Below, one piece after another: positions 1 to 64,000 of a stretch of DNA of 64,000 bases (within the stretch, counting starts at the first letter, position 1; every line of letters begins with the position of its first letter). Origin of the DNA: Desulfosediminicola ganghwensis. Its GTDB lineage: Bacteria; Desulfobacterota; Desulfobulbia; Desulfobulbales; Desulfocapsaceae. The stretch spans positions 1,759,001-1,823,000 of the forward strand of contig NZ_CP050699.1 in the NCBI RefSeq assembly GCF_005116675.2, written 5' to 3'. The notes under the pieces were generated by a model. It saw nothing but the letters and a program-made list of their open reading frames with translations, ran no database searches and was not told where the DNA came from. A program made the translations under genes and the position numbers.

Positions 1-561
1 CGCATAATCCCTGCCGATTTCAAGTGCCTGGATATTGGGCTCAGCCAGTTTCGGTTTCTTCCTGAACTGCTGGCCGATGGCGTCGGTGAGAACGGTGAAT
101 TCAATGTCGAGCAGGTGGGAGAGGGCACCTACATAGACAATGTTCTTCAGGAGTTGGCGCAGTTTTGGGTTGGTAAAGGCATCGTTAGTAAGCTGCGTGA
201 GCGGAATGCCGATCTCGACGATGTCGTCTCTGTCGCACTCATCGAACAGCGGTCTGGTTGAATCATAGAAAAAGTATCCACCGGGCAGCAACTCGTTATA
301 GTCCTGAACCAGAGTCTGGCCGTTGGTGGCCACCATCATGTCGACACCGCCGCGTCTGCCAAGGTTCCCCTTGTCGTTGACCCGCACTTCATACCAGGTG
401 GGTAATCCCTGGATATTAGATGGGAAAATGTTTTTGGGGCTGACCGGAATGCCCATCCTGAAGATTGCCTTGGCAAAGAGGTTGTTGGCGCTTGCCGAAC
501 CGGAGCCGTTGACATTGGCGAAGCGGATTACGAAGTCATTAGTACTTTGTATTGGTTCCAT
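1..561 (-). CDS. 2-oxoacid:ferredoxin oxidoreductase, gamma-alpha fusion subunit (partial)
   Basis: The frame is open from an ATG at 561 down to base 1, so only the first 187 residues are present and the gene runs off the left edge. The visible part reads as the gamma domain found at the N terminus of KorA-type subunits: a start FVIRFANVNGSGSASANN, then NLGRRGGVDMMVATN. In this family the gamma domain takes part in CoA binding, and the missing alpha part would help bind thiamine pyrophosphate. The enzyme decarboxylates a 2-oxoacid, probably 2-oxoglutarate, to an acyl-CoA and reduces ferredoxin in the cytoplasm. It starts 16 bases after the stop of the upstream FAD/Fe-S oxidoreductase on the same strand, so the two are probably one operon. 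Substrate choice cannot be read from this fragment. Confidence 0.8.
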   Translation of the reverse strand, partial: MEPIQSTNDFVIRFANVNGSGSASANNLFAKAIFRMGIPVSPKNIFPSNIQGLPTWYEVRVNDKGNLGRRGGVDMMVATNGQTLVQDYNELLPGGYFFYDSTRPLFDECDRDDIVEIGIPLTQLTNDAFTNPKLRQLLKNIVYVGALSHLLDIEFTVLTDAIGQQFRKKPKLAEPNIQALEIGRDYA

Positions 562-577
562 AGATTTGAGATCTCTT

Positions 578-2386
578 TTATTCCGCCATTGGGGCCTGAT
601 AGACAAATTTAATCATCTCCCAGGATGATGTTGGGCAGCGTTCAGCACACAGGCCGCAGTGCAGGCAGACATTTTCGTCCTTGACCATCACCCGCCCGGT
701 GGGCAGCTCAGAAGATACGTAAAGATCAGTTGTGCGGTTATTGGCCGGCACCAGCAGCCGCTGACGAAGATCATCTTCATCACCGTTTTCAATGAAGTTG
801 ATGCAGGTGACCGGGCATATATCGACACAGGCGTCGCATTCGATACAGGTCTCGGCATCGAAGACAGTCTGCACATCACAGTTGAGGCAGCGTTTGGCTT
901 CCCTTTGGCCAAGATCATAGTCATAACCAAGTTCAACTTCGATCAGCCGGTCCTGTATCGATTTGACCTTCTCCACCATCGGAACGACCTGACGCTCGTC
1001 ATCGGTGACGTGGCTTTCATAGAGCCAGTCATGGATACCCATCTTCTGGCCGACAAGGTTCACCTTGGGATGGGGACGGTCGAGCAGATTTGCTCCCTGA
1101 CAGAAGAGATGAATGGATATCGCAGCCTCATGGCCGTGGGCCACAGCGGTGATGACATTTTGTGGGCCGAATGCTGCGTCGCCACCAAAGAACACTTGGG
1201 GCAGGGTGGATTGCATGGTGTGCTTATTGAGCACCGGCAATCCCCATTTGTCGAAGTCGATACCGATATCGCGCTCTATAAATGGAAAGGCGTTCTGCTG
1301 ACCAACAGCGAGGATCACCTCATCGCACCCGATGAAAACCGGCTCATTGCCAATGGAGACCAGGCTTCTTTTACCGACTTCATCATATACTGGTTCAACC
1401 CGGTCGAAACGCATGCCGATTAATTTGCCATCTTCAACAACAAACTCCAGAGGTGAATGGTTCTCGATGATTTCCACATCTTCATGCTCGGCGTCTTCGA
1501 CCTCCCATGGAGATGCCTTCATCTCATTCTTGGGGCTGCGGACAATGACTTTTACATCAGTGCCGCCGAGACGTCTGGCGGTACGACAACAGTCCATTGC
1601 TGTATTGCCACCGCCCAGCACAAGTACTTTGGGGCCTGCACTGGTAACATGGCGATAGAGCACAGAGGCAAGCCATTCGATGCCGAGGTGAATGGACTGA
1701 TCTCCCTCGGCGCGGCCGGGCAGGTCGGGCAGGTCACGGCCGCGGGGGGCACCGGTGCCAATAAAGATGGCGTCATAATCTTTATCGAGAATCTCCTGGA
1801 GGTTGTCGATATATTGGTTGAAGAAGGTGTTCACTCCATAATCGAGGATGTAGTTGATTTCCTCATCAAGCACCTGCTCCGGCAATCTGAATGAGGGCAC
1901 CTGGGTGCGGATAAATCCCCCGGCTTTAGCCTGATCATCATAGAGATCGATGGTATAGCCCAGCAGGATAAGGTCACGGGCTACGGTGAGCGAGGCGGGA
2001 CCTGCACCAATCAAGGCAATCTTTTTGCCGTTTTTTTCTTCAGGGACTTTCGGAAGTCTATCGATAATGGCTCTTTTGTTATCGGCACAGACCCGTTTCA
2101 AACGGCAGATAGCCACGGGTTCCCCGTCCAACCTGCCGCGACGGCAGGCCGGTTCGCATGGACGATCGCAGACCCGGCCAAGAATTCCGGGGAATACGTT
2201 TGAGACCCAGTTCACCATATAGGCGTCCTCATAACGCTCGAAATCGATCAGTCGGATATATTCGGCACAGGCGGTATGGGCCGGACAGGCGTACTGGCAA
2301 TCTATGACTTTATGAAAATACTCAGGATCTTGTAGATTTGTAGGCTTCACAATTGTTCCTCTGATATTTTGTGAGCGGTTCGGCAT
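578..2386 (-). CDS. FAD-dependent NAD(P)H oxidoreductase (GltD/NfnB-like) with C-terminal ferredoxin domains
   Basis: The protein has 602 residues. Residues about 20-110 form a cysteine-rich Fe-S helical domain like that at the N terminus of GltD (DCQYACPAHTACAEY, then CDRPCEPACRRG). An FAD-binding GAGPAS follows near 128, and an NAD(P)-binding GGGNTAMDCCR near 258. The C terminus carries two [4Fe-4S] motifs, CIECDACVDICP and CLHCGLCAERCP. It lies directly upstream of the 2-oxoacid:ferredoxin oxidoreductase on the same strand. The inference is that it moves electrons between ferredoxin reduced by that enzyme and NAD(P)H, in the manner of NfnB. It is not a plain glutamate synthase small subunit: no large subunit is nearby and the ferredoxin tail is extra. 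The physiological electron acceptor cannot be told from sequence. Confidence 0.8.
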   Translation of the reverse strand: MPNRSQNIRGTIVKPTNLQDPEYFHKVIDCQYACPAHTACAEYIRLIDFERYEDAYMVNWVSNVFPGILGRVCDRPCEPACRRGRLDGEPVAICRLKRVCADNKRAIIDRLPKVPEEKNGKKIALIGAGPASLTVARDLILLGYTIDLYDDQAKAGGFIRTQVPSFRLPEQVLDEEINYILDYGVNTFFNQYIDNLQEILDKDYDAIFIGTGAPRGRDLPDLPGRAEGDQSIHLGIEWLASVLYRHVTSAGPKVLVLGGGNTAMDCCRTARRLGGTDVKVIVRSPKNEMKASPWEVEDAEHEDVEIIENHSPLEFVVEDGKLIGMRFDRVEPVYDEVGKRSLVSIGNEPVFIGCDEVILAVGQQNAFPFIERDIGIDFDKWGLPVLNKHTMQSTLPQVFFGGDAAFGPQNVITAVAHGHEAAISIHLFCQGANLLDRPHPKVNLVGQKMGIHDWLYESHVTDDERQVVPMVEKVKSIQDRLIEVELGYDYDLGQREAKRCLNCDVQTVFDAETCIECDACVDICPVTCINFIENGDEDDLRQRLLVPANNRTTDLYVSSELPTGRVMVKDENVCLHCGLCAERCPTSSWEMIKFVYQAPMAE

Positions 2387-2497
2387 AGTAGGGGTGTGAA
2401 TAATCCACCCATATCTATCCTATTATATTTGTTCGATGAGATCTAAAGAAAAGATAAGGTGTTGGAAGAGAACGGTTATTTTTATCATTTAGAGGTG

Positions 2498-2570
2498 GGA
2501 CGTTGGACGTTGGACGTTGGACGTTGGATATGGGATGTGAGGAGTGAGGTTGGATGTGGGATGTGGTGAG
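2498..2570. repeat. heptanucleotide repeat tract
   Basis: Four exact tandem copies of GACGTTG are followed by degenerate heptamers (GATATGG, GATGTGA, then GATGTGG twice). The tract lies between the start of the FAD oxidoreductase and the end of ilvD, and no gene overlaps it. It looks like a simple-sequence expansion; I can assign no function. Confidence 0.75.
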
Positions 2571-2574
2571 GGGG

Positions 2575-2605
2575 AACGGCAGGCGCACTCAGGTGGCCTG
2601 CCGTT
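2575..2605. terminator. inverted repeat downstream of ilvD
   Basis: AACGGCAGGC at 2575-2584 pairs perfectly with GCCTGCCGTT at 2596-2605 around an 11-base loop, about 30 bases beyond the ilvD stop. There is no T-run on the minus strand after it, so intrinsic termination is only a possibility. Confidence 0.45.
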
Positions 2606-2633
2606 GTGAGTAATAGGAAAAGAGGAGTGTTTA

Positions 2634-4472
2634 TTATTCGCCGGGGAGCTGGCGAACCGCCCCCTTGTCGGCCGAGGATGCGAGCATTGCATAGGCCCTC
2701 AAAGCCTTGGAGACAACGCGGTCACGCTTGCCCGGGCTAAACCCTGCGTCACCCTTGGCCTCTTCTTTGGCGCGGCGCTCAGCCAGAACATCGTCGGAGA
2801 CATCCACATTGATTGTGCGGTTGGGGATGTCGATCTCGATGGTGTCGCCATCTTCAATCAGGGCGATGGTGCCACCTGCAGCGGCTTCCGGGCTGACATG
2901 ACCGATGGAGAGGCCGGAGGTGCCGCCGGAGAAACGGCCGTCGGTGATCAGGGCACACTCAGCTCCGAGGTGAACCGATTTCAGGTAGGAGGTCGGGTAG
3001 AGCATCTCCTGCATGCCCGGCCCGCCCTTGGGGCCTTCATAGCGAATGATGACAGCATCTCCAGCCTTGATCCGACCGTCGAGAATTGCCTCGCAGGATT
3101 CGTCCTGGGACGCGAAAACCCTTGCAGTGCCTGTGAATTTGAGGATTGACTCATCAACGCCTGCCGTTTTGACGATGCAGCCGTTTTCAGCCATGTTGCC
3201 GAACAGCACGGCGAGTCCGCCATCCTTGCTGTGACAATTTTCAAGGTCTCTGATACAGCCGGCTGAACGATCGGTATCCGCTTCCTGGTACATGGTGGAT
3301 TGGGACCCCATGACCAGATTCAGGCCAATCTGGGCCGGGGCAGCCTTGTACAGCTCTTTGGCTTCGTCGCTTACGGTTTCGCGCATCAGGTCGTGACTGT
3401 CGAGAATTGCTGACAGGCTCGGGCTGTCTATCCGGCTGACGCTGGTGTCGATGAGACCTGCCCGGTCGAGTTCACCAAGGATGGACATGATACCGCCCGC
3501 TCTGTGCACGTCCTCGATGTGATAGGAAGAAGACGGTGCAACCTTGGAAAGTACTGGTACTTTTCTGGAAAGTTTGTCTATGTCCTGCATGGTGAAGTCG
3601 ACACCGGCCTCGTTGGCAATGGCCAGGAGGTGCAGGACAGTGTTGGTGGAACCACCCATGGCGATATCAAGGGCCATGGAATTCATAAAAGCGGCCTTGG
3701 AGGCGATTGAGCGTGGCAGCACAGATGCATCCTCGCGGTCGTACCAGGCATATGCCATCTCAACAATACGGTGTGCTGCCCTGGTAAAGAGGGTTTTACG
3801 TTTGGCGTGGGTGGCAACCACGGTGCCGTTGCCCGGCAGGGCCAGCCCCAGTGCTTCGTTGAGGCAGTTCATGGAGTTGGCGGTAAACATACCGGAGCAG
3901 GAACCGCAGGTAGGGCAGGCGCTGCGCTCCACCCGCTCGACATCGGCATCGCTTACGGTCTGGTCGGCAGCCATTACCATGGCATCCACCAGATCGTAGC
4001 GTTTGTCGCCGTCCACACCGGCTTCCATTGGTCCGCCGGAAACGAAGATGGCAGGGATGTTCAGACGCATGGCGGCCATCAGCATACCCGGGGTGATCTT
4101 GTCGCAGTTGCTGATGCAGACCAGGGCATCCACGGTGTGGGCGTTGCTCATGTACTCGACACTGTCGGCAATAAGATCGCGTGAGGGCAGGGAGTAGAGC
4201 ATGCCGTCGTGGCCCATGGCAATACCGTCATCAATGGCAATGGTATTGAATTCGGCAGCAAAACAACCCTGATCCGCTATGATTTTTTTCATCTGCTGGC
4301 CAATCTCGTGCAGATGCACATGGCCCGGAACGAATTGGGTAAATGAATTGACGATGCCAATGATCGGTTTGCCGAAATGTTCTTCTTTCATGCCGTTGGC
4401 ACGCCAGAGGCTTCTGGCACCTGCCATTCTACGGCCATGGGTTGTCGTCGCACTACGCAGTGGAATTGCCAT
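2634..4472 (-). CDS. ilvD: dihydroxy-acid dehydratase
   Basis: IlvD converts 2,3-dihydroxy-isovalerate and 2,3-dihydroxy-3-methylvalerate to the corresponding 2-oxoacids in valine and isoleucine synthesis. The protein has 612 residues, the usual length of the long E. coli-type enzyme. Family sequence is clear throughout: [17 protein letters not shown] near the start, [31 protein letters not shown] with the Fe-S cysteines, and GRFSGG near the C terminus. The start is the ATG at 4472. It is transcribed away from the PilT-like gene, with a shared promoter region at 4473-4618. No other ilv genes are nearby, so it is probably a single-gene unit. Confidence 0.96.
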
Positions 4473-4618
4473 TGGTTACACCTTCATTGTCCTGAGAAAG
4501 AAGCTGGAGTAGACCGCTTCGTTGGATAGTATTGGAAAAAATTGTTGAAATTCTTGTTACTTTGGACACAATATACTATGAAAATAGGGGCCATTGCACA
4601 TTTTTTCAGGAGACAGTT

Positions 4619-5794
4619 ATGAAAAAGACAGAAATCGATTATTGGATTACAGCGATGCTGGAATCCCACCCCAATGTCTCCGACTTGAACGTCACAGTCG
4701 GAAAAACATTGCAGGTTGAATCTGCCGGTAAACTGGTGCCTGTATCCGTGCAGCCCCCGGTAACAGAGTTAACTCCATTCCAGACGGAAACATTCGCCCT
4801 GAACCTGATCGGCAACAACCGTCGTTTGTTGCGGGATTTGCTGGAAAACGGTTCTTGCGATATGTCCTATTCCCTGGGGGATAGGGCTCGCTTCAGGGTG
4901 AACATCTTCACACAGAAGGGCTACTATACAACAATTCTTCGTAAATTGGAAACCCGGGTACCATCGATCGAGTCGATGCAGTTTCCGGATGCCTTCGGCA
5001 AAATGGCAGCAGAGTTAAACGGGCTGGTGCTCTTTACAGGTGCCACCGGTTCCGGTAAGACAACCTCGCTGGCCGCCCTGCTCGATCGAATCAACAATAC
5101 CCGGCCTGTACATGTAGTTACTCTCGAAGACCCGATAGAATATGTGCATAGGCAGCGCAACGCTACCTTCAACCAGCGTGAACTCGGAAACGATTTCAGT
5201 ACCTTCGCGACAGGAATGCGGGCGGCGCTTCGTCAGGCGCCGAAGGTCATCCTGGTTGGTGAGATGCGAGACAGGGACACCATGGAGATCGGCCTCACCG
5301 CAGCAGAGACAGGCCATCTGGTGTTCTCCACCCTGCATACCATCGATGCGGGTCAGACAATCAACCGTATCCTTGGTATGTTTGAACAGGAGGAGCAGCC
5401 ACAGATTCGTCATCGACTGGTTGATACCATCCGCTGGGTTGTTGGTCAGCGTCTGCTTCCCAAGGTTGGTGGTGGCCGGGTTGCGGCCATGGAAATCCTC
5501 CGGACCAGCCTCCGTATAAAAGACCTGATTTTAAATGGCGCGTCAGAAGAGAAGACCTTTTACAACATTATCAAAGAAGGTGCCACGCTCGATATGCGTA
5601 CTTTCGACCAGGATATCCTGGAGTTGTACAGCCGTGGCCTGATTACCGAAGAAACAGCCCTGACCTACTGCTCGCAGCGCAATGAGGTTACCCGCGGTCT
5701 CGACCGTCTGAAGGCGGAACGGGGTGAATCCACTTCTACCCTGGGTGGCTTGAAAATGGAAGAAGAGGAAGAAGAGCAAGGATTCTTCCGTTGA
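4619..5794 (+). CDS. PilT-family secretion/twitching ATPase
   Basis: This is a GspE/PilT-type hexameric ATPase of about 391 residues. PilT enzymes power retraction of type IV pili at the inner membrane. Walker A is GATGSGKTTS near residue 141. The Walker B region reads ILVGEMRD, the Asp box is TLEDPIEYV, and the His box lies in HLVFSTLHT. I chose the ATG at 4619, preceded by CAGGAG; the frame continues upstream to 4532 but without family similarity. The C terminus is very acidic (EEEEEEQ). No pilus structural genes are in the window. The closest neighbour is the zinc-ribbon protein 80 bases downstream, which may be cotranscribed. PilT and PilU paralogues cannot be told apart safely here. Confidence 0.85.
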   Translation: MKKTEIDYWITAMLESHPNVSDLNVTVGKTLQVESAGKLVPVSVQPPVTELTPFQTETFALNLIGNNRRLLRDLLENGSCDMSYSLGDRARFRVNIFTQKGYYTTILRKLETRVPSIESMQFPDAFGKMAAELNGLVLFTGATGSGKTTSLAALLDRINNTRPVHVVTLEDPIEYVHRQRNATFNQRELGNDFSTFATGMRAALRQAPKVILVGEMRDRDTMEIGLTAAETGHLVFSTLHTIDAGQTINRILGMFEQEEQPQIRHRLVDTIRWVVGQRLLPKVGGGRVAAMEILRTSLRIKDLILNGASEEKTFYNIIKEGATLDMRTFDQDILELYSRGLITEETALTYCSQRNEVTRGLDRLKAERGESTSTLGGLKMEEEEEEQGFFR

Positions 5795-5874
5795 TACTTT
5801 TCGGGACTGCTGTCTGCATTTTAAGATAATGTGAGAACTGAAATTCCTTGTAAAACAGATCGTGAGAGGGTGTC

Positions 5875-6579
5875 ATGAATGTGAGCTGTCCCCATTGTGG
5901 AACACAACTGAAATTTAGCGATAAATTCCGGGCCAGCCTGGAAAAGCTGAAGCCGGAGCAGAAAGCACGTATCAAGTGCTCTCAGTGCGAGAAACCTTTC
6001 TCCATTGACCGATCCATCCTGGGAGCCCCAGCCGCGTCAAAGCAGGTAAGGCGAGGGCAACCCGGTACAGGTGGCAATGTAAAACCACCTGTACCGCCGG
6101 ATGTGTCTTGGCTGCAGGATGGTGTGTTTGAGGAACAGGAGGTGGTTGAGGAGATTCCGCTGGCTCTCATCCTGATTCCCGAAGATGCGGGTCGGGATGT
6201 TGTCGTGAAGTCTGTGGAGGGGCTGGGATACCGGGCAGAAATCGTTACATCGGTTGACTTGGCCATGGAAAAGATGCAATTTGTTAACTACTCGAGTGTT
6301 CTTTTGCACACCGAGTTTGAGCCGCAGGGCTTACACGGCGGAACTTTCCATAAGTTCATGGCCAGGATGAGCATGCCCAAGAGGCGGTATATCTTTTATG
6401 CCCTGATTGGCAAGGATTTGAATACCCTGTACGATCTTGAAGCGCTTGCCTACTCAGCGAATATTGTCGTGAATGAACGGGATATTGAACATTTCGGTGT
6501 TATTCTCAGGAAAACCATACCGGAATATGAGATGCTGTTTGGGCCGATCATGGAAGAAACACGACTGGTTGGGCATTAA
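5875..6579 (+). CDS. zinc-ribbon protein with receiver-like C-terminal domain
   Basis: The protein has 234 residues. The N terminus holds a two-knuckle zinc ribbon of the MJ0042 type: CPHCG at about residues 4-8 and CSQCEKPF about 30 residues later. A low-complexity linker follows. From about residue 95 there is an alpha/beta region (LALILIPEDAGRDVV, then ALIGKDLNTLYDL) that resembles a degenerate response-regulator receiver, without a clear phospho-acceptor aspartate. The gene sits 80 bases after the PilT-family ATPase. A role in pilus or motility control is only inferred from that position. I do not recognise a named family for the full protein. Confidence 0.6.
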   Translation: MNVSCPHCGTQLKFSDKFRASLEKLKPEQKARIKCSQCEKPFSIDRSILGAPAASKQVRRGQPGTGGNVKPPVPPDVSWLQDGVFEEQEVVEEIPLALILIPEDAGRDVVVKSVEGLGYRAEIVTSVDLAMEKMQFVNYSSVLLHTEFEPQGLHGGTFHKFMARMSMPKRRYIFYALIGKDLNTLYDLEALAYSANIVVNERDIEHFGVILRKTIPEYEMLFGPIMEETRLVGH

Positions 6580-6932
6580 GGAGAGTTGACCAATCCCGGG
6601 GAATGCTGTAAAGACCATGCTGGTTGCAACCTGCCTGAATTATCGTTGTAATCGAAAAAAAATGGCTGCACTGCAGGAGAGCCTGTCACTACGTTGGCAG
6701 GAATCTCAGGCAGTAGTGGCGGGCTTAAAGAAACCGCCGGTGTTAAAGCCGCAATACACTAATTGACTCTGTTGCCGACTTTCCAGACGCTTATAAACAG
6801 AACTGAAGAGTTCTGATTTGCCCAACATCAGCTGTCTGCTCGAAAATACGCGCCAAGTCCATCACACTCAGATGACCTATTGAGTGGCTGACCCGAATCT
6901 CAGCAATTCCTATCGGGCGTGAGACAAATTTT
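6580..6932. other. intergenic region, 353 bp
   Basis: I find no convincing gene or RNA here. It separates the zinc-ribbon gene from the RhlB-like helicase and should contain the helicase promoter, but no well-matched promoter stands out by eye. Confidence 0.4.
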
Positions 6933-8561
6933 ATGCTAAGAGAATTTATGGCCCGTACCGGGCAGCGGTTACAGAAACTTGCCCGTGGCGGCTTTCTGGG
7001 CAGAAAAAAACAGAAGAAGGCTGAGGCTGCGACCGGCAAAAAGGAGACTCAGATATCAGTATCGCCGGATGCGGCTGCCACTCCGGTAGTGACAAACAGG
7101 GTTGAAAAAAACAATCCAGGCGGGCAGCCTGCTGGTTCCAAAAATGTTTCAGCCGAAGCTCAGAAACGACCGGCCAGAAAGCCAAAGCCGCGCTGGACAC
7201 TCGATGAATTTGAAGTGCCCCCCGCGGAAGGCCTGTCCCGCTTCCATGATTTCAAGCTGCCGTTATCGGTGATGCACGGCATTGCCGACCAGAAGTTCGA
7301 GTACTGCACACCTATTCAGGCTAAGGCGCTGCCGAATGTGTTGGAAGGTAAGGACCTGATTGGTAAAGCCAACACCGGCACCGGCAAGAGTGCGGTATTC
7401 CTGATTGCGGTGTTCAGCCGCCTGCTGAAAGACAACAATCGTAAAAAGAAAAAAGGCACCCCGAGAGCGCTGGTCATTGCCCCGACCCGTGAGCTGGTGG
7501 TGCAGATCACCAAAGACGGCAGGAAACTCGGTCAATATACCGGTCTTCGTATCCATGCGGTTTACGGCGGTACCAATTATGCAGCCCAGATGGACACCCT
7601 GCGCGACAAGACGGTCGATGTCGTCGTTGCAACTCCGGGGCGTCTGCTCGATTTTGCCAACAAGAATGTCATCTCTCTTAAAGAGTGCAATATAATGGTG
7701 ATCGATGAGGCGGACCGTATGCTGGATATGGGATTTATTCCCGATGTGCGCCGCATCATAGGTCGGATCCCCGCCAAGGAGGAGCGACAGACGCTGCTGT
7801 TTTCAGCGACTGTTTCCGATGATGTGCGCCGCCTTGCCTACCAGTGGTGCGTCAAGCCCGAGTATGTTGAGGCAGAGCAGGACCAGGTGAGCGTTGACAG
7901 CATCAGTCAGCGGGTTTACCTGTCGACCACCGAAGAGAAGTACATCATTCTGTATAATCTCATCAAGCAGAGACCGGATGACCGTATCATGGTTTTTGCC
8001 AATATGAAGAGCCAGGTGCGTAAACTGAGCGAGAGATTGCAGCGTGACGGTGTTGACTGTGTGGTTCTTTCCGGGGATGTTCCGCAGAATAAGCGCGAGA
8101 GCAGGCTGGAACGTTTTCGCGCCGGTAAAAGTAAAGTGCTGGTGGCCACAGATGTAGCAGGCAGGGGAATTCATATTGAAGGAATCAGTTACGTCGTGAA
8201 TTTCACTCTGCCTTACGAACCTGAGGATTACGTACACCGCATTGGACGCACCGGCCGTGCCGGAGCTGAAGGGGTCGCCGTCAGTTTCGCATGTGAGGAG
8301 GGCGCATTTGTCCTGCCGGAAATTGAAGAGTATATCGAGCGGAGCCTCGAGTGCCAGGTGCCCCCGGAGGAGCTTCTGGTCCCTGTTCCTGCGAGGGCTG
8401 CGACAAGCAACGAAAGCAAAACTGGTAGCAAAACCGGTAGCAAAACTGGTGGCAAAACTGGTGGCAAAACTGGTAGCAGGAATGGTAGTCCTGGCGGACA
8501 AAGGCGCAGGCGTCCACAGAAAAAGAGGCTGCAGCATTCCGTTAAGCCGTCAGCACAATAA
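6933..8561 (+). CDS. rhlB: DEAD-box RNA helicase, RhlB-like
   Basis: This is an ATP-dependent RNA helicase of 542 residues. Canonical motifs are present: a Q motif (YCTPIQAKALP), motif I as ANTGTGKS, PTREL, DEAD in VIDEADRML, SAT in LFSATV, and HRIGRTGRAG. The C-terminal half (SFACEEGAFVLPEIEEYIE) resembles E. coli RhlB more than other DEAD proteins. An N-terminal extension of about 90 residues rich in Lys and Arg precedes the core. The C-terminal tail is basic and contains tetrapeptide repeats (KTGS/KTGG), typical of RNA-binding tails. The start could instead be the ATG at 6948, which has a better AAGAGA ribosome site. RhlB works with RNase E in RNA decay in E. coli; no degradosome gene is adjacent here. 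Confidence 0.85.
   Translation: MLREFMARTGQRLQKLARGGFLGRKKQKKAEAATGKKETQISVSPDAAATPVVTNRVEKNNPGGQPAGSKNVSAEAQKRPARKPKPRWTLDEFEVPPAEGLSRFHDFKLPLSVMHGIADQKFEYCTPIQAKALPNVLEGKDLIGKANTGTGKSAVFLIAVFSRLLKDNNRKKKKGTPRALVIAPTRELVVQITKDGRKLGQYTGLRIHAVYGGTNYAAQMDTLRDKTVDVVVATPGRLLDFANKNVISLKECNIMVIDEADRMLDMGFIPDVRRIIGRIPAKEERQTLLFSATVSDDVRRLAYQWCVKPEYVEAEQDQVSVDSISQRVYLSTTEEKYIILYNLIKQRPDDRIMVFANMKSQVRKLSERLQRDGVDCVVLSGDVPQNKRESRLERFRAGKSKVLVATDVAGRGIHIEGISYVVNFTLPYEPEDYVHRIGRTGRAGAEGVAVSFACEEGAFVLPEIEEYIERSLECQVPPEELLVPVPARAATSNESKTGSKTGSKTGGKTGGKTGSRNGSPGGQRRRRPQKKRLQHSVKPSAQ
8415..8486 (+). repeat. 12-bp tandem repeat inside the helicase gene
   Basis: Five near-identical 12-base units (AGCAAAACTGGT and variants) run from 8415 to 8474, followed by one degenerate unit to 8486. 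They encode the KTGS/KTGG repeats of the helicase tail. Unit length keeps the frame whatever the copy number. Confidence 0.85.
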
Positions 8562-8590
8562 GTATATTATAAAGAGCAGGTTTGCAGTTT

Positions 8591-9121
8591 ATGTTGGAAT
8601 TACCAGGAGAAAAGAAGAAATCCCCACTGCCGAAAGTGTTATTTGTCCTCATGGTGGCAATACTGGTGGGGACTGTATGGTACTTTGCCGGTGGCGACGA
8701 GGCAACTGAAGAAGCAGTTGAGGAAGGTCAGCAGTTTTTTGTGCCCAGTGAGCCGGAATTTCTCTCCCTATTGCCAGCAGAGGCGTATGAGCTGATCCAG
8801 GAACGAAAGGCGGTAATTGTTGATGTCCGTTCCGAGGCTGAGCGAGCAGAGGTGAGTATTCCAGGGTCGATCTCGGTACCGCTTACCAAGTTGGCGGCCG
8901 GGGAGTTTGACCTGCCCAAAGAGCAGGCCCTGTTACTGGTGTGTTCTGTAGGGGGCCGCAGTTATGGTGCAGGACTTTATCTGATGCAGCAGGGATACCT
9001 GCAGGTGTATAACCTGCGGGGTGGAATCAATGCCTGGTCGAGGGAGGGACTCCCCCTGGTGACAAACATCGCTGACGGTGAGCCGGAAGTCGCTGAAAAA
9101 GAGCAACCTTCAGATAAATAG
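8591..9121 (+). CDS. membrane-anchored rhodanese-domain protein
   Basis: The protein has about 176 residues. One N-terminal membrane segment (VLFVLMVAILVGTVWYF) is followed by an acidic linker and a single rhodanese domain. The active-site loop is CSVGGRS, with the catalytic Cys in LLVCSVGG. The domain would face the periplasm. Rhodaneses transfer sulfane sulfur or bind it, which fits a sulfur-metabolising anaerobe, but the donor and acceptor are unknown. I prefer the ATG at 8591, ten bases after AGCAGG; an upstream TTG at 8582 is too close to that site. It follows the helicase by 29 bases and may be cotranscribed. Confidence 0.8.
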   Translation: MLELPGEKKKSPLPKVLFVLMVAILVGTVWYFAGGDEATEEAVEEGQQFFVPSEPEFLSLLPAEAYELIQERKAVIVDVRSEAERAEVSIPGSISVPLTKLAAGEFDLPKEQALLLVCSVGGRSYGAGLYLMQQGYLQVYNLRGGINAWSREGLPLVTNIADGEPEVAEKEQPSDK

Positions 9122-9606
9122 GTCGATTCGTTCAGGTGTCAGTTTGTGCATTGGGCCCTTGCGAATTCGATACCAGGTATTATCAGTTATGCAATGCCTT
9201 GAGAACAAAGATGTGAAATTGCGTGCGTACTGCGAACTCGCTCTAAGAGAGCCTGGTTGGGAAAAATAAAAAAAATGTTCCAGATTTTCTTAATCTTCTG
9301 AAACGCATAGCACATCTTCGCCGGAAATCGATCTTTTCCACTATTCACAGGCATTGCCGATATTTCGTATACTAGAATATCGCCTATTCGGGACTACCGG
9401 AAAAAGCACCGGGCAGGCCATTTTTTTTCCGCCCTGCAAGGAAGTGCTTGTGGTAAGGTAGATTTGTTGGTATAAAGTAGGGTTCAGGGTTAGAAGAGGT
9501 TGCCTTGCCCGAGGCGACTTAACTCATTAACGTGGCGATGAAAACGTCCCACACAACCACCTTAAACGCGTAGCCTTTTTTGGTCTACTGCAACGAGCAA
9601 ATCCAA
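9122..9606. other. intergenic and leader region upstream of rpsA
   Basis: This stretch of 485 bases holds no supported gene. It contains the probable rpsA promoter (9448-9476), a hairpin at 9499-9518 (GTTGCC/GGCGAC, one wobble), and a G/C inverted repeat around a T-run at about 9413-9436. A long leader is common for ribosomal protein genes and may be regulatory. Confidence 0.5.
9448..9476 (+). promoter_or_regulatory. candidate sigma-70 promoter for rpsA
   Basis: TTGTGG at 9448-9453 and TATAAA at 9471-9476 are separated by 17 bases. Transcription would start near 9483, giving a leader of about 120 bases. The -10 matches 5 of 6 consensus bases; the -35 is weak. Confidence 0.45.
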
Positions 9607-11343
9607 ATGACAGAAGAATTGAAACAAGCAAACCAGGACAGTGGCGAAGAGTTAAGCTTTGCAGAACTCTTTGAGATGGAAGAAAACAGCACAGTTGTTG
9701 CTGTTGGTGATGTTGCCATTGGTACCATCATTGGTACCGAGGATGACTACTTTCTTGTCGACGTGGGTGACAAGGCAGAGAGCTACATCGCAAAGTCTGA
9801 GTTCCGCCTGGAAGAAGATCAGGAAGTAACCGTAGGCGACACCTTCGAGGTGTTTGTCGAGCGTCGTAAAGATGAAGGCGGTCTCCTGCTCTCCCGTGAA
9901 AAGGCTATTGCTATTAAGGTTTGGGAAGACATCGCCAAGATCCAGGAAGATGACGGAACCATCGAAGGTAAGATCGAGAGCCGTGTTAAGGGCGGTATGT
10001 CGGTCGATATCGGCGTTCCAGCCTTCCTGCCATACTCTCAGATTGATCTCCGTCCGGTCAAAGATCTGGATGCACTGATTGGAGAGTCTTACGAGTTTAA
10101 GATCCTCAAGTTTAACAAGAAGAGAAACAACGTTGTTATTTCTCGTCGTGCGATCCTTGAAGAAGAGCGTAACAAGTTGCGTGAAGAGATGCGTTCCAAG
10201 CTCGAGGAAGGCCAGATCATTTCCGGTGCGATCACCAATATCACCGATTACGGTCTGTTCATCGACATGGGCGGTATGGACGGTCTCTGTCACATCACCG
10301 ACCTTTCCTGGGGCCGCGTTTCCCACCCAGCCAAGATGTACAAGGTTGGTCAGGAAGTTGAAGTTAAAGTACTCAAGTACGATAAAGATAACGATCGTGT
10401 ATCCCTCGGTATCAAGCAGCTTCGCGAAGATCCGTGGGCTACCGTTGTGGACCGCTATCCGCTTCAGGAGAAAACCACCGGTAAAGTTGTATCCATTACC
10501 GATTACGGTGTCTTCGTCGAGTTGGAAGAAGGCGTTGAGGGTCTGATCCACGTTTCCGAGATGACCTGGTCCAAGAAGCCGCGTCACCCATCCAAGATGG
10601 TTTCTGTTGGCGACGAGGTAGAGGTAATGGTACTCAACATCGAGCCTGAGACCAAGCGTATCTCCCTCGGCATGAAGCAGCTCCAGCCGAACCCATGGGA
10701 TCTGGTAACCGAGAACTACCCGGTTGGTTCCATCATCGAAGGAAAGATCAAGAACATCACCGACTTTGGTGTGTTCATCGGCATCGAGGAAGGCATCGAC
10801 GGTCTTATCCACGTTTCCGACCTTTCCTGGACCGAGCGCATCAAGCATCCTTCCGAGAAGTATGCCAAGGGCGAGACCATTCAGGCAGTTGTTCTGAAGA
10901 TCGATCGCGAGAACGAGAGATTCTCCCTCGGTGTTAAGCAACTGGTTCCTGATCCGTGGCAGGCAGCCTACAACAACTACCCATCCGGTACTGTTGTAGA
11001 AGGTGAGATCACCAACGTGACCGACTTCGGCGTATTCGTAAAACTCGAAGAAGGAATCGAGGGTCTGGTTCACGTATCCGAGCTGAGCAAGGATAAAGTG
11101 AAGACTCCGGTAGGTATGTATCAGGTTGGCGACACCCTGAAAGCTATCGTAATCAATGTTTCCTCTAAGGATCGTAAAATCGGTCTGTCCGTTAAGACCC
11201 TCGAGGGTGACGGAGAGAAAGCAGCAACTGAGTCTTATAGCAACAAAGCCGAGACTACCGGTGGCGATGCTGCACCGTCAACCTTCGGTGATCTTCTGAA
11301 GGCAGCTGCAGAGAGCGGTGGTACTGGAACTGAAGAAGAATAA
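9607..11343 (+). CDS. rpsA: 30S ribosomal protein S1
   Basis: S1 binds mRNA and helps the 30S subunit load transcripts. The protein has 578 residues built of consecutive S1 (OB-fold) repeats. The later repeats are nearly identical in pattern: ITDYGLFIDMGGMDGLCHITDLSW, shortened here as ITDYGLF...GLCHITD, then ITDYGVFVELEEGVEGLIHV, ITDFGVFIGIEEGIDGLIHV and VTDFGVFVKLEEGIEGLVHV. I chose the ATG at 9607; the frame extends 27 bases upstream to a TTG without similarity. No strong Shine-Dalgarno precedes the start, as is known for E. coli rpsA. ihfB follows, as in many proteobacteria. Codon use is strongly biased (repeated GGT, GAA, CGT, CTC), fitting high expression. Confidence 0.97.
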   Translation: MTEELKQANQDSGEELSFAELFEMEENSTVVAVGDVAIGTIIGTEDDYFLVDVGDKAESYIAKSEFRLEEDQEVTVGDTFEVFVERRKDEGGLLLSREKAIAIKVWEDIAKIQEDDGTIEGKIESRVKGGMSVDIGVPAFLPYSQIDLRPVKDLDALIGESYEFKILKFNKKRNNVVISRRAILEEERNKLREEMRSKLEEGQIISGAITNITDYGLFIDMGGMDGLCHITDLSWGRVSHPAKMYKVGQEVEVKVLKYDKDNDRVSLGIKQLREDPWATVVDRYPLQEKTTGKVVSITDYGVFVELEEGVEGLIHVSEMTWSKKPRHPSKMVSVGDEVEVMVLNIEPETKRISLGMKQLQPNPWDLVTENYPVGSIIEGKIKNITDFGVFIGIEEGIDGLIHVSDLSWTERIKHPSEKYAKGETIQAVVLKIDRENERFSLGVKQLVPDPWQAAYNNYPSGTVVEGEITNVTDFGVFVKLEEGIEGLVHVSELSKDKVKTPVGMYQVGDTLKAIVINVSSKDRKIGLSVKTLEGDGEKAATESYSNKAETTGGDAAPSTFGDLLKAAAESGGTGTEEE

Positions 11344-11383
11344 TCGTTCCGGTACGTTATATATCTCTTGTTGTACCAAGGTT

Positions 11384-11421
11384 GTTTTGCCGGGAACATT
11401 CCGGCAAAACAGCCTTTTTTT
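11384..11421 (+). terminator. intrinsic terminator after rpsA
   Basis: GTTTTGCCGG at 11384-11393 pairs with CCGGCAAAAC at 11401-11410 around a 7-base loop, followed by AGCC and seven T residues. It is a classic terminator 40 bases after the rpsA stop. Confidence 0.9.
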
Positions 11422-11483
11422 ATACGCAATCAAAACCGGTACCTCCCATGGGGCGGTGACGGCTTACCATTGAAGATGGAAAG

Positions 11484-11768
11484 ATGTTAAAAAAAGATAT
11501 AGTCAATAAAGTGAGTGATCAGCTCACCATGCAGAAGCAGGACGTGGGCGTAGCTGTTGATATAATTCTCGAAACCATGGCTGAGGCGCTGCAGGACGAG
11601 CGTCGTATCGAGCTACGTGGTTATGGCAGCTTCTCTGTACGCCAGCGCAAGCCGCGCTGCACAAAGAACCCGCGCACCGGAAAGATGATGGACATTCCGG
11701 AGCGCAATACCCTGCATTTCACGATGAGCAAATCTCTCAAGGAAGCGCTCATCGAAGAAAAGGAGTAA
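11484..11768 (+). CDS. ihfB: integration host factor beta / HU-family DNA-binding protein
   Basis: This is a 94-residue HU/IHF-family protein. The DNA-bending arm is recognisable (GSFSVRQRKPRCTKNPRTGK), and the N terminus LKKDIVNKVSDQL is typical. IHF bends DNA sharply at specific sites and often assists sigma-54 promoters, of which there is a candidate at 47.37 kb. The position right after rpsA matches ihfB (himD) in E. coli, so I favour IHF-beta over HU. Start ATG at 11484. The 3' end overlaps the convergent YciO-type gene by 20 bases. The partner alpha subunit is not in the window. Confidence 0.88.
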   Translation: MLKKDIVNKVSDQLTMQKQDVGVAVDIILETMAEALQDERRIELRGYGSFSVRQRKPRCTKNPRTGKMMDIPERNTLHFTMSKSLKEALIEEKE

Positions 11769-12360
11769 CGTCTCCTTTTCCTTCACGGAGGACCTCCGGA
11801 ACCTCACCGGTCAGATCGATGACTGATGAGGGATCGGTATAGACAAGTCCTCCGTCTATCACCAGGTCGACCCTGTTGCCCAGCAGCAGGTCAATGTCAT
11901 ACGGGTCTGATAGTGGGGATTTTTCCCCGTCCGGCAGACTCGTATTGACGATGGGATTGCCGAGAGCCTGGATAAGCATTTGGCTTATCTGGTTGTCCGG
12001 AACACGTATACCTACAGTTTTCTGCTTGGTCACCATTACTTTTGGTACCACTTTCGTCCCGGGCAGAACAAACGTATATGGTCCAGGCAGACGTTTCTTC
12101 AGCAGTCTGTAGGCGGTATTCGACACATGGGCATAATTGCTGATATGTGTCAGGTCTGAACACATGAATGAGAATGGTTTTTGTTTCGGACGCTGTTTTA
12201 TCTGCGCGACGCGTTTAATCGCCTTCTGATTAAAAATGTCGCAACCGATACCGTAGCCGGTGTCGGTGGGATAGCATACCACGGCACCGCTCTTAAGCTG
12301 TTCAACGACCCGGTTTATAAGCCTGGGTTGTGGGTTAAACGGGTTGATTTCAAGTAGCAT
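11749..12360 (-). CDS. YrdC/Sua5/YciO-family protein (threonylcarbamoyl-AMP synthase-like)
   Basis: The 203-residue protein belongs to the YrdC superfamily. Characteristic segments are GAVVCYPTDTGYGIGCD near residue 28, KQRPKQKPFSFMCSDL, and the nucleotide-binding GTKVVPKVMVTKQKTVGIRVP. Sua5/TsaC members make threonylcarbamoyl-AMP for tRNA t6A37. The KQRPKQKPFSF spacing and length look closer to the YciO branch, whose role is less certain. It is convergent with ihfB and overlaps its last 20 bases. It starts at ATG 12360. Confidence 0.8.
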   Translation of the reverse strand: MLLEINPFNPQPRLINRVVEQLKSGAVVCYPTDTGYGIGCDIFNQKAIKRVAQIKQRPKQKPFSFMCSDLTHISNYAHVSNTAYRLLKKRLPGPYTFVLPGTKVVPKVMVTKQKTVGIRVPDNQISQMLIQALGNPIVNTSLPDGEKSPLSDPYDIDLLLGNRVDLVIDGGLVYTDPSSVIDLTGEVPEVLREGKGDVTPFLR

Positions 12361-12630
12361 ATCAAATGTTCCTTTACTGGGTGCAGGAGTCTATACCCTG
12401 GTCACCCCCGGTCGCATGCCGGAGTATCTCCGGTGCAGTACACGAAAATTTACATGTTCTCTGCATAATGACTTATTATTACTCAGCAGAATGTTTTACC
12501 ATTATATTCTAAAACACTGGGCAAAAAAAAGTCAGAGACGCAGGGAATGACGGGAAATTGTATCTTCCCGCAGAGCCTGAATACGTTTATGTTCTTTTTT
12601 TTATGTCACAAATCCTGACAAGGAGGGGCT

Positions 12631-14094
12631 ATGTTACCAGATAATATTGAAACAGCACTCACATTCGATGATTTACTTCTTGTACCGTCTGCATCAGAGG
12701 TCCTTCCTAATGAAGTGTCGCTTGCGACACAACTCACAGATTCAATTAAATTGAATACACCGCTGGTCAGTTCCGCTATGGATACTGTAACCGAGCACCG
12801 CACTGCCATTGCAATGGCGCGGGAGGGTGGCATTGGTATCATCCATAAAAACATGAGCATCGAACAGCAGGTGCTTGAAGTCGAGCGGGTGAAAAAATCA
12901 GAGTCCGGCATGATCATCGATCCGATCACCGTCAATAAGAACCAGTCAGTACAGGAAGTTCAGGAGATCATGTCAATGTACAAGATTTCCGGTCTGCCTG
13001 TTCTGCACGAAGGCAAGTTGGTGGGAATCGTCACCAACCGCGACCTCCGCTTCGTCTCCGATGGCGACCTGAGAGTCTCTGATGTTATGACCAGCAAAAA
13101 CCTGGTTACAGCCAAAGCCGGTATCACTCTTGAACATTCCAAGGCCTTGCTCCATGAGCATCGCATTGAAAAGCTGCTGGTTGTTGACGACGCAGGTGCC
13201 TTGAAAGGCCTGATCACCATCAAGGATCTTGAGAAGATCAAGAAATATCCGAACGCAGCCAAAGACAGCTACGGCAGACTTCTTGCCGGCGCGGCGCTTG
13301 GTGTGGGCGATAATATCGAGGCCCACGCAGAGGCCTTGATGAAGGTCGGTATCGATGTTGTGGTAATCGATTCAGCCCACGGTCACTCCAAAGGTGTCAT
13401 TCGCGCTGTTGAGCGGGTACGCGGTACGTTCCCGAATCTCTCTATCATTGCCGGTAACGTGGCTACTGAAGAGGCCACTGCGGATTTGATCAAGGCTGGT
13501 GTAAACGCGGTAAAAGTAGGTGTTGGTCCTGGCTCCATCTGTACTACCCGCATCGTGGCCGGTATCGGTGTGCCGCAGATGACGGCTATCAGAAACTGTG
13601 TAAAAGCGGGCAGCAAACATGGCATTCCGATTATTGCCGATGGTGGCATCAAGCATTCAGGTGAGTTGGCCAAGGCTATTGGTGCCGGTGCAAGCAGTAT
13701 TATGATCGGCTCCCTCTTTGCCGGTACCGATGAGACCCCGGGTGAAACTTTCCTCTATCAGGGCAGAACCTACAAAGGATATCGCGGTATGGGCTCTCTG
13801 GGCGCAATGAGTCAGGGCTCTTCCGACAGGTACTTCCAGTCTGAAGTAAGTTCCACGTCAAAGCTGGTTCCTGAAGGTATTGAAGGTAAAGTGCCGTATC
13901 GTGGCCCGATCATCTCGGTTATTTATCAGCTTCTCGGCGGTCTCCGTTCCGGCATGGGCTATGTCGGTGCAGCGACCATTAATGACCTGCAAACCAAAGC
14001 GAAATTTGTTCGTATCTCACCGGCTGGTCTGCGCGAGTCCCATGTTCATGATGTAATTATCACCAAGGAAGCGCCTAACTACCGCACCGCATAA
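12631..14094 (+). CDS. guaB: inosine-5'-monophosphate dehydrogenase
   Basis: GuaB oxidises IMP to XMP with NAD+, the first committed step to GMP. The length of 487 residues is standard. The N terminus [18 protein letters not shown] is typical. Two CBS domains occupy about residues 95-205. The catalytic loop [13 protein letters not shown] has its Cys near residue 304, and the flap region has [10 protein letters not shown]. The ATG at 12631 follows AAGGAGGGG. guaA follows after 59 bases, separated by a stable stem-loop. Confidence 0.97.
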
Positions 14095-14096
14095 TA

Positions 14097-14124
14097 CCGG
14101 GGGACGGCTTTTCCCGTCCTCCGG
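14097..14124 (+). promoter_or_regulatory. stem-loop between guaB and guaA
   Basis: CCGGGGGACGG at 14097-14107 pairs with CCGTCCTCCGG at 14114-14124 (one G-U wobble) around a 6-base loop. No T-run follows. It may reduce read-through or stabilise the guaB mRNA rather than end transcription. Confidence 0.55.
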
Positions 14125-14153
14125 CAAAATTGTATCTGACTAAAGAGCATATT

Positions 14154-15704
14154 ATGGATATCCACAGCGAAAAAATACTCATTCTGGACTTCGGTTCACA
14201 AACCACTCAGCTCATCGCCAGGCGGATCAGGGAGCAGAAGGTATACAGTGAGATTCACCCTTTCAATATCTCCATCGACAAAATACGTGAGCTGAAACCC
14301 ACCGGTATTGTTCTGTCTGGTGGACCGTGCTCCGTATACGACGAAGACGCTCCGCACTGCGATTCCGAGGTGTTTGAGCTTGGTGTACCGATACTCGGTA
14401 TCTGCTACGGGGCCCAGCTGATGGTTCAGCAGAACGGCGGTAAGGTCGAAAAGGCTGAAAAACGTGAGTTCGGTAAGGCCGATCTGCACGTAAGCTTCAC
14501 TGAGGGGCTTTTCGCGGGTCTTGAGACCGGTGATTTCCCACATCAGGTCTGGATGAGCCATGGTGACCGCATCGAAGTGCTGCCTGAGGTTTTCGAAGTA
14601 ACAGCTACCAGCGAGCATTCGCCCTATGCGGCAATCAGGCACACCCAGAAACCTTTCGTGGCTGTCCAGTTCCACCCTGAGGTGGCGCACACCCTGATCG
14701 GTAACGACGTACTGCGGAACTTTATCTTCGGTATCTGTGGTTGCTCCCCAAACTGGACCATGCACTCTTTCATCGAGGCCAATGTGGAGGCCATTCGCGA
14801 GAAGGTCGGTGATGGCCATGTCATCTGCGCTCTCTCCGGTGGTGTTGACTCTTCCGTTGTAGCGGCAATTATCCATAAGGCCATCGGTGATCAGCTGACC
14901 TGTATTTACGTCAATAACGGTCTGATGCGTACCGGTGAGTCTGAGTCCATCCTCAGATTTTTCAGGGAGAAGACCAAACTCAACGTAATCCAGGTTGATG
15001 CCACCGAGTTCTTCCTCAGCGAGCTGGATGGGGTACTCGATCCGGAGATCAAGCGTAAGCGCATCGGTCTCGGTTTTATAAAGATTTTCGAAGAAGAGGC
15101 CCATAAGATTGGTGAGGTACAGTATCTCGCCCAGGGAACGCTCTACCCTGATGTAATTGAGTCCGTTTCCTTCCGTGGTGAGGCTCCGATCAAGTCCCAT
15201 CATAATGTTGGCGGCCTGCCGGATATCATGAAGCTTGACCTGATCGAACCACTCCGCGAACTGTTCAAGGACGAGGTTCGTGAACTCGGGCTTGAGCTTG
15301 GTCTGCCGGAAGAGGCGATTTATCGTCAGCCGTTCCCGGGGCCGGGCCTCGGTATCAGGATTATGGGTGAAGTTACCGGTGAGCGCCTGGACATTCTGCG
15401 TCAGGCTGATGTAATTGTGCTTGAGGAGATGCGCAAAGCTGGGCTGTACCGCAAGGTATGGCAGTCTTTTGCGGTACTGCTGCCGATTCAGACTGTCGGC
15501 GTTATGGGTGACGGTCGCACCTACGAGAACGTTGTTGCAATACGTGCCGTGGATTCCCGCGATGCCATGACCGCGGATTGGTCCAGATTACCGTACGATG
15601 TGCTGGGAGTAATTTCAAGCCGCATCATTAACGAGGTGCGCGGTGTGAACAGGGTATGTTACGATATCTCTTCGAAGCCTCCCGCCACTATCGAGTGGGA
15701 GTAA
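14154..15704 (+). CDS. guaA: GMP synthase (glutamine-hydrolysing)
   Basis: GuaA aminates XMP to GMP using glutamine and ATP. The protein has 516 residues. The class I glutamine amidotransferase half has its catalytic Cys in GICYGAQ and the His in QFHPEV. The ATP-pyrophosphatase half starts with the P-loop [10 protein letters not shown], and the C-terminal dimerisation domain ends in PPATIEWE, as is universal in GuaA. I chose the ATG at 14154; a TTG 24 bases upstream is in frame but unsupported. It forms an operon with guaB, and the NYN-domain gene follows after 31 bases without a terminator. Confidence 0.97.
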
Positions 15705-15735
15705 TCAACACATCATTATCGTTGGGAAATAAAGA

Positions 15736-16500
15736 ATGCTAAAAACTGGTATCTATGTCGATGCCGAGAATATCCGGCTCTGCGGCGGATACGGCATGCG
15801 CTACGATGTGCTTGTCGATCTCGCCCAGGCTGGTAATTCCGAATTGCTCAGGGCAAATTCCTACCTGGCTGAAGATGGTGAAAGAACTAAAGACGATCCT
15901 GAGTATCGTCAAAAGCTCTATCGCTATCATGATGTCATCAGGCAATGTGGATTCAAGGTCATCAAAAAATTCGTGAAGCACTTTGTGGATGATGAGGGCA
16001 TTATCACCACCAAGGCCAATGCGGATATGGACCTCGCAATCGATGCTCTGTTGCAGGCAAGAAACCTCGACCGAATTATCCTGCTCACTGGTGATAGTGA
16101 CTTCATCCGCCTGGTACTGGCCCTGCAGAATATGGGCTGTCGGGTGGAGGTGATAGGTTTCAAGTATGTCAGTCATGAGCTGAAAGAGGCCGCGGATTCA
16201 TTTCTGTCTGGTTTTCTGGTGCCGGGGTTGCTGCCGATTCTAAACGGTGGGGCGGAAGAACGGCAGCGCGGTTTTCCCATGAACTATAATCCGGATCGTG
16301 GTTTTGGTTTCATGCGTTTTTACACCCTCACCGAAGAGGGTCTGATACCTGAGTCTGTATTTTTTCATTGTTCAAAAGCACCTGAGGTCAATGATAATCT
16401 CTTTATGGATTCTTCCAATATCTTCGAGTTTACAGTTGTGACCAATACTGATAACGGGGGCAGAACCGAAGCCTGGGATATTCGTCTTGCGGAAAGCTAA
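15736..16500 (+). CDS. NYN-domain (LabA/DUF88-like) protein with C-terminal cold-shock-like domain
   Basis: The 254-residue protein has an N-terminal NYN/PIN-like nuclease domain. Conserved acidic positions lie in GIYVDAENI near residue 4, NADMDLAIDAL near 96 and LLTGDSDFIRLV near 118; such residues bind metal in this fold. From about residue 183 the sequence NPDRGFGFMRF...SVFFHCSKA resembles a cold-shock OB-fold with its RNP-type motifs. The pairing suggests an RNA-binding or RNA-cleaving protein, but activity and target are unknown. It follows guaA by 31 bases and could be cotranscribed with guaBA. Confidence 0.7.
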   Translation: MLKTGIYVDAENIRLCGGYGMRYDVLVDLAQAGNSELLRANSYLAEDGERTKDDPEYRQKLYRYHDVIRQCGFKVIKKFVKHFVDDEGIITTKANADMDLAIDALLQARNLDRIILLTGDSDFIRLVLALQNMGCRVEVIGFKYVSHELKEAADSFLSGFLVPGLLPILNGGAEERQRGFPMNYNPDRGFGFMRFYTLTEEGLIPESVFFHCSKAPEVNDNLFMDSSNIFEFTVVTNTDNGGRTEAWDIRLAES

Positions 16501-16651
16501 ACAGCTTTTCTTTCCACAGATGTGGAGCAGTAAGCCAAAAGATAGAGCAAGCTGACAATTCAATTAGTCGTAAAGCAATTCATTGTATCTTGACGTTCCA
16601 CCCCATTGCCGTGACCGGTTTTGGGGTGGCCCGTAACTAAAGGAGGATAGT

Positions 16652-17482
16652 ATGGCTTTTGACTGGAGTTCGATTGATTTGGTTGCACTTGAGAAGCTCG
16701 CATTGAGCTGGGGAGGAAGAATCCTCTCTGCACTGGTGGTGCTGCTCATTGGTATGTGGCTGGCCAGAAAATTTGCCAACACTTTTGCCAGAGTTCTTGA
16801 AAGCCGGAAAATAGATATCACCCTCACCAAGTTTCTCAGCACCATCCTTTATTACATCATTCTGGTAGCGGTCATCATCGCTGCAGCTGCTCAAGTCGGT
16901 ATAAATACCGCATCATTTCTGACCGTTGTCGGTGCCGCCTCCCTGGCAGTCGGTCTCGCCCTGAAAGATTCCCTGGGTAACTTCGCCTCCGGGGTAATGC
17001 TTATTCTCTTTCGACCATTCAGGGTGGGAGACTATGTAACAGTTGGCGGCGAGAGTGGAACTGTTGAAGAAATACATATATTTAACACCATTCTAAATAC
17101 TCCGGACAACCAGAAAAAGATTATCCCCAATTCTCTGGTGAGCAGCAATACCATCACCAACGTTACCGCCAATTCAACCCGCCGAATAGATCTGCTGGTG
17201 GGAATCGGCTATGATGATGATATTAAGAAAGCCAAGGAAACTTTAGAGTCGATCCTGGCAGAAACTTCCGGTGTGTTGCCGGAACCGGAGCCGGTGGTGG
17301 CTGTTGCTGATCTTGGTGAATCATCTGTGGACCTCGTGGTGCGGCCATGGGTGAAGACTGATGAGTATTGGCGGGTTCGCTTCGAGATAACCGAAAAAAT
17401 CAAACAGAGGTTTGATGAGCAGAACATCAGTATTCCGTATCCACAGAGGGATGTGCACATGCACGGGGTTGCGGAGGCCTGA
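16652..17482 (+). CDS. mscS: MscS-family small-conductance mechanosensitive channel
   Basis: This is a 276-residue inner-membrane channel that releases solutes on hypo-osmotic shock. Three membrane segments lie at about residues 22-40, 62-80 and 88-112. The pore helix has the family GAASLAVGLALKDSLGNFASG, written here in part as AVGLALKDSLGN, followed by LFRPFRVGDYV and the beta domain. Length matches E. coli MscS (286). The ATG at 16652 follows AAAGGAGG. A 7-base inverted repeat (16598-16604 and 16623-16629) lies just upstream. Confidence 0.93.
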   Translation: MAFDWSSIDLVALEKLALSWGGRILSALVVLLIGMWLARKFANTFARVLESRKIDITLTKFLSTILYYIILVAVIIAAAAQVGINTASFLTVVGAASLAVGLALKDSLGNFASGVMLILFRPFRVGDYVTVGGESGTVEEIHIFNTILNTPDNQKKIIPNSLVSSNTITNVTANSTRRIDLLVGIGYDDDIKKAKETLESILAETSGVLPEPEPVVAVADLGESSVDLVVRPWVKTDEYWRVRFEITEKIKQRFDEQNISIPYPQRDVHMHGVAEA

Positions 17483-17532
17483 GTAAAAAAATCGGTTGGT
17501 GTGCTGTACTGATTGTCGTAAAGGAGTTCGTT

Positions 17533-18558
17533 GTGACGGAGATGCTATTAGCTGTTGATATTGGTGGTACCAAATGTGAACTGGCTCTTTTCCCTTCAGG
17601 AAGCAGCCTCACGCCGGTCGCCCGAAAACGCTTTGCCAGTGCAGACTACCCGGATCTTGAAGAGATAGTCGCAGAGTTCCTGTCTGAAACAGGGGAGAAG
17701 CCAACCCATGCCTGTGTTGGTGTGGCCGGAGTGGTCAGTGATGGCTGCGGCAGAGTGACCAACCTCCCCTGGATAGTACATGAAGAAACTATACAGCAGC
17801 GTTTTGGTTTTCAAGCTGTTCAACTTATCAATGATCTCACCTCCGTCTGTGCGTCCCTGCCGATACTGGAAGGGGCCGATCTCATGGAGATTCAGGCTGG
17901 CCAACCGCAAGCTGGCCAGTTGATAGGAGTGGTTGCCCCGGGGACCGGCCTCGGTGAAGGGCTGCTGGTGCAAAAAGATGGTTTGTTCTTTCCCAGGGGA
18001 TGTGAAGGTGGTCATGCCGACTTCGCCCCGGTGGATGAATTGCAGACTGAGCTGATGAAGTGGATGCTCGGCAGACGTCAAAGGGTCAGCTATGAGAGCC
18101 TCATCGCCGGGCCGGGAATACCAAACCTCTACGATTTTCTGCATGAGCAGCAAGGGATTCCCGAGCTGGCCGAGGTTCGGCAAGAGTTTGACTCCACCAC
18201 AGATCGTACCCCGGTCATATTTCACCATGCCTTCAGTGAGCATCCCTGTCTGCTCTGCCGACAGACCATAGACCTCTTTTTAGAGATTCTGGGAGCTGAA
18301 GCCGGCAACCTGGCCTTGAAGCTCTATGCACGCGGTGGAATCTATATCGGTGGGGGAATTGTGCCGAGGATAGCTGACAAGGTATCTTTTGACGGTTTTC
18401 GCCAGGCATTTCAGGCCAAGGGGAAAATGGCCGAACTCATGGAAACGTTTCCGGTACAACTGATCCTGCGTAAGGATGCGGCACTGCTTGGGGTCGCTAA
18501 ATATGGTCGTGAGATTATGATTGGTACACCAGTAAGAACCACCAGGCATTTTCATTAA
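17533..18558 (+). CDS. glk: glucokinase (Glk family)
   Basis: This ATP-dependent glucokinase has 341 residues and would phosphorylate glucose in the cytoplasm. The phosphate-binding motif LAVDIGGTKCELAL is at the N terminus, LINDLTSV holds the probable catalytic Asp near residue 98, and APGTGLGEG and GCEGGHADFAP match the E. coli Glk family rather than ROK. The start is a GTG at 17533 after AAGGAG. A second sugar- or small-molecule kinase starts 16 bases after the stop, so the two are probably one operon. Confidence 0.88.
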   Translation: MTEMLLAVDIGGTKCELALFPSGSSLTPVARKRFASADYPDLEEIVAEFLSETGEKPTHACVGVAGVVSDGCGRVTNLPWIVHEETIQQRFGFQAVQLINDLTSVCASLPILEGADLMEIQAGQPQAGQLIGVVAPGTGLGEGLLVQKDGLFFPRGCEGGHADFAPVDELQTELMKWMLGRRQRVSYESLIAGPGIPNLYDFLHEQQGIPELAEVRQEFDSTTDRTPVIFHHAFSEHPCLLCRQTIDLFLEILGAEAGNLALKLYARGGIYIGGGIVPRIADKVSFDGFRQAFQAKGKMAELMETFPVQLILRKDAALLGVAKYGREIMIGTPVRTTRHFH

Positions 18559-18574
18559 GTTTTTCTCTAATAGT

Positions 18575-19651
18575 ATGGCCTTAAAGCAAACATTTATCCC
18601 TGTTGAAGTATTGAACTCTTATGGTCTGGCCGATCGGGAAACGGTGGTCGTTCCATTGGGTAAGGGGAATATTAATGATACCTACCTCGTCTCTTTTTCA
18701 AGCGGAAAAGTTGTATTTCAACGAATTAACGCTGCCGTTTTCCCAGCTCCTGCAGCTATTGCCGCCAATTTCCAGTTTGTCTCAGGTCACATTCAAAAAC
18801 AGATAAGAACAGCTCCTTTTGAGTATCAATGTGCAGAACTGATTCCCACTCTGGAAGGGGAGGGATGGTACATTGACCAAAAAGGGGAATGCTGGCGAGC
18901 ACAGAATTATATTGAGCATGCCGTTCCGGAAAGCCGGCACCTGAATTATGGCAGTGCTGTGCAATTGGGCCAGGTGCTCGCTCGTTTTCATCTGCTCACA
19001 GAAGGACTGGATGTGACGGAACTTCACGAACCGATTCCTGGTTTTCACCGTACTCTTCGTTATCTCGAGAGTTTCGATACTGCCCTTGCTGAAGCGCAAC
19101 CGGCTGATAGCGCCGCGCTTTCTGCATGTAGAGCATATGTAGAGCGATTTCGGAAGAGAGTTACGGTCCTGGAGCGAGAGCGTGCTTCAGGAAGGTTACC
19201 GATCAGGGTCATGCACGGTGATCCGAAGCTCGATAACGTCATCTGGAGAGAATCAGAACAGGCGAAAGGCCTTTTCGATCTGGATACTGTCGGCCCGGGA
19301 CTGAGATTGTACGATCTCGGGGATTGCCTGAGATCCAGCTGCAATCTTATCGGTGAAGAAGCGTGTCAGCATGAGGTAACATTTTCTGCAGAAATTTTTC
19401 AGGCTGTGCTTGAGGGATACTTCAGTGCCGGAGACAACTTTTTAGGCGCTAACGAAAGAGAACTGATTGTTGATGCTGCACTCACGATCACTGTGGAACT
19501 GGGTGTTCGATTCCTGACAGATTATATTAGTGGTAATGTTTATTTCAAAACGACCAGAGATGGGCAAAACCTTGAGCGAGCGTTGGTGCAATTCAAACTG
19601 GCCGACTCCATGGAATCGCAGGAGAAGGAGCTTCGACGCATGATAGCCTGA
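18575..19651 (+). CDS. aminoglycoside-phosphotransferase-fold kinase (N-acetylhexosamine kinase-like)
   Basis: The 358-residue protein has the APH/choline-kinase fold. The N terminus has a nucleotide loop (PLGKGNINDTYLV), the catalytic loop is MHGDPKLDNVIW, and the metal-binding segment is LFDLDTVGPG. The closest family by eye is N-acetylhexosamine 1-kinase (NahK-like). Its position 16 bases after glucokinase supports a sugar substrate. Resistance to aminoglycosides is unlikely given this context. The substrate is not proven. Confidence 0.7.
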   Translation: MALKQTFIPVEVLNSYGLADRETVVVPLGKGNINDTYLVSFSSGKVVFQRINAAVFPAPAAIAANFQFVSGHIQKQIRTAPFEYQCAELIPTLEGEGWYIDQKGECWRAQNYIEHAVPESRHLNYGSAVQLGQVLARFHLLTEGLDVTELHEPIPGFHRTLRYLESFDTALAEAQPADSAALSACRAYVERFRKRVTVLERERASGRLPIRVMHGDPKLDNVIWRESEQAKGLFDLDTVGPGLRLYDLGDCLRSSCNLIGEEACQHEVTFSAEIFQAVLEGYFSAGDNFLGANERELIVDAALTITVELGVRFLTDYISGNVYFKTTRDGQNLERALVQFKLADSMESQEKELRRMIA

Positions 19652-20029
19652 GGATGCGTCCAGCGCAACATCCGCCCATCACAACCACCCCAGACATTAA
19701 TCCAGATCAGTGCAACTCCATATAGAAACATATTTTGACCAGATAATTAGCCTAGCTAATACGTCAGTTATTTGTTAGGCTGCACCCTGTTATTCGTTTC
19801 GCATTCGCGAAACTTGAAGACGTGTTCACGTAATCCAGAAAATCCGTAGACTATCGTTCCGTAGACATTCTTAATCAGCAGGGGTTATTGGCTTTCCAGG
19901 TTCTGTGTTCTGTATTGTGCCCTGATTGTAGTAGGTGAATCGTGAGTTGGCTGATGTTCAAGGTATGTCGGTAGTGGAATGGAGCCGACATGAAACTCAA
20001 CAAAGTTGGCATGGAAAAAGGAGAGAGTT
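19652..20029. other. intergenic region with small inverted repeats
   Basis: No gene is visible. There is a hairpin GTTTCGC/GCGAAAC (19796-19813) and an inverted repeat ATGTCGG/CCGACAT (19965-19971 and 19985-19991) close to the peptidase start. Either could be an operator or weak terminator. The ribosome site AAAAGGAGAGAG for the next gene is at 20015-20027. Confidence 0.4.
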
Positions 20030-21499
20030 ATGCGTAAAAAGATGTATAAAGCTGTCCTGTTCGGAGCATTGATAACCTGTTGTGCTACGGCGCAGACTTC
20101 AAGTGCAGCAGTGGGTGTAGATTCGACTGATCTGCGTGAGCTGATAGAATCAACACAAATTATGGCGACCTTGTCTGACCTCAGTATAATAGGAGAGAGG
20201 TTGCCGGGAACAGCAGGTTACGATTCGGCCGCAGATTATATTGAAAATACCTTGTTGAGCTACGGCTATTCAGTGACCCAGCAGCCATTTACCTTTCAGT
20301 TCTGGGAAGAGTTGGCAGACCCGGTTTTGGAGAAAACTGCACCAACCGTAGTTAGCTATACCCCGTATGAAACCGATGGATTCGCAACCATGGAATACTC
20401 CGGAAGTGGTAATGTTGTAGAGCAGACGGTGATAAAAGCTGAGGTCTTTGGTTGTAATCCGGCGGATTTCGATTCAGCAGACTTTAATGGCAGCATCGCT
20501 TTGATCGAGCGCGGAGAGTGCACTTTTTTCCAGAAAGCGGCAAATGCTGAAGCGGCTGGGGCGGTAGCTGTGATTGTTTATAACGACGAAGCGCGCCAGG
20601 AAGCCTTTCTCGGTACTTTAGGTGGAGAGGGGATAACTGTTCCTGTGGTTGGAGCTGCCTACAGTGCCGGTCTGGAGTTACAGGAAGGAGGGACATTAGC
20701 ATCGATTTACGTGGATGCAACTGTGACCAGTGTCGAAACATACAACATTATTGCTGAGACCCAGAGCGGACGTGATGATCGGGTGGTCGTGGTCGGCGCC
20801 CATCTCGATGGTGTCGCCGGGACTACTGCCATGAACGACAACGGGTCCGGCTCAGCTACAATTCTGGAAATCGCCAAGCAGATGAGTGCGCTCGGGGTCG
20901 AGCCGGTGAACAAAGTACGTTTCGCTTTCTGGAGCGCTGAAGAATCAGGCCTTATCGGTTCTACCTATTATGTCGACCACCTGACTGAGCGTGGCATTAA
21001 AGATATCGCCTTGAACCTCAACTTCGATATGCTGGCTTCACCGAACTATGTCAGGTTCGTCTATGATGGAGATGGTTCGGCAACTGAATTGGCTGGCCCG
21101 AACGGTTCTGCCAATATCGAAGCAGTGTTTGCAGACTATTTTGACTCCCAGCAAATCCCTTTTGAAGAGACTGCGTTTGATGGTCGATCAGATTATGGGC
21201 CGTTTATCGAAGCAGGAATACCGGCTGGTGGTCTCTTCACCGGTGCTGATGAAATCAAAACTGTGGAGCAGGCGGCAATTTATGATGGTGTTGCAGGTGA
21301 AATGCTCGATGCCAATTACCATACCCCGGCTGACAATTATGCCCAGCTCAATGAGGAAGTGTTAGATGTTATGGCAGATGCTGCGGCCCACACTGTGTTA
21401 ACTTTCGCAATGACAAAATCCTCGGTAAATGGTACCGCGAAAGGTTCACCAGTAGCCAAGGAGAAGCTTACGTATAAAGGTCCCAAGGCCCAGAGATAA
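20030..21499 (+). CDS. secreted M28-family aminopeptidase with PA domain
   Basis: The 489-residue zinc peptidase is exported. A signal peptide (MRKKMYKAVLFGALITCC...) ends near residue 28. A protease-associated (PA) domain lies at about residues 120-230 (ALIERGECTFFQKAANAEAAG). The M28 metal ligands are visible in order: His in VVGAHLDG, Asp in MNDNGSG, catalytic Glu-Glu in SAEESG, Asp in NFDMLA and His in NYHTPADN. It probably releases amino acids from peptides in the periplasm or outside. The ATG at 20030 has a strong Shine-Dalgarno; an in-frame TTG at 20006 is not needed. It stands alone between two intergenic regions. Confidence 0.9.
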   Translation: MRKKMYKAVLFGALITCCATAQTSSAAVGVDSTDLRELIESTQIMATLSDLSIIGERLPGTAGYDSAADYIENTLLSYGYSVTQQPFTFQFWEELADPVLEKTAPTVVSYTPYETDGFATMEYSGSGNVVEQTVIKAEVFGCNPADFDSADFNGSIALIERGECTFFQKAANAEAAGAVAVIVYNDEARQEAFLGTLGGEGITVPVVGAAYSAGLELQEGGTLASIYVDATVTSVETYNIIAETQSGRDDRVVVVGAHLDGVAGTTAMNDNGSGSATILEIAKQMSALGVEPVNKVRFAFWSAEESGLIGSTYYVDHLTERGIKDIALNLNFDMLASPNYVRFVYDGDGSATELAGPNGSANIEAVFADYFDSQQIPFEETAFDGRSDYGPFIEAGIPAGGLFTGADEIKTVEQAAIYDGVAGEMLDANYHTPADNYAQLNEEVLDVMADAAAHTVLTFAMTKSSVNGTAKGSPVAKEKLTYKGPKAQR

Positions 21500-23000
<1,501 letters not shown>

Positions 23001-23118
23001 GTAGATTATTATAGTTTTTTTTAACAGAAGTATCCGGTATGTCTTGCGGTGTTCCCTTGATGAATACCAGCCGGATAACAATCATATTTCCTAATTCGAT
23101 TCTCTGGAGGAAAGTATT

Positions 23119-23484
23119 ATGACCAGTGTAGCATATGCGTCGGCTGCCGGCGGTGGAGCGGCTGGAGGTTTTGCCTCATTCATTCCGCTCATCCTTATAT
23201 TTGTAGTTTTCTACTTTTTGCTTATCAGGCCACAGCAGAAACAGGCCAAGCAGCATCAGCAGTTCCTCTCTGATCTGAAAAAGAATAGCCGTGTCATGAC
23301 CAAGGGTGGCATTCATGGCATTATCACAGATCTGAGCGACAATGTCATTACCCTGGAGATTGCCAGGGATGTGACCATCAAAGTTTCCCGCGATGCAATT
23401 GCAGGCGCGATCAACAAGGATGGTACCGCTGTGGCAAAAGATCCTAAAAAGAGCGGCAAAGAAGCTCCCAAATCCGGGGGCTGA
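23119..23484 (+). CDS. yajC: preprotein translocase subunit YajC
   Basis: YajC is a small inner-membrane accessory of the Sec translocon (SecDF-YajC). The 121-residue protein has one membrane segment (FIPLILIFVVFYFLLIRPQQ) with the hallmark FLLIRPQQK and a cytoplasmic domain with VMTKGGIHG. The start ATG 23119 follows CTGGAGG. secD and secF, which usually come next, are absent here; a strong terminator and sixA follow instead. Confidence 0.93.
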   Translation: MTSVAYASAAGGGAAGGFASFIPLILIFVVFYFLLIRPQQKQAKQHQQFLSDLKKNSRVMTKGGIHGIITDLSDNVITLEIARDVTIKVSRDAIAGAINKDGTAVAKDPKKSGKEAPKSGG

Positions 23485-23530
23485 GGCATCAGAGGCTGCT
23501 AAGGCTCTACAGGCTGTAGAATACGGTAGT

Positions 23531-23570
23531 AAAAACCGTTTTGTTCTTTATGAACAAAACGGTTTTTTTG
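23531..23570 (+). terminator. intrinsic terminator after yajC
   Basis: AAAAACCGTTTTGTTC (23531-23546) pairs with GAACAAAACGGTTTTT (23552-23567), a 16-base perfect stem with a 5-base loop ending in a T-run. It should work in both directions. Confidence 0.9.
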
Positions 23571-23633
23571 TGTGAATATGATAGAATAAGGAACATAGGG
23601 GGTGTTTTTAACATTCTATTTTAAGGAGGCTCT

Positions 23634-24095
23634 ATGGCCATTTACCTGGTGCAGCATGGTTTAGCTCTTTCCCAAGAAGAAGACCCGCAACGGGGGCTTG
23701 CCCAGGAGGGCATCGAGAAGGTGAGGCTTATAGCCGACGTGGCGGCGAACTACTCGGTGAAAGTCGATACAATATTTCATAGTGGCAAAGCAAGAGCGGA
23801 GCAGACTGCCCGGTTGATGGCAGCGGCTCTTGAACCATCAGGGGGCATTGTAGCACGAGCTGGACTTGCCCCAATGGACGACGTGGCGACGTTGGCCATG
23901 GAACTTGATCCGGCAAGCAATATTATGCTGGTGGGGCATTTGCCTTTTATGGAGCGTTTAACCTCATTGCTGACGACTGGTTCGGCAGCGTTTCGGGTGT
24001 TTAAGTTTCAGAATGGAGGCATTGTTTGCCTGGATCGGGACGCTGAGAATGAGAAGTGGTATGTCAAGTGGGCGTTGATGCCCAACGTAGGATAG
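23634..24095 (+). CDS. sixA: SixA-like phosphohistidine phosphatase (histidine phosphatase superfamily)
   Basis: The 153-residue protein has the SixA length and order. It has an N-terminal active-site region YLVQHGLAL, the conserved Arg-Glu-Gln in ARAEQTARLM, and the second catalytic His in LVGHLPFME. SixA removes phosphate from histidine phosphotransfer domains such as PtsN-system or ArcB domains. The first motif is QHG where the superfamily usually has RHG, so the phosphate-binding arginine is replaced. Activity is likely but not assured. The start ATG 23634 follows AAGGAGG. Confidence 0.78.
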   Translation: MAIYLVQHGLALSQEEDPQRGLAQEGIEKVRLIADVAANYSVKVDTIFHSGKARAEQTARLMAAALEPSGGIVARAGLAPMDDVATLAMELDPASNIMLVGHLPFMERLTSLLTTGSAAFRVFKFQNGGIVCLDRDAENEKWYVKWALMPNVG

Positions 24096-24129
24096 ACTCA
24101 TCAGCCCAGGCGGGCCATCTTCTTCAGTA

Positions 24130-24171
24130 TTTTGACCGTGGATATAGGTTGACTATTATCCACGGTCAAAA
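24130..24171. terminator. stem-loop after sixA
   Basis: TTTTGACCGTGGATA (24130-24144) pairs perfectly with TATCCACGGTCAAAA (24157-24171). With T and A flanks inside the stem it probably ends sixA transcription. Confidence 0.75.
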
Positions 24172-24274
24172 ACTTCGAATATGTCGCCGCCTGAACAGAT
24201 GAGTAATGGCAAACTTCTAACGTGAATTAATTATCGAAAATATATGGCCTTCACAAGGTCTGTTAAAATTATAA

Positions 24275-24994
24275 ATGGCTAAACAGAAATTTTATGCAGT
24301 TGCGGTGGGCGGGAAGAAAACTATCTATACCGACTGGGCAACAACTGAAAAGCAGGTGAAAGGTGTTGGTGGGGCGAAGTATAAGAGTTTTCCCACCAGG
24401 CAGGAAGCAGAGGCTTGGTTAAAGAACCCGGTCTATGCGTCAAAAGGGAAAAGCGCTGCAAAGAATAATGGTGGCAAGCCAAGTGGAAAAGCGAAAACGT
24501 TGGTGCCCAAGAATATTCCTGCTAATGCAATAGTCATTTACACGGATGGTGGTGCGATCAACAATCCCGGCCCAGGCGGCTATGGTATCGTGATAACTGA
24601 CGGTGACGCATGCAGGGAAATCTCTGGCGGTTATCGTTTGACCACCAACAATCGTATGGAGATGACTGCCTGCATTGTCGCCTTAAAAGAGGTGATTGGT
24701 GAGGGGCGGCCGATCGTGCTCTATTCCGACTCCAGCTATCTGGTTAATGGAATCGAAAAAGGCTGGGCCCGTGGTTGGAAACGGCGTGGCTGGAAGAAAT
24801 CAGATGGCGCACCTGCCTTAAACCCCGATCTCTGGGCGGAGTTGCTCGATCTGCTCGATCAGGGCAAAGTTGAGTTGCGCTGGGTCAAAGGCCATGCGGG
24901 GAACGAACTGAACGAGCGTTGCGATCAACTGGCGGTTGCCGCGGCCCGTGGGACTGACCATCGTGTCGATAGAGGCTACGAACAGAGCATATAA
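24275..24994 (+). CDS. rnhA: ribonuclease HI with N-terminal hybrid-binding domain
   Basis: RNase HI cuts RNA in RNA:DNA hybrids. The 239-residue protein has an N-terminal viroplasmin-like hybrid-binding domain (KFYAVAVGGKKTIYTDW...YKSFPTRQEAEAWL), a Lys-rich linker at about 55-80, and an RNase H domain. Catalytic acids are visible: Asp in IYTDGGAINN, Glu in NRMEMTA, Asp in LYSDSSYLV and Asp in NERCDQLA. Such two-domain forms are common in eukaryotes and some bacteria. The gene starts at ATG 24275 and is followed 33 bases later by a small regulator. Confidence 0.93.
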   Translation: MAKQKFYAVAVGGKKTIYTDWATTEKQVKGVGGAKYKSFPTRQEAEAWLKNPVYASKGKSAAKNNGGKPSGKAKTLVPKNIPANAIVIYTDGGAINNPGPGGYGIVITDGDACREISGGYRLTTNNRMEMTACIVALKEVIGEGRPIVLYSDSSYLVNGIEKGWARGWKRRGWKKSDGAPALNPDLWAELLDLLDQGKVELRWVKGHAGNELNERCDQLAVAAARGTDHRVDRGYEQSI

Positions 24995-25027
24995 TGGTAT
25001 TGGGAAGAGTCTGTAGGAGAGAATACT

Positions 25028-25312
25028 ATGGGGGCCACATTACGGAAAAAAATAATCGAGTTGCTCGAAGAGGAGGAACTCGATGCTCTGGAATTGAGCG
25101 GTATACTTTCCATCCGTGAAAAGGAGGTGTATGAGCACCTCCCCCACATTGCTAAATCCCTGGCTGCATCTGGCAGAAAACTAGTAATCAGCCCCTATAT
25201 ATGCCTGGTGTGTAATTACTCCTTTGGTAAGCGGGATCGTTTCGACCGGCCGGGACGCTGCCCCAGATGCAAGGAAGGTCATATCCGGATGGCCACCTAT
25301 TCTATAAAATGA
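25028..25312 (+). CDS. small winged-helix/zinc-ribbon transcriptional regulator-like protein
   Basis: The 94-residue protein begins with a helix-turn-helix segment (KIIELLEEEELDALELSGILSI, in part) that resembles ArsR-type winged helices. It ends in a rubredoxin-like zinc ribbon, CLVCNYSF and CPRCKEGH. This matches a family of short archaeal and bacterial predicted regulators, but no target is known. The start ATG 25028 is preceded by TAGGAGAG. It lies 33 bases after rnhA and is probably cotranscribed. Confidence 0.7.
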   Translation: MGATLRKKIIELLEEEELDALELSGILSIREKEVYEHLPHIAKSLAASGRKLVISPYICLVCNYSFGKRDRFDRPGRCPRCKEGHIRMATYSIK

Positions 25313-25452
25313 TCCCCGCTTAATGCTGAGCGATCTTCTTCTGTGTCTAATCGTATGCCATGATTCACTATCGGAGCCTGAGCTCTGGGCGTAGTATTTC
25401 CCCGTTAAGATCTGGAACCTGATAGCATCTGCACGCTATTTCCGGTAAACTC

Positions 25453-25490
25453 CCAGGCTTTTCTTGTAGGGAAGCCTGGACATTATTTTT
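25453..25490 (+). terminator. candidate intrinsic terminator
   Basis: CCAGGCTT (25453-25460) pairs with AAGCCTGG (25472-25479), followed by ACATTATTTTT. It may end the rnhA-regulator transcript upstream of gloA. Confidence 0.6.
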
Positions 25491-25588
25491 GCGGCGCTAC
25501 AGATCAATGGCAATACTATACAGACACCGGCTCCACAGAGGGCTACGCTTCATCCCCTGAATTACATATAAACAAAGGATTATGATTG

Positions 25589-26008
25589 ATGAAATTTCTA
25601 CACACAATGGTTCGGGTAAAAGACCTTGAGCAGTCAATTGACTTTTTTACCAATATACTTGGCTTGGTAGAAACCAAGAGAATGGATTTTGAAGAAGGAC
25701 GTTTTACTCTTTTATATCTGGCAACCGCACCTGGTGAACCTGAAGTTGAGCTAACCTATAACTGGGATCAGGAAGAAACATACAGTGTGGGCAACAATTT
25801 CGGACACATAGCCTTCAGTGTTGAAAATATTTATGAATACTGTCAAATGCTGATGGACAAAGGTGTAACAATCCTCCGTCCACCACGGGATGGTCATATG
25901 GCCTTTATTCGTACCCCTGATCAGATTTCAATAGAGTTTCTGCAGGAGGGAGAGAAACTTCCTGTTCAGGAACCATGGGCATCCATGGAGAACCAGGGCA
26001 GTTGGTAG
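25589..26008 (+). CDS. gloA: lactoylglutathione lyase (glyoxalase I)
   Basis: GloA isomerises the hemithioacetal of methylglyoxal and glutathione (or another thiol). The 139-residue VOC-fold protein has the four metal ligands in place: His in FLHTMVRV, Glu in EVELTYN, His in FGHIAFSV and Glu in ISIEFLQEG. The length fits the short Ni2+-type bacterial enzymes. I chose ATG 25589, with AAAGGAT upstream, over the TTG one codon earlier. Confidence 0.88.
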   Translation: MKFLHTMVRVKDLEQSIDFFTNILGLVETKRMDFEEGRFTLLYLATAPGEPEVELTYNWDQEETYSVGNNFGHIAFSVENIYEYCQMLMDKGVTILRPPRDGHMAFIRTPDQISIEFLQEGEKLPVQEPWASMENQGSW

Positions 26009-26242
26009 TTTCGATTTGAGCGCCTCGTCCATAAAGCATTTCGACACGGTGTTTCCGGTTGCCATGGGTGAATCTGAAACACCCTCTGAAATTCTATTCT
26101 TTATTTTCTGCTCAGTCCGAGTCGGGTGAACACCACTTTCCGGTCTGTTATCACGGGCTGTTCCTGGGGAATTCCGGGACGTTCGTCAACTTAAAAAGAT
26201 CCTTGACCGACCTCTTTCCAGTGTAAATATTGGCAAAATATT

Positions 26243-27145
26243 ATGTCGTCTTTTCTCGCCATTCCCGTCAGTGTACGGTTCATGCTCTGTTCCGCGCTCT
26301 TTTTTGCCCTTATGGGCGGTTGTGTAAAAGGAGCCAGTTTGAAAGGCATCCCGGTTCTGGAGATACTCGCCGCCCGGGCACTGATCTCTTCAGCCTTGAG
26401 CTATATCGATATTCGTCGAAAAAGGATCAGCCCCTGGGGAATCAACAAGCCCTTGCTCATCGCCAGAGGTGTGGTTGGAACCATGGCCCTGGTCTGTGTG
26501 TTTTATGCGGTAACAACGCTTCCCCTGGCTGAGGCTACACTGCTGCAATACCTTTATCCGGTATTTACCTCACTGCTTGCCTTTTTCTTTTTGAAAGAAA
26601 AAATTCTGAGATCCACCATAGTGTGTATACTTCTCAGCCTCACCGGGCTGTTGGTGATGGTTCAGCCGGGGTTTTCGTTGTTTGCGTCTTCAGTTGCTTC
26701 TGTAGCACTAAACCCCGCTGGAGTATCTGCAGCCATTCTTGGCTCTCTTGGTACGGGTATAGCCTACGTGTTGGTGCGAAAGCTCAGCAGCATAGAAGAT
26801 CCTTCGGTTATCATTTTCTACTTTCCGTTTATCGCTCTGCCCGTTTCTTTTTTGCTGCTCGGCAATAACTTTGTCATGCCGCCTGATGCTGCAACATGGG
26901 CTCTCCTGCTACTGGTGGGAGTCTTTACCCAGATCGCACAGTACTGTCTGACCATGGCCATAAAAGGTGAGAAAGCTGCCAAAGCTACGGCATACTCCTA
27001 TGCCCAGGTAATTTTCTCAGCACTGATCGGTTGGGCTTTTTTTATGGAGGTTCCGACCATCACCACTTTGCTTGGTGCTCTGTTTATTATTGGCGGTGCT
27101 CTGGTGAACCTTTGGGCGCCCTTGGACCGGGCGCCAAAGCTCTGA
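26243..27145 (+). CDS. EamA/DMT-family transporter
   Basis: The 300-residue integral membrane protein has about ten hydrophobic segments in two EamA repeats. The first begins FMLCSALFFALMGGCVKGAS and the second near AAILGSLGTGIAYVLVRKLS. DMT transporters often export amino acids or other small metabolites. Nothing in the sequence gives the substrate. It starts at ATG 26243 and stands alone. Confidence 0.82.
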   Translation: MSSFLAIPVSVRFMLCSALFFALMGGCVKGASLKGIPVLEILAARALISSALSYIDIRRKRISPWGINKPLLIARGVVGTMALVCVFYAVTTLPLAEATLLQYLYPVFTSLLAFFFLKEKILRSTIVCILLSLTGLLVMVQPGFSLFASSVASVALNPAGVSAAILGSLGTGIAYVLVRKLSSIEDPSVIIFYFPFIALPVSFLLLGNNFVMPPDAATWALLLLVGVFTQIAQYCLTMAIKGEKAAKATAYSYAQVIFSALIGWAFFMEVPTITTLLGALFIIGGALVNLWAPLDRAPKL

Positions 27146-27237
27146 TTGGGAGATACAAAAAACTGGGGAAGTGTGTTTGAAATGGTCAGAGGAAAATTGA
27201 AAGTGCGACTATTTTACTCCTGCCCCCTCACTGGCAG

Positions 27238-27543
27238 TTACGTTCCGAAATAGCGACTCACAGCCACAATCGTCACCCCAATCACCATCGAGGCAAAGAT
27301 ATTGCCTGTGCGCAGGCTGCAAAGAGCGGTGCAGGCGGTAGCTATCCAACCCCAGAAGCCTGCGGCGAATGCTGCGGGAACAATAAGGGAGAGCAGGATT
27401 GTGCCAGGCAGGGCGTCCATAAATCTTCTGAATTTTCCGGTTTTCGGTAAGCGTCCGGCCAGGAGCAAACCGCCCAGACGAAGACTGTAGGTCGCCACTG
27501 CTGCGGCCGCTATTACCGCATAGATCATAGCTGAATCAACCAT
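27238..27543 (-). CDS. azlD: branched-chain amino acid transport protein AzlD
   Basis: This small membrane protein of 101 residues has four hydrophobic segments (YAVIAAAAVATYSLRLGGLL, then FMDALPGTILLSLIVPAAF). AzlD works with AzlC to export branched-chain amino acids or analogues. I place the start at ATG 27543, which overlaps the azlC stop by 8 bases; the frame is open further upstream but that part lies inside azlC. Confidence 0.85.
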   Translation of the reverse strand: MVDSAMIYAVIAAAAVATYSLRLGGLLLAGRLPKTGKFRRFMDALPGTILLSLIVPAAFAAGFWGWIATACTALCSLRTGNIFASMVIGVTIVAVSRYFGT

Positions 27544-28312
27544 TGTTCTTTTCTCCCTGGCTTTTCTGCTGGTGGCTGACAGGCATAATCGCGGTAAGCA
27601 AGGCTCCACCAATTCCACCAACCAGAATGTACCATTTACCGGGGATCAGCTTTTCGGCAATAAAGGCCAGCAACGCTGTTACAATCCAAGGCCAAAGATC
27701 CTGACGTCCGCGCCAAAAGCTGAAAACCAACGCGGTGAAAACTGCGACAAAGGCAAAGTCCAGGCCGAACTGTTCCGGGTTACTGATGACAGTTCCGAGC
27801 CTATGCCCGGCCATGGTTCCAGCGCACCATGCTCCCTGAACACAGATTCCACCACCCAGCAGGAACCAGACGGTTGTTAGTTCCTTTCTGCGGAATCTGG
27901 CCATGGTCATGGCCCAGTTTTCATCGGCGACTAGATGGATGAACACCATCTTCTCTTTGAGTGTTTTTTCTGCAAAGAGCGGTTCCAGCGAGGCGCCAAC
28001 TAGCAGGTAGCGCATGTTAATTACCAGCACCGCCAGGGTGATCTCTGCGATAGGTAATGGCGGCAGCCACATATCGACCATCACGAACTGGGCCGATCCG
28101 GCGAATACCGAGAGGTTCATAACCAGAAGCTCAACCCAGCTTAATCCCTTTTTAGCTGCGATCAGGCCAAGCACACTTCCGTAGGCAGCAACGCTGGCCG
28201 CAACCACAAGGTTGGCGATAAATCCGGCCTTGAGCTGGGACGACAGGCTATCAGCCGCCTCTACCTGTTCTGTAATTGAAATATCAGTTGTTGTTTTCAT
28301 GACTGTAACCAT
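27536..28312 (-). CDS. azlC: branched-chain amino acid permease AzlC
   Basis: The 258-residue membrane protein of the AzlC (LIV-E) family has segments such as NLSVFAGSAQFVMVDMW and VINMRYLLVGASLEPLF, which are family hallmarks. It forms the two-component exporter with AzlD, whose gene overlaps it by 8 bases. The start is either ATG 28312 or ATG 28300; neither has a strong ribosome site. The pair is divergent from the metallo-beta-lactamase-fold lipoprotein gene. Confidence 0.87.
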   Translation of the reverse strand: MVTVMKTTTDISITEQVEAADSLSSQLKAGFIANLVVAASVAAYGSVLGLIAAKKGLSWVELLVMNLSVFAGSAQFVMVDMWLPPLPIAEITLAVLVINMRYLLVGASLEPLFAEKTLKEKMVFIHLVADENWAMTMARFRRKELTTVWFLLGGGICVQGAWCAGTMAGHRLGTVISNPEQFGLDFAFVAVFTALVFSFWRGRQDLWPWIVTALLAFIAEKLIPGKWYILVGGIGGALLTAIMPVSHQQKSQGEKNNG

Positions 28313-28431
28313 AACAAAGTAACTGCTTCCTAGTCTTGCACGATATTGCTCTTTTTACCCTCGATGGCTATCGTACGTAAAACCAACTCATTGCCGGCAA
28401 TTGAAAATTATCGGAAACGAGAAATAGAATT

Positions 28432-29511
28432 ATGATTAACTGGAAGGGCATTGCTGTTGTTGTTGCAACGCTGATTCTGCTTTCCGCCTGCCTGCTTGAC
28501 CCCAGGCCATTTGACGAAGGTGCCTGGCGACAAAGCGTTGCCGGGATGCAGGTTGAGGATCTTTACAGCGAACACCAGCGTGATGGTGTGTTCTTTAACC
28601 CCTGGCTGGGAAGTACCCGGGGATTTGGTGGATTAATCCGTTGGCAGCTCTCAACGAAAGAAGAATATACCGATGAGGCGGAAGAGTACCTGCCAGAGTT
28701 GATACCGGAACTGCTTGACCGCATTGAACAACTTAAAGCTGATAAGGATTTTTTAGTCTGGATAGGACACGGCACGTTTCTCATCCGAATCGACTCCATC
28801 TACTTTCTCACCGATCCCATTCTCTCCGACAGGGCCTTGCTCCCTAAACGTAAAACCCGGCCTGCCATGAATATGGAAGAACTTGCCGGTCTGGATCTTC
28901 CCCTGCAGGTTATTATTTCCCATAATCACTACGACCATCTGGATGTCGGGACCATAAAGGCATTACCTGAACAGTCCCGTATTCACGTTCCCCTTGGCCT
29001 GCGGAGTTATGTGCAGAAATATCACAAGGGCGAAGTGGTTGAATATGACTGGTGGGATGAAAAGAAGTTCAACGGCTGGAGACTTACCAGCCTGCCAGCT
29101 CAGCACTGGTCAAGGCGAATAGGCCAGGGGCGTGATACGACTCTCTGGGCCAGTTTTATGATCGAGGCGGGCGGCAAGGTGATCTATTTGGGGGGTGATA
29201 GCGGCTATTTTATCGGTTTCCAGGAGTTCGGCAGGCTGTATCCAAAGATCGATTACGCCCTGATGCCGACCACCGCCTACCATCCCCGTTGGTTTATGCA
29301 TTATCCCCATATGAATGTCGAAGAGGCGGTGGAAGCGTTTGAGGATCTTGGTGCAGACTATTTCATTCCGACCCAGTGGGGCACCTTCAGACTGGGGGAT
29401 GAGCCACCGGGGCTGGCCATACAGGATCTACAGGACTTGATTGAAGAACGTAAGCTTGATGAAGCGCAATATCTTGTACCGAAGCTGGGGGAGATTGTGG
29501 AGCTGGAGTAA
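28432..29511 (+). CDS. lipoprotein of the metallo-beta-lactamase fold (NAPE-PLD/UlaG-like)
   Basis: The 359-residue protein starts with a lipoprotein signal (VVATLILLSAC, with the lipobox Cys near residue 21). The catalytic domain has IGHGTFLIRI, the metal-binding SHNHYDHLD, GGDSGYF and the C-terminal YPHMNVEEA...TQWGTF. These fit the NAPE-hydrolysing phospholipase D-like branch. It would be a membrane-attached hydrolase in the periplasm, possibly acting on phospholipids, but the substrate is inferred only from family resemblance. The start ATG 28432 is divergent from azlCD. Confidence 0.82.
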   Translation: MINWKGIAVVVATLILLSACLLDPRPFDEGAWRQSVAGMQVEDLYSEHQRDGVFFNPWLGSTRGFGGLIRWQLSTKEEYTDEAEEYLPELIPELLDRIEQLKADKDFLVWIGHGTFLIRIDSIYFLTDPILSDRALLPKRKTRPAMNMEELAGLDLPLQVIISHNHYDHLDVGTIKALPEQSRIHVPLGLRSYVQKYHKGEVVEYDWWDEKKFNGWRLTSLPAQHWSRRIGQGRDTTLWASFMIEAGGKVIYLGGDSGYFIGFQEFGRLYPKIDYALMPTTAYHPRWFMHYPHMNVEEAVEAFEDLGADYFIPTQWGTFRLGDEPPGLAIQDLQDLIEERKLDEAQYLVPKLGEIVELE

Positions 29512-29880
29512 CCGGGATTTTTCAGTTGCCAGAGGGACATTATGAAAAGTGATGTCTCAGGACCTACTCCGGCAGGTTGATGGTTTTTCGGCTCGAGTTT
29601 CCAGCTCAGCATGTATTTCATGGAGTTATCTTCTTAGGTAGTCATGATGCAGGATTATTATCTCGCATTGAGGGATGCAATCTCTCTGATTGAAGAAAGG
29701 GGGCAAACAATTCAATAGTCCGCTAATGGCTCTTCATCAGGGATGGATTTTCTCCCCAAAAGAAAGGTAGTGTTCAGAGCACGCCAAAGGCAATATTCCC
29801 TTGCTATATTGTCTCAGACACACTACAGGTCTGCTTTGCTATCAAGCTGATTCATCCTTTATCTCAAGTGGTACCCATAA
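29512..29880. other. intergenic region, 369 bp
   Basis: No gene is firmly supported. A short frame at 29644-29718 could encode a 24-residue peptide but has no recognisable similarity. It may include the promoter of the VF530-type gene. Confidence 0.35.
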
Positions 29881-30147
29881 ATGACTGACAGACAAACGAA
29901 AGATCTCCTGCACGGAGTCACCCTGGAGCAGATTCTCAATGCCCTGGTGGCTGATTACGGTTGGGAAAAATTAGGAAAGTATATAAAGATCAAGTGCTTT
30001 ACCACCAATCCTACGGTGAAATCAAGCCTCAAACTCCTGAGAAGAACTCCCTGGGCCCGGACCAAAGTTGAAAATCTTTACATATCCATGAAGAAGCGTG
30101 AAATACGTAAGAGTGGTGATGTGTGGAAAAGCGCGAAACACAACTGA
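29881..30147 (+). CDS. VF530-family DNA-binding protein (DUF2132)
   Basis: The 88-residue basic protein matches the VF530/DUF2132 family. It has LHGVTLEQIL near the start, LVADYGWEKLGKYIKIKCF in the middle and LRRTPWARTKVENLYI near the end. The family is small, helical and described as DNA-binding; the cellular role is unknown. The stop codon lies inside the left arm of a 13-base hairpin that separates it from the convergent dbpA. Confidence 0.85.
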   Translation: MTDRQTKDLLHGVTLEQILNALVADYGWEKLGKYIKIKCFTTNPTVKSSLKLLRRTPWARTKVENLYISMKKREIRKSGDVWKSAKHN

Positions 30148-30174
30148 TCTGCCGGTTTTCACAGATCAGTTGTG
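30139..30174. terminator. bidirectional stem-loop between VF530-type gene and dbpA
   Basis: CACAACTGATCTG (30139-30151) pairs perfectly with CAGATCAGTTGTG (30162-30174) around a 10-base loop. It overlaps the stop codon of the VF530-type gene and lies 9 bases beyond dbpA, so it probably serves both convergent genes. Confidence 0.75.
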
Positions 30175-30183
30175 ATCAGATAG

Positions 30184-31623
30184 CTACATCTTTTTTGAGT
30201 TGAGTGCTATCGTTTCCCAGACATTGACTGGATTTACCTGTGTCGATTCTCCAAATACCCAGACGGGGAATGTCCGCCCTTTGATCCTGCCATGTTTGAG
30301 CAGTTTATGCGCTTTATCGATCACGCTGCTGTCAATTGCCACGTAACTCTGGCGGTCGTAGACATCTATTTTCCCCACATATTTTCCTGCTATTCCCTTT
30401 TGGCCGGTGAGTGCACCGAGGATATCGCCGGGCCGCATTTTGTGTTTTTTCCCCGCCTCTATGACAAGGGTGGAATTGGGTGGGGTGAGAGTGAAATTCT
30501 CGACTTCGGCCAATGAATCCACAGCCTCAAATCGGCGCACTTCGTGGCGGTACTCCTCTTCCACTTCACGCGCTTCACTATCTGTGAACAGGGTAACAGC
30601 AATACCTTCCTTGCCTGCACGACCTGTTCGGCCGATGCGATGGGTGTAGACCGCTCTGGTGAGGGGGACATCGTAATTGATCACCATCTCCAGCTCCTTG
30701 ATATCAATACCTCGCGCCGCCACATCGGTGGCCACAAGAACTGAACAACTGTTATTGGCAAACTGGACCAGTACATCAGTTCGCTCAATCTGCTCCAGAT
30801 CTCCGTGTAATGGCTGGGCATCAATGCCAGCATCATGGAGTTCTTCAGCGACATTCTGCGCTTCGATTTTGGTATTACAAAAAACCAGAGTATTGCCAGG
30901 ATTGTGGTGAGCGATTGTCTTTATCAGTACAGAAAGCTTTTCGCTTTTGGGTACCTGGTAAAAGTATTCTGTAATCTTGTTCGCAGGTTCTGCTGAAACG
31001 GTTTGAATGCTGACCGCCTCATTCTGGATTGTGGCGCTCAGGTTCAAAATCTTCTTCGGATAGGTCGCTGAAAAGAGGAGTGTTTGTCTCTCTTCCGGCA
31101 TTTTGGAGATAATCTCATCTATGTCGTCGATAAAACCCATGTCAAGCATACGGTCTGCTTCATCGAGTACCAGCGTATCCAGATCCTTGAGGGAAAGATT
31201 CTTTTTGCCGAGATGTTTCAATATCCGCCCCGGAGTTCCGACAATTATATGGGCCCCGTGCAGCAGTGAACCATACTGGGGACCAAAAGGGACACCTCCA
31301 CATAAAGTGAGAATTTTCACATTATGGGTTGCACGTGCCAGCCGACGCAACTCTTTGGCAACCTGATCTGCAAGTTCCCGGGTTGGGCATAACACCAGAG
31401 ACTGAACTCTGAATTTTGTAACGTCCAGTTTACTTATCAAGCCGATACCGAACGCAGCGGTTTTGCCACTGCCGGTCTTTGCCTGGGCAATTACATCGAG
31501 GTTATCGAGGATATGCGGGAGGCTTTCTGCCTGGACAGGTGTCATGGAATTAAAGCCAAGTTCCTGAAGGTTGTGGAGCATTGCAGCTGAAAGCGGCAAA
31601 TGCGAAAAATCTGAGTCACTCAT
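30184..31623 (-). CDS. dbpA: ATP-dependent RNA helicase DbpA
   Basis: DbpA is a DEAD-box helicase that acts on helix 92 of 23S rRNA during 50S assembly. The 479-residue protein has the Q motif (MTPVQAESLP), AKTGSGKT, VLDEADRML, LLFSATYP and HRIGRTGRAG. The C terminus carries the DbpA RNA-binding domain (VIEAGKKHKMRPGDILGAL, then DVYDRQSYVAID), which sets it apart from the RhlB-like helicase at 6.9 kb. It starts at ATG 31623 and is convergent with the VF530-type gene. Confidence 0.94.
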   Translation of the reverse strand: MSDSDFSHLPLSAAMLHNLQELGFNSMTPVQAESLPHILDNLDVIAQAKTGSGKTAAFGIGLISKLDVTKFRVQSLVLCPTRELADQVAKELRRLARATHNVKILTLCGGVPFGPQYGSLLHGAHIIVGTPGRILKHLGKKNLSLKDLDTLVLDEADRMLDMGFIDDIDEIISKMPEERQTLLFSATYPKKILNLSATIQNEAVSIQTVSAEPANKITEYFYQVPKSEKLSVLIKTIAHHNPGNTLVFCNTKIEAQNVAEELHDAGIDAQPLHGDLEQIERTDVLVQFANNSCSVLVATDVAARGIDIKELEMVINYDVPLTRAVYTHRIGRTGRAGKEGIAVTLFTDSEAREVEEEYRHEVRRFEAVDSLAEVENFTLTPPNSTLVIEAGKKHKMRPGDILGALTGQKGIAGKYVGKIDVYDRQSYVAIDSSVIDKAHKLLKHGRIKGRTFPVWVFGESTQVNPVNVWETIALNSKKM

Positions 31624-32311
31624 AGCAGTATTTTTTCCTAATACCTTAAAACGTTATGGTTGCGTTTCTGGCGAACTCTTACGAAACCCGTCGGAGAAAG
31701 CCACTGTGGCAAATCGTGCTGTATTGAGAACTAATGGTCTCGGACACGTAAACGAAAGGTAGTGCTGGTGTCATTTTGTATCTGCATCTCACCTACTCTA
31801 AATGATCAGAACCAGTATATAGTCCTGATGTTCCGGCACACTTTGAAGAGGCGCAACAGGTACGAGTGGTGAAGGCAGGCAGGATAGATATAGTATTCGG
31901 CCAATTACAGGGGCAAGCGTCGTAGCGCATGCGGCAGGATACCACTTAAACAGTCCCCTTAGTATAGTGATGTCTGAGAGATTTGTCCTGATCAAATTAG
32001 CATCAGGCCGTTATAAAACGTATGAATGGCATTTGGGAGCAGACGGGAATGTGTATAGAGGCCTGAAGTTCTGGTTTATAAAGTAGACCGGGAATGTGAA
32101 GCTGAAGGAGGGCATTGCATCAGTAAATCCTGCTTTTAGCAAAAAAAAGGTAATAAGAATTGGTTCTATGTAACTGTTTTCTTTAGTTAAACAAAAAAGC
32201 TGCAATTGTGGGTGAGAAGAATGTTTGATTTTTGTCAGGCTATATAGTTGATTACATTTAATCATTATCTCATAAGGATGCGGAAAATTGAAGCGAAGGG
32301 GTGCTCAGGGT
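31624..32311. other. intergenic region, 688 bp
   Basis: This is the longest gene-poor stretch in the window, between the divergent dbpA and the binding-lipoprotein gene. Two short minus-strand frames (31798-31995 and 32011-32265) have no ribosome site or similarity and I do not call them. I see no RNA gene or clear repeat. Confidence 0.4.
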
Positions 32312-33481
32312 ATGCGGCAAGCCAGTACACCGGAACCGGTTTGCTTGATTGTATCAGCTGGGTTGTGGTCCATTGCCGGACGATGGACCATTCTCGTTTT
32401 GGTGTTGTGTATTCTGGCGGGCGGTTGTCGGGATGAGACACCAATAAAGGTGGGTTTTATCGCAGGGACCTCCGGGAAAGTTGCGGATCTTGGCATTTCA
32501 GGTCGTGACGCAGTTCAGATGCTGGTTGAAGAGTACAACCGTAACGGTGGTATAAACGGCCAGCGGCTGGATCTTGTCATCAAAGATGATCAGCAGGAAC
32601 CTGAAATTGCAAGGAAATCGGTGCAGGAGTTGATCGATGAAGGAGTTGTGGCAATAATCGGGCCCATGACCAGCGATATGGCCATGGCGATTACCCCGGT
32701 ACTGGATAAGCATCAAATCCCCGCAGTCAGCCCGACTGCTACCACCCAACACCTTTCAGGCCAGATCGACTACTTTTACAGAGTGAGCTCAACCACCCGG
32801 GAGTATGCAACCAAGAGTGCCGCCTATCACATACGTGCGACAGAGATACGGAAAATTGCCGTTGTTTTCGACAAGGATAATAGCTCGTTCACTGAAAACT
32901 GGTTGAATATTTTCAAACAGTACTTTGTTTCAAACGGTGGTGAAATAGTAGCTGAAATAGGTTTTGAAAAGCAACAGAAGAGATCGTTTATAGAAATTGC
33001 GCTTGAACTGCTGAGCCATAAAGCAGATGGAATTCTCATTATAGCCAATTCCATGGATTCTGCCTTGTTTTGCCAGCAGATCAGAAAAGTAGATACTGAT
33101 ATTCCGATATCGCTCTCTGATTGGGGAGCGACTGAACGACTACTCGAGCTGGGTGGTCGTGCCATCGAGGGGACACTGGTTGTTCAGACGTTCGATAGAA
33201 TGTATTCGGGAGAGAAGTATCAGGCTTTCAGAAAAGAGTATTTCAACACCTTCAAAAGGGAGCCCGGCTTCCCCGGAGTATATGCGTATGACGCAGCCCA
33301 GGTGGTGTTTACTGCTCTCGAAAAACAGAAGAAGAACCATAGACTGAAAGAGACTCTTGATTCTATTGGGCAGTTTCCCGGGTTGCAAGGCGATATTCGT
33401 TTTGATGAGTTTGGAGACGTACAAAGATCAAAAGCTAACATCAGTGTAGTTCGGAACCGAAAATTTATCGTCTTGGATTGA
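32312..33481 (+). CDS. periplasmic binding lipoprotein (branched-chain amino acid/LivK type)
   Basis: This substrate-binding protein of about 389 residues belongs to the LivK/AmiC class. A hydrophobic signal ends in a lipobox ILAGGC near residue 38, after an unusually long polar N terminus. Mature hallmarks are [50 protein letters not shown] and [11 protein letters not shown] chose ATG 32312; a TTG at 32288 is in frame. No ABC permease or ATPase follows. The hybrid sensor kinase begins four bases after the stop, so this protein probably presents a ligand to that kinase rather than to a transporter. Confidence 0.82.
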
Positions 33482-33485
33482 TTGC

Positions 33486-35633
33486 TTGAAAACTGTCACA
33501 CCTCTCCACAAACATCTTTCGTTGAAGTTTGCAGTAGTTGCAATTCTACCTATTCTCATTACCAGCTGGCTTGTCCTGAACTTCCTCGTTCCAGAGATGA
33601 AGAGACAGATTGCTGGTCAGCATGAAAGCATGGCCCGTTCGGTAGCCAGTCAAATATCTGCCCATCTGCAGGGAGGTGAAAGGCAACTTCTTGCTCTCGC
33701 CGATTTCTTTGAAGAAAAAGATGAGTGGCACTCTCCGGATGTAACGCTTTTACTCGATTCCCAGTGCGGAAGCGGTGATCTTTTCGAAACCACGTATATT
33801 ACATCAAACCCGGAGCAGACTATCTGCTACGTAGGGTTGGCTGACAAATCACCGGATATACGCCGATTAAAGAGAGATGATCTGCTGGGGATTGACCTTT
33901 CAGGGAGACAATTTGTTTTTAAAGAGGATGCGGCGAATAATCTGTTCTGGTCGGAAACATTCCTGTCGACGGTGAGTAACAGCCTGGCGGTGGCCCTGAA
34001 AGTCCCTTTCTCAGGACATTCCATCACAGGTGAAATCAGCTTGCTCAGATTTTCAGAATTGATCAGTAATCTGTCGGGGACCGGGGATACCGTAACCATT
34101 GTGCTTGATGGGAACGGTCGAATTGTTGCAGATTCAAACAAGGAGTCCTGGGGGCAACAGTTTGATCTCAGCAAGTTGCCTCAAGCCGGATCAGCTGGCA
34201 GTTCAAAATCTTCCATGTCATTTGAACTGCATGGTACACAGATGCTCGGAACCATGGTCAAGGTTCACCATTTAGAATGGAACGTTTTAGTATATCAGCC
34301 TCTGGCGAGTGCCCACAGTCCATTGATAACAGCGTATTTCGCGGTGGCCCTGGCTCTGGGATTTGCCCTGGCATTGGCGCTGGCCGTGGCCTATTTTCAG
34401 GCCATGGCGTTATCAAATACCTTTACGCAGTACGCTGAAGAAAAACAGAAAATTTTAGATGATCTGTTGCAGGCAAAGCAGGAGGCAGAGGCAGCCAGTG
34501 TTGCCAAATCTGAGTTTCTCGCAAATATGAGTCACGATCTGCGGACTCCGCTCAACGGTATTATGGGTATGCTTCAACTGATTGACCAGACCAATTTAAC
34601 CCGTGAGCAGCATGAGTATATTCAGATTGCTTTAAAATCATCCAATCGTTTGACGGGGTTGCTGTCCGATATCCTGGATTTATCGCGGGTGGAAGCGGGT
34701 AAAATGCCTCTGAACCAGAAACCATTCGATCTGGCGCAGAGTGTCGGGCAGGTATGTGATCTTTTTCAGATCACCTTCAAGCAGATGGAGGTCGAACTTG
34801 CCAATTCGTTCCATCCGTCGATACCCCAGATGGTTCTTGGTGATGGTTCACGCCTCCAGCAAGTTCTCAATAATCTGTTGAGTAATGCCGCAAAATTCAC
34901 GACAAGAGGCAGTGTGAAGCTGGAGGTCTATCCGTTGCCGTCTCATCAGCCAGGGCAGAGCCGGGTGCTGTTTACGGTTATTGATACCGGCATTGGTGTT
35001 GCCTCGGAAGAGATAGACCTCCTCTTCGAACCATTTCATCAGGGCGATGTTGACCGTATACGAAAATTTGGGGCAGGGCTGGGACTTGCCATCTGTAAAC
35101 GGCTGGTAAAGTTGATGGGGGGAGACATCTTTTTCGAAAGTGAGCCAGGGGTAGGAACCACTGTCAGCTTCTGTGTAACATTTGGGGAATGTTTGTACCG
35201 GCAAAAGCCGTTGGCTGAACCGGAGGTCGATGTTCAGCACAGCCCTGTCTGTCTGGATATTCTTGTAGCGGAAGATGACCCCATCAACGCTACAACCGTG
35301 AAGTGGCTGCTGGAGAGGGACGGTTGCAAGGTTACCAGTGTGGAAAACGGCGTTGAGGCACTACAGGCTTTGGCTCACAACAGATTTGATGGTGTACTGC
35401 TGGACATCCAGAAGCCGGTTATGGATGGACTCGAAACCGTTCAGGCTATCCGCCAGGGTAAAGCAGGACATGAGAATAGAGGTATACCGGTAATTGCTCT
35501 CACCGCGTATGCCATGAAGGGAAATCAGGAGACTTTTCTCGATAAAGGGATGGACAGATACCTATCCAAGCCTGTTGATATTAAAAAATTACAGTCTGTC
35601 CTGCAGTGGGTGGCACATCGCAACCGGAACTGA
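33486..35633 (+). CDS. hybrid sensor histidine kinase/response regulator
   Basis: The 715-residue membrane kinase starts at a TTG. Two membrane segments, about residues 14-34 and 280-306, bracket a periplasmic sensor region of about 240 residues that looks like a double-Cache domain. A short coiled coil leads to HisKA with the phospho-His in [12 protein letters not shown] near residue 350, an ATPase domain with DTGIGV and [12 protein letters not shown], and a receiver with the acidic pair in VAEDDPIN and the acceptor Asp in [11 protein letters not shown] near 640. No HPt or output domain is present, so a separate partner must receive the phosphate. It is paired with the upstream binding lipoprotein. 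Confidence 0.9.
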
Positions 35634-35639
35634 TCTACA

Positions 35640-36581
35640 CTATTTGAGGCACTTCAGGCCGTTAAGATTGGTCAGCTTTTCTCGAAAATAGTCCTGGAAA
35701 CACCGCTCGGTCAAGCTCAATTCCTTATTCTTCAGTCCGACGCAGGCTATGGTGTTGGTGAGTTTTTTTTTGGTGGGCCTTATCTGGACTATCGAACCCG
35801 TCTCCAACTGTTCGCTGACCAAATGACTGACGATGATACCCGCGCCCATACCTTCTTCTATGGCAGAAATGATGGTTCGGGCGCTGTCGGCGACAAGTAT
35901 CAGTTTCAGTGCAGCTGGTTCACTTCCGTAGTGCAGATTGAACCAGCTGCGAAACAAGGCCAGGTCGGTTCTGTAACTGATAAAGCTCAGTTGGGTCAAT
36001 TTTTCATATTTGCCATCGGCTACATTCTCTTCATAATATTCCTTTGAGCAGGCCAGGATGAACTCTTCATCGAGCAGAGGTTCTATTCTGTAGGTCTTCA
36101 TTCTATCTGCGGTATCGAGAAAGATGGGCAGGATGTCTATATAGGCAAAACCCAGGTCACCGGTCGAGACCATCTTAAACAATGTTTGCGGGTCTGCCAG
36201 TTCCAGCTGAAAAGAAACCTCTTCATATTCCCTGCTAAAGGCAGCCAGGATTGTTGGGAAATAGGTCGTACCAAATTCCGATGGGGCACCGATTCGCAGC
36301 AAGCCGGAGGGGGTATCTTTTGATTTATCGAAATGCTTCACACCATTTTCAAGGGAAACCATGAAGCTCTTCACTATCTCATACAATTCACAGCCAGCAG
36401 TGGTCGGCACCAGTCGACGGTTTACCCGGGTAAAGAGTCTGGTCTGCAGTTCATCCTCGAGCTTTTTCAGGTGCTGGCTCACTCCCGACTGGGTGATGTT
36501 CAGGATTTTTGCCGCAGCTGTACTGCTCTGTTCGTTAAAGATGTGATAGAAAACTTTGAGTCTATTCAAGTCTGGCAGCAT
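35640..36581 (-). CDS. LysR-family transcriptional regulator
   Basis: The 313-residue protein has an N-terminal winged helix-turn-helix (AAAKILNITQSGVSQHLKKLE) and a C-terminal effector-binding domain from about residue 90. It ends only 6 bases from the convergent hybrid kinase gene. Its promoter faces mtnN-luxS, separated by 130 bases, so it may control itself or that operon. No ligand can be inferred. Confidence 0.88.
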   Translation of the reverse strand: MLPDLNRLKVFYHIFNEQSSTAAAKILNITQSGVSQHLKKLEDELQTRLFTRVNRRLVPTTAGCELYEIVKSFMVSLENGVKHFDKSKDTPSGLLRIGAPSEFGTTYFPTILAAFSREYEEVSFQLELADPQTLFKMVSTGDLGFAYIDILPIFLDTADRMKTYRIEPLLDEEFILACSKEYYEENVADGKYEKLTQLSFISYRTDLALFRSWFNLHYGSEPAALKLILVADSARTIISAIEEGMGAGIIVSHLVSEQLETGSIVQIRPTKKKLTNTIACVGLKNKELSLTERCFQDYFREKLTNLNGLKCLK

Positions 36582-36711
36582 ATGTGGTTTTCGGTAAGTT
36601 TGAGTGATCGAAACGGTAACAAAGATTAATTTTACTTACCACTCGTGGTTGGATTATGCTAGCACCGTTCTTTTTATCGTTGAGTAAAGTTATTAAAAAA
36701 CAAGGTTGCAG

Positions 36712-37410
36712 ATGAAAATAGGAATCGTGGCGGCAATGGAAGAGGAAGTAGCCTTATTGTCTGAAAAACTCAAAAAATCCTCTGAAATCAATATAGGGCG
36801 ATTCAATTTCTGGAAGGGAGAGCTACAAGGAGTTGAAGTTGGAGTGACCCTTTGTGGAATCGGCAAGGTGAACGCGGCGGTGGGCACCACAATGCTGCTT
36901 GAAAAATTTATGCCTGATTATTTAATTAACATTGGAGTAGCCGGCGGATTCGCCAGCGAGCTTGAAATTGGTGATATTGTCATCTCCACAGAAGTTCGTC
37001 ACTACGATGCGGATGCCACAGCCTTTGCATATGAAATGGGGCAGATTCCGAGAATGCCTTCGGCGTACAAGGCTGACAACAGGTTGATCGATCTGGCCAG
37101 CCAGGCCTGCAATACACTAGCTGATGTGGCTGTACATCACGGTTCGATTCTCTCTGGAGATAGCTTTATACATACTTCTGAGCAGATTGCGGAGATATCG
37201 ACAAAGTTTCCTGGTGCAATGGCTGTGGAGATGGAAGGTGCAGCGGTGGCGCAAACGGGATTTCTGTTTGGTATCCCCTTTGTTCTTATCCGTTCTATTT
37301 CAGATAAGGTTCACGCCGACAACAACCCCTGCGCCTATTCGCAATCCATGCAGAGTGTTGCCGGCAACTCCGTTAACACCGTGCTCCATATGATCGAAAA
37401 TATTCACTGA
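36712..37410 (+). CDS. mtnN: 5'-methylthioadenosine/S-adenosylhomocysteine nucleosidase
   Basis: MtnN (Pfs) removes adenine from methylthioadenosine and S-adenosylhomocysteine. The 232-residue protein has the typical start [12 protein letters not shown], the ribose-binding [16 protein letters not shown], and [10 protein letters not shown] followed by RSISDKVH with the catalytic Asp. The start ATG 36712 is two codons inside an open frame that begins at a TTG. luxS follows after 8 bases; together they complete the activated methyl cycle and produce the autoinducer-2 precursor. Confidence 0.95.
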
Positions 37411-37418
37411 TACGAGCA

Positions 37419-37898
37419 ATGAAAAAGATAGAAAGTTTTAAGATAGATCACACCCGGCTGAAAAGAGGAATTTACGTCTCCCGAAGGGACCATGTGGGAA
37501 GTGAGGTGATTGCTACCTTTGACCTGCGCCTGAAAGAGCCGAATAACGAACCGGCACTTGAAGCGGCTGCCGCACACACCATAGAACATATCGGTGCCAC
37601 GTTTTTACGAAACCATCCGGAATTTGCGGCCAGGATAATCTATTTCGGACCTATGGGATGTCTGACAGGGTTTTACCTGTTGCTCAGAGGGAACTACGCG
37701 TCACCGGATATCGTGCCGCTTATGACAGAACTCTTCAAAGCGATTGCAGAATTCGATGATGCCATTCCCGGGGCTACCCCGATAGAGTGTGGAAATTATC
37801 GACTGATGGATCTGGAGGGAGCCAGACGGGAAGGAAAGAAGTATCTCGAAGAGGTGCTTGAGCGGATCGGTGAGGAGAATCTGGTGTACCCGGCCTGA
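37419..37898 (+). CDS. luxS: S-ribosylhomocysteine lyase
   Basis: LuxS cleaves S-ribosylhomocysteine to homocysteine and the autoinducer-2 precursor DPD. The 159-residue protein has the metal-binding HTIEH (HxxEH), the N-terminal [16 protein letters not shown] and the second cysteine region [12 protein letters not shown], plus [13 protein letters not shown]. It is the second gene of an mtnN-luxS operon. Because the pair also recycles S-adenosylhomocysteine, a signalling role cannot be assumed. Confidence 0.95.
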
Positions 37899-37940
37899 CC
37901 TGCATGAGCAGATTTGAGATGCAGGGGAGCTGATCTCTGG

Positions 37941-37978
37941 CCCGGATTTCTTATGAGAAATCCGGGATAGTTTTAGAA
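37941..37978. terminator. bidirectional terminator between luxS and tctA
   Basis: CCCGGATTTCT (37941-37951) pairs with AGAAATCCGGG (37956-37966) around a TATG loop, then ATAGTTTTAG. It sits between two convergent transcription units. Confidence 0.85.
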
Positions 37979-39487
37979 TTATGCTTCGGTCGCTTCACTT
38001 GGTCTTGTTCGCAGGCCAAACCAGAAAATAGAAAACAGTGCCAGCCCCAGGAATAGAAGGGCTACCGGATGTTCCAGCAGTACCCGGTAATTGCCGTCTA
38101 TGATATTCAGTGATTGTGAGAGAGAAAGTTCGAATCGTTCACCAAGAAAAAAGGCGATTACGAAGACAATCACGGAAAAGCCCAGACTACCCATCAGAAA
38201 GCCGAGAACTGCAAAAATAAACATGACGGCAACACCAAACAATCCGCCGGTTGCCAGATAAACCCCGACCGTACAGAGCAGCAAGGCTGCAGGAAATATG
38301 ATCGATTCCGGGGCCTTGATAACTCGTACCCAGAGCCTTAAACCGAATAGCCCGGAAATGAGATTGAGCACATTGGCCATAAGCAGAATACCGAACAGCC
38401 CATAGATGAGTTGGCCCTGCTCTTCGAAGAGCAAAGGACCAGGTTGTACACCATGTATCATCAACGCGCTGATGATGAGGGCTGCGGCGATATTGCCTGG
38501 TATTCCCAGGGTGAGCAGGGGGATCAGGTTGGCACCGGCCACTGCGCTGTTCGCGGATTCGGTTGCGGCTATGCCGTGAATGTTGCCTTTGCCAAAGCTC
38601 TCCGGTTCTTTCGAGGTTTGCTTTGCCGTGGCATAACTCATAAATGATGCTGCGGATGAATCCAGCCCGGGAATTGCCCCCAGCACGGTACCAATTATCG
38701 ACCCCCGAAAAATTGTATAACGGCAGGCCCAGAATTCGCGCCAACTGACTCTCTTGTCTTCAGCTTTTTGCGATTTGGGGATGGTTATGGCGGAGCCGAT
38801 CTTGCCCTGTATCATGGCAAGCCTGCGGAAAATTTCTGCCACAGCCAGCATACCGAGGGCGACAGATACCAGAGGCAGGCCGTCATATAACTCGAAATGG
38901 CCGAAGATAAATCGGGGAGTACTGTTCTCCGGGTCCAACCCGACTGTGGCGCAGAACAGCCCCAGAGCTGCGGCGGCGATGCCCTTGGCCATGGAATCGC
39001 CTACCAGCCCGGCGATAATCGAAAAGGCGAAAATCATCAGGGCGCACACTTCAATCGGGCCCATTTTCAAGGCGAGTGTGGCAATGATCGGTGCTACGGT
39101 AATGAGGACTATATCGCTGAAGGCATCACCGGTCACAGAAGAGTAGAGCGCCATCTTTGTTGCCTTTTCCGGCTTTCCCTGCTGGGTCATGGGGTAGCCG
39201 TCCAGGGTGGTGGCCGCTGCATCGGCGGTGCCCGGGGTGTTAATCAATATGGCAGGAATGGCTCCGCCAACCAGACCGCCCTTGCTGATGCCCATCAGGA
39301 TTCCGATTGCGGCCAGGGGGTCGAGCACAAAGGTGAAGGGAATCGCAATCGCCATGGCCATAACAGGCCCGACACCGGGAATAGCGCCAACCAGTTGGCC
39401 GATTATGATTCCCAGCCAGACAAAACAGAAATTCTGCAGGGTAAGTGCATCGGCAAACCCTGCGAGTATAGTGCTAATATCAATCAT
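37979..39487 (-). CDS. tctA: tripartite tricarboxylate transporter, large permease TctA
   Basis: The 502-residue integral membrane protein of the TctA family has about eleven or twelve hydrophobic segments. Family signatures are GAIPGVGPVMAMAIAIPFTF near residue 35, PAILINTPGTADAAATTLDGYP, AIPGLDSSAASFMSYATAKQ and LIPLLTLGIPGNIAAALI. These systems import carboxylates or sulfonates using an ion gradient and a periplasmic binding protein. It is the last gene of a five-gene operon: GntR regulator, arylsulfotransferase-like, tctC, tctB, tctA. Confidence 0.95.
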   Translation of the reverse strand: MIDISTILAGFADALTLQNFCFVWLGIIIGQLVGAIPGVGPVMAMAIAIPFTFVLDPLAAIGILMGISKGGLVGGAIPAILINTPGTADAAATTLDGYPMTQQGKPEKATKMALYSSVTGDAFSDIVLITVAPIIATLALKMGPIEVCALMIFAFSIIAGLVGDSMAKGIAAAALGLFCATVGLDPENSTPRFIFGHFELYDGLPLVSVALGMLAVAEIFRRLAMIQGKIGSAITIPKSQKAEDKRVSWREFWACRYTIFRGSIIGTVLGAIPGLDSSAASFMSYATAKQTSKEPESFGKGNIHGIAATESANSAVAGANLIPLLTLGIPGNIAAALIISALMIHGVQPGPLLFEEQGQLIYGLFGILLMANVLNLISGLFGLRLWVRVIKAPESIIFPAALLLCTVGVYLATGGLFGVAVMFIFAVLGFLMGSLGFSVIVFVIAFFLGERFELSLSQSLNIIDGNYRVLLEHPVALLFLGLALFSIFWFGLRTRPSEATEA

Positions 39488-39532
39488 TGATGGCCCGTAT
39501 TTTTCATAGCATGTGATGGATAATGGTGGTTG

Positions 39533-39952
39533 TTACGGGAGCGGTCTCTTCAGTAAAAAATCTACGCAAAACCAAGTTAAAGAGGGAAGCACAATGATAC
39601 CGATTGCAAGCCAGTGGTATCGGCGTTCCCCGGTAACGAGCATCAGCACAAGCATCAAAACAGGCGCACCAATAACAAATCCCAGCCGCGACATCAGCCA
39701 GAGCCCCAGAACGCCTATTCCGAGAAAGAGAAGTACCCGGGTCGTAATGCGCCAATCAATTTCAGCTTTTCCTTTAGGGAAAATGAGATGAATACAACCA
39801 GATACGACAATAATGATTGCAGCAATATTGGGCAGAGTTGCTGGCCGCAGCCAACCATAATCCGTGGTTTCGGTATGGTTGGGGATGACCCAGAAGAGCA
39901 GAGCAAGGCCGAGCAGGGCGGTCAAAATCCCGGATAATCGATTGAGCGTCAT
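39533..39952 (-). CDS. tctB: tripartite tricarboxylate transporter, small permease TctB
   Basis: The 139-residue membrane protein has four hydrophobic segments (ILTALLGLALLFWVIP at the start), the size and layout of TctB. It lies between tctC and tctA, 45 bases before the tctA start. It would form the membrane complex with TctA. Confidence 0.88.
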   Translation of the reverse strand: MTLNRLSGILTALLGLALLFWVIPNHTETTDYGWLRPATLPNIAAIIIVVSGCIHLIFPKGKAEIDWRITTRVLLFLGIGVLGLWLMSRLGFVIGAPVLMLVLMLVTGERRYHWLAIGIIVLPSLTWFCVDFLLKRPLP

Positions 39953-40062
39953 GGTGTTTCACTGTGTTGTGTCGGTGGAAAAATCAGTGAAGCGCGCTAC
40001 TGGCAATATGCCGGAACTCTACACTGATTTTTCACCTGGAGTGAGCTGATGAGAAATGCAGG

Positions 40063-41022
40063 CTATTCCTTTTCTTTGTCTTTATTCACCAGGGCGAGAA
40101 TATCGATTTCACCCTGCTGCAACATTTCCAGGGTTCCTTCAGGGCCGAGATTTCTGGCGGTGGCAGTCAAGGTGTTGAACAGGGCCTCCTTGACGCTGTC
40201 TGAGTTGACTGCGTCATCCAGCGCCTTGGCCAAAGCGTCTTTTATTTCAGTGGGCAATCCCTTGGGAGCTGCGATATAAAAATATGGTTCCAGGCTAAAG
40301 TTGTAGCCGCTTTCAATAAGGGTCTTTGCATCTGGCGCATATGAGTGCCGATCTTTACTGAGAGAAGCGATCATTTTTAAATCACCGCTCTTCACATATT
40401 TGATGTGGCCACCAGCGGGCAGGGCGATGGTGGTGTGTCCGCCCAGAACTGACTGGATCTGCTCGGCGCCGCTCTTATGGGTAACAAACTTGAATTTTAC
40501 TCCAGCCTGTTCCGCTACGGGTTCCATTACCATCTGTTGTGGCTTGGCATCAAAAGCAACAGTGATGCCATCTTTTGACTCGGCTGCAAAGCTCAGCAGC
40601 TCTTCAAGGTTATTAAACGGGGCATCGCTTCGGGCCACCATGGCGATTTCGCCCCTCAGGATGGTGCCGATATAATCAAAGCTATCGATTTTGAATGGCA
40701 ATTTGTCACCGCGATGAGCAAGGTTCAGCAGGACTGGCATGTTAACACCCAGGCCAATGGTCTGCCCGTCAGGCTTCTGCCGCATCAAAGTGGAAAGCAT
40801 GGCGATTCCGCCACCACCGGGCTTATTTTCAACAACAACGTTCCAGCCGGTATTTTCCTCAATTTTGGCGGCAATCAGGCGCCCCATGATATCGGTTGAA
40901 CCACCTGCGCCAAAACCAATTTGCAGTTTTACCGGATGCTTGGGGGACCACTCTTGGGCCTGTGCCATCAGGGGCATGAGCATCAAACAGGCGAGAGTGA
41001 AAAATGTCAGTGCTTTTTTCAT
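40063..41022 (-). CDS. tctC: tripartite tricarboxylate transporter, periplasmic binding protein TctC
   Basis: This is a 319-residue exported binding protein. The signal peptide (MKKALTFFTLACLMLMPLMAQA) ends near residue 22. Mature signatures are QIGFGAGGSTDIMGRLIA and VVVENKPGGGGIAM, typical of TctC/Bug proteins that bind carboxylates. It ends 110 bases before tctB and starts 78 bases after the arylsulfotransferase-like gene. The ligand is unknown, but the neighbour suggests a sulfated or sulfonated organic acid. Confidence 0.92.
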   Translation of the reverse strand: MKKALTFFTLACLMLMPLMAQAQEWSPKHPVKLQIGFGAGGSTDIMGRLIAAKIEENTGWNVVVENKPGGGGIAMLSTLMRQKPDGQTIGLGVNMPVLLNLAHRGDKLPFKIDSFDYIGTILRGEIAMVARSDAPFNNLEELLSFAAESKDGITVAFDAKPQQMVMEPVAEQAGVKFKFVTHKSGAEQIQSVLGGHTTIALPAGGHIKYVKSGDLKMIASLSKDRHSYAPDAKTLIESGYNFSLEPYFYIAAPKGLPTEIKDALAKALDDAVNSDSVKEALFNTLTATARNLGPEGTLEMLQQGEIDILALVNKDKEKE

Positions 41023-41100
41023 GGTGTTCTCCTTAATTCGAGTAGGGGGAAGTTGTATATTTGGTTTCGCTCAATTCGAAAGAAATTGTAGAACCCGGGT

Positions 41101-42537
41101 CTACTCTGGGTCAGAGTCAGAGAGGACACAGAGCGCTGGTGAAGTCTGGTAGGGAACAACTCCGTCAACGCTGGTCTCAGATTTCGCTCCTCTCGGGCTC
41201 GCCCCTTTCAACCTGAAATCTTTCACATCCACAGGGACTATCTCCACCTGTTCAGGTACCTCGACCTGGGGAATGTAGTCGTAGGGGTAACGATAGGCCC
41301 TGTAGACCATGTTCATGTTGAAGCTTTTGCCCCAGTAGGGCGAAATATATTCCCAGACCAGTTCATGATCGGCGGTGATTTCGATCAACCGGCCGCCGCT
41401 CCCCTCGGTAATAAGGGTGTTGCCATTGGGAAGGCGCTGGGCTGAGCTGATAAAGGGGCTGTACAGGCGATTACTGTCGGTGGGATGAACCAGACTTGCT
41501 TCCTGGGGTGTATACTGCCAGACGATCTTCAAAGTGATCGGGTCAAATTCCAGAACCCGTGAGTAATCTCTCAGAACATTTTTGGTCCCGGTCGGGCTTG
41601 CCGGATGGCAGCTGCCATATCCGGCCCAGCCGCCATTATCATAGACGAGGATATTGCCTTCGCCCGGCAACCCTTTGGGGATCATGTGGGCGTGGTGCTG
41701 GCCGATAATCCATTCCAGGTCTTTCTCCGGGGTATGGTCATAGTAGGGGCCTACCTTCCAGACCACTTTGCCAGTCTCTTTACTGATGATGAAAATCAGG
41801 TTGGTTTCACGCCCATCGACAATGATATTGTCCGGGTGAAAACGTGTATCACCTGCTTCATACCATTTATTCGGTCCGAGCTGTGACATGGAGTTGAGAT
41901 GCATCCAGTCACCCATGCCACCACCGCAGGGCCGCATGTTCGGATCGCGGGCCAGGGCATTTTTCGCATCTTCCCGAAAGCCGAATTCCTCGAAATGTTC
42001 GCTGCAGACCCACTCCCAGAGAATTTCTCCATCCCAGGAGATTTCATAGATGGTGTCATCAAGCAGGTTTTTGTCGCTTATGTTTTTGCAGACCAGGTTC
42101 TTGTGTCCAAGAATGAGGGTGTTGCCACCATCAACCTGGGCATCCATCTCCGGCACGTAGTAGCCGACTGGATTACCCTGGCGCTGGTAATCGTGATGCA
42201 CCCTTGCCATCCACTGGGGTTGCTCGCCCGGGTCCTCGATATATTCGTACTCGTTGAACTTCCAGACCACGTTTCCGTCCCAGTCCACCTGGATCAGGTC
42301 GCGGTAATCCTGCATACCAAAGAGCGTGGAGCGTTCACCGGTGTGGCCAAGCATCTGGCCACCTTTCAGGAGTTTGTTGGGAAAACCGTGCAACCCTCTC
42401 CAGAGTTTTATTTCCCCGCCGTTCATGTCGATGACCAGGGCGCCAAGCTCTTTGGCTTGAAAGACGGTGTAGCCGTTAAAGCATTTATCGGGGTTATAGA
42501 TGGTGGCACCGGTGGGGTATATACTTGGGTATGTCAT
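41101..42537 (-). CDS. arylsulfotransferase (ASST)-like beta-propeller protein
   Basis: The 478-residue protein resembles bacterial arylsulfate sulfotransferases, which move sulfate from one phenol to another. Repeats of the propeller are visible (VDWDGNVVWKF, YEISWDGEILWEW, FIISKETGKVVWKVG, EITADHELVWEY). Possible catalytic histidines lie in DWMHLNSM and IGQHHAHMIP. There is no signal peptide, unlike periplasmic AssT, so it would be cytoplasmic. It is the second gene of the operon after the GntR regulator and precedes tctCBA. This suggests that it acts on the compound the transporter brings in. The enzymatic activity is inferred. Confidence 0.75.
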   Translation of the reverse strand: MTYPSIYPTGATIYNPDKCFNGYTVFQAKELGALVIDMNGGEIKLWRGLHGFPNKLLKGGQMLGHTGERSTLFGMQDYRDLIQVDWDGNVVWKFNEYEYIEDPGEQPQWMARVHHDYQRQGNPVGYYVPEMDAQVDGGNTLILGHKNLVCKNISDKNLLDDTIYEISWDGEILWEWVCSEHFEEFGFREDAKNALARDPNMRPCGGGMGDWMHLNSMSQLGPNKWYEAGDTRFHPDNIIVDGRETNLIFIISKETGKVVWKVGPYYDHTPEKDLEWIIGQHHAHMIPKGLPGEGNILVYDNGGWAGYGSCHPASPTGTKNVLRDYSRVLEFDPITLKIVWQYTPQEASLVHPTDSNRLYSPFISSAQRLPNGNTLITEGSGGRLIEITADHELVWEYISPYWGKSFNMNMVYRAYRYPYDYIPQVEVPEQVEIVPVDVKDFRLKGASPRGAKSETSVDGVVPYQTSPALCVLSDSDPE

Positions 42538-42576
42538 TATGAAGCGGACTCCTTGCTTTATCTGTTACTGCAGATT

Positions 42577-43299
42577 CTATTGTTTCTTAACTGATTCCGT
42601 TTTGGTGATGAGCTCTTCGAGTGTGTCGAAATGTTGAACCATTACTGCCTCTGCTTTCTCACCGTCCCTGTTCTTGATATGTTCGAAGAATAACTGATTG
42701 TATTCGATATCAATTTTGGCAGTTTCAAGATCAGGTACTTTGCCGAGTACTTTCTGGAACACTTCGACCAGCGCTTCCATCAGACTGCTGATAAAGGGAT
42801 TGTGACAGGCGTTGGCAATAAGGCGATGAAAGCGAATGGCCTTGGTCTGATCGGGGCAGCCTCGCTCGATGGAGACTCTGATATCCCTGATGCATTTTTC
42901 CATCTCTTCAAGATCTTTATCGGTTCGTTTTTCGGCGGCAAGTTTGGCGAGAACCGGCTCGAGAATTCTTCTGAATTCTGCAAGATCACGGGCTGTTATG
43001 CCTCCAAACTGGTACGAGTTGATGACTACATCAACCATTTTTTCCGATCCGGGCTCGGCAACAAAGCTGCCTCCAAATGCGCCACGTTTCTTGACAATCA
43101 GTCCTTCAGCTTCCATCTCACGTAAGGCTTCTCTGGCTGAGACCTTGCTCACGCTGTACTGCTGGGCAATTTCGGCCTCGGGTGGGAGCTTATCTCCGGG
43201 TTTGAAGTGACCATCCAGAATGGACTGTTTCAGAATGGCTTTGATCTGGTCGGAGACCCGCTCTTTGTGTATTTCAGCGCTTTGCAGTTTTTTGGCCAT
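42577..43299 (-). CDS. GntR/FadR-family transcriptional regulator
   Basis: The 240-residue regulator has an N-terminal GntR winged helix (LPPEAEIAQQYSVSKVSAREALREME) and a C-terminal FCD ligand-binding domain from about residue 85. FCD regulators usually bind organic acids. It is the first gene of the operon with the arylsulfotransferase-like and tctCBA genes, 39 bases before the next start, so it is likely the local, self-controlling regulator. A 15-base direct repeat at 43321-43350 just upstream is a candidate operator. Confidence 0.9.
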   Translation of the reverse strand: MAKKLQSAEIHKERVSDQIKAILKQSILDGHFKPGDKLPPEAEIAQQYSVSKVSAREALREMEAEGLIVKKRGAFGGSFVAEPGSEKMVDVVINSYQFGGITARDLAEFRRILEPVLAKLAAEKRTDKDLEEMEKCIRDIRVSIERGCPDQTKAIRFHRLIANACHNPFISSLMEALVEVFQKVLGKVPDLETAKIDIEYNQLFFEHIKNRDGEKAEAVMVQHFDTLEELITKTESVKKQ

Positions 43300-43320
43300 A
43301 GTGACCTCGATAGAAAAAAC

Positions 43321-43355
43321 AAAAGTTAGTTTTTTAAAAGTTAGTTTTTTGTCAA
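43321..43355 (-). promoter_or_regulatory. direct-repeat operator and -35 upstream of the GntR operon
   Basis: Two exact tandem copies of AAAAGTTAGTTTTTT (plus strand) fill 43321-43350. On the minus strand a TTGACA (bases 43350-43355) immediately precedes them, 50 bases upstream of the GntR start. The repeats would lie between -35 and the start codon, a good place for repressor binding. No clear -10 is seen. Confidence 0.55.
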
Positions 43356-43506
43356 AAGCTGAAATTTCCAGAGATTGAGTGTTTTGTCAAGCTGGAAAAA
43401 AATGATATTGGCACGCCTGAACCCAAGTTCGTTGCCAGTTCAGGCGAGATAGGATCCCCAGGAAAATTCAAATTCGCCAAGACTTGCCGGTTGAATCCTG
43501 TTTTGC

Positions 43507-44418
43507 CTAGCCTGGAGTAGGTATGGTGGCACTGCCTGGCTCAGATGAATCAACCGGCTGTTTATCTCTGCCGAGGTAAACAGACCAGATTCCTCCGGAG
43601 ACAATAAGCAGCGCGCCGACCAGGGCAGAGGCGGCGGGAAGCTGCCCCCAGAAGAGCCAGCCCAAAAGGCCCGTGAACAGAACTCCGCTATAGCTGATTG
43701 GCGAGATAACCGTTGCCTTGGCGTAGCTGTAAGCGCGGGTGTAAAACCACATGGTCAGCCAGATAGAAATACCGATGCCGGCCATGAGTGGGATGGTGAA
43801 CAGGGGCATGGGTTGCCAGTTAGTGATGGCCAGCGGCAGGCTGCAGAGGGCGGAGAAGGCAAAATAGTAGAACATGATCCTGCTGGTGGGCTCTGTGAGT
43901 GCAAGAGTCCGCGTCGTTACGATGGAGCCGGCCAGGGTTATTCCGGATAGCAGCCCGATAAGGTGCCAGAAACTTATCAGAGAACCTTGAGGTTTCAAAA
44001 CAACGGCAATTCCGATAAAGCCCATAATCACGGGCAGCCAGCGCAGCAAAGGTAATCGAATCCCTTTCCAGATTAAAAAGATCACCGGAACACATACAGG
44101 GGCTGTATTTCGGAGCAGGCTGGCATCAACCAGGGGAATTTTCTCCAGCGCCAGATAATAGGTGTAAAAGCAGAGCCATCCGGCTGCGCCTCTTATCAGA
44201 TGCAGCCAGGGGTGATCAGTCCTGAAGGTCTGAGTGCCTCTTCGCAATAAAAATGGCAGCATTACGATAGAACAAAACAGGTATTGAATAAAGACGATCT
44301 GCTCTACGGTTACGAATTCAGCGGTGTATTTGGTAGCTGCAGTTGCCAGACTGACAGTCATGGCTGTGGCGAGTGCCAGAAAGGCACCAAGAAACAAATG
44401 TAGTGTCGATTGCTGCAT
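43507..44418 (-). CDS. EamA/DMT-family transporter
   Basis: The 303-residue membrane protein has ten hydrophobic segments and two EamA repeats. It starts FLGAFLALATAMTVSLATAA and has WLHLIRGAAGWLCFYTYYLA, typical of the family. It is read in the same direction as the GntR operon but is separated from it by 207 bases. Substrate unknown. It is not closely similar to the EamA protein at 26.2 kb. Confidence 0.82.
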   Translation of the reverse strand: MQQSTLHLFLGAFLALATAMTVSLATAATKYTAEFVTVEQIVFIQYLFCSIVMLPFLLRRGTQTFRTDHPWLHLIRGAAGWLCFYTYYLALEKIPLVDASLLRNTAPVCVPVIFLIWKGIRLPLLRWLPVIMGFIGIAVVLKPQGSLISFWHLIGLLSGITLAGSIVTTRTLALTEPTSRIMFYYFAFSALCSLPLAITNWQPMPLFTIPLMAGIGISIWLTMWFYTRAYSYAKATVISPISYSGVLFTGLLGWLFWGQLPAASALVGALLIVSGGIWSVYLGRDKQPVDSSEPGSATIPTPG

Positions 44419-44978
44419 ATAACAGGTACCTCAATAAAGAGAGCCGAAGAGTGTTGTTGACGGGGAAGCCGTTAATCAGGTATTTCCCTCGATAACAGTA
44501 TCTTTGTAAAACCTTGCAGAAGCTTGTTACTCTGCTCTTCTGGCGGGATAGCGCATGAACCTCTTACCTTGGAAGTATGACTGATTATCGTGGATTATAC
44601 TCTTAAACTATTATTTTCGTTTGAGATCAAGGTCTAGGAAAAATAATACATGTGCCCCTGCGACCTGCATCCTGGAGATATATCCTGAATACAAAAAGAT
44701 ACGAGGTGATAAGGGCATTTGAGAAGAAAAAAATCGTTATCGATCCCCGGTATTTCTGCATTGATGATATTTGTTGGTTCAAATACCATTGCAAATGTAT
44801 ATCTCTGTATTTCTAAATTCTTCCTTGACAGTAAGCATCCCCGGAGACTAACACTAAATAGTAGTGGGCATATGTCTGTTATGTTACGCGGTCGTAGTTT
44901 CTTTCGAAAGATTTCTGGTGAAACTTTTTAGCTGGGTATATGAGATCCCGGTTAACTCAGAAAACGGAGGTCGTGCAA
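44419..44978. other. intergenic region, 560 bp
   Basis: No gene is convincing. A 70-codon frame at 44719-44931 lacks a ribosome site and similarity. A TTGACA at 44825-44830 could be a -35 box for the small exported protein, but its -10 is poor. Confidence 0.35.
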
Positions 44979-45287
44979 ATGTGGAAGCGTATCTGGCCAC
45001 ACAAACGAGCATTGGCTATGAGCATTGTTGCGATGTTAGTATTTCCAGCACTATCTGTGGGGGACGATGATCTGGGACAGGACTGGTACTGTTCGGAGCC
45101 GGAGGCACATACTACTGCCTACAAGGAACATCTTGGTATGCACCTGGAGAGGGGGGCAGAAGCCATTACTGATGACCTTGACAAGATATACAGTGACGAC
45201 AGTCTTACAGCCGATGAGAAAAAAGTGAGAGCCATCAAGGTAATAATGAAACACCTCACACAAATTAAATCCGGTATGGGAGATTGA
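44979..45287 (+). CDS. small exported protein of unknown function
   Basis: The 102-residue protein starts at ATG 44979, with GGAGG at 44966-44970. A basic N terminus (MWKRIWPHKRALA) and a hydrophobic stretch (MSIVAMLVFPALSVG) look like a signal peptide, with cleavage near residue 29. The mature part of about 73 residues is acidic and helical (LERGAEAITDDLDKIYSDD). It has a single Cys and no recognisable domain. I do not recognise a family. Confidence 0.6.
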   Translation: MWKRIWPHKRALAMSIVAMLVFPALSVGDDDLGQDWYCSEPEAHTTAYKEHLGMHLERGAEAITDDLDKIYSDDSLTADEKKVRAIKVIMKHLTQIKSGMGD

Positions 45288-45737
45288 TGAAAAAATAGGT
45301 GCTGCGCACAGTCGGCAGGATCACCAGAATTTAGGTACTGCCGGGAGATGGATGACAGCTCTTCACCGTTCGTCCCGGCAGCAGCTGCATGCGTATCGGT
45401 GAAAAGGTTTCTTGCAGATGTTTTGCGGGAAAACACCTCATACCCCGCTTCATTGAACATGTTCACAGCCGGGAGTTGCTGACCATTGAGCTGGTTGTGC
45501 TCCGTCCGGAGTAATAGCTTTTCTTACATGTTTCCTCCAACGACAACAATAGCCCAATAGTATCGATCATCACGAGTGAAAATCGAAAGGAACAATTATC
45601 TGAATTTCAATCGGGTAATTAATGCTGCAGCCCCGGGCAATGGAGGGTGTATAATTACAGGTAAAATGGACTTGCTACGAGGTGCGGGTCTGCTCTGTAT
45701 TGAGGCAAATTGAAGATGACTGCAAGATGAGGTGTGT
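45288..45737. other. intergenic region, 450 bp
   Basis: I see no gene, repeat or clear hairpin in this stretch between the small exported protein and the FG-GAP-like protein. The ribosome site AGATGAGG of the next gene lies at its end. Confidence 0.35.
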
Positions 45738-47096
45738 ATGTACCGGCTATTGATAGTTGTACTTCTTTTAATGAGCAATAAGGCAATGTGTAAGGAATTT
45801 GCCGCCAGCATGTCGGTTATTCCCCTGGAAATCGCCGCTCCTGAGAACACCGCTGGAGGGATGATAGCGGCAGATGTCAACGATGATGGCGCCTATGACC
45901 TGATAGTGACAGCTCCGGGATATGTAGGCGCTTATGCAACTGATGGAAGGAGGCTGTGGTCAAAACGCGTTGACATACGCGTGGGGGGACGTGCCGAGTC
46001 GGAAGGCCTGCCAGGTCACCATGCACCGGGCATTCAGGCTGGAGATATCAATGGTGATGGCGAAACCGAGGTCCTGTTTTTCGATCAGAAGAGTACCCTG
46101 CACGTGTTGCGCGGTGATAATGGAAGGGAGTTATGGTCGATCAAACTGGAGCCGCCGAAGGGCGCCAGGCGCTGGGAGCATGTGGTGATCGCCAATTTTC
46201 GCGGCAAAGGTGATCGGGACCTGCTGTTGCAGACAACACACGGCAGTGCACGCCACCGGCTCGGTAAATATCTTGCCGCCCATACGGTGCGTGATCTGCA
46301 AATGGGAAAGATCGCGCCGCTCTGGCAACGGGATGACTTTCTACCCTGTGGTCACAGTGGTGTCCGCGTAGCGGACCTTGATGGTGACGGGCGTGATGAA
46401 GTTCTGGGCGGAACCATCTTGGCTCCTGACGGCAGGCAACTGGTCGCGCTCGAGGTCGTTGGACATATCGACTCATTGTTTGTAGCTGATATTCGCCCGG
46501 ATCTGCCAGGTCTTGAAGTGGTGATACTGGAAGAAGGGCGGCGTAACCGTATCTTTTTAGTTGGCCCGTCCGGCTTAATCTGGGAAACGGACCATAAGGG
46601 CCAGGAACCACAGAATGCCGTTATCGGCCGATTCTTGCCAGGACGCACTGATATGCAGATATGGTGTCGCAGCAGATACAACGAGCACCAGGTACCATTC
46701 GTGTTCGATGCGTTCGGCAGACTGCACTCAGAATACCGAATGGATGATGTCGCCCCAAAAGGCTGGACTATACGCGGGGTTGAGGTGATCCACAGTATCC
46801 AGTGGACCGGTCGCAAGCAATGGTATGCAGTTGCCAAGGAGCGTCATAAGCCGGGGGATGTGGCACTATTCGATCCTGTCACTGGCCGCTTTTTACTGTA
46901 CTTGCCGGAACAGGCGAATCGCCTCTATGTGGCAGATGTTATCGGTGATAGGCGCGAGGAGATTATTGTTTGGAGTGATGACGAGCTCCATATTTATGCC
47001 AATCAACAGCTCAACCCACGCCCGGATGAGCCGCGACTGTGGACACTTCCATATTATCGTCGGAGCAAGATGACCTGGAATTATTATAGTCCGTAA
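45738..47096 (+). CDS. exported FG-GAP/VCBS-repeat beta-propeller protein
   Basis: The 452-residue protein begins with a signal peptide (MYRLLIVVLLLMSNKAMC). Repeated calcium-binding-like motifs DVNDDGAYDLIV, DINGDGETEVLF and DLDGDGRDEVLG are typical of FG-GAP/VCBS or integrin-like propellers. Interspersed PQQ-like strands (GRRLWSKRVDI, GRELWSIKLEP) suggest a hybrid propeller. It is probably periplasmic or extracellular and binds Ca2+ or polysaccharide. Its gene is immediately before the formate/hydrogen island but on its own promoter side. I chose ATG 45738 over the GTG two codons earlier. Function unknown. Confidence 0.75.
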   Translation: MYRLLIVVLLLMSNKAMCKEFAASMSVIPLEIAAPENTAGGMIAADVNDDGAYDLIVTAPGYVGAYATDGRRLWSKRVDIRVGGRAESEGLPGHHAPGIQAGDINGDGETEVLFFDQKSTLHVLRGDNGRELWSIKLEPPKGARRWEHVVIANFRGKGDRDLLLQTTHGSARHRLGKYLAAHTVRDLQMGKIAPLWQRDDFLPCGHSGVRVADLDGDGRDEVLGGTILAPDGRQLVALEVVGHIDSLFVADIRPDLPGLEVVILEEGRRNRIFLVGPSGLIWETDHKGQEPQNAVIGRFLPGRTDMQIWCRSRYNEHQVPFVFDAFGRLHSEYRMDDVAPKGWTIRGVEVIHSIQWTGRKQWYAVAKERHKPGDVALFDPVTGRFLLYLPEQANRLYVADVIGDRREEIIVWSDDELHIYANQQLNPRPDEPRLWTLPYYRRSKMTWNYYSP

Positions 47097-47264
47097 CTTC
47101 TCACCCTCCCGAAAAAAAGCAGCAGATTAATTTCCCTGAAAAAAATCGCCTCTGATTCAAGCGAACTCTGCAGTGCATTTTACCCTTGAGTATTACAATC
47201 CCGTCTCATTCTTCTCATTGAGTTGATAAAACTCTGTGCAATTTGCGGTTGCATGATTGTTGTA

Positions 47265-47300
47265 TTGTGCATGCATAGTGCGCGGTTCATGCATGCAACA
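47265..47300 (+). promoter_or_regulatory. palindromic upstream activating site candidate
   Basis: TTGTGCATGCAT (47265-47276) and ATGCATGCAACA (47289-47300) form an inverted repeat, 10 of 12 bases matching, about 73 bases upstream of the sigma-54 -24 element. Spacing and symmetry fit an enhancer site for the sigma-54 activator encoded at 52.2 kb. A related half-site (GGTTGCATGAT) lies at 47247-47257. Confidence 0.6.
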
Positions 47301-47370
47301 CCTGGCCGCCTCTTCACTGGTGTAATCTCCTATCTGGCTAAATAAACGTGCAAGTTATACCTCGGTGTTT

Positions 47371-47388
47371 TTGGCACGTGATGTGCTT
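47371..47388 (+). promoter_or_regulatory. sigma-54 promoter candidate for the formate/hydrogen operon
   Basis: TTGGCACGTGATGTGCTT has the invariant GG (47373-47374) and GC (47385-47386) with exactly 10 bases between them, matching the -24/-12 sigma-54 consensus TGGCACG-N4-TTGC except for one base. Transcription would start near 47398, about 80 bases before the formate dehydrogenase ATG. Confidence 0.75.
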
Positions 47389-47479
47389 ATATCACACCGT
47401 CGTGCAGTTGTGTGCAATGCGGCAATAAGTGCTTGTGTCCGTAAAATTGGTGTCCCCGTTATGCAATGAAGAGAAGACT

Positions 47480-49540
47480 ATGAAGAAAACACTGACAACG
47501 TGCCCGTACTGTGGTTCGGGTTGCACGTTTTTTTTGGAAGTTGAAGCTGGTACCATTTCAGGCGTGACCCCGAATTGCAATGGCTCGGTAAATAATGGGG
47601 CGCTCTGCTCCAAGGGTCATTTTGGTACGGATTTTGTGCAAAGCAGGGACCGGTTGACAACGCCCCTTATCAGGAAAAACGGTGTCCTCACTCCTGTCGG
47701 CTGGCGGGAGGCGTATAGCTATACGGCGGAACGATTTTTAGATGTTGTAAATAAGCACGGCGGCAAAAGTGTTGCAGGCTTCAGTTCGGCCAGGTGTACA
47801 AATGAGGAAAACTATCTTTTCCAGAAAATGTTGAGAGCCGCGCTGGGAACCAACTCGGTTGACCATTGTGCCCGCCTCTGACACGCTCCCACAGTGGTCG
47901 GTCTGACCACGACTCTGGGCAGCGGCGCCATGACCAATTCCATTGCAGAACTCGATGAGATGGGACCCGGTGACACCATTTTCGCCATCGGCACCAACAC
48001 CACGGAATGTCATCCTGTAATCGGCGTTGCCATGCTGCGTGCGGTGAGGCGCGGCACCCGCCTGGTGGTGGCGGACCCGCGGGCGACGACGCTGGCGCAA
48101 AAAGCCGATGTCTGGCTCCGCCTGGAGCCGGGCACCGATGTCGCGTTGCTGAACGGGATCGGCCAGATCATTGTCGAGGAAGGGCTTGAAAACGCCCAAT
48201 TCATTTCCAGCCAGACTGAAAACTTTCAAGGGTACAGGGAGCATCTGCAACAGGTCAGTATCTCCGAGGTGGAGTCGATAACCGGAGTGGCAAAAGAACT
48301 GGTGGCGGCCGCGGCAAGAATCATAGGGGAATCTGCCAATGTCGCGACCTACTATACCATGGGGGTGACCCAGCATACCTCCGGGGTAGATAATGTGCTG
48401 GCGGTATCGAACCTTGCGCTATTGACCGGCAATATCGGCAGGCCCAAGACCGGGGTAAACCCGCTGCGCGGTCAGAACAATGTGCAGGGGGCCTGTGACA
48501 TGGGGGCCTTGCCCGATGTTCTGCCCGGTTACCAGAAGATCACTGACCGCGCGGTTCGTGAAAGGTTTGCCGATGCCTGGGGGGGGGGACTCCCTGAACA
48601 TGAGGGGCTGACCATACCTTCGGTCTTTTCGGCAATCGAGTGCGGCGAGGTGAAAGCGCTCTATATCTTCGGGGAGAACCCCATGCGGAGTGATCCCGAT
48701 ATCAATCATGTTCGCCACTGTCTTGAAAAAGCAGACTTTCTGGTAGTGCAGGATATCTTTTTAACGGAAACGGCCCAGCTTGCCGACGTGGTATTGCCGG
48801 GAGCCTCATTTGCCGAAAAAGACGGCACATTCACCAGCACCGAGCGAAGGGTGCAGCGGGTCCGCAAGGCGATTGAACCGGTTGGTACCAGCAAGGCGGA
48901 CTGGCAGATATTCAGCGAGCTTATGCAGGCACTTGGCCATAAAGCGGCGTATACGCATCCCGAGGAGATTTTTGATGAGATGCGAAGCCTTACGCCGGGA
49001 TATAGAGGGATAAGCTATCAACGGCTGGAAAACGAATCGCTGCAGTGGCCCTGTCTGGATGAAGATCATCCGGGCACACCGATTTTACACGTGGGAGGAG
49101 CCATTCGCGGCACGGCCCGGTTTGAACCGACACGTTACCGGCCACCGGCGGAACTGCCGGATAAAGACTACCCCCTGAAGCTGACCACCGGCCGAGTGGT
49201 GGCGCATTATCACACCGGCACCATGACCCGTCGCTGCTGGGGGCTGGAAGGGGTGGCTCCCCACGAGCAGGTGGAGATACATCCCGGGGACGCCCTGTCC
49301 CTTGATATCGTTGACGGAGATCCTGTGCGGGTGGAGTCCCGGCGGGGTACGGTGGAAGCGGTGGCCAGGGTGACAGATGTCGTCGGTAAAGGCCTGGTAT
49401 TCATGACATTCCATTATAGCGAGAGTTCAGCCAATATGCTGACCAACAGCGCAGCCGATCCGGTAACACAGACCCCGGAGCTGAAAATCTGTGCGGTAAA
49501 GGTAACAAAATTGACCAATGAACTGCATGTTTGCAGTTGA
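47480..49540 (+). CDS. fdhF: selenocysteine formate dehydrogenase catalytic subunit (FdhF type)
   Basis: This is a cytoplasmic molybdenum/tungsten bis-MGD formate dehydrogenase of 686 residues that interconverts formate and CO2. The single N-terminal [4Fe-4S] cluster is bound by Cys8, 11, 15 and 43, followed by SKG with the conserved Lys45. An in-frame UGA at 47879-47881 falls exactly at the active-site position (DHCARL-U-HAP), followed by the conserved His, so residue 134 is selenocysteine and the gene is not broken. The downstream part keeps the same frame (GENPMRSDPDINH, STERRVQRV, TGRVVAHYHTGTMTRR). There is no Tat signal. The start ATG 47480 follows GAAGAGAAG. It heads an operon with two HycB-like ferredoxins and an [FeFe] hydrogenase. 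A run of ten G lies at 48579-48588. Confidence 0.95.
47879..47918 (+). promoter_or_regulatory. bacterial SECIS-like element for UGA recoding
   Basis: Starting 12 bases after the in-frame UGA, GTGGTC (47894-47899) pairs with GACCAC (47905-47910) around a GGTCT loop. The loop sequence matches the GGUCU of the E. coli fdhF SECIS that binds SelB. This supports selenocysteine insertion at 47879. Confidence 0.8.
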
Positions 49541-49559
49541 AGGAACCTGAAGAGTTACG

Positions 49560-50168
49560 ATGAAGAACTACAGTTTAAACAGTTTTGTGGTGGCTGATCC
49601 GGATAAATGTATCGGCTGCCGGGTGTGCCAGATAGCCTGTTCGGCGGCACATGCAGATGGAGATCGTGCGCTCACGGTGGGCAGTATGAAAAATCCTTTC
49701 CAGCCGCGTTTACACCTTATGCGCCATCGCTACGGTTATGCCCCGGTGCAGTGTCGCCACTGTGAGGGTGCTCCATGCGCCAACAGCTGTCAGGTTGCCG
49801 CCATAATCCAGAAAGAGGGTGTCATCCTGGTGGATGAAGATAAATGCATGGGCTGCAAGACCTGCCTGATTGCCTGCCCCTTCGGCGCCTTGGAAATGGC
49901 TCCTGTCTACAGAGACGGCAAAGCGGTGGAACAAAATTTTTATCTGGACCGGGAGGGAACCGTTCAGGCCGCTGGAGCAGAGCACGCCAAGCATCGCTAT
50001 GTGGCAACGAAATGTGATCTCTGCCGCGACAGCGACCGGCAGCCCGCCTGCGTGGCGAATTGCCCGCAGCAGGCTCTGGGGTTGATAGATCCCGGTCAGC
50101 ACCGGGCACAGCGCATGAGTGCAGCGGCAACAGGACTGGCGAAAATGAGCACGCATCGTAACAGATGA
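49560..50168 (+). CDS. HycB-like ferredoxin subunit with four [4Fe-4S] clusters
   Basis: The 202-residue protein has sixteen cysteines in four [4Fe-4S] groups: CIGCRVCQIAC, CRHCEGAPCANSC, CMGCKTCLIACP and CDLC...CVANC. This is the HycB/FdhB-type electron-wire subunit. It lies 19 bases after the formate dehydrogenase and 80 bases before the hydrogenase, so it probably passes electrons between the two active sites, as HycB2 does in the hydrogen-dependent CO2 reductase. A short basic C-terminal helix (RMSAAATGLAKMSTH) extends past the last cluster. Confidence 0.9.
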   Translation: MKNYSLNSFVVADPDKCIGCRVCQIACSAAHADGDRALTVGSMKNPFQPRLHLMRHRYGYAPVQCRHCEGAPCANSCQVAAIIQKEGVILVDEDKCMGCKTCLIACPFGALEMAPVYRDGKAVEQNFYLDREGTVQAAGAEHAKHRYVATKCDLCRDSDRQPACVANCPQQALGLIDPGQHRAQRMSAAATGLAKMSTHRNR

Positions 50169-50248
50169 GCTGTGCAGGCCGGACGATTACAGGCGGTTAT
50201 GCCGCTTTAGTGAAAGAACACAGTACGAATTTTCAATGAGATACAGTT

Positions 50249-51628
50249 ATGACTGAATCAATTGTTTCAATCGATAGCGAGTTGTGTACCGGCTGCGGCA
50301 GATGCAAGGATATCTGCCCGGTCGGTGCCATCAGCGGTGAGCCGGCTGAGCCTCACCGAATAGCCGCATCCAGTTGTATAGTGTGCGGTCAATGTGTGCA
50401 GGTGTGCAGCGGTTTCGATTCCTCCCTTAAGGAGTATCCCACCGGCAGGCAGCAGCGTCTCCGGCAAAGAGGCATGCTCGACTCGGTGTCAGAGCCCCTT
50501 TTTGCCGCGCATTACCGGGGGGATATCCACGCCCTGCTTGCAGCCCTTGAAGATGGCAGCACCTCAACCTTCGTGCAATGTGCGCCAGCGGTGCGCGTCG
50601 CCCTGGGTGAGGAGTTCGGCATGGGCTATGGCGCGCTTACTCCGGGCAAACTGGCCGCAGCCCTTCGCGCGCTGGGGTTTGACCGGGTCTATGATACAAC
50701 TTTTGCCGCGGATCTCACCATCATGGAAGAAGGGGCGGAACTTATAGAACGCATCCAGGGCAAGGGGCGGCTGCCGATGTTTACCTCATGCTGTCCCGGC
50801 TGGGTGAAGTTTATCGAAGACCAGCACCCCGATCTGCTAGAGAATATGTCCAGCTGCAAGTCGCCGCAGCAAATGGCGGGTACCCTGTTCAAAACCTATG
50901 GTGCCGGGGTGGATAAGGTTGATCCCGCCTCGATCTTCAGTGTGGCGGTCATGCCCTGTACCGCCAAGAAATTTGAATGTGCCAGGCCCGAGATGGATGC
51001 CAGCGGCCACCGTGACGTCGATCTGGTCATAACCACCAGGGAGCTGGCCCAGCTTATCAAACATAAGGGTTTGGATTTTCTCGGTCTGGACGATGAACCG
51101 TTCGACAACCCGCTGGGCTGTTATTCCGGGGCCGGTAATATTTTCGGCACCACCGGCGGAGTGATGGAAGCGGCTCTGCGGAGCGCCTGCGAGGTGCTTA
51201 CCGGGGTTCCCCTGGGGGAGATCGAGCTGGAATATGTGCGGGGTGGTGAAGGTCTGCGCTATGCGGATATCGTCCACCAGGATCTTGAGTTGCGGGTCGC
51301 TATTGTGGCAGGTCTGGCCAACGTTCGTCGTTTGCTGGATGAGGTGCGGCGCGGTGAGGCGGATGTGCATTTTGTTGAGGTGATGTGCTGTCCCATGGGT
51401 TGTGTGAGTGGTGGCGGCCAACCCAAGCCGTTGTTGCCGGCTCAGCATCTCGAAGCCCATGCAGGGCGCAAGTCCGGCCTGTATTGTCATGACAAGAAGC
51501 TTGCCGTGCGCAAATCCCATGACAACCCTCAGGTGAAAAAGCTGTATGCGGATTTTCTGGGTGAACCGCTGGGCCATGAGTCGCACAGGCTGCTGCATAC
51601 CGATCATACCAGCAGGAGGCGGGCATGA
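50249..51628 (+). CDS. [FeFe] hydrogenase, HDCR (HydA2-like) catalytic subunit
   Basis: The 459-residue enzyme has an N-terminal pair of [4Fe-4S] clusters (Cys13/16/19/23 and Cys43/46/49/53) and a full H-cluster domain. Motif L1 is TSCCPGW (about 179-185), L2 is MPCTAKK (about 235), and L3 is EVMCCPMGC followed by GGGQP (from 377). The C terminus has the small-subunit-like segment (KSHDNPQVKKLY...RLLHT). No NuoG-like [2Fe-2S] domain is present, unlike the second hydrogenase at 61.4 kb. Its place between two HycB-like ferredoxins after formate dehydrogenase matches the hydrogenase of hydrogen-dependent CO2 reductases or soluble formate hydrogenlyases. The stop overlaps the next start (ATGA). 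Confidence 0.93.
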   Translation: MTESIVSIDSELCTGCGRCKDICPVGAISGEPAEPHRIAASSCIVCGQCVQVCSGFDSSLKEYPTGRQQRLRQRGMLDSVSEPLFAAHYRGDIHALLAALEDGSTSTFVQCAPAVRVALGEEFGMGYGALTPGKLAAALRALGFDRVYDTTFAADLTIMEEGAELIERIQGKGRLPMFTSCCPGWVKFIEDQHPDLLENMSSCKSPQQMAGTLFKTYGAGVDKVDPASIFSVAVMPCTAKKFECARPEMDASGHRDVDLVITTRELAQLIKHKGLDFLGLDDEPFDNPLGCYSGAGNIFGTTGGVMEAALRSACEVLTGVPLGEIELEYVRGGEGLRYADIVHQDLELRVAIVAGLANVRRLLDEVRRGEADVHFVEVMCCPMGCVSGGGQPKPLLPAQHLEAHAGRKSGLYCHDKKLAVRKSHDNPQVKKLYADFLGEPLGHESHRLLHTDHTSRRRA

Positions 51629-52206
51629 ACGCATTTGTTGTCGCTGATGCAGGGTTGTGTATAGGTTGCCAGGCCTGCATGATCGCCTGTGCCAAAGCGC
51701 ATAGCCCTGCAGGAAGCCCTGAAAGTGGCCAGACAACAGGAGCAATGGCGGCTGGCCGTGTATTTCAATCCAGAATCACCCTGGTGCGTACCGCAGAGGT
51801 TACTGTACCCGTGCAATGCAGGCATTGTGAGAATTCCCCTTGCGCCAATGTCTGCCCGGTGGATGCCATCGTGCAGAAAGACGCGTGCATAGATATTGTC
51901 GAAAAGAGCTGTGTAGGTTGTAAAAGCTGTATGCTGGCCTGTCCGTACGGGGCCATTCAGGTAGTTGCGGATGATACCGTCTGTGGAAAACAAGCGGTTG
52001 TAGAATTTCGGGAAAAAACCGGTCAGGACACTCTTCATGTTGTGGTTAAATGCGATCTCTGTTTTGATCATGGTTCTCCGGCCTGTGTCAAGATCTGCCC
52101 GGCGGGGGCGCTGAGGCTGGTGGAAGGACGTCAGCTCAGTGAGAGTATCGTGTCGAAACGCAGGGCCGCCGCGGGCAGGATGGGGCGGATAGGTAGTCAG
52201 CATTAA
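51625..52206 (+). CDS. HycB-like ferredoxin subunit (second copy)
   Basis: The 193-residue protein is a paralogue of the ferredoxin at 49.56 kb, with the same four-cluster layout: CIGCQACMIAC, CRHCENSPCANVC, CVGCKSCMLACP and CDLC...CVKICP. Both share an N-terminal FVVAD strand. The start ATG overlaps the hydrogenase stop by 4 bases, so the two are translationally coupled. In Acetobacterium HDCR the HycB3 subunit bears a C-terminal helix that builds filaments; here a basic tail (SKRRAAAGRMGRIG) follows the last cluster and could serve similarly, which is inference. Confidence 0.9.
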   Translation: MNAFVVADAGLCIGCQACMIACAKAHSPAGSPESGQTTGAMAAGRVFQSRITLVRTAEVTVPVQCRHCENSPCANVCPVDAIVQKDACIDIVEKSCVGCKSCMLACPYGAIQVVADDTVCGKQAVVEFREKTGQDTLHVVVKCDLCFDHGSPACVKICPAGALRLVEGRQLSESIVSKRRAAAGRMGRIGSQH

Positions 52207-52215
52207 GGAAGAAGA

Positions 52216-53598
52216 ATGTCGCAGAACAGAGATATATCCCGTCAGGATTCAGCGCAAAAAGGAGAACTCGTCAGGGTGTTTCTCGCCGATGGCACTATCA
52301 CCTACGTGAACAGTGTCTGCTGTGATTTTTACGAGAAAACGATGGATGAGATGATAGGCAGCAACCTGGCGGCCTATCTCTCCGAAGACGAGCGGGAAGA
52401 TATTATCGCGGCCATTTTTTCCATGAGCCAGGACAACCCTGAGGTTATAACCCGACCGCGATTTACCGGCAAAGACGGCAAATCCCGCTATCTCGAATAT
52501 CGCAACCGGGGAATATTCCAGGCCGACGGCACCATAGTGGCGTACCAGTCGGTGGGAGTGGTCCTCGCCGAAGAACAACGGCTGGTGCCTGTTCCCGGGA
52601 CCATGGAAGTGCCATCGAAGGTGGCGGGCAGTCCCCATACCTCCGGAAGAAGCCGGGAAAATGCACCCGGCTTTTTTTCCGAGCAGATGCGTGAGATCAG
52701 GCGTCAGGCCGAGATGTATCACCACGACCGTTCGATTCCGGTGTTGATCGAAGGGGAGACCGGGGTGGGTAAGGAAATCATAGCCAAACTCATCCATTTC
52801 GGGGGCACCACCTCACTGCGCCCATTTGTCGATATCAACTGTACCGCCATCACCCCATCACTTTTTGAGAGTGAGCTGTTTGGGTATGATTCCGGAGCGT
52901 TTACCGGCGCGGATGGCCGTGGAAAACAGGGCAAGCTCGATTGCGCCAGGGGCGGCACGCTCTTTCTGGATGAGGTGGCGGAGATTCCTACTGAACTCCA
53001 GGCTAAACTTCTCAGGGTGCTGGAGGAGAAAGCCTTTTACCGGGTGGGTGGCCTGCGCCGCATACATACCGATATCCGGGTGGTTGCGGCCACCAATGTC
53101 GACTTAGACAGTCGTGTCGCAGCCGAGACCTTTCGTCGGGATCTGTACTATCGCCTGCGTGTCGGCCATATCCGCATTCCGGCCTTGCGGGAACGGCGGG
53201 AGGATATCCTGCCCCTGGCCGGGCTTCTGCTGAACCAGTCTGCCCGAAAGCGTAATAAGAGGTTTGCGGATATCAATGACGGGGCCGCCCGCCTGCTGCT
53301 CGATCACCCGTGGCCCGGGAACATTCGTGAATTGAAAAACCTCATGGAATGGGTCACGTTCATGTTTGATGCCCGGCACCTTGCTGCTGAACATATCGCC
53401 GATCGTCTGACCGTTCCCGCCCATTACCAGCCCGCTGTACCGGCTCTTTTGCCGTCAGGCAGAGGCCGGAGTTCAGTCCGGATCGAAATTTCGAAAGCTG
53501 AGGTGCTGGCAGCCATTGATCAATGCCGGGGCAATAAGACCCAAGCTGCCCGCAGGCTGGGGATTTCCATTCGTACCCTCTATAACCGACTGATGTAA
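52216..53598 (+). CDS. sigma-54-dependent activator with PAS domain
   Basis: The 460-residue regulator has an N-terminal PAS domain at about residues 15-120 (FLADGTITYVNSVCCDFY), and an AAA+ domain with Walker A GETGVGKE, the sigma-54 contact loop GAFTGA and Walker B LFLDE. A Fis-type helix-turn-helix closes the protein (NKTQAARRLGISIRTLYNRL). It lies 9 bases after the second HycB-like gene, in the operon it probably controls through the promoter at 47371-47388. The PAS region has no GAF domain as FhlA has, so the signal may differ from formate. The ligand is unknown. Confidence 0.92.
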   Translation: MSQNRDISRQDSAQKGELVRVFLADGTITYVNSVCCDFYEKTMDEMIGSNLAAYLSEDEREDIIAAIFSMSQDNPEVITRPRFTGKDGKSRYLEYRNRGIFQADGTIVAYQSVGVVLAEEQRLVPVPGTMEVPSKVAGSPHTSGRSRENAPGFFSEQMREIRRQAEMYHHDRSIPVLIEGETGVGKEIIAKLIHFGGTTSLRPFVDINCTAITPSLFESELFGYDSGAFTGADGRGKQGKLDCARGGTLFLDEVAEIPTELQAKLLRVLEEKAFYRVGGLRRIHTDIRVVAATNVDLDSRVAAETFRRDLYYRLRVGHIRIPALRERREDILPLAGLLLNQSARKRNKRFADINDGAARLLLDHPWPGNIRELKNLMEWVTFMFDARHLAAEHIADRLTVPAHYQPAVPALLPSGRGRSSVRIEISKAEVLAAIDQCRGNKTQAARRLGISIRTLYNRLM

Positions 53599-53623
53599 TG
53601 TTCTTGATATGTAAAGGAATTTT

Positions 53624-55033
53624 ATGATAGTGCATGCCGATCCATCCTACAATTTTATCGACCCTGAGCAGATCTCACGCATTATTGACGCAGCTCGACA
53701 ACCGGCTCCGTCACAGGTGCGTGAGATCATCGCCAGGGGGCTTGAGAAAAAAGGCCTCTCTTTATCAGATGTTGCTGTCTTGCTGCAAAGTGACGATACC
53801 GAACTGGATGCGGAGATTTTTGCGGCCGCCAGACGGATAAAGCAGGAAATCTATGGCAACCGGATAGTGCTGTTCGCCCCTCTGTATGTGAGCAACGAAT
53901 GTGCCAATCAATGCAGTTACTGCGGCTTCAACGCGAAAAACAGCGAACTGGTACGAAAAACCCTGACCAGCGAAGAGATTGCCGGAGAAGTACGCGCTCT
54001 GGAAGACTGCGGGCAAAAACGATTGCTGCTCGTTTATGGCGAGCACCCGAAGATTACAGCGCAGTGGATCGCCGATAGCGTTGCCACGGTATACGAGACG
54101 CTCTCATACAAAAGCGGCGCCATCAGACGGGTGAATATCAACTGTGCGCCGCTGGACGTTGCCAGCTTCAAGTTCCTGCATCAGGCGGGAATAGGCACCT
54201 ACCAGTGTTTTCAGGAGACCTACCATCAGCCGACCTATGAGAAGATGCACCTGGCCGGGAACAAGACCGATTACCTGTGGCGTCTGCAGGCCATGGACCG
54301 GGCGCAGCAGGCAGGCATCGATGACGTGGGCATCGGCGTGCTGTTTGGCCTGTATGACCATCGTTTCGAGTTGCTGGCCATGCTGAGGCATGCTGAGGAG
54401 CTGGAGAGTCGTTGGGGTGCGGGGCCGCATACCATCTCTTTCCCGCGTATGGAACCCGCCCTGGGTTCCGAGCTTTCCCAGGCTCCCCCGTACCTGATCT
54501 CCGACCATACGTTCAAGAAAATTGTGGCTATTACCAGGCTGGCGGTGCCGTATACCGGAATAATCATGAGTACCCGCGAGAGTGCCACGATGCGAACCGA
54601 ATTACTGCAGCTCGGGGTATCCCAGATGAGCGCTGGCTCAAGCACCTCGCCGGGCGGATACAGTGACGGTTCTTTGGACGAGGTTACCAGTCAGCAGTTC
54701 TCTTTGGGGGATCATCGCCAGCTGGATGATATTGTATTAGATCTGGTGCGGCAGGGGTTTACCCCGTCCTGGTGCACGGCCTGTTACCGAACGGGCCGGA
54801 CCGGCGAGCATTTCATGACTCTGGCCAAAGAGGGCTTCATCCAGAATTTTTGCCACCCCAATGCCTTGCTCACCCTCAAGGAATACCTCAATGATTATGG
54901 CGGAACCGCGACTGTCGAGGCGGGCAAACACCATATCGAGGGCGAGCTGGAAGCGTGTCAGCTGAAAGTCAAACCTCAACTTGAGGCCAAACTTGCCAAA
55001 ATCGAGGCTGGTGAGCGTGACCTCTATGTGTGA
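53624..55033 (+). CDS. hydG: [FeFe] hydrogenase maturase HydG
   Basis: HydG is a radical SAM tyrosine lyase that makes the CO and CN ligands of the H-cluster. The 469-residue protein has the radical SAM motif CANQCSYC (about Cys93/97/100), and the C-terminal second-cluster motif beginning CTAC near residue 384 with its distant Cys in FCHPN, which binds the Fe(CO)2CN-producing cluster. Length and sequence (NAKNSELVRKTLTSEEI) fit. It is 25 bases after the activator on the same strand as the hydrogenase subunits, while hydE and hydF are on the other strand. Confidence 0.96.
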   Translation: MIVHADPSYNFIDPEQISRIIDAARQPAPSQVREIIARGLEKKGLSLSDVAVLLQSDDTELDAEIFAAARRIKQEIYGNRIVLFAPLYVSNECANQCSYCGFNAKNSELVRKTLTSEEIAGEVRALEDCGQKRLLLVYGEHPKITAQWIADSVATVYETLSYKSGAIRRVNINCAPLDVASFKFLHQAGIGTYQCFQETYHQPTYEKMHLAGNKTDYLWRLQAMDRAQQAGIDDVGIGVLFGLYDHRFELLAMLRHAEELESRWGAGPHTISFPRMEPALGSELSQAPPYLISDHTFKKIVAITRLAVPYTGIIMSTRESATMRTELLQLGVSQMSAGSSTSPGGYSDGSLDEVTSQQFSLGDHRQLDDIVLDLVRQGFTPSWCTACYRTGRTGEHFMTLAKEGFIQNFCHPNALLTLKEYLNDYGGTATVEAGKHHIEGELEACQLKVKPQLEAKLAKIEAGERDLYV

Positions 55034-55127
55034 ACGGTGAGCAGGGGAAACGAGTATTCCGGCAGCCTTTGCACATGTTCCTGACAGGAGTTGATCAGTA
55101 CCATGCTTGAAAAGGCTGCGCTGCTCT

Positions 55128-56348
55128 TCAGCCCGGCTGGTGCAGTTCCCTGTAGAGTGAAATCATCTCGTCAATGGGTTCCAGTGCCCTGGGCATCAGC
55201 CCGTTGGCCCAGGCCAGAAACATGCCGAAATTGATCACCGGAATCCCCTGCGCCTCAAATTGTCGCATGCGGTAGAGGATGGCTTTGCGGGAGAGCATAC
55301 AGCCGCCGCAATGGAGAATGAGATCATAGGAGGCGAGGTCGTCGGGTAGCTTTCTGGTGTGACAGAATTCCACCTGGGAGCCGACCACCTGTCTGAATAA
55401 CCGTGGAATTTTCACCGTGCCGAGATCATCGGCCTGCCGGTGATGGGAGCATGCCTCCATCACCAGTACCCTGCCGTTTTCCGAGAAATTCTCCAGCACT
55501 TTCAAACTCTTGATCAGCCATTTTGGGTCGGCTTTTTTTCTGGCAAAGAGCAGGGAAAATGAGGTGAGCGGCTGGTCCGGCGGCAGATCCGCCGCCACCT
55601 TGCTGAACGCCTGACTATCGGTGATGACCAGGGCCGGACGTATGCCGAGGTTGTTATAATAACTGCGCAACTCCCTCTCTTTTACCACCAGCGCCGCACA
55701 ATCCCGGTCGAGCAGATCACGGATGGTTTCCACCTGGGGAAGTATCAGGCGTCCCCTGGGGGCGGCCAGATCGACAGGCGTGACCAGGAGTACAAGATCC
55801 CCTTCCTGTACCAGCCCCTGAACCGGAGTAAGTTCCTGTTCCAGGAGATGCTCCAGCGATTCCATTCTCCTGATCAGCTCCAGCCCGCTATCAAGGCTGT
55901 TGTTATTGACGGAAACAGAGTTCGCTCCTTGAAAGAACCTCTCTTTTTCCGGGTGGACGGCCTGATCTGCAAAAGTCATCACCCCCAGCCAGGGGCGGGT
56001 ATTTGTCCTGAGCCAGTTGAGAAAATCCAGCTCCGCCTGCTCGGGCGGAAGGTTGGCGGGGGTGGCAAAAAGAATCAGGTCTGCCGTCTCCAGTCTCTCG
56101 CTGGTTTTACTTACCCGCAATTCCCCGAGATCCCCTTCATCGTCAAAACCTGCGGTATCGGTGACTGCGCACATGCCCAGTTTGCCGAGTTCTATCTTTC
56201 TGGTGACCGGGTCGGTGGTGGTGCCCGGCGTGGTGGAGATTATCGCTTCATCCTTCTGGAACAGGTTGTTCAGCAGGCTCGATTTTCCGGCATTTCGTAC
56301 ACCGGCTATTACAATACGGCACAGTTCCGCAAGGGGAGTGGTGGTCAT
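55128..56348 (-). CDS. hydF: [FeFe] hydrogenase maturation GTPase HydF
   Basis: HydF is the scaffold that assembles the 2Fe precursor and delivers it to apo-hydrogenase. The 406-residue protein has an N-terminal GTPase domain (G1 GVRNAGKSS, G2 TPGTTTDPV, G3 DTAGF) and a C-terminal Fe-S site, with Cys and His in ACSHH and the downstream HCGGC. I place the start at ATG 56348, which shares its A with the stop of the lyase gene upstream (TAATG), so the two are translationally coupled. The frame is open a further 31 codons upstream, inside the lyase gene. Confidence 0.95.
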   Translation of the reverse strand: MTTTPLAELCRIVIAGVRNAGKSSLLNNLFQKDEAIISTTPGTTTDPVTRKIELGKLGMCAVTDTAGFDDEGDLGELRVSKTSERLETADLILFATPANLPPEQAELDFLNWLRTNTRPWLGVMTFADQAVHPEKERFFQGANSVSVNNNSLDSGLELIRRMESLEHLLEQELTPVQGLVQEGDLVLLVTPVDLAAPRGRLILPQVETIRDLLDRDCAALVVKERELRSYYNNLGIRPALVITDSQAFSKVAADLPPDQPLTSFSLLFARKKADPKWLIKSLKVLENFSENGRVLVMEACSHHRQADDLGTVKIPRLFRQVVGSQVEFCHTRKLPDDLASYDLILHCGGCMLSRKAILYRMRQFEAQGIPVINFGMFLAWANGLMPRALEPIDEMISLYRELHQPG

Positions 56349-57703
56349 TATCGAAAATCCTTTTTCATGGTGGTAAGTGTCACGGGGGAAGACCAGTTGT
56401 CGAGAAAGGCCCTGTCCAGTTCTGTGTGCGCCTCCAGCCAATCGGCCAGTTCCTGCACAGTCGAGATCCTCGCCGCTTTGATTTGCGGCAGCAGCTCTTT
56501 CAGTCCATGGTAGCCCAGCGCCGCTCTCAAGGTGTTAATGAGGGCGGGGCTTGAGGTGAGGTTTGCTTCAAGTCGTTCCCTGTCCGGCACCAGGGCCTCC
56601 ATGAGCGGGCCTGAGGCGGTGGTGAGCGCTTTTTCGAGTCGGCTGGCAAGCCGTATCATCTGCTCGGCAAGAAAGGGCAGGTTGGCGTTAAGCTGAAGCT
56701 GACCCGACCTGGCGTAGAGGCCGATGAGGTCAGCGGTGGAGGAACACTCCATGGCGAGGCCGCGTATCAGTTCCAATAGAATCGGGTTGGCCTTGTCCGG
56801 CATAATCGTTGACCCGTAGGCAACTTCATGATGGCGGATTTCGCGGCAGAATGACGAGCTGTAGAGGATCAGGTCAGAGGCAATCTTGTACAGATTGTCG
56901 GCACAGAGCCCCATGCCGCGGGCGCATTCGGCCAGGTTGTCCACATGGGCCACCTGGTCGCAGAGATTCTGGCTGCGGCAGAGCGGTAGGCCGGTGAGCC
57001 GCTGCAGGTGGCGCTCGGCCGCAAAGACATAGGCTCTGGGGGCCGAAAAACCGGTACCGAGCGCGGTGCCGCCCAGGGGGATGGTACGCAAGCGCTCTTT
57101 CAGCTTGTGCAGGCGCCAGCGGTCGCGCTCGATTGGTCCTGCCCAGGCACCGAAAACCTGCCCCAGGGTGATGGGCAGGGCGTCCTGCATTTCCGTTCGG
57201 CCGCACATCAGCCACTGCTCGTAGAGTTGTTCCCGTTTTACCAGTTGTGCCTGCAGGTGGATGACCTGCTGTTCGATGCGCTCTAGGAAGCGGTAGCTCA
57301 TCAGGATGACACTGGTGGGGAAAATGTCATTGGTCGATTGGAACCGGGCCAGATGCTCCAGCGGGTCGAGCCGTTCATGCGGCGACTGCCCTGCGCGACA
57401 CTCTGCGGCCCGGTTGACATAGGAGGCCAGCACTTCGCAGATGTTCATATGCAGGCTGGTCCCCGCTCCGCCCTGGGCCAGGTCGAGGGGGAAATGTTCA
57501 TTCAGCTCTCCGGAGATGACTTTTGCCGCCGCCTCCTGCAGCAATTCGAAGAGCTCTGCCGGATAGAGACTGCATGTCTCCTGCTGGGCCAGTATGGCGG
57601 CAAGTTTGACCTGAGCCAGCGCCTGGATCATCGGCCCGGGTGTCTGGCCGGGGCCGAGATAGCTGAGTGCTTTTGAGGTTTCCGGTCCGTATAAAGATTT
57701 CAT
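56348..57703 (-). CDS. aspartase/fumarase-family lyase linked to H-cluster maturation
   Basis: This 451-residue member of the aspartase/fumarase superfamily has the aspartase-like segments GGAGTSLHMNICEV, STNDIFPTS and GRTEMQDALPITLGQ, and the signature loop GSTIMPDKANP. The family releases ammonia or an amine from aspartate-like substrates to form fumarate. It lies between hydE and hydF and overlaps the hydF start by one base, so it should be made together with the maturases. A reasonable inference is ammonium supply for the bridging azadithiolate amine of the H-cluster. Ordinary amino-acid catabolism is also possible, since the sequence alone does not fix the substrate. Confidence 0.85.
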   Translation of the reverse strand: MKSLYGPETSKALSYLGPGQTPGPMIQALAQVKLAAILAQQETCSLYPAELFELLQEAAAKVISGELNEHFPLDLAQGGAGTSLHMNICEVLASYVNRAAECRAGQSPHERLDPLEHLARFQSTNDIFPTSVILMSYRFLERIEQQVIHLQAQLVKREQLYEQWLMCGRTEMQDALPITLGQVFGAWAGPIERDRWRLHKLKERLRTIPLGGTALGTGFSAPRAYVFAAERHLQRLTGLPLCRSQNLCDQVAHVDNLAECARGMGLCADNLYKIASDLILYSSSFCREIRHHEVAYGSTIMPDKANPILLELIRGLAMECSSTADLIGLYARSGQLQLNANLPFLAEQMIRLASRLEKALTTASGPLMEALVPDRERLEANLTSSPALINTLRAALGYHGLKELLPQIKAARISTVQELADWLEAHTELDRAFLDNWSSPVTLTTMKKDFR

Positions 57704-57758
57704 AATACTGGTATCTCTGTTGTGGGGTAAAGGTTGCCCGGATCAGTCCGCGAACGGC

Positions 57759-58796
57759 TCAGATTTGCTGGTTACTTGAAGACCATGTCGGGGTGTCACC
57801 CCGGGTAAAGCTGAGTTTTTTGCCAAGAGTTGCGAGGGTGGGAACCAGACCCTGAACCGCACCTTCGATATCTGTTTCATCGAGGCAGATCTTGCCGGGA
57901 TACAAAGCGTAATCTTTACGAAAATCCTTGGTGGTGATATTGGGCATCAGGACATTGGCACCAGCCGCAATCATCTGCTCACGACCATCCGCGGCAAGAG
58001 AGCCTGCGGAGGTGGTGGCGGGCAGGTGTGCCTGTGGCAAAGCCAGCCGGAGCAGGGCGGTTGCCCGAATGGTGGCTTCGAGTCCCTGCTGTCTGCTGCT
58101 GGCAAGTGGTGTCTGCTGGTGGGGAATAAAGGGGCCGACCCCGACCATGTCGAGTTCGAGTTCCTGGCTGAGCTGAATATTGTTCAACTCTGTTTCAGGC
58201 GTCTGGCCGGGAAGGCCGGTCATGAATCCGGAGCCTGTCTGCAGCCCGGCAGCCTGCACGGCTCGCACTGCATCGAGCCGTTCGGCGAGCGATTGCCCGT
58301 AATGCAGTCGCGCATATAACTCCGGGTCGGAGGTCTCAAAGCGGATAAGGTATCTGTCGGCACCGGCACTGGCCATAGAGCGGTACTCCGCCGGTGTGCG
58401 ATTGCCGCAGCTGAGGGTGACGGCTGCGGCCGGTCCGGTAAACGCCTTGATGCGTTCCACAAGCCTGCAGATACGGTCGGTATGCCACTCCGGGTCTTCA
58501 CCTCCCTGCAGAACAAACGTCGATAATTGCAACTCGCGGCCACGTGCCACCAAGGCCAGGATTTCCTCTTCTGCGAGGCGGTAGCGCCGAATGGCCTGGT
58601 TGCCGCGCCTGATTCCGCAGTAGAGACAGTTGCAGTTACAATGATTGGTGAATTCAATCAAGCCGCGAAGCAGTACGCTCTTGCCCATTGTTTGCTGACA
58701 GGTTGCAAAACCACGTTGAACCAACTCTTCGGTCGGGGTGGTAAAGAAATGATATCGTATCTGGTGCCGGCTTGCTCCGGGAGAATTGGGCTTCAT
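57759..58796 (-). CDS. hydE: [FeFe] hydrogenase maturase HydE
   Basis: HydE is a radical SAM enzyme that builds on the HydG product toward the azadithiolate-bridged diiron unit. The 345-residue protein has the radical SAM motif CNCNCLYC (Cys53/57/60) and the family LLRGLIEFTN before it, SGFMTGLPGQT in the middle, and LMPNITTKDFRKDYALYPGK near the end. It is the first gene of the minus-strand hydE-lyase-hydF operon and diverges from the second hydrogenase pair across a 566-bp region. The start ATG 58796 has only a weak ribosome site. Confidence 0.94.
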   Translation of the reverse strand: MKPNSPGASRHQIRYHFFTTPTEELVQRGFATCQQTMGKSVLLRGLIEFTNHCNCNCLYCGIRRGNQAIRRYRLAEEEILALVARGRELQLSTFVLQGGEDPEWHTDRICRLVERIKAFTGPAAAVTLSCGNRTPAEYRSMASAGADRYLIRFETSDPELYARLHYGQSLAERLDAVRAVQAAGLQTGSGFMTGLPGQTPETELNNIQLSQELELDMVGVGPFIPHQQTPLASSRQQGLEATIRATALLRLALPQAHLPATTSAGSLAADGREQMIAAGANVLMPNITTKDFRKDYALYPGKICLDETDIEGAVQGLVPTLATLGKKLSFTRGDTPTWSSSNQQI

Positions 58797-59362
58797 GAAT
58801 ACATTTCCATCATGCTGAGAAATACCTGCTGAAAGAGGCTTATTCCCGATTTGTTATGATTTTTTGGTCAATCATGGCTGACTGTTGAACAATTGCCCCC
58901 CCCGGTCGAGCGGGAATGAAAGACGAAAGTCTTTGGTCTTACCAGTATTCCAATATTCCTTTTTTGTCGACAGGATTAAGCGCTTATCGCAACTTTGTTT
59001 TGTGATAAGGGGATCAACTTCAAAAGGATTATTGTAAAAAAAACTAAACAGCGTGTAAAGTGTTTCCTCCTTTGTAAAAAAAGGTCTGCTGATGAGACCA
59101 TAGCAGGGCTCGCAAAAGATTAATAGATGACGGGCAGCTGATTGATTTTGCAGAATTTACACCAACTACACATGCGAAGAGTCAGGCCGGAGGCATGAAT
59201 AGCCTCATCGGTTGAATAGTATTACCGCGCTTCTTCCGCCACATTGTATTGGGCTGCTAAACTCAAGATTGGAAAGAACATGGCATGGCAGGCCTGAGCG
59301 AGCAGTTCCACAAAATAACTGAACAAAATTTTTGAGAGTTTTTTTGATAGGAGAGGTAGCTG
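58797..59362. other. divergent intergenic region with three hairpins
   Basis: No gene is supported. On the plus strand there are three compact stem-loops. The first is AAAGAC/GTCTTT with a GAAA tetraloop (58919-58934). The second is a 10-pair stem CTTATCGCAA/TTGTGATAAG with one wobble (58983-59009), and the third is GGTCT/AGACC (59083-59099). The region must hold promoters for hydE and for the second hydrogenase pair. I see no clear sigma-54 or sigma-70 match. A small RNA is possible. Confidence 0.5.
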
Positions 59363-61378
59363 ATGGCAAAAGTGATTTTTGGGGCCTGGGATAACCGGGT
59401 CATTGACAACCGGGAAAAGAAAATCTTTGAGATTGAGGATTATCCCGAATTCACCAATTTTGATGAATTCAATCCGGGTAATCCCGTCAAGGCGTTTTTT
59501 GGTGGTCATGGTTTCTTTATTTTTGAAAAAAACGTCAACCTACTCGACGCGGCGTACCAGCATATGGGGCGGGTAACCGAAGAATCCTGCGGCAAGTGTA
59601 CTCCATGCAGAGTTGGCACGCAGATCATTACCACCAGACTGAAGCGGCTGATTGATAACGGTTGTGGTAAAGACGGTCGGTTTAGCAAAACCGAAATTAC
59701 CGAACGGATCGAAGAAATCCGCGAGATTGCCGAGCAGGTTCGCACCACCTCGTTGTGCGGACTGGGGCAGACCGCCACTGTGGCCTTGCTGGCGATGATC
59801 CGCTATTTCGAAGAGGAACTGATACGTGAAGCCGCCGAGGGGGTGTGTTCCCTGCCGCAGAAAGGTACGACCTATGTCTCTGCGCCATGTATCGAGGCAT
59901 GTCCCTCAAGGGTCGATGTGCCCCGCTATATCGATTACGTCAAAGACGGCAAGTTTACCCATTCCCTGGGGGTTATTCTGCAGAAATACCCGATGGCCGC
60001 GACCTGCGGCAGGGTGTGTGTGCGGTTCTGTGAAATAGCTTGCCGCAGAACTCAGGTCGATGAAGCCGTGGGCATCAAGATCCTGAAACGTTTTGTCGCA
60101 GATCACGAAAAGGATCTTATCAACCAGTGGTTCGACTCCTACAAACCTGTGGAGACGAAAGACCCTGAACTGAAAATTGGCGTAATCGGTGCTGGTCCAG
60201 CAGGTATTTCCGCCGCATATCACCTGCTGCTCAGAGGCTACAAAGTCGATATTTTCGAGGCCAAGTCTGTGCCGGGCGGCATGGCCTACACCGGGATTCC
60301 CGAATATCGCTTGCCGAAGAGTGTATTGAGTAAAGAGGTATCGATTATCGAGAGCCTCGGTGGCCGGATATTCTATGACCAGAAAATGGGCCGTGATTTT
60401 ACCATGAGTGACCTGATGTCACGGGGCTATAAGAGTGTATTCCTTGCTGTTGGCGCTCATAAAGGCAAACAGATCGGGGTGAGCGGCGAAGATGTGAACC
60501 TTGAAGGCTACGATTTCGGTGTTGATTTTCTACTTCGTCTCAACCGCGACCATATAGATCAGGGATTGCCGTTGAAGATGGGCAAAAAGGTTGTGGTGGT
60601 CGGGGGTGGAAACGTGGCCATGGACTGTGCCAGATCCTCACTCCGCCTGGGCGTTGAAGAGGTTCACCTGGTGTATCGCAGGAGCCGGGCGGAAATGCCG
60701 GCCGACCATGAAGAGGTGGAAGCTGCGGAAAAAGAGGGTGTCCAATTCCATTATCTGACTAATCCCGTGCAGATCTTCAGTGAAGACGGCAAGGTATGTG
60801 GCATGGAGCTTATCAGGATGGAGCTTGGCGAACCGGATGAGAGTGGCAGACGAGGTGTCTCCCCTGTTGCCGGCTCTGAATTTACCCTTGATGTGGATCA
60901 GGTAATTCCGGCAATAGGACAGGCTGTGGAGCTTGGTTTCGTAACACCGGAAGAGGATCATATCGAATTCAGCCGCTGGGGCACCATCAAGTGCAATGAT
61001 GACACCCTCATGACCAGCCGCAAAGGTGTTTTCGGCGGTGGTGATGCGGTCACCGGACCAGCGACCCTTGTTCAGGCCATGGCCCAGGGAGAGCGGGGCG
61101 CCAGGAGCATGGCAGACTATTTGACGTTTGGCCGGGTTCATTTCGATCCGATGAGGCGCATGAGCCAGTTGGTGGCGGACGTTCAACCGATGATCTCCAC
61201 AGGAATCAATATCCCGGTCAAGCATGAGTACCGGGTGAAACTGAGAGAGCTGGACCCGGAAGTTCGCAAGCGCCTTTTTGAAGAGGTTGAAAAGCCTATC
61301 TCCGTCGAGGAGGCATACCGGGAAGCGGATCGCTGTATGCGTTGTTACCGGGTTTATTCGGTTATTACAGAGCAATAA
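59363..61378 (+). CDS. NuoF-tail/GltD fusion, SfrB-like NAD(P)H subunit of the second hydrogenase
   Basis: The 671-residue protein joins two modules. Residues 1-150 are the C-terminal part of NuoF (ESCGKCTPCRVGTQ and SLCGLGQTATVALL, binding one [4Fe-4S]); the FMN/NADH-binding part of NuoF is missing. Residues 165-670 form a GltD-type flavoprotein, with cysteine-rich CIEACPSRVDVPRYI, FAD GAGPAGISAA and NAD(P) GGGNVAMDCARS. This architecture matches SfrB of soluble ferric reductases and subunits of glutamate-synthase-linked hydrogenases. Its stop overlaps the next reading frame, so it pairs with the [FeFe] hydrogenase that follows. The likely role is to exchange electrons between NAD(P)H and that hydrogenase. 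Confidence 0.88.
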   Translation: MAKVIFGAWDNRVIDNREKKIFEIEDYPEFTNFDEFNPGNPVKAFFGGHGFFIFEKNVNLLDAAYQHMGRVTEESCGKCTPCRVGTQIITTRLKRLIDNGCGKDGRFSKTEITERIEEIREIAEQVRTTSLCGLGQTATVALLAMIRYFEEELIREAAEGVCSLPQKGTTYVSAPCIEACPSRVDVPRYIDYVKDGKFTHSLGVILQKYPMAATCGRVCVRFCEIACRRTQVDEAVGIKILKRFVADHEKDLINQWFDSYKPVETKDPELKIGVIGAGPAGISAAYHLLLRGYKVDIFEAKSVPGGMAYTGIPEYRLPKSVLSKEVSIIESLGGRIFYDQKMGRDFTMSDLMSRGYKSVFLAVGAHKGKQIGVSGEDVNLEGYDFGVDFLLRLNRDHIDQGLPLKMGKKVVVVGGGNVAMDCARSSLRLGVEEVHLVYRRSRAEMPADHEEVEAAEKEGVQFHYLTNPVQIFSEDGKVCGMELIRMELGEPDESGRRGVSPVAGSEFTLDVDQVIPAIGQAVELGFVTPEEDHIEFSRWGTIKCNDDTLMTSRKGVFGGGDAVTGPATLVQAMAQGERGARSMADYLTFGRVHFDPMRRMSQLVADVQPMISTGINIPVKHEYRVKLRELDPEVRKRLFEEVEKPISVEEAYREADRCMRCYRVYSVITEQ

Positions 61379-61395
61379 TGGAGGCCCGGACGAAA

Positions 61396-63198
61396 ATGAA
61401 AGCATTCATCAACAGTAAGGAAATCGAGTTCAGGGAAAACGACACCGTATTGGCTGCGGCCAAATCTCACGGTTTTTTTATCCCTTCACTGTGTGAGTTG
61501 GCAGACATCTGCCACGCTCCCGGCACCTGCAGGGTCTGCCTGGTGCAGATTCAGCGGCCAGGCAGCGAAATCACCCAGATTGTTACCTCCTGTAATACGC
61601 CACTGGAAGAGGGTATGCGGGTGCTGACCAGGACACCGGAACTCCGCAGGATGCAGCGCCTTCAGGTGGAGTTGCTGCTGGCGGATCACAATCAGGACTG
61701 CGCGTCCTGTATCCGGCATGGCAATTGCGAGCTTCAGGATGTTGCCCAGTTCGTCGGTCTTGAACTTACCCGGTACAGATACCCCCACTTCTTCAAGCAG
61801 AGAACCCAGGACAAGTCGTCAAGCTGTGTTGTCCGGGATATGAGCAAATGTATCCGTTGTTTCAGGTGTCTCAGCGTTTGCCGCGAGATTCAGGGTGTTG
61901 ACGCGCTGGTCATCAGCAAGAAGGGGCTGGAGACCGAGATAGGGGTGCGCGACAGTCTGCCCCTCAACGCGTCGGACTGTGTCGGTTGCGGACAGTGCAC
62001 CCTGGTGTGTCCTGTAGGAGCGTTGGCGGAGAAAAACGATATCGAGCAGGTAATAGACTATCTGTATGACCCAGAAATTGTCACGGTATTTCAGGTCGCA
62101 CCGGCCGTTCGTACCGCCCTTGGCGAAGATTTCGGCTTTGCGGCGGGCGAGAATGTGCAGGGGCAGCTGGTGGGCGCGTTGCAGAAGCTGGGTGCTGACA
62201 TCATTCAGGATACCAATTTCACCGCTGATCTGGTGATAATGGAAGAGGGCAGTGAGCTGCTGCAGCGGGTGCAGAATGGCGGCACAATGCCGATGTTTAC
62301 CTCCTGCTGCCCCGGCTGGGTGAACTTTGCGGAGAAGAATCACCCCGAGCTGCTGCCGAACATTTCTTCCGCCAGGTCTTCCCAGCAATGTTTCGGCGTG
62401 CTGGCCAAAACCTACATGGCGGAGCAGATGGAAAAAGATCCGGCGAAAATGCGGGTAATATCCATTATGCCCTGTACCGCCAAAAAGGGAGAAGCACAAC
62501 GGGCTGAATTCAAGGGCGAATATGGGCGAGATGTGGATGTGGTCCTGACCACCAGAGAGTTCAGTCTGCTGCTGAAGAGGGAAGGGATTCATCTGCGGGA
62601 CGTGACCCCGTCTGAGTTTGACGCCCCGTTGATGTCGTCCTACAGTGGAGCTGCCGCCATTTTTGGTACCACCGGCGGGGTGATGGAGGCCGCGGTGCGC
62701 ACCGTCTATTATGTGTTGAATCAGCAGGAGTTACCGCAGATTGTCTTCACTCCGTTGCGTGGTATGGAAAACATCCGCGTGGCGACGGTGCAGGTTACGC
62801 CGGACCGGGAGCTTACCCTGGCGGTTGCACATAGTTTGAAGGCTGCAGAAACACTGGTTCAGTCGATACAATCCGGAGAGTTGCACTGCGATTTCGTGGA
62901 GATCATGGCCTGTCCCGGCGGCTGTATGTGCGGAGGCGGCCAGCCGAGAACCAAGCATTCCTATAACGCCTCAGGGTTGGCCCGACGCAAAGGCTTGTTT
63001 GCCATTGACGAGAAAGCGACAGTGCGACAGTCACACAAAAACCAGATGGTGCAATATCTCTATGAACAGTTTATGGGGGAACCGCTTAGCGAAAAATCCC
63101 ATCACCTGCTGCATACCACCTACAGCGACCGAAAGCTGCAGGGTACGCAGACAATGACCATGGAAGATATCTGGCAGGAGGTGGAAGAGCGCATCTGA
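61396..63198 (+). CDS. hydA: [FeFe] hydrogenase HydA with NuoG-like N terminus
   Basis: The 600-residue enzyme has the full clostridial-type layout. A [2Fe-2S] domain has Cys33, 45 and 48 (CHAPGTCRVC), a His-ligated [4Fe-4S] follows (HNQDCASCIRHGNCELQ), then two further [4Fe-4S] (CIRCFRCLSVCR, CVGCGQCTLVCP). The H-cluster domain comes last: TSCCPGW near 302, MPCTAKK at 358, EIMACPGGC and GGGQP from 502. A C-terminal small-subunit-like segment (QSHKNQMVQYLY...HLLHT) closes it. I chose ATG 61396, with GGAGG 11 bases upstream; ATG 61378 overlaps the previous stop (TAATG) and is an alternative. It forms a two-subunit pyridine-nucleotide hydrogenase with the SfrB-like protein; no HydC-type subunit is nearby. 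Confidence 0.94.
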   Translation: MKAFINSKEIEFRENDTVLAAAKSHGFFIPSLCELADICHAPGTCRVCLVQIQRPGSEITQIVTSCNTPLEEGMRVLTRTPELRRMQRLQVELLLADHNQDCASCIRHGNCELQDVAQFVGLELTRYRYPHFFKQRTQDKSSSCVVRDMSKCIRCFRCLSVCREIQGVDALVISKKGLETEIGVRDSLPLNASDCVGCGQCTLVCPVGALAEKNDIEQVIDYLYDPEIVTVFQVAPAVRTALGEDFGFAAGENVQGQLVGALQKLGADIIQDTNFTADLVIMEEGSELLQRVQNGGTMPMFTSCCPGWVNFAEKNHPELLPNISSARSSQQCFGVLAKTYMAEQMEKDPAKMRVISIMPCTAKKGEAQRAEFKGEYGRDVDVVLTTREFSLLLKREGIHLRDVTPSEFDAPLMSSYSGAAAIFGTTGGVMEAAVRTVYYVLNQQELPQIVFTPLRGMENIRVATVQVTPDRELTLAVAHSLKAAETLVQSIQSGELHCDFVEIMACPGGCMCGGGQPRTKHSYNASGLARRKGLFAIDEKATVRQSHKNQMVQYLYEQFMGEPLSEKSHHLLHTTYSDRKLQGTQTMTMEDIWQEVEERI

Positions 63199-63222
63199 TG
63201 CGCGTTCTGAAAGGCTCGTCTT

Positions 63223-63256
63223 ATGACCATTCCCAACATTTCTTGGGAATGGTCAT
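63223..63256. terminator. stem-loop after hydA
   Basis: ATGACCATTCCCAA (63223-63236) pairs perfectly with TTGGGAATGGTCAT (63243-63256) with a 6-base loop, 25 bases after the stop. It lacks a T-run, so it may be a terminator or a 3'-end stabiliser. Confidence 0.65.
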
Positions 63257-63341
63257 CTCTGCGGCAATGTTGAATTTCATAATTCCGCCTGGTGGATAGA
63301 CTCTATTTCGAAAACCACAATGCCTATCCCGCTCATCCCGT

Positions 63342-64000
63342 CTATCTGGCCTGTTCGAACCTGACTCCACTGATTTTGTATCGTTTCCTGAGCGAGTTTG
63401 AGATTCGGTCGATTGCCATGGTCAACAGGGCGGTAACAACTATGATCAGGGCTGCAACATCCAGATGATCATTGCTTATGGCGTTATCCACATAGTAGCC
63501 CAGAGTTGTTACCCCAAGTATGCCCAGGATGGCCGATTCCCGCATAATGATCTCCCAACGGTAAAAGAGAAAAGCCAGAAACTGACCGTAGCATCTCGGC
63601 AGAACTTCATAGCAGAATCTATCAATCCTTGATATCGGTCCATCGAATGGAATCTCCATCTGGTTACTATTTCGAGCTGTAAGGTACGACAGAATTGCGC
63701 CGTTATGCAGAAAGAGGGCAACTATCGCCGGCAGCATGGATGGTCCCCATAAGGTGAGGAAGATGTAGGCGATTATATATTCCGGTGTCGTTCTGCAAAC
63801 GATGAGCAGGGTATGCATGAACCACGTGGTTCTTCGTCTATAGAAGGCTGTGCTTGCAAAAGGAAAGCTCAAGAGTGCGAACAGGCCGGTGCATACCAGA
63901 GCGATCTGTGTGAGTACCAGGGTGTTCCATGCACCTGGCAGAACCTGTGTTTTTAGCACATGCACCGCCCACTGGAATGTTTCGGCTATGGGGAAGGTTA
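63342..64000 (-). CDS. PhnE-like ABC transporter permease (partial)
   Basis: The frame is open to the right edge, so the N terminus is missing. About 219 residues are visible. Several hydrophobic segments (TLVLTQIALVCTGLFALLSF, IIAYIFLTLWGPSMLPAIVA) and the C-terminal permease motif region (RESAILGILGVTTLGYYVDNAI) fit a binding-protein-dependent inner-membrane permease of the PhnE/PtxC type, which imports phosphonate or phosphite. The conserved glycine-rich loop is only loosely matched, so another oxyanion or solute is possible. A GTG at 63965 would be an internal start and is not needed. Confidence 0.7.
   Translation of the reverse strand, partial: TFPIAETFQWAVHVLKTQVLPGAWNTLVLTQIALVCTGLFALLSFPFASTAFYRRRTTWFMHTLLIVCRTTPEYIIAYIFLTLWGPSMLPAIVALFLHNGAILSYLTARNSNQMEIPFDGPISRIDRFCYEVLPRCYGQFLAFLFYRWEIIMRESAILGILGVTTLGYYVDNAISNDHLDVAALIIVVTALLTMAIDRISNSLRKRYKISGVRFEQAR

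Follow-up and report, generated by a model that had tools for sequence, protein, structure and literature searches.

The marine, tidal-flat sulfate reducer Desulfosediminicola ganghwensis IMCC35004T (genome, 5,653,142 bp) carries, in the 64-kb stretch of DNA analyzed here (hereafter, the window), a complete operon that very probably encodes a soluble complex of the hydrogen-dependent CO2 reductase (HDCR) type, predicted from sequence to convert H2 and CO2 into formate and to run in reverse. An HDCR-type identity had been proposed in a first-pass annotation of the same DNA, and it is upheld by 2 findings: the hydrogenase, HydA2, lies within the HDCR clade (support 100/100), and for all 4 enzyme subunits the best match in the PDB, by sequence, is a chain of 7qv7, the HDCR of Thermoanaerobacter kivui. 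The less expected features are that the operon has its own predicted switch and that its formate dehydrogenase belongs to a separate branch of FdhF.

Operon organization

The operon occupies positions 47372-55033 on the + strand as a single co-directional run, consisting of a sigma54-type promoter, fdhF, hycB, hydA2, a second hycB, a gene for a sigma54 activator, and hydG. The first-pass annotation had set its limits at 47371-52206; every element it named is in place, but the run goes past 52206 into the activator gene and hydG, an H-cluster maturase gene (53624-55033, +; TIGR03955, 518 bits against a cut-off of 312). Beyond it, on the - strand, lie hydF, for the H-cluster maturation GTPase (55128-56441; TIGR03918, 448.7 bits, cut-off 325), and the maturase gene hydE (57759-58796; TIGR03956, 324.8 bits, cut-off 254). 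The 6-gene order is identical in L010, a Desulfobulbaceae locus, and is found again in L070, from Halodesulfovibrio, except that the activator there is split; in both, hydG also stands 3′ of the activator. The 4-gene set of fdhF, 2 hycB genes, and hydA2 recurs in loci of Desulfobulbaceae, Desulfovibrionaceae, and Bacillota.

As had been claimed, no membrane Hyc/Ech subunits occur within the cluster, and fdhD is absent from it, the genome copy being located at 5.219 Mb. Profile searches and ORF annotation of the HDCR cluster detected neither a membrane hydrogenase subunit nor a flavin/NAD subunit. A classic membrane-bound formate hydrogenlyase (FHL-1/2) was rejected for want of a [NiFe] partner: the cluster is free of membrane subunits, and the genome-wide search with PF00346 gave 5 matches in 3 genes, 2 of which look Nuo-like by eye and 1 Hyf-like, none of them with the first NiFe cysteine motif (also judged by eye). 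The NADP-dependent electron-bifurcating Fdh-Hyt complex was likewise set aside, there being no HytB-type flavin/NAD subunit in the operon.

A related reading looks further along the window, to 2 genes 4 kb past hydG, one GltD/NuoF-like (59363-61378) and the other for a second [FeFe] hydrogenase (61342-63198), which could provide the partners for a formate dehydrogenase/hydrogenase that is NAD(P)-linked or electron-bifurcating, as in C. autoethanogenum. We regard this as highly improbable, given that 3 opposite-strand genes stand between the HDCR operon and these 2 genes, that the second hydrogenase is of a different HydA class, that the operon itself is without a flavin or NAD subunit, and that tblastn finds no GltD/NuoF-like gene or second HydA in L010 and L070 (19.4 and 18.5 kb, respectively).

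Enzyme subunits

hydA2 (50249-51628, +) encodes a group A4-type [FeFe] enzyme with, as first described, just 2 N-terminal 4Fe-4S cluster motifs followed by the H-cluster domains, and it aligns with 7qv7_D over its whole length, nearly free of gaps, at 58% identity (614 bits; E 2.2e-183, far beyond chance). In an 86-row tree, the HDCR clade in which it falls comprises 69 rows, includes T. kivui, Acetobacterium, Clostridioides, and Treponema, and holds the HydA2 of characterized HDCRs.

fdhF (47480-49540, +; TIGR01591, 836.5 bits, cut-off 666) encodes the catalytic subunit of a selenocysteine (Sec) formate dehydrogenase. Only readthrough of the TGA at 47882-47884 keeps the frame open, and in the alignment with T. 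kivui FdhF this codon falls opposite the active-site Cys. The earlier assignment of selenocysteine thus holds, with the in-frame TGA at the active-site position joined by a SECIS_3 match (47876-47934, +; Rfam RF01989, 43.8 bits, E 1.1e-7, short of the gathering score of 63) and by SelB (384.7 bits, cut-off 242) and tRNA-Sec (75.4 bits, cut-off 47) in the genome; an Rfam search of the window at the gathering threshold returned no match.

Although this FdhF-type enzyme has its best PDB match in 7qv7_S (748 bits) and shares its operon with hydA2, its branch is not the classical one. In the tree it forms one clade with 5 other HDCR-linked FdhFs (support 100/99), separate from the classical HDCR FdhF clade. 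The HDCR assignment withstands the phylogenetic check suggested at first pass, through HydA2 in full and through FdhF as far as an HDCR-linked clade. This FdhF has 52.5% identity with that of T. kivui and 39-46% with the classical HDCR FdhFs, values low enough that the FdhF-HycB interface may differ. Within the comparison set, the HydA2 proteins of L013, L014, and L019 are 72-73% identical to that of L011, the FdhFs of the same 3 loci find their best match outside the 6 loci in T. kivui (53-54%), and the FdhF of L011 is 42.6% identical to that of the window. Repeated recruitment of FdhF was considered and is not established, as AU tests reject neither single-clade constraint: p-AU is 0.07 when all HDCR-linked FdhFs (50 of 56 rows) are constrained to one clade and 0.139 for a clade of the same 6 loci on the HydA2 tree.

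The separate branch is one of 2 observations that favor some product other than a soluble 4-subunit HDCR-type complex, the other being that in L066 and L012, HydA2-type genes sit beside a Hyf-like membrane module with no fdhF in the stretch examined. Such a product is nonetheless unlikely. hydA2 is flanked by 2 hycB genes, the 4-gene set recurs in the lineages named above, and FdhF and HydA2 distances correlate (r 0.64 over 47 sequence pairs, with one FdhF per locus and L060 and L108 omitted), a value reached in 0 of 2000 permutations.

The 2 HycB-like ferredoxins reported at first pass are 4-cluster polyferredoxins encoded by hycB-a (49560-50168, +) and hycB-b (51625-52206, +), the latter starting within the last 4 bases of hydA2. 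Each has 16 Cys in 4 cluster motifs, none of which varies across the aligned sequences (22 for hycB-a and 19 for hycB-b), and each has a 7qv7 chain as its best PDB match. HycB-a is HycB4-like by this measure (7qv7_B, 181.7 bits); HycB-b also matches HycB4 best (7qv7_B, 139 bits, versus 127 bits for HycB3, 7qv7_A), and its assignment to HycB3 by tree failed, HycB-b grouping only with L010. C-terminal helices are predicted, with low to moderate confidence, at residues 178-200 of HycB-a and 168-192 of HycB-b; helices in this position mediate HDCR filaments, according to the accessible part of PMC10413684. The structure models of the 2 proteins are of low confidence (mean pLDDT 58 and 62), and because the fold searches made with them, while ranking 7qv7 first, superpose poorly (rmsd 14-19), they add little.

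Regulation

Upstream of fdhF lies a predicted sigma54 -24/-12 promoter, TGGCACG-N4-GTGCT (47372-47387, +), which scores 14 of 15 against the consensus and ranks first among + strand sites in the window. On the same scale, the compared operons score 14 (L010), 13 (L070), 15 (L013), and 14 (L066). One - strand site, within hydG, scores 14.5. Two copies of the palindrome TGCATGCA, at 47268-47275 and 47290-47297, are predicted to be upstream activating sites, and there are exactly these 2 in the window. Three further HDCR operons, which lie close to activators of the same family, share the palindrome and the -24/-12 promoter with the window operon, and TGCATGCA is the sole 8-mer that the 4 activator-bearing HDCR operons have in common in their upstream regions; no 8-mer was common to all 4 regions in any of 1000 dinucleotide shuffles, the 8-base core having been picked by eye first and tested afterwards. 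For a longer, 10-base form, TTGCATGCAA, enrichment in the window and in L010 was only weak. Genome-wide, TGCATGCA pairs occur at the HDCR operon and once inside a tadA-like gene, where the pair is taken as a chance occurrence.

An activator gene does adjoin this HDCR, as first noted. The neighboring gene (52216-53598, +) encodes a PAS-AAA-Fis protein (Pfam PAS, Sigma54_activat, and HTH_8), predicted to act on the operon, and activators of its kind recur beside other HDCR operons. Its position is the same in L010. Response regulators located close to the HDCR/A4 operons of L070, L013, and L066 share 56-57% identity with it, as against at most 49% for paralogues in its own genome; in those 3 loci, the activator is a two-component pair that has the PAS and AAA-Fis parts found together in the window protein. 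The literature matches listed, including the accessible parts of PMC4641369, PMC6615313, and PMC12316311, hold no description of this set of activator, TGCATGCA, and promoter for HDCR operons.

Genome context

The six-gene Hyf-like (Ehr-type) membrane module noted above, located at 3.51 Mb and without the first NiFe cysteine motif, raises the prospect that the soluble module docks there to give an energy-conserving [FeFe] formate hydrogenlyase, and both L066 and L012 do carry a HydA2 homologue upstream of such a module. In D. ganghwensis, however, the 2 are 1.7 Mb apart, another sigma54 activator-like gene lies near the Hyf-like module (by eye), and the genome-wide search places no TGCATGCA pair there as a common site. 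Docking is accordingly very unlikely, and a free-standing HDCR-type complex is favored.

The genome also encodes a second FdhF-type Sec formate dehydrogenase beside HdrA-like genes, and an acetyl-CoA synthase. No hydA2 match at E <= 1e-100 was found in the 3 of 3 congeners searched, and the operon genes have a GC fraction of 0.54-0.58, against 0.489 for the genome. These values hint at horizontal acquisition; they do no more than hint, because other window genes are also GC-rich, reaching 0.575, and the neighboring hydE-hydF-aspA genes up to 0.60. In the accessible part of the species description (PMC8497536), the type strain shows no hydrogen-dependent autotrophic growth, an observation that counts against the HDCR explanation. 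Exchange of formate and H2 with partners, put forward at first pass, is a conjectural role and one of the weaker points of that reading.

Proposed function

In the mechanism we propose, HydA2 would split or make H2, electrons would run along the eight 4Fe-4S clusters of the 2 HycB proteins, and the Sec FdhF would reduce CO2 to formate or oxidize formate, reversibly and with no energy coupling. The 4 proteins would form one complex interconverting H2 plus CO2 and formate, which may assemble into filaments via the HycB C-terminal helices, and the PAS activator would turn the operon on through sigma54 in response to formate, H2, or redox conditions of some kind. The likeliest role for the complex is that of an inducible formate/H2 equilibrator, either formate hydrogenlyase-like or supplying formate to the Wood-Ljungdahl methyl branch, and not that of a main growth enzyme.

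It is plausible, if short of probable, that such operons make up a distinct HDCR subclass across Desulfobacterota and Bacillota. Its FdhF would stem from a branch of its own, perhaps exchanged onto the HydA2/HycB core, and would often go with a sigma54 circuit specific to the operon, made up of a PAS sensor, a -24/-12 promoter, and TGCATGCA sites; in the Desulfobulbaceae-type operons, those of L010 and the window, the single PAS-AAA-Fis protein would have arisen by collapse of an ancestral pair, a PAS histidine kinase and a response regulator. If so, the operon would be a natural formate/H2-responsive switch. Research on HDCRs treats them as fast catalysts that store H2 in the form of formate; D. 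ganghwensis, a sulfate reducer whose Sec FdhF belongs to another branch, offers a new natural variant for purification, and the shared set of activator, site, and promoter is a testable handle on what switches HDCR on.

Comparison with known systems

The initial view that an HDCR with its own activator would be unusual in a sulfur-cycle bacterium is weaker on one point, in that HDCRs of sulfate reducers were known before. The accessible part of PMC6288185, from 2018, already lists HDCR-like clusters in 5 sulfate reducers, Desulfotalea psychrophila, Desulfobacterium autotrophicum, Desulfovibrio alaskensis, D. magneticus, and D. salexigens, and D. ganghwensis is therefore a further case of a known enzyme type. 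Those clusters have the same subunit set and are also from Desulfobacterota, but D. ganghwensis is absent from the list, and that part of the paper gives neither their regulation nor their FdhF branch; Desulfotalea is placed in its family, Desulfocapsaceae, in the available portion of PMC8497536. The characterized HDCRs named in the literature found, as far as it is accessible, are those of acetogens and Clostridium beijerinckii.

The HDCRs of T. kivui (7qv7) and Acetobacterium woodii likewise have FdhF, a two-cluster HydA2, 2 four-cluster HycB proteins with C-terminal helices (in D. ganghwensis, predicted with low to moderate confidence), and no membrane or flavin subunit. D. ganghwensis differs from both in that its FdhF comes from the other branch and its gene run continues into a sigma54 activator and hydG. 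It also has a hycB downstream of hydA2, in contrast to the T. kivui gene order. Moreover, its FdhF contains Sec, whereas that of T. kivui does not, according to the accessible part of PMC6288185. The C. beijerinckii Fdh/Hyd complex is soluble and has the same 4 subunits (FdhF, HydA, HycB1, and HycB2), which co-purify and work in both directions, but it belongs to a non-acetogenic fermenter and is encoded in 2 operons, with no mention of a sigma54 activator in the accessible part of its description (PMC12905484). The formate hydrogenlyase of E. coli shares with D. ganghwensis a Sec FdhF and a HycB-type protein but has a [NiFe] membrane hydrogenase, in contrast to the [FeFe] and apparently soluble enzyme predicted here. 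As predicted for D. ganghwensis, the E. coli operon is under a sigma54 activator, FhlA, which carries GAF domains where the D. ganghwensis activator carries a PAS domain.

Identity and layout of the operon

In a sequence search, the top PDB chain matches of all four subunits are chains of 7qv7, the Thermoanaerobacter kivui hydrogen-dependent CO2 reductase (HDCR), with 614 bits for HydA2 (next PDB match 384), 748 bits for FdhF (next 695), 181.7 bits for HycB-a and 139 bits for HycB-b. The HydA2 proteins of T. kivui and the window align end to end and nearly gap-free at 58% identity, and in an 86-row hydrogenase tree the window HydA2 falls inside a 69-row HDCR clade (branch supports 100/100) with T. 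kivui, Acetobacterium, Clostridioides, Paenibacillus and Treponema. The first-pass annotation of an HDCR-type operon thus survives the HydA2 phylogeny that had been named beforehand as its possible refutation. Its call of a selenocysteine formate dehydrogenase also holds: fdhF (47480-49540, + strand) needs TGA 47882 as selenocysteine to stay open, this codon falls on the active-site Cys when aligned with T. kivui FdhF and is spanned by a SECIS_3 element (43.8 bits, under the gathering score), and SelB and tRNA-Sec are both above their cut-offs in the genome. The cluster was rightly said to be without fdhD, a copy of which is found elsewhere in the genome.

Downstream of fdhF, all on the + strand, follow hycB-a (49560-50168), hydA2 (50249-51628), hycB-b (51625-52206, a 4-base overlap with hydA2), a gene for a PAS-AAA-Fis sigma54 activator (52216-53598) and hydG (53624-55033). 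Apart from the overlap, the intergenic gaps are 9 to 81 bases, and from this spacing we infer a single transcript for the six genes. The activator proposed as the operon's own does lie directly in the run; what changes is the extent of the run, which continues to hydG. On the - strand are hydF and hydE, with an aspartase/fumarase-like gene (56348-57703) between them. Such a gene adjoins hydF in Paenibacillus HDCR loci as well (L021, L027-L030, L073; the L029 locus ends with no hydF found), and it may be linked to H-cluster maturation. The interval 59363-63198 holds a GltD/NuoF-like oxidoreductase gene and, after it, a second [FeFe] hydrogenase that is longer and scores 708 bits with the A6 model, below that model's cut-off (765). 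This probably represents a separate, NAD(P)-linked enzyme; loci L074 and L076 hold similar pairs.

A distinct FdhF branch

In a 56-row FdhF tree, the HDCR-linked FdhFs of the window, L010 (Desulfobulbaceae), L070 (Halodesulfovibrio), L013 (a Bacillota MAG), L014 (C. magnum) and L019 (C. ragsdalei) form a clade (100/99) separate from the 43-row clade of classical HDCR FdhFs (100/100), at the base of which T. kivui FdhF is placed (96/93). Sister to the six (99/92) are the FdhFs of loci L023 and L025, encoded on the opposite strand adjoining HDCR operons, next to a gene that matches the window's second hydrogenase over 214 residues. Identities of the window FdhF are 61-73% with the five others of its clade, 52.5% with T. 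kivui FdhF, 39-46% with the classical HDCR rows and 51.3% with an own-genome paralogue beside HdrA-like genes. Since FdhF identity is 66% among the six loci versus 45% to the rest, whereas HydA2 identity is only 62% versus 59%, these sequences suggest that FdhF was exchanged. Exchange is not forced, one origin of all HDCR FdhFs giving p-AU 0.07 and a clade of the six loci on the HydA2 tree p-AU 0.139; FdhF and HydA2 distances correlate (r 0.64 over 47 sequence pairs, with 0 of 2000 permutations as high).

Elsewhere in this genome, a second FdhF-type formate dehydrogenase with an in-frame TGA adjoins HdrA-like genes (stretch L108, 6671-15896, ~3.129-3.138 Mb) and is probably heterodisulfide-reductase-linked. 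Two more formate dehydrogenase-like genes with in-frame TGA, at 2674501 and 5208949, might be guessed to be of the FdnG kind from their open frames (938-948 aa) and score.

Promoter, palindrome and activator

A -24/-12 site ending 93 bases 5' of the fdhF start scores 14 of 15 points on an ad hoc consensus; it is the top + strand site of the window, and a - strand site inside hydG scores 14.5. Sites of 13-15 points likewise stand in front of the fdhF genes of L010 and L070, of the L013 operon that begins with a transporter gene and of the transporter-hydA2 operon of L066, and the best score in L014 is 10. Among 51 fdhF upstream regions (450 bases each, one of 298; minimum length 100 bases), the 3 scoring at least 13 are those of the window, L010 and L070, all with an activator. 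Upstream of the window, L010, L070 and L013 promoters, the palindrome TGCATGCA has 8 copies in 1115 bases and is the only 8-mer common to all four regions, a sharing seen for no 8-mer in 1000 shuffles (shuffled mean 0.116 copies, maximum 2). It occurs in the same 3 of the 51 regions, the L013 copies lying farther upstream than the span covered. No simple activator-site rule follows, because L066 has no copy of TGCATGCA though the activator family is present, and the L014 stretch, from the FdhF clade, has neither; the L019 contig stops at fdhF. In the window's own genome, pairs of TGCATGCA are confined to the HDCR operon and the inside of a tadA-like gene.

With response regulators that neighbour HDCR/A4 operons in L070, L013 and L066, the AAA-Fis part of the window activator has 56-57% identity, whereas 54 further matches in its own genome reach no more than 49%; the recognition-helix region GNKTxAAxxLGI is common to all five activator proteins compared. 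In L070, L013 and L066 the receiver-AAA-Fis protein (scanned in the first two, called from alignment in L066) follows a PAS histidine kinase, with whose PAS the activator PAS domain of the window and L010 aligns. Read most simply, the one-component activator would be the outer two parts of such a pair joined, with kinase and receiver lost; the direction, from pair to one component, is likewise our inference. Its ligand could be formate, H2 or redox state, a guess from operon content.

In L013, L014 and L066, the HDCR or hydA2 genes have a gene for a formate/nitrite-family transporter in front of them (Pfam match of 268.6 bits in L066; assigned from similar sequence only in L013 and L014). In L066 (8986-17756) and L012 (9001-18325), an HDCR-type hydA2 is followed downstream by a Hyf-like membrane module, and the examined stretches contain no fdhF; in the L066 HyfG-like protein the first NiFe cysteine motif is, by eye, only partly retained. 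This arrangement hints at possible membrane-bound [FeFe] complexes. The window's own genome has a Hyf-like (Ehr-type) module lacking the first NiFe cysteine motif (L143, 7473-14760, ~3.510-3.518 Mb), near which no hydrogenase or formate dehydrogenase genes were seen by eye among the open frames of 17 kb.

Role, distribution and comparison with known HDCRs

The window lies at 1,759,001-1,823,000 of one 5,653,142-bp contig, and D. ganghwensis IMCC35004T is described in PMC8497536 as a tidal-flat sediment sulfate reducer of the family Desulfocapsaceae with a circular chromosome of 5,653,142 bp. Our own-genome search found dsrA (577.9 bits, cut-off 393) and a CdhC/acetyl-CoA synthase domain (234.6 bits). 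The complex would most likely equilibrate H2 plus CO2 with formate. Because the donors given for the species in PMC8497536 are acetate, ethanol, betaine, alanine, glycine and organic acids, and hydrogen-based autotrophic growth was not seen there, an inducible role is more likely than one in CO2 fixation that is critical for growth.

Among relatives, the distribution of HDCR-type HydA2 is patchy. HydA2 matches at E <= 1e-100 are found in 4 of 58 relatives, none of them among the 3 congeners searched, and are full-length in two, this genome and the Desulfobulbaceae MAG SZUA-575 (G031; locus L010, the same as L006). Across the phylum, 26 of 395 genomes match at E <= 1e-120, 4 of them with a full-length HDCR-type HydA2 (our own plus three from one family); the remaining 22 matches fall in longer hydrogenases, 21 beginning at query residue 80 or later.

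The C. beijerinckii four-subunit set is soluble, co-purifies and runs in both directions, according to PMC12905484. HDCR filaments are mediated by the C-terminal helices of HycB3 and HycB4 (PMC10413684); HycB-a and HycB-b both terminate in predicted helices of 23-25 residues (model confidence low), which would be compatible with filaments and is no proof of them. An HDCR with its own activator in a sulfur-cycle bacterium had been taken as unusual. As to the HDCR itself, PMC6288185 lists HDCR-like clusters in 18 organisms, among which are Desulfotalea psychrophila and four other sulfate reducers, and PMC9137090 describes HDCR genes from Adiutricaceae, a family of the Desulfobacterota. HDCR in sulfate reducers is therefore already known, and the window operon adds another case.
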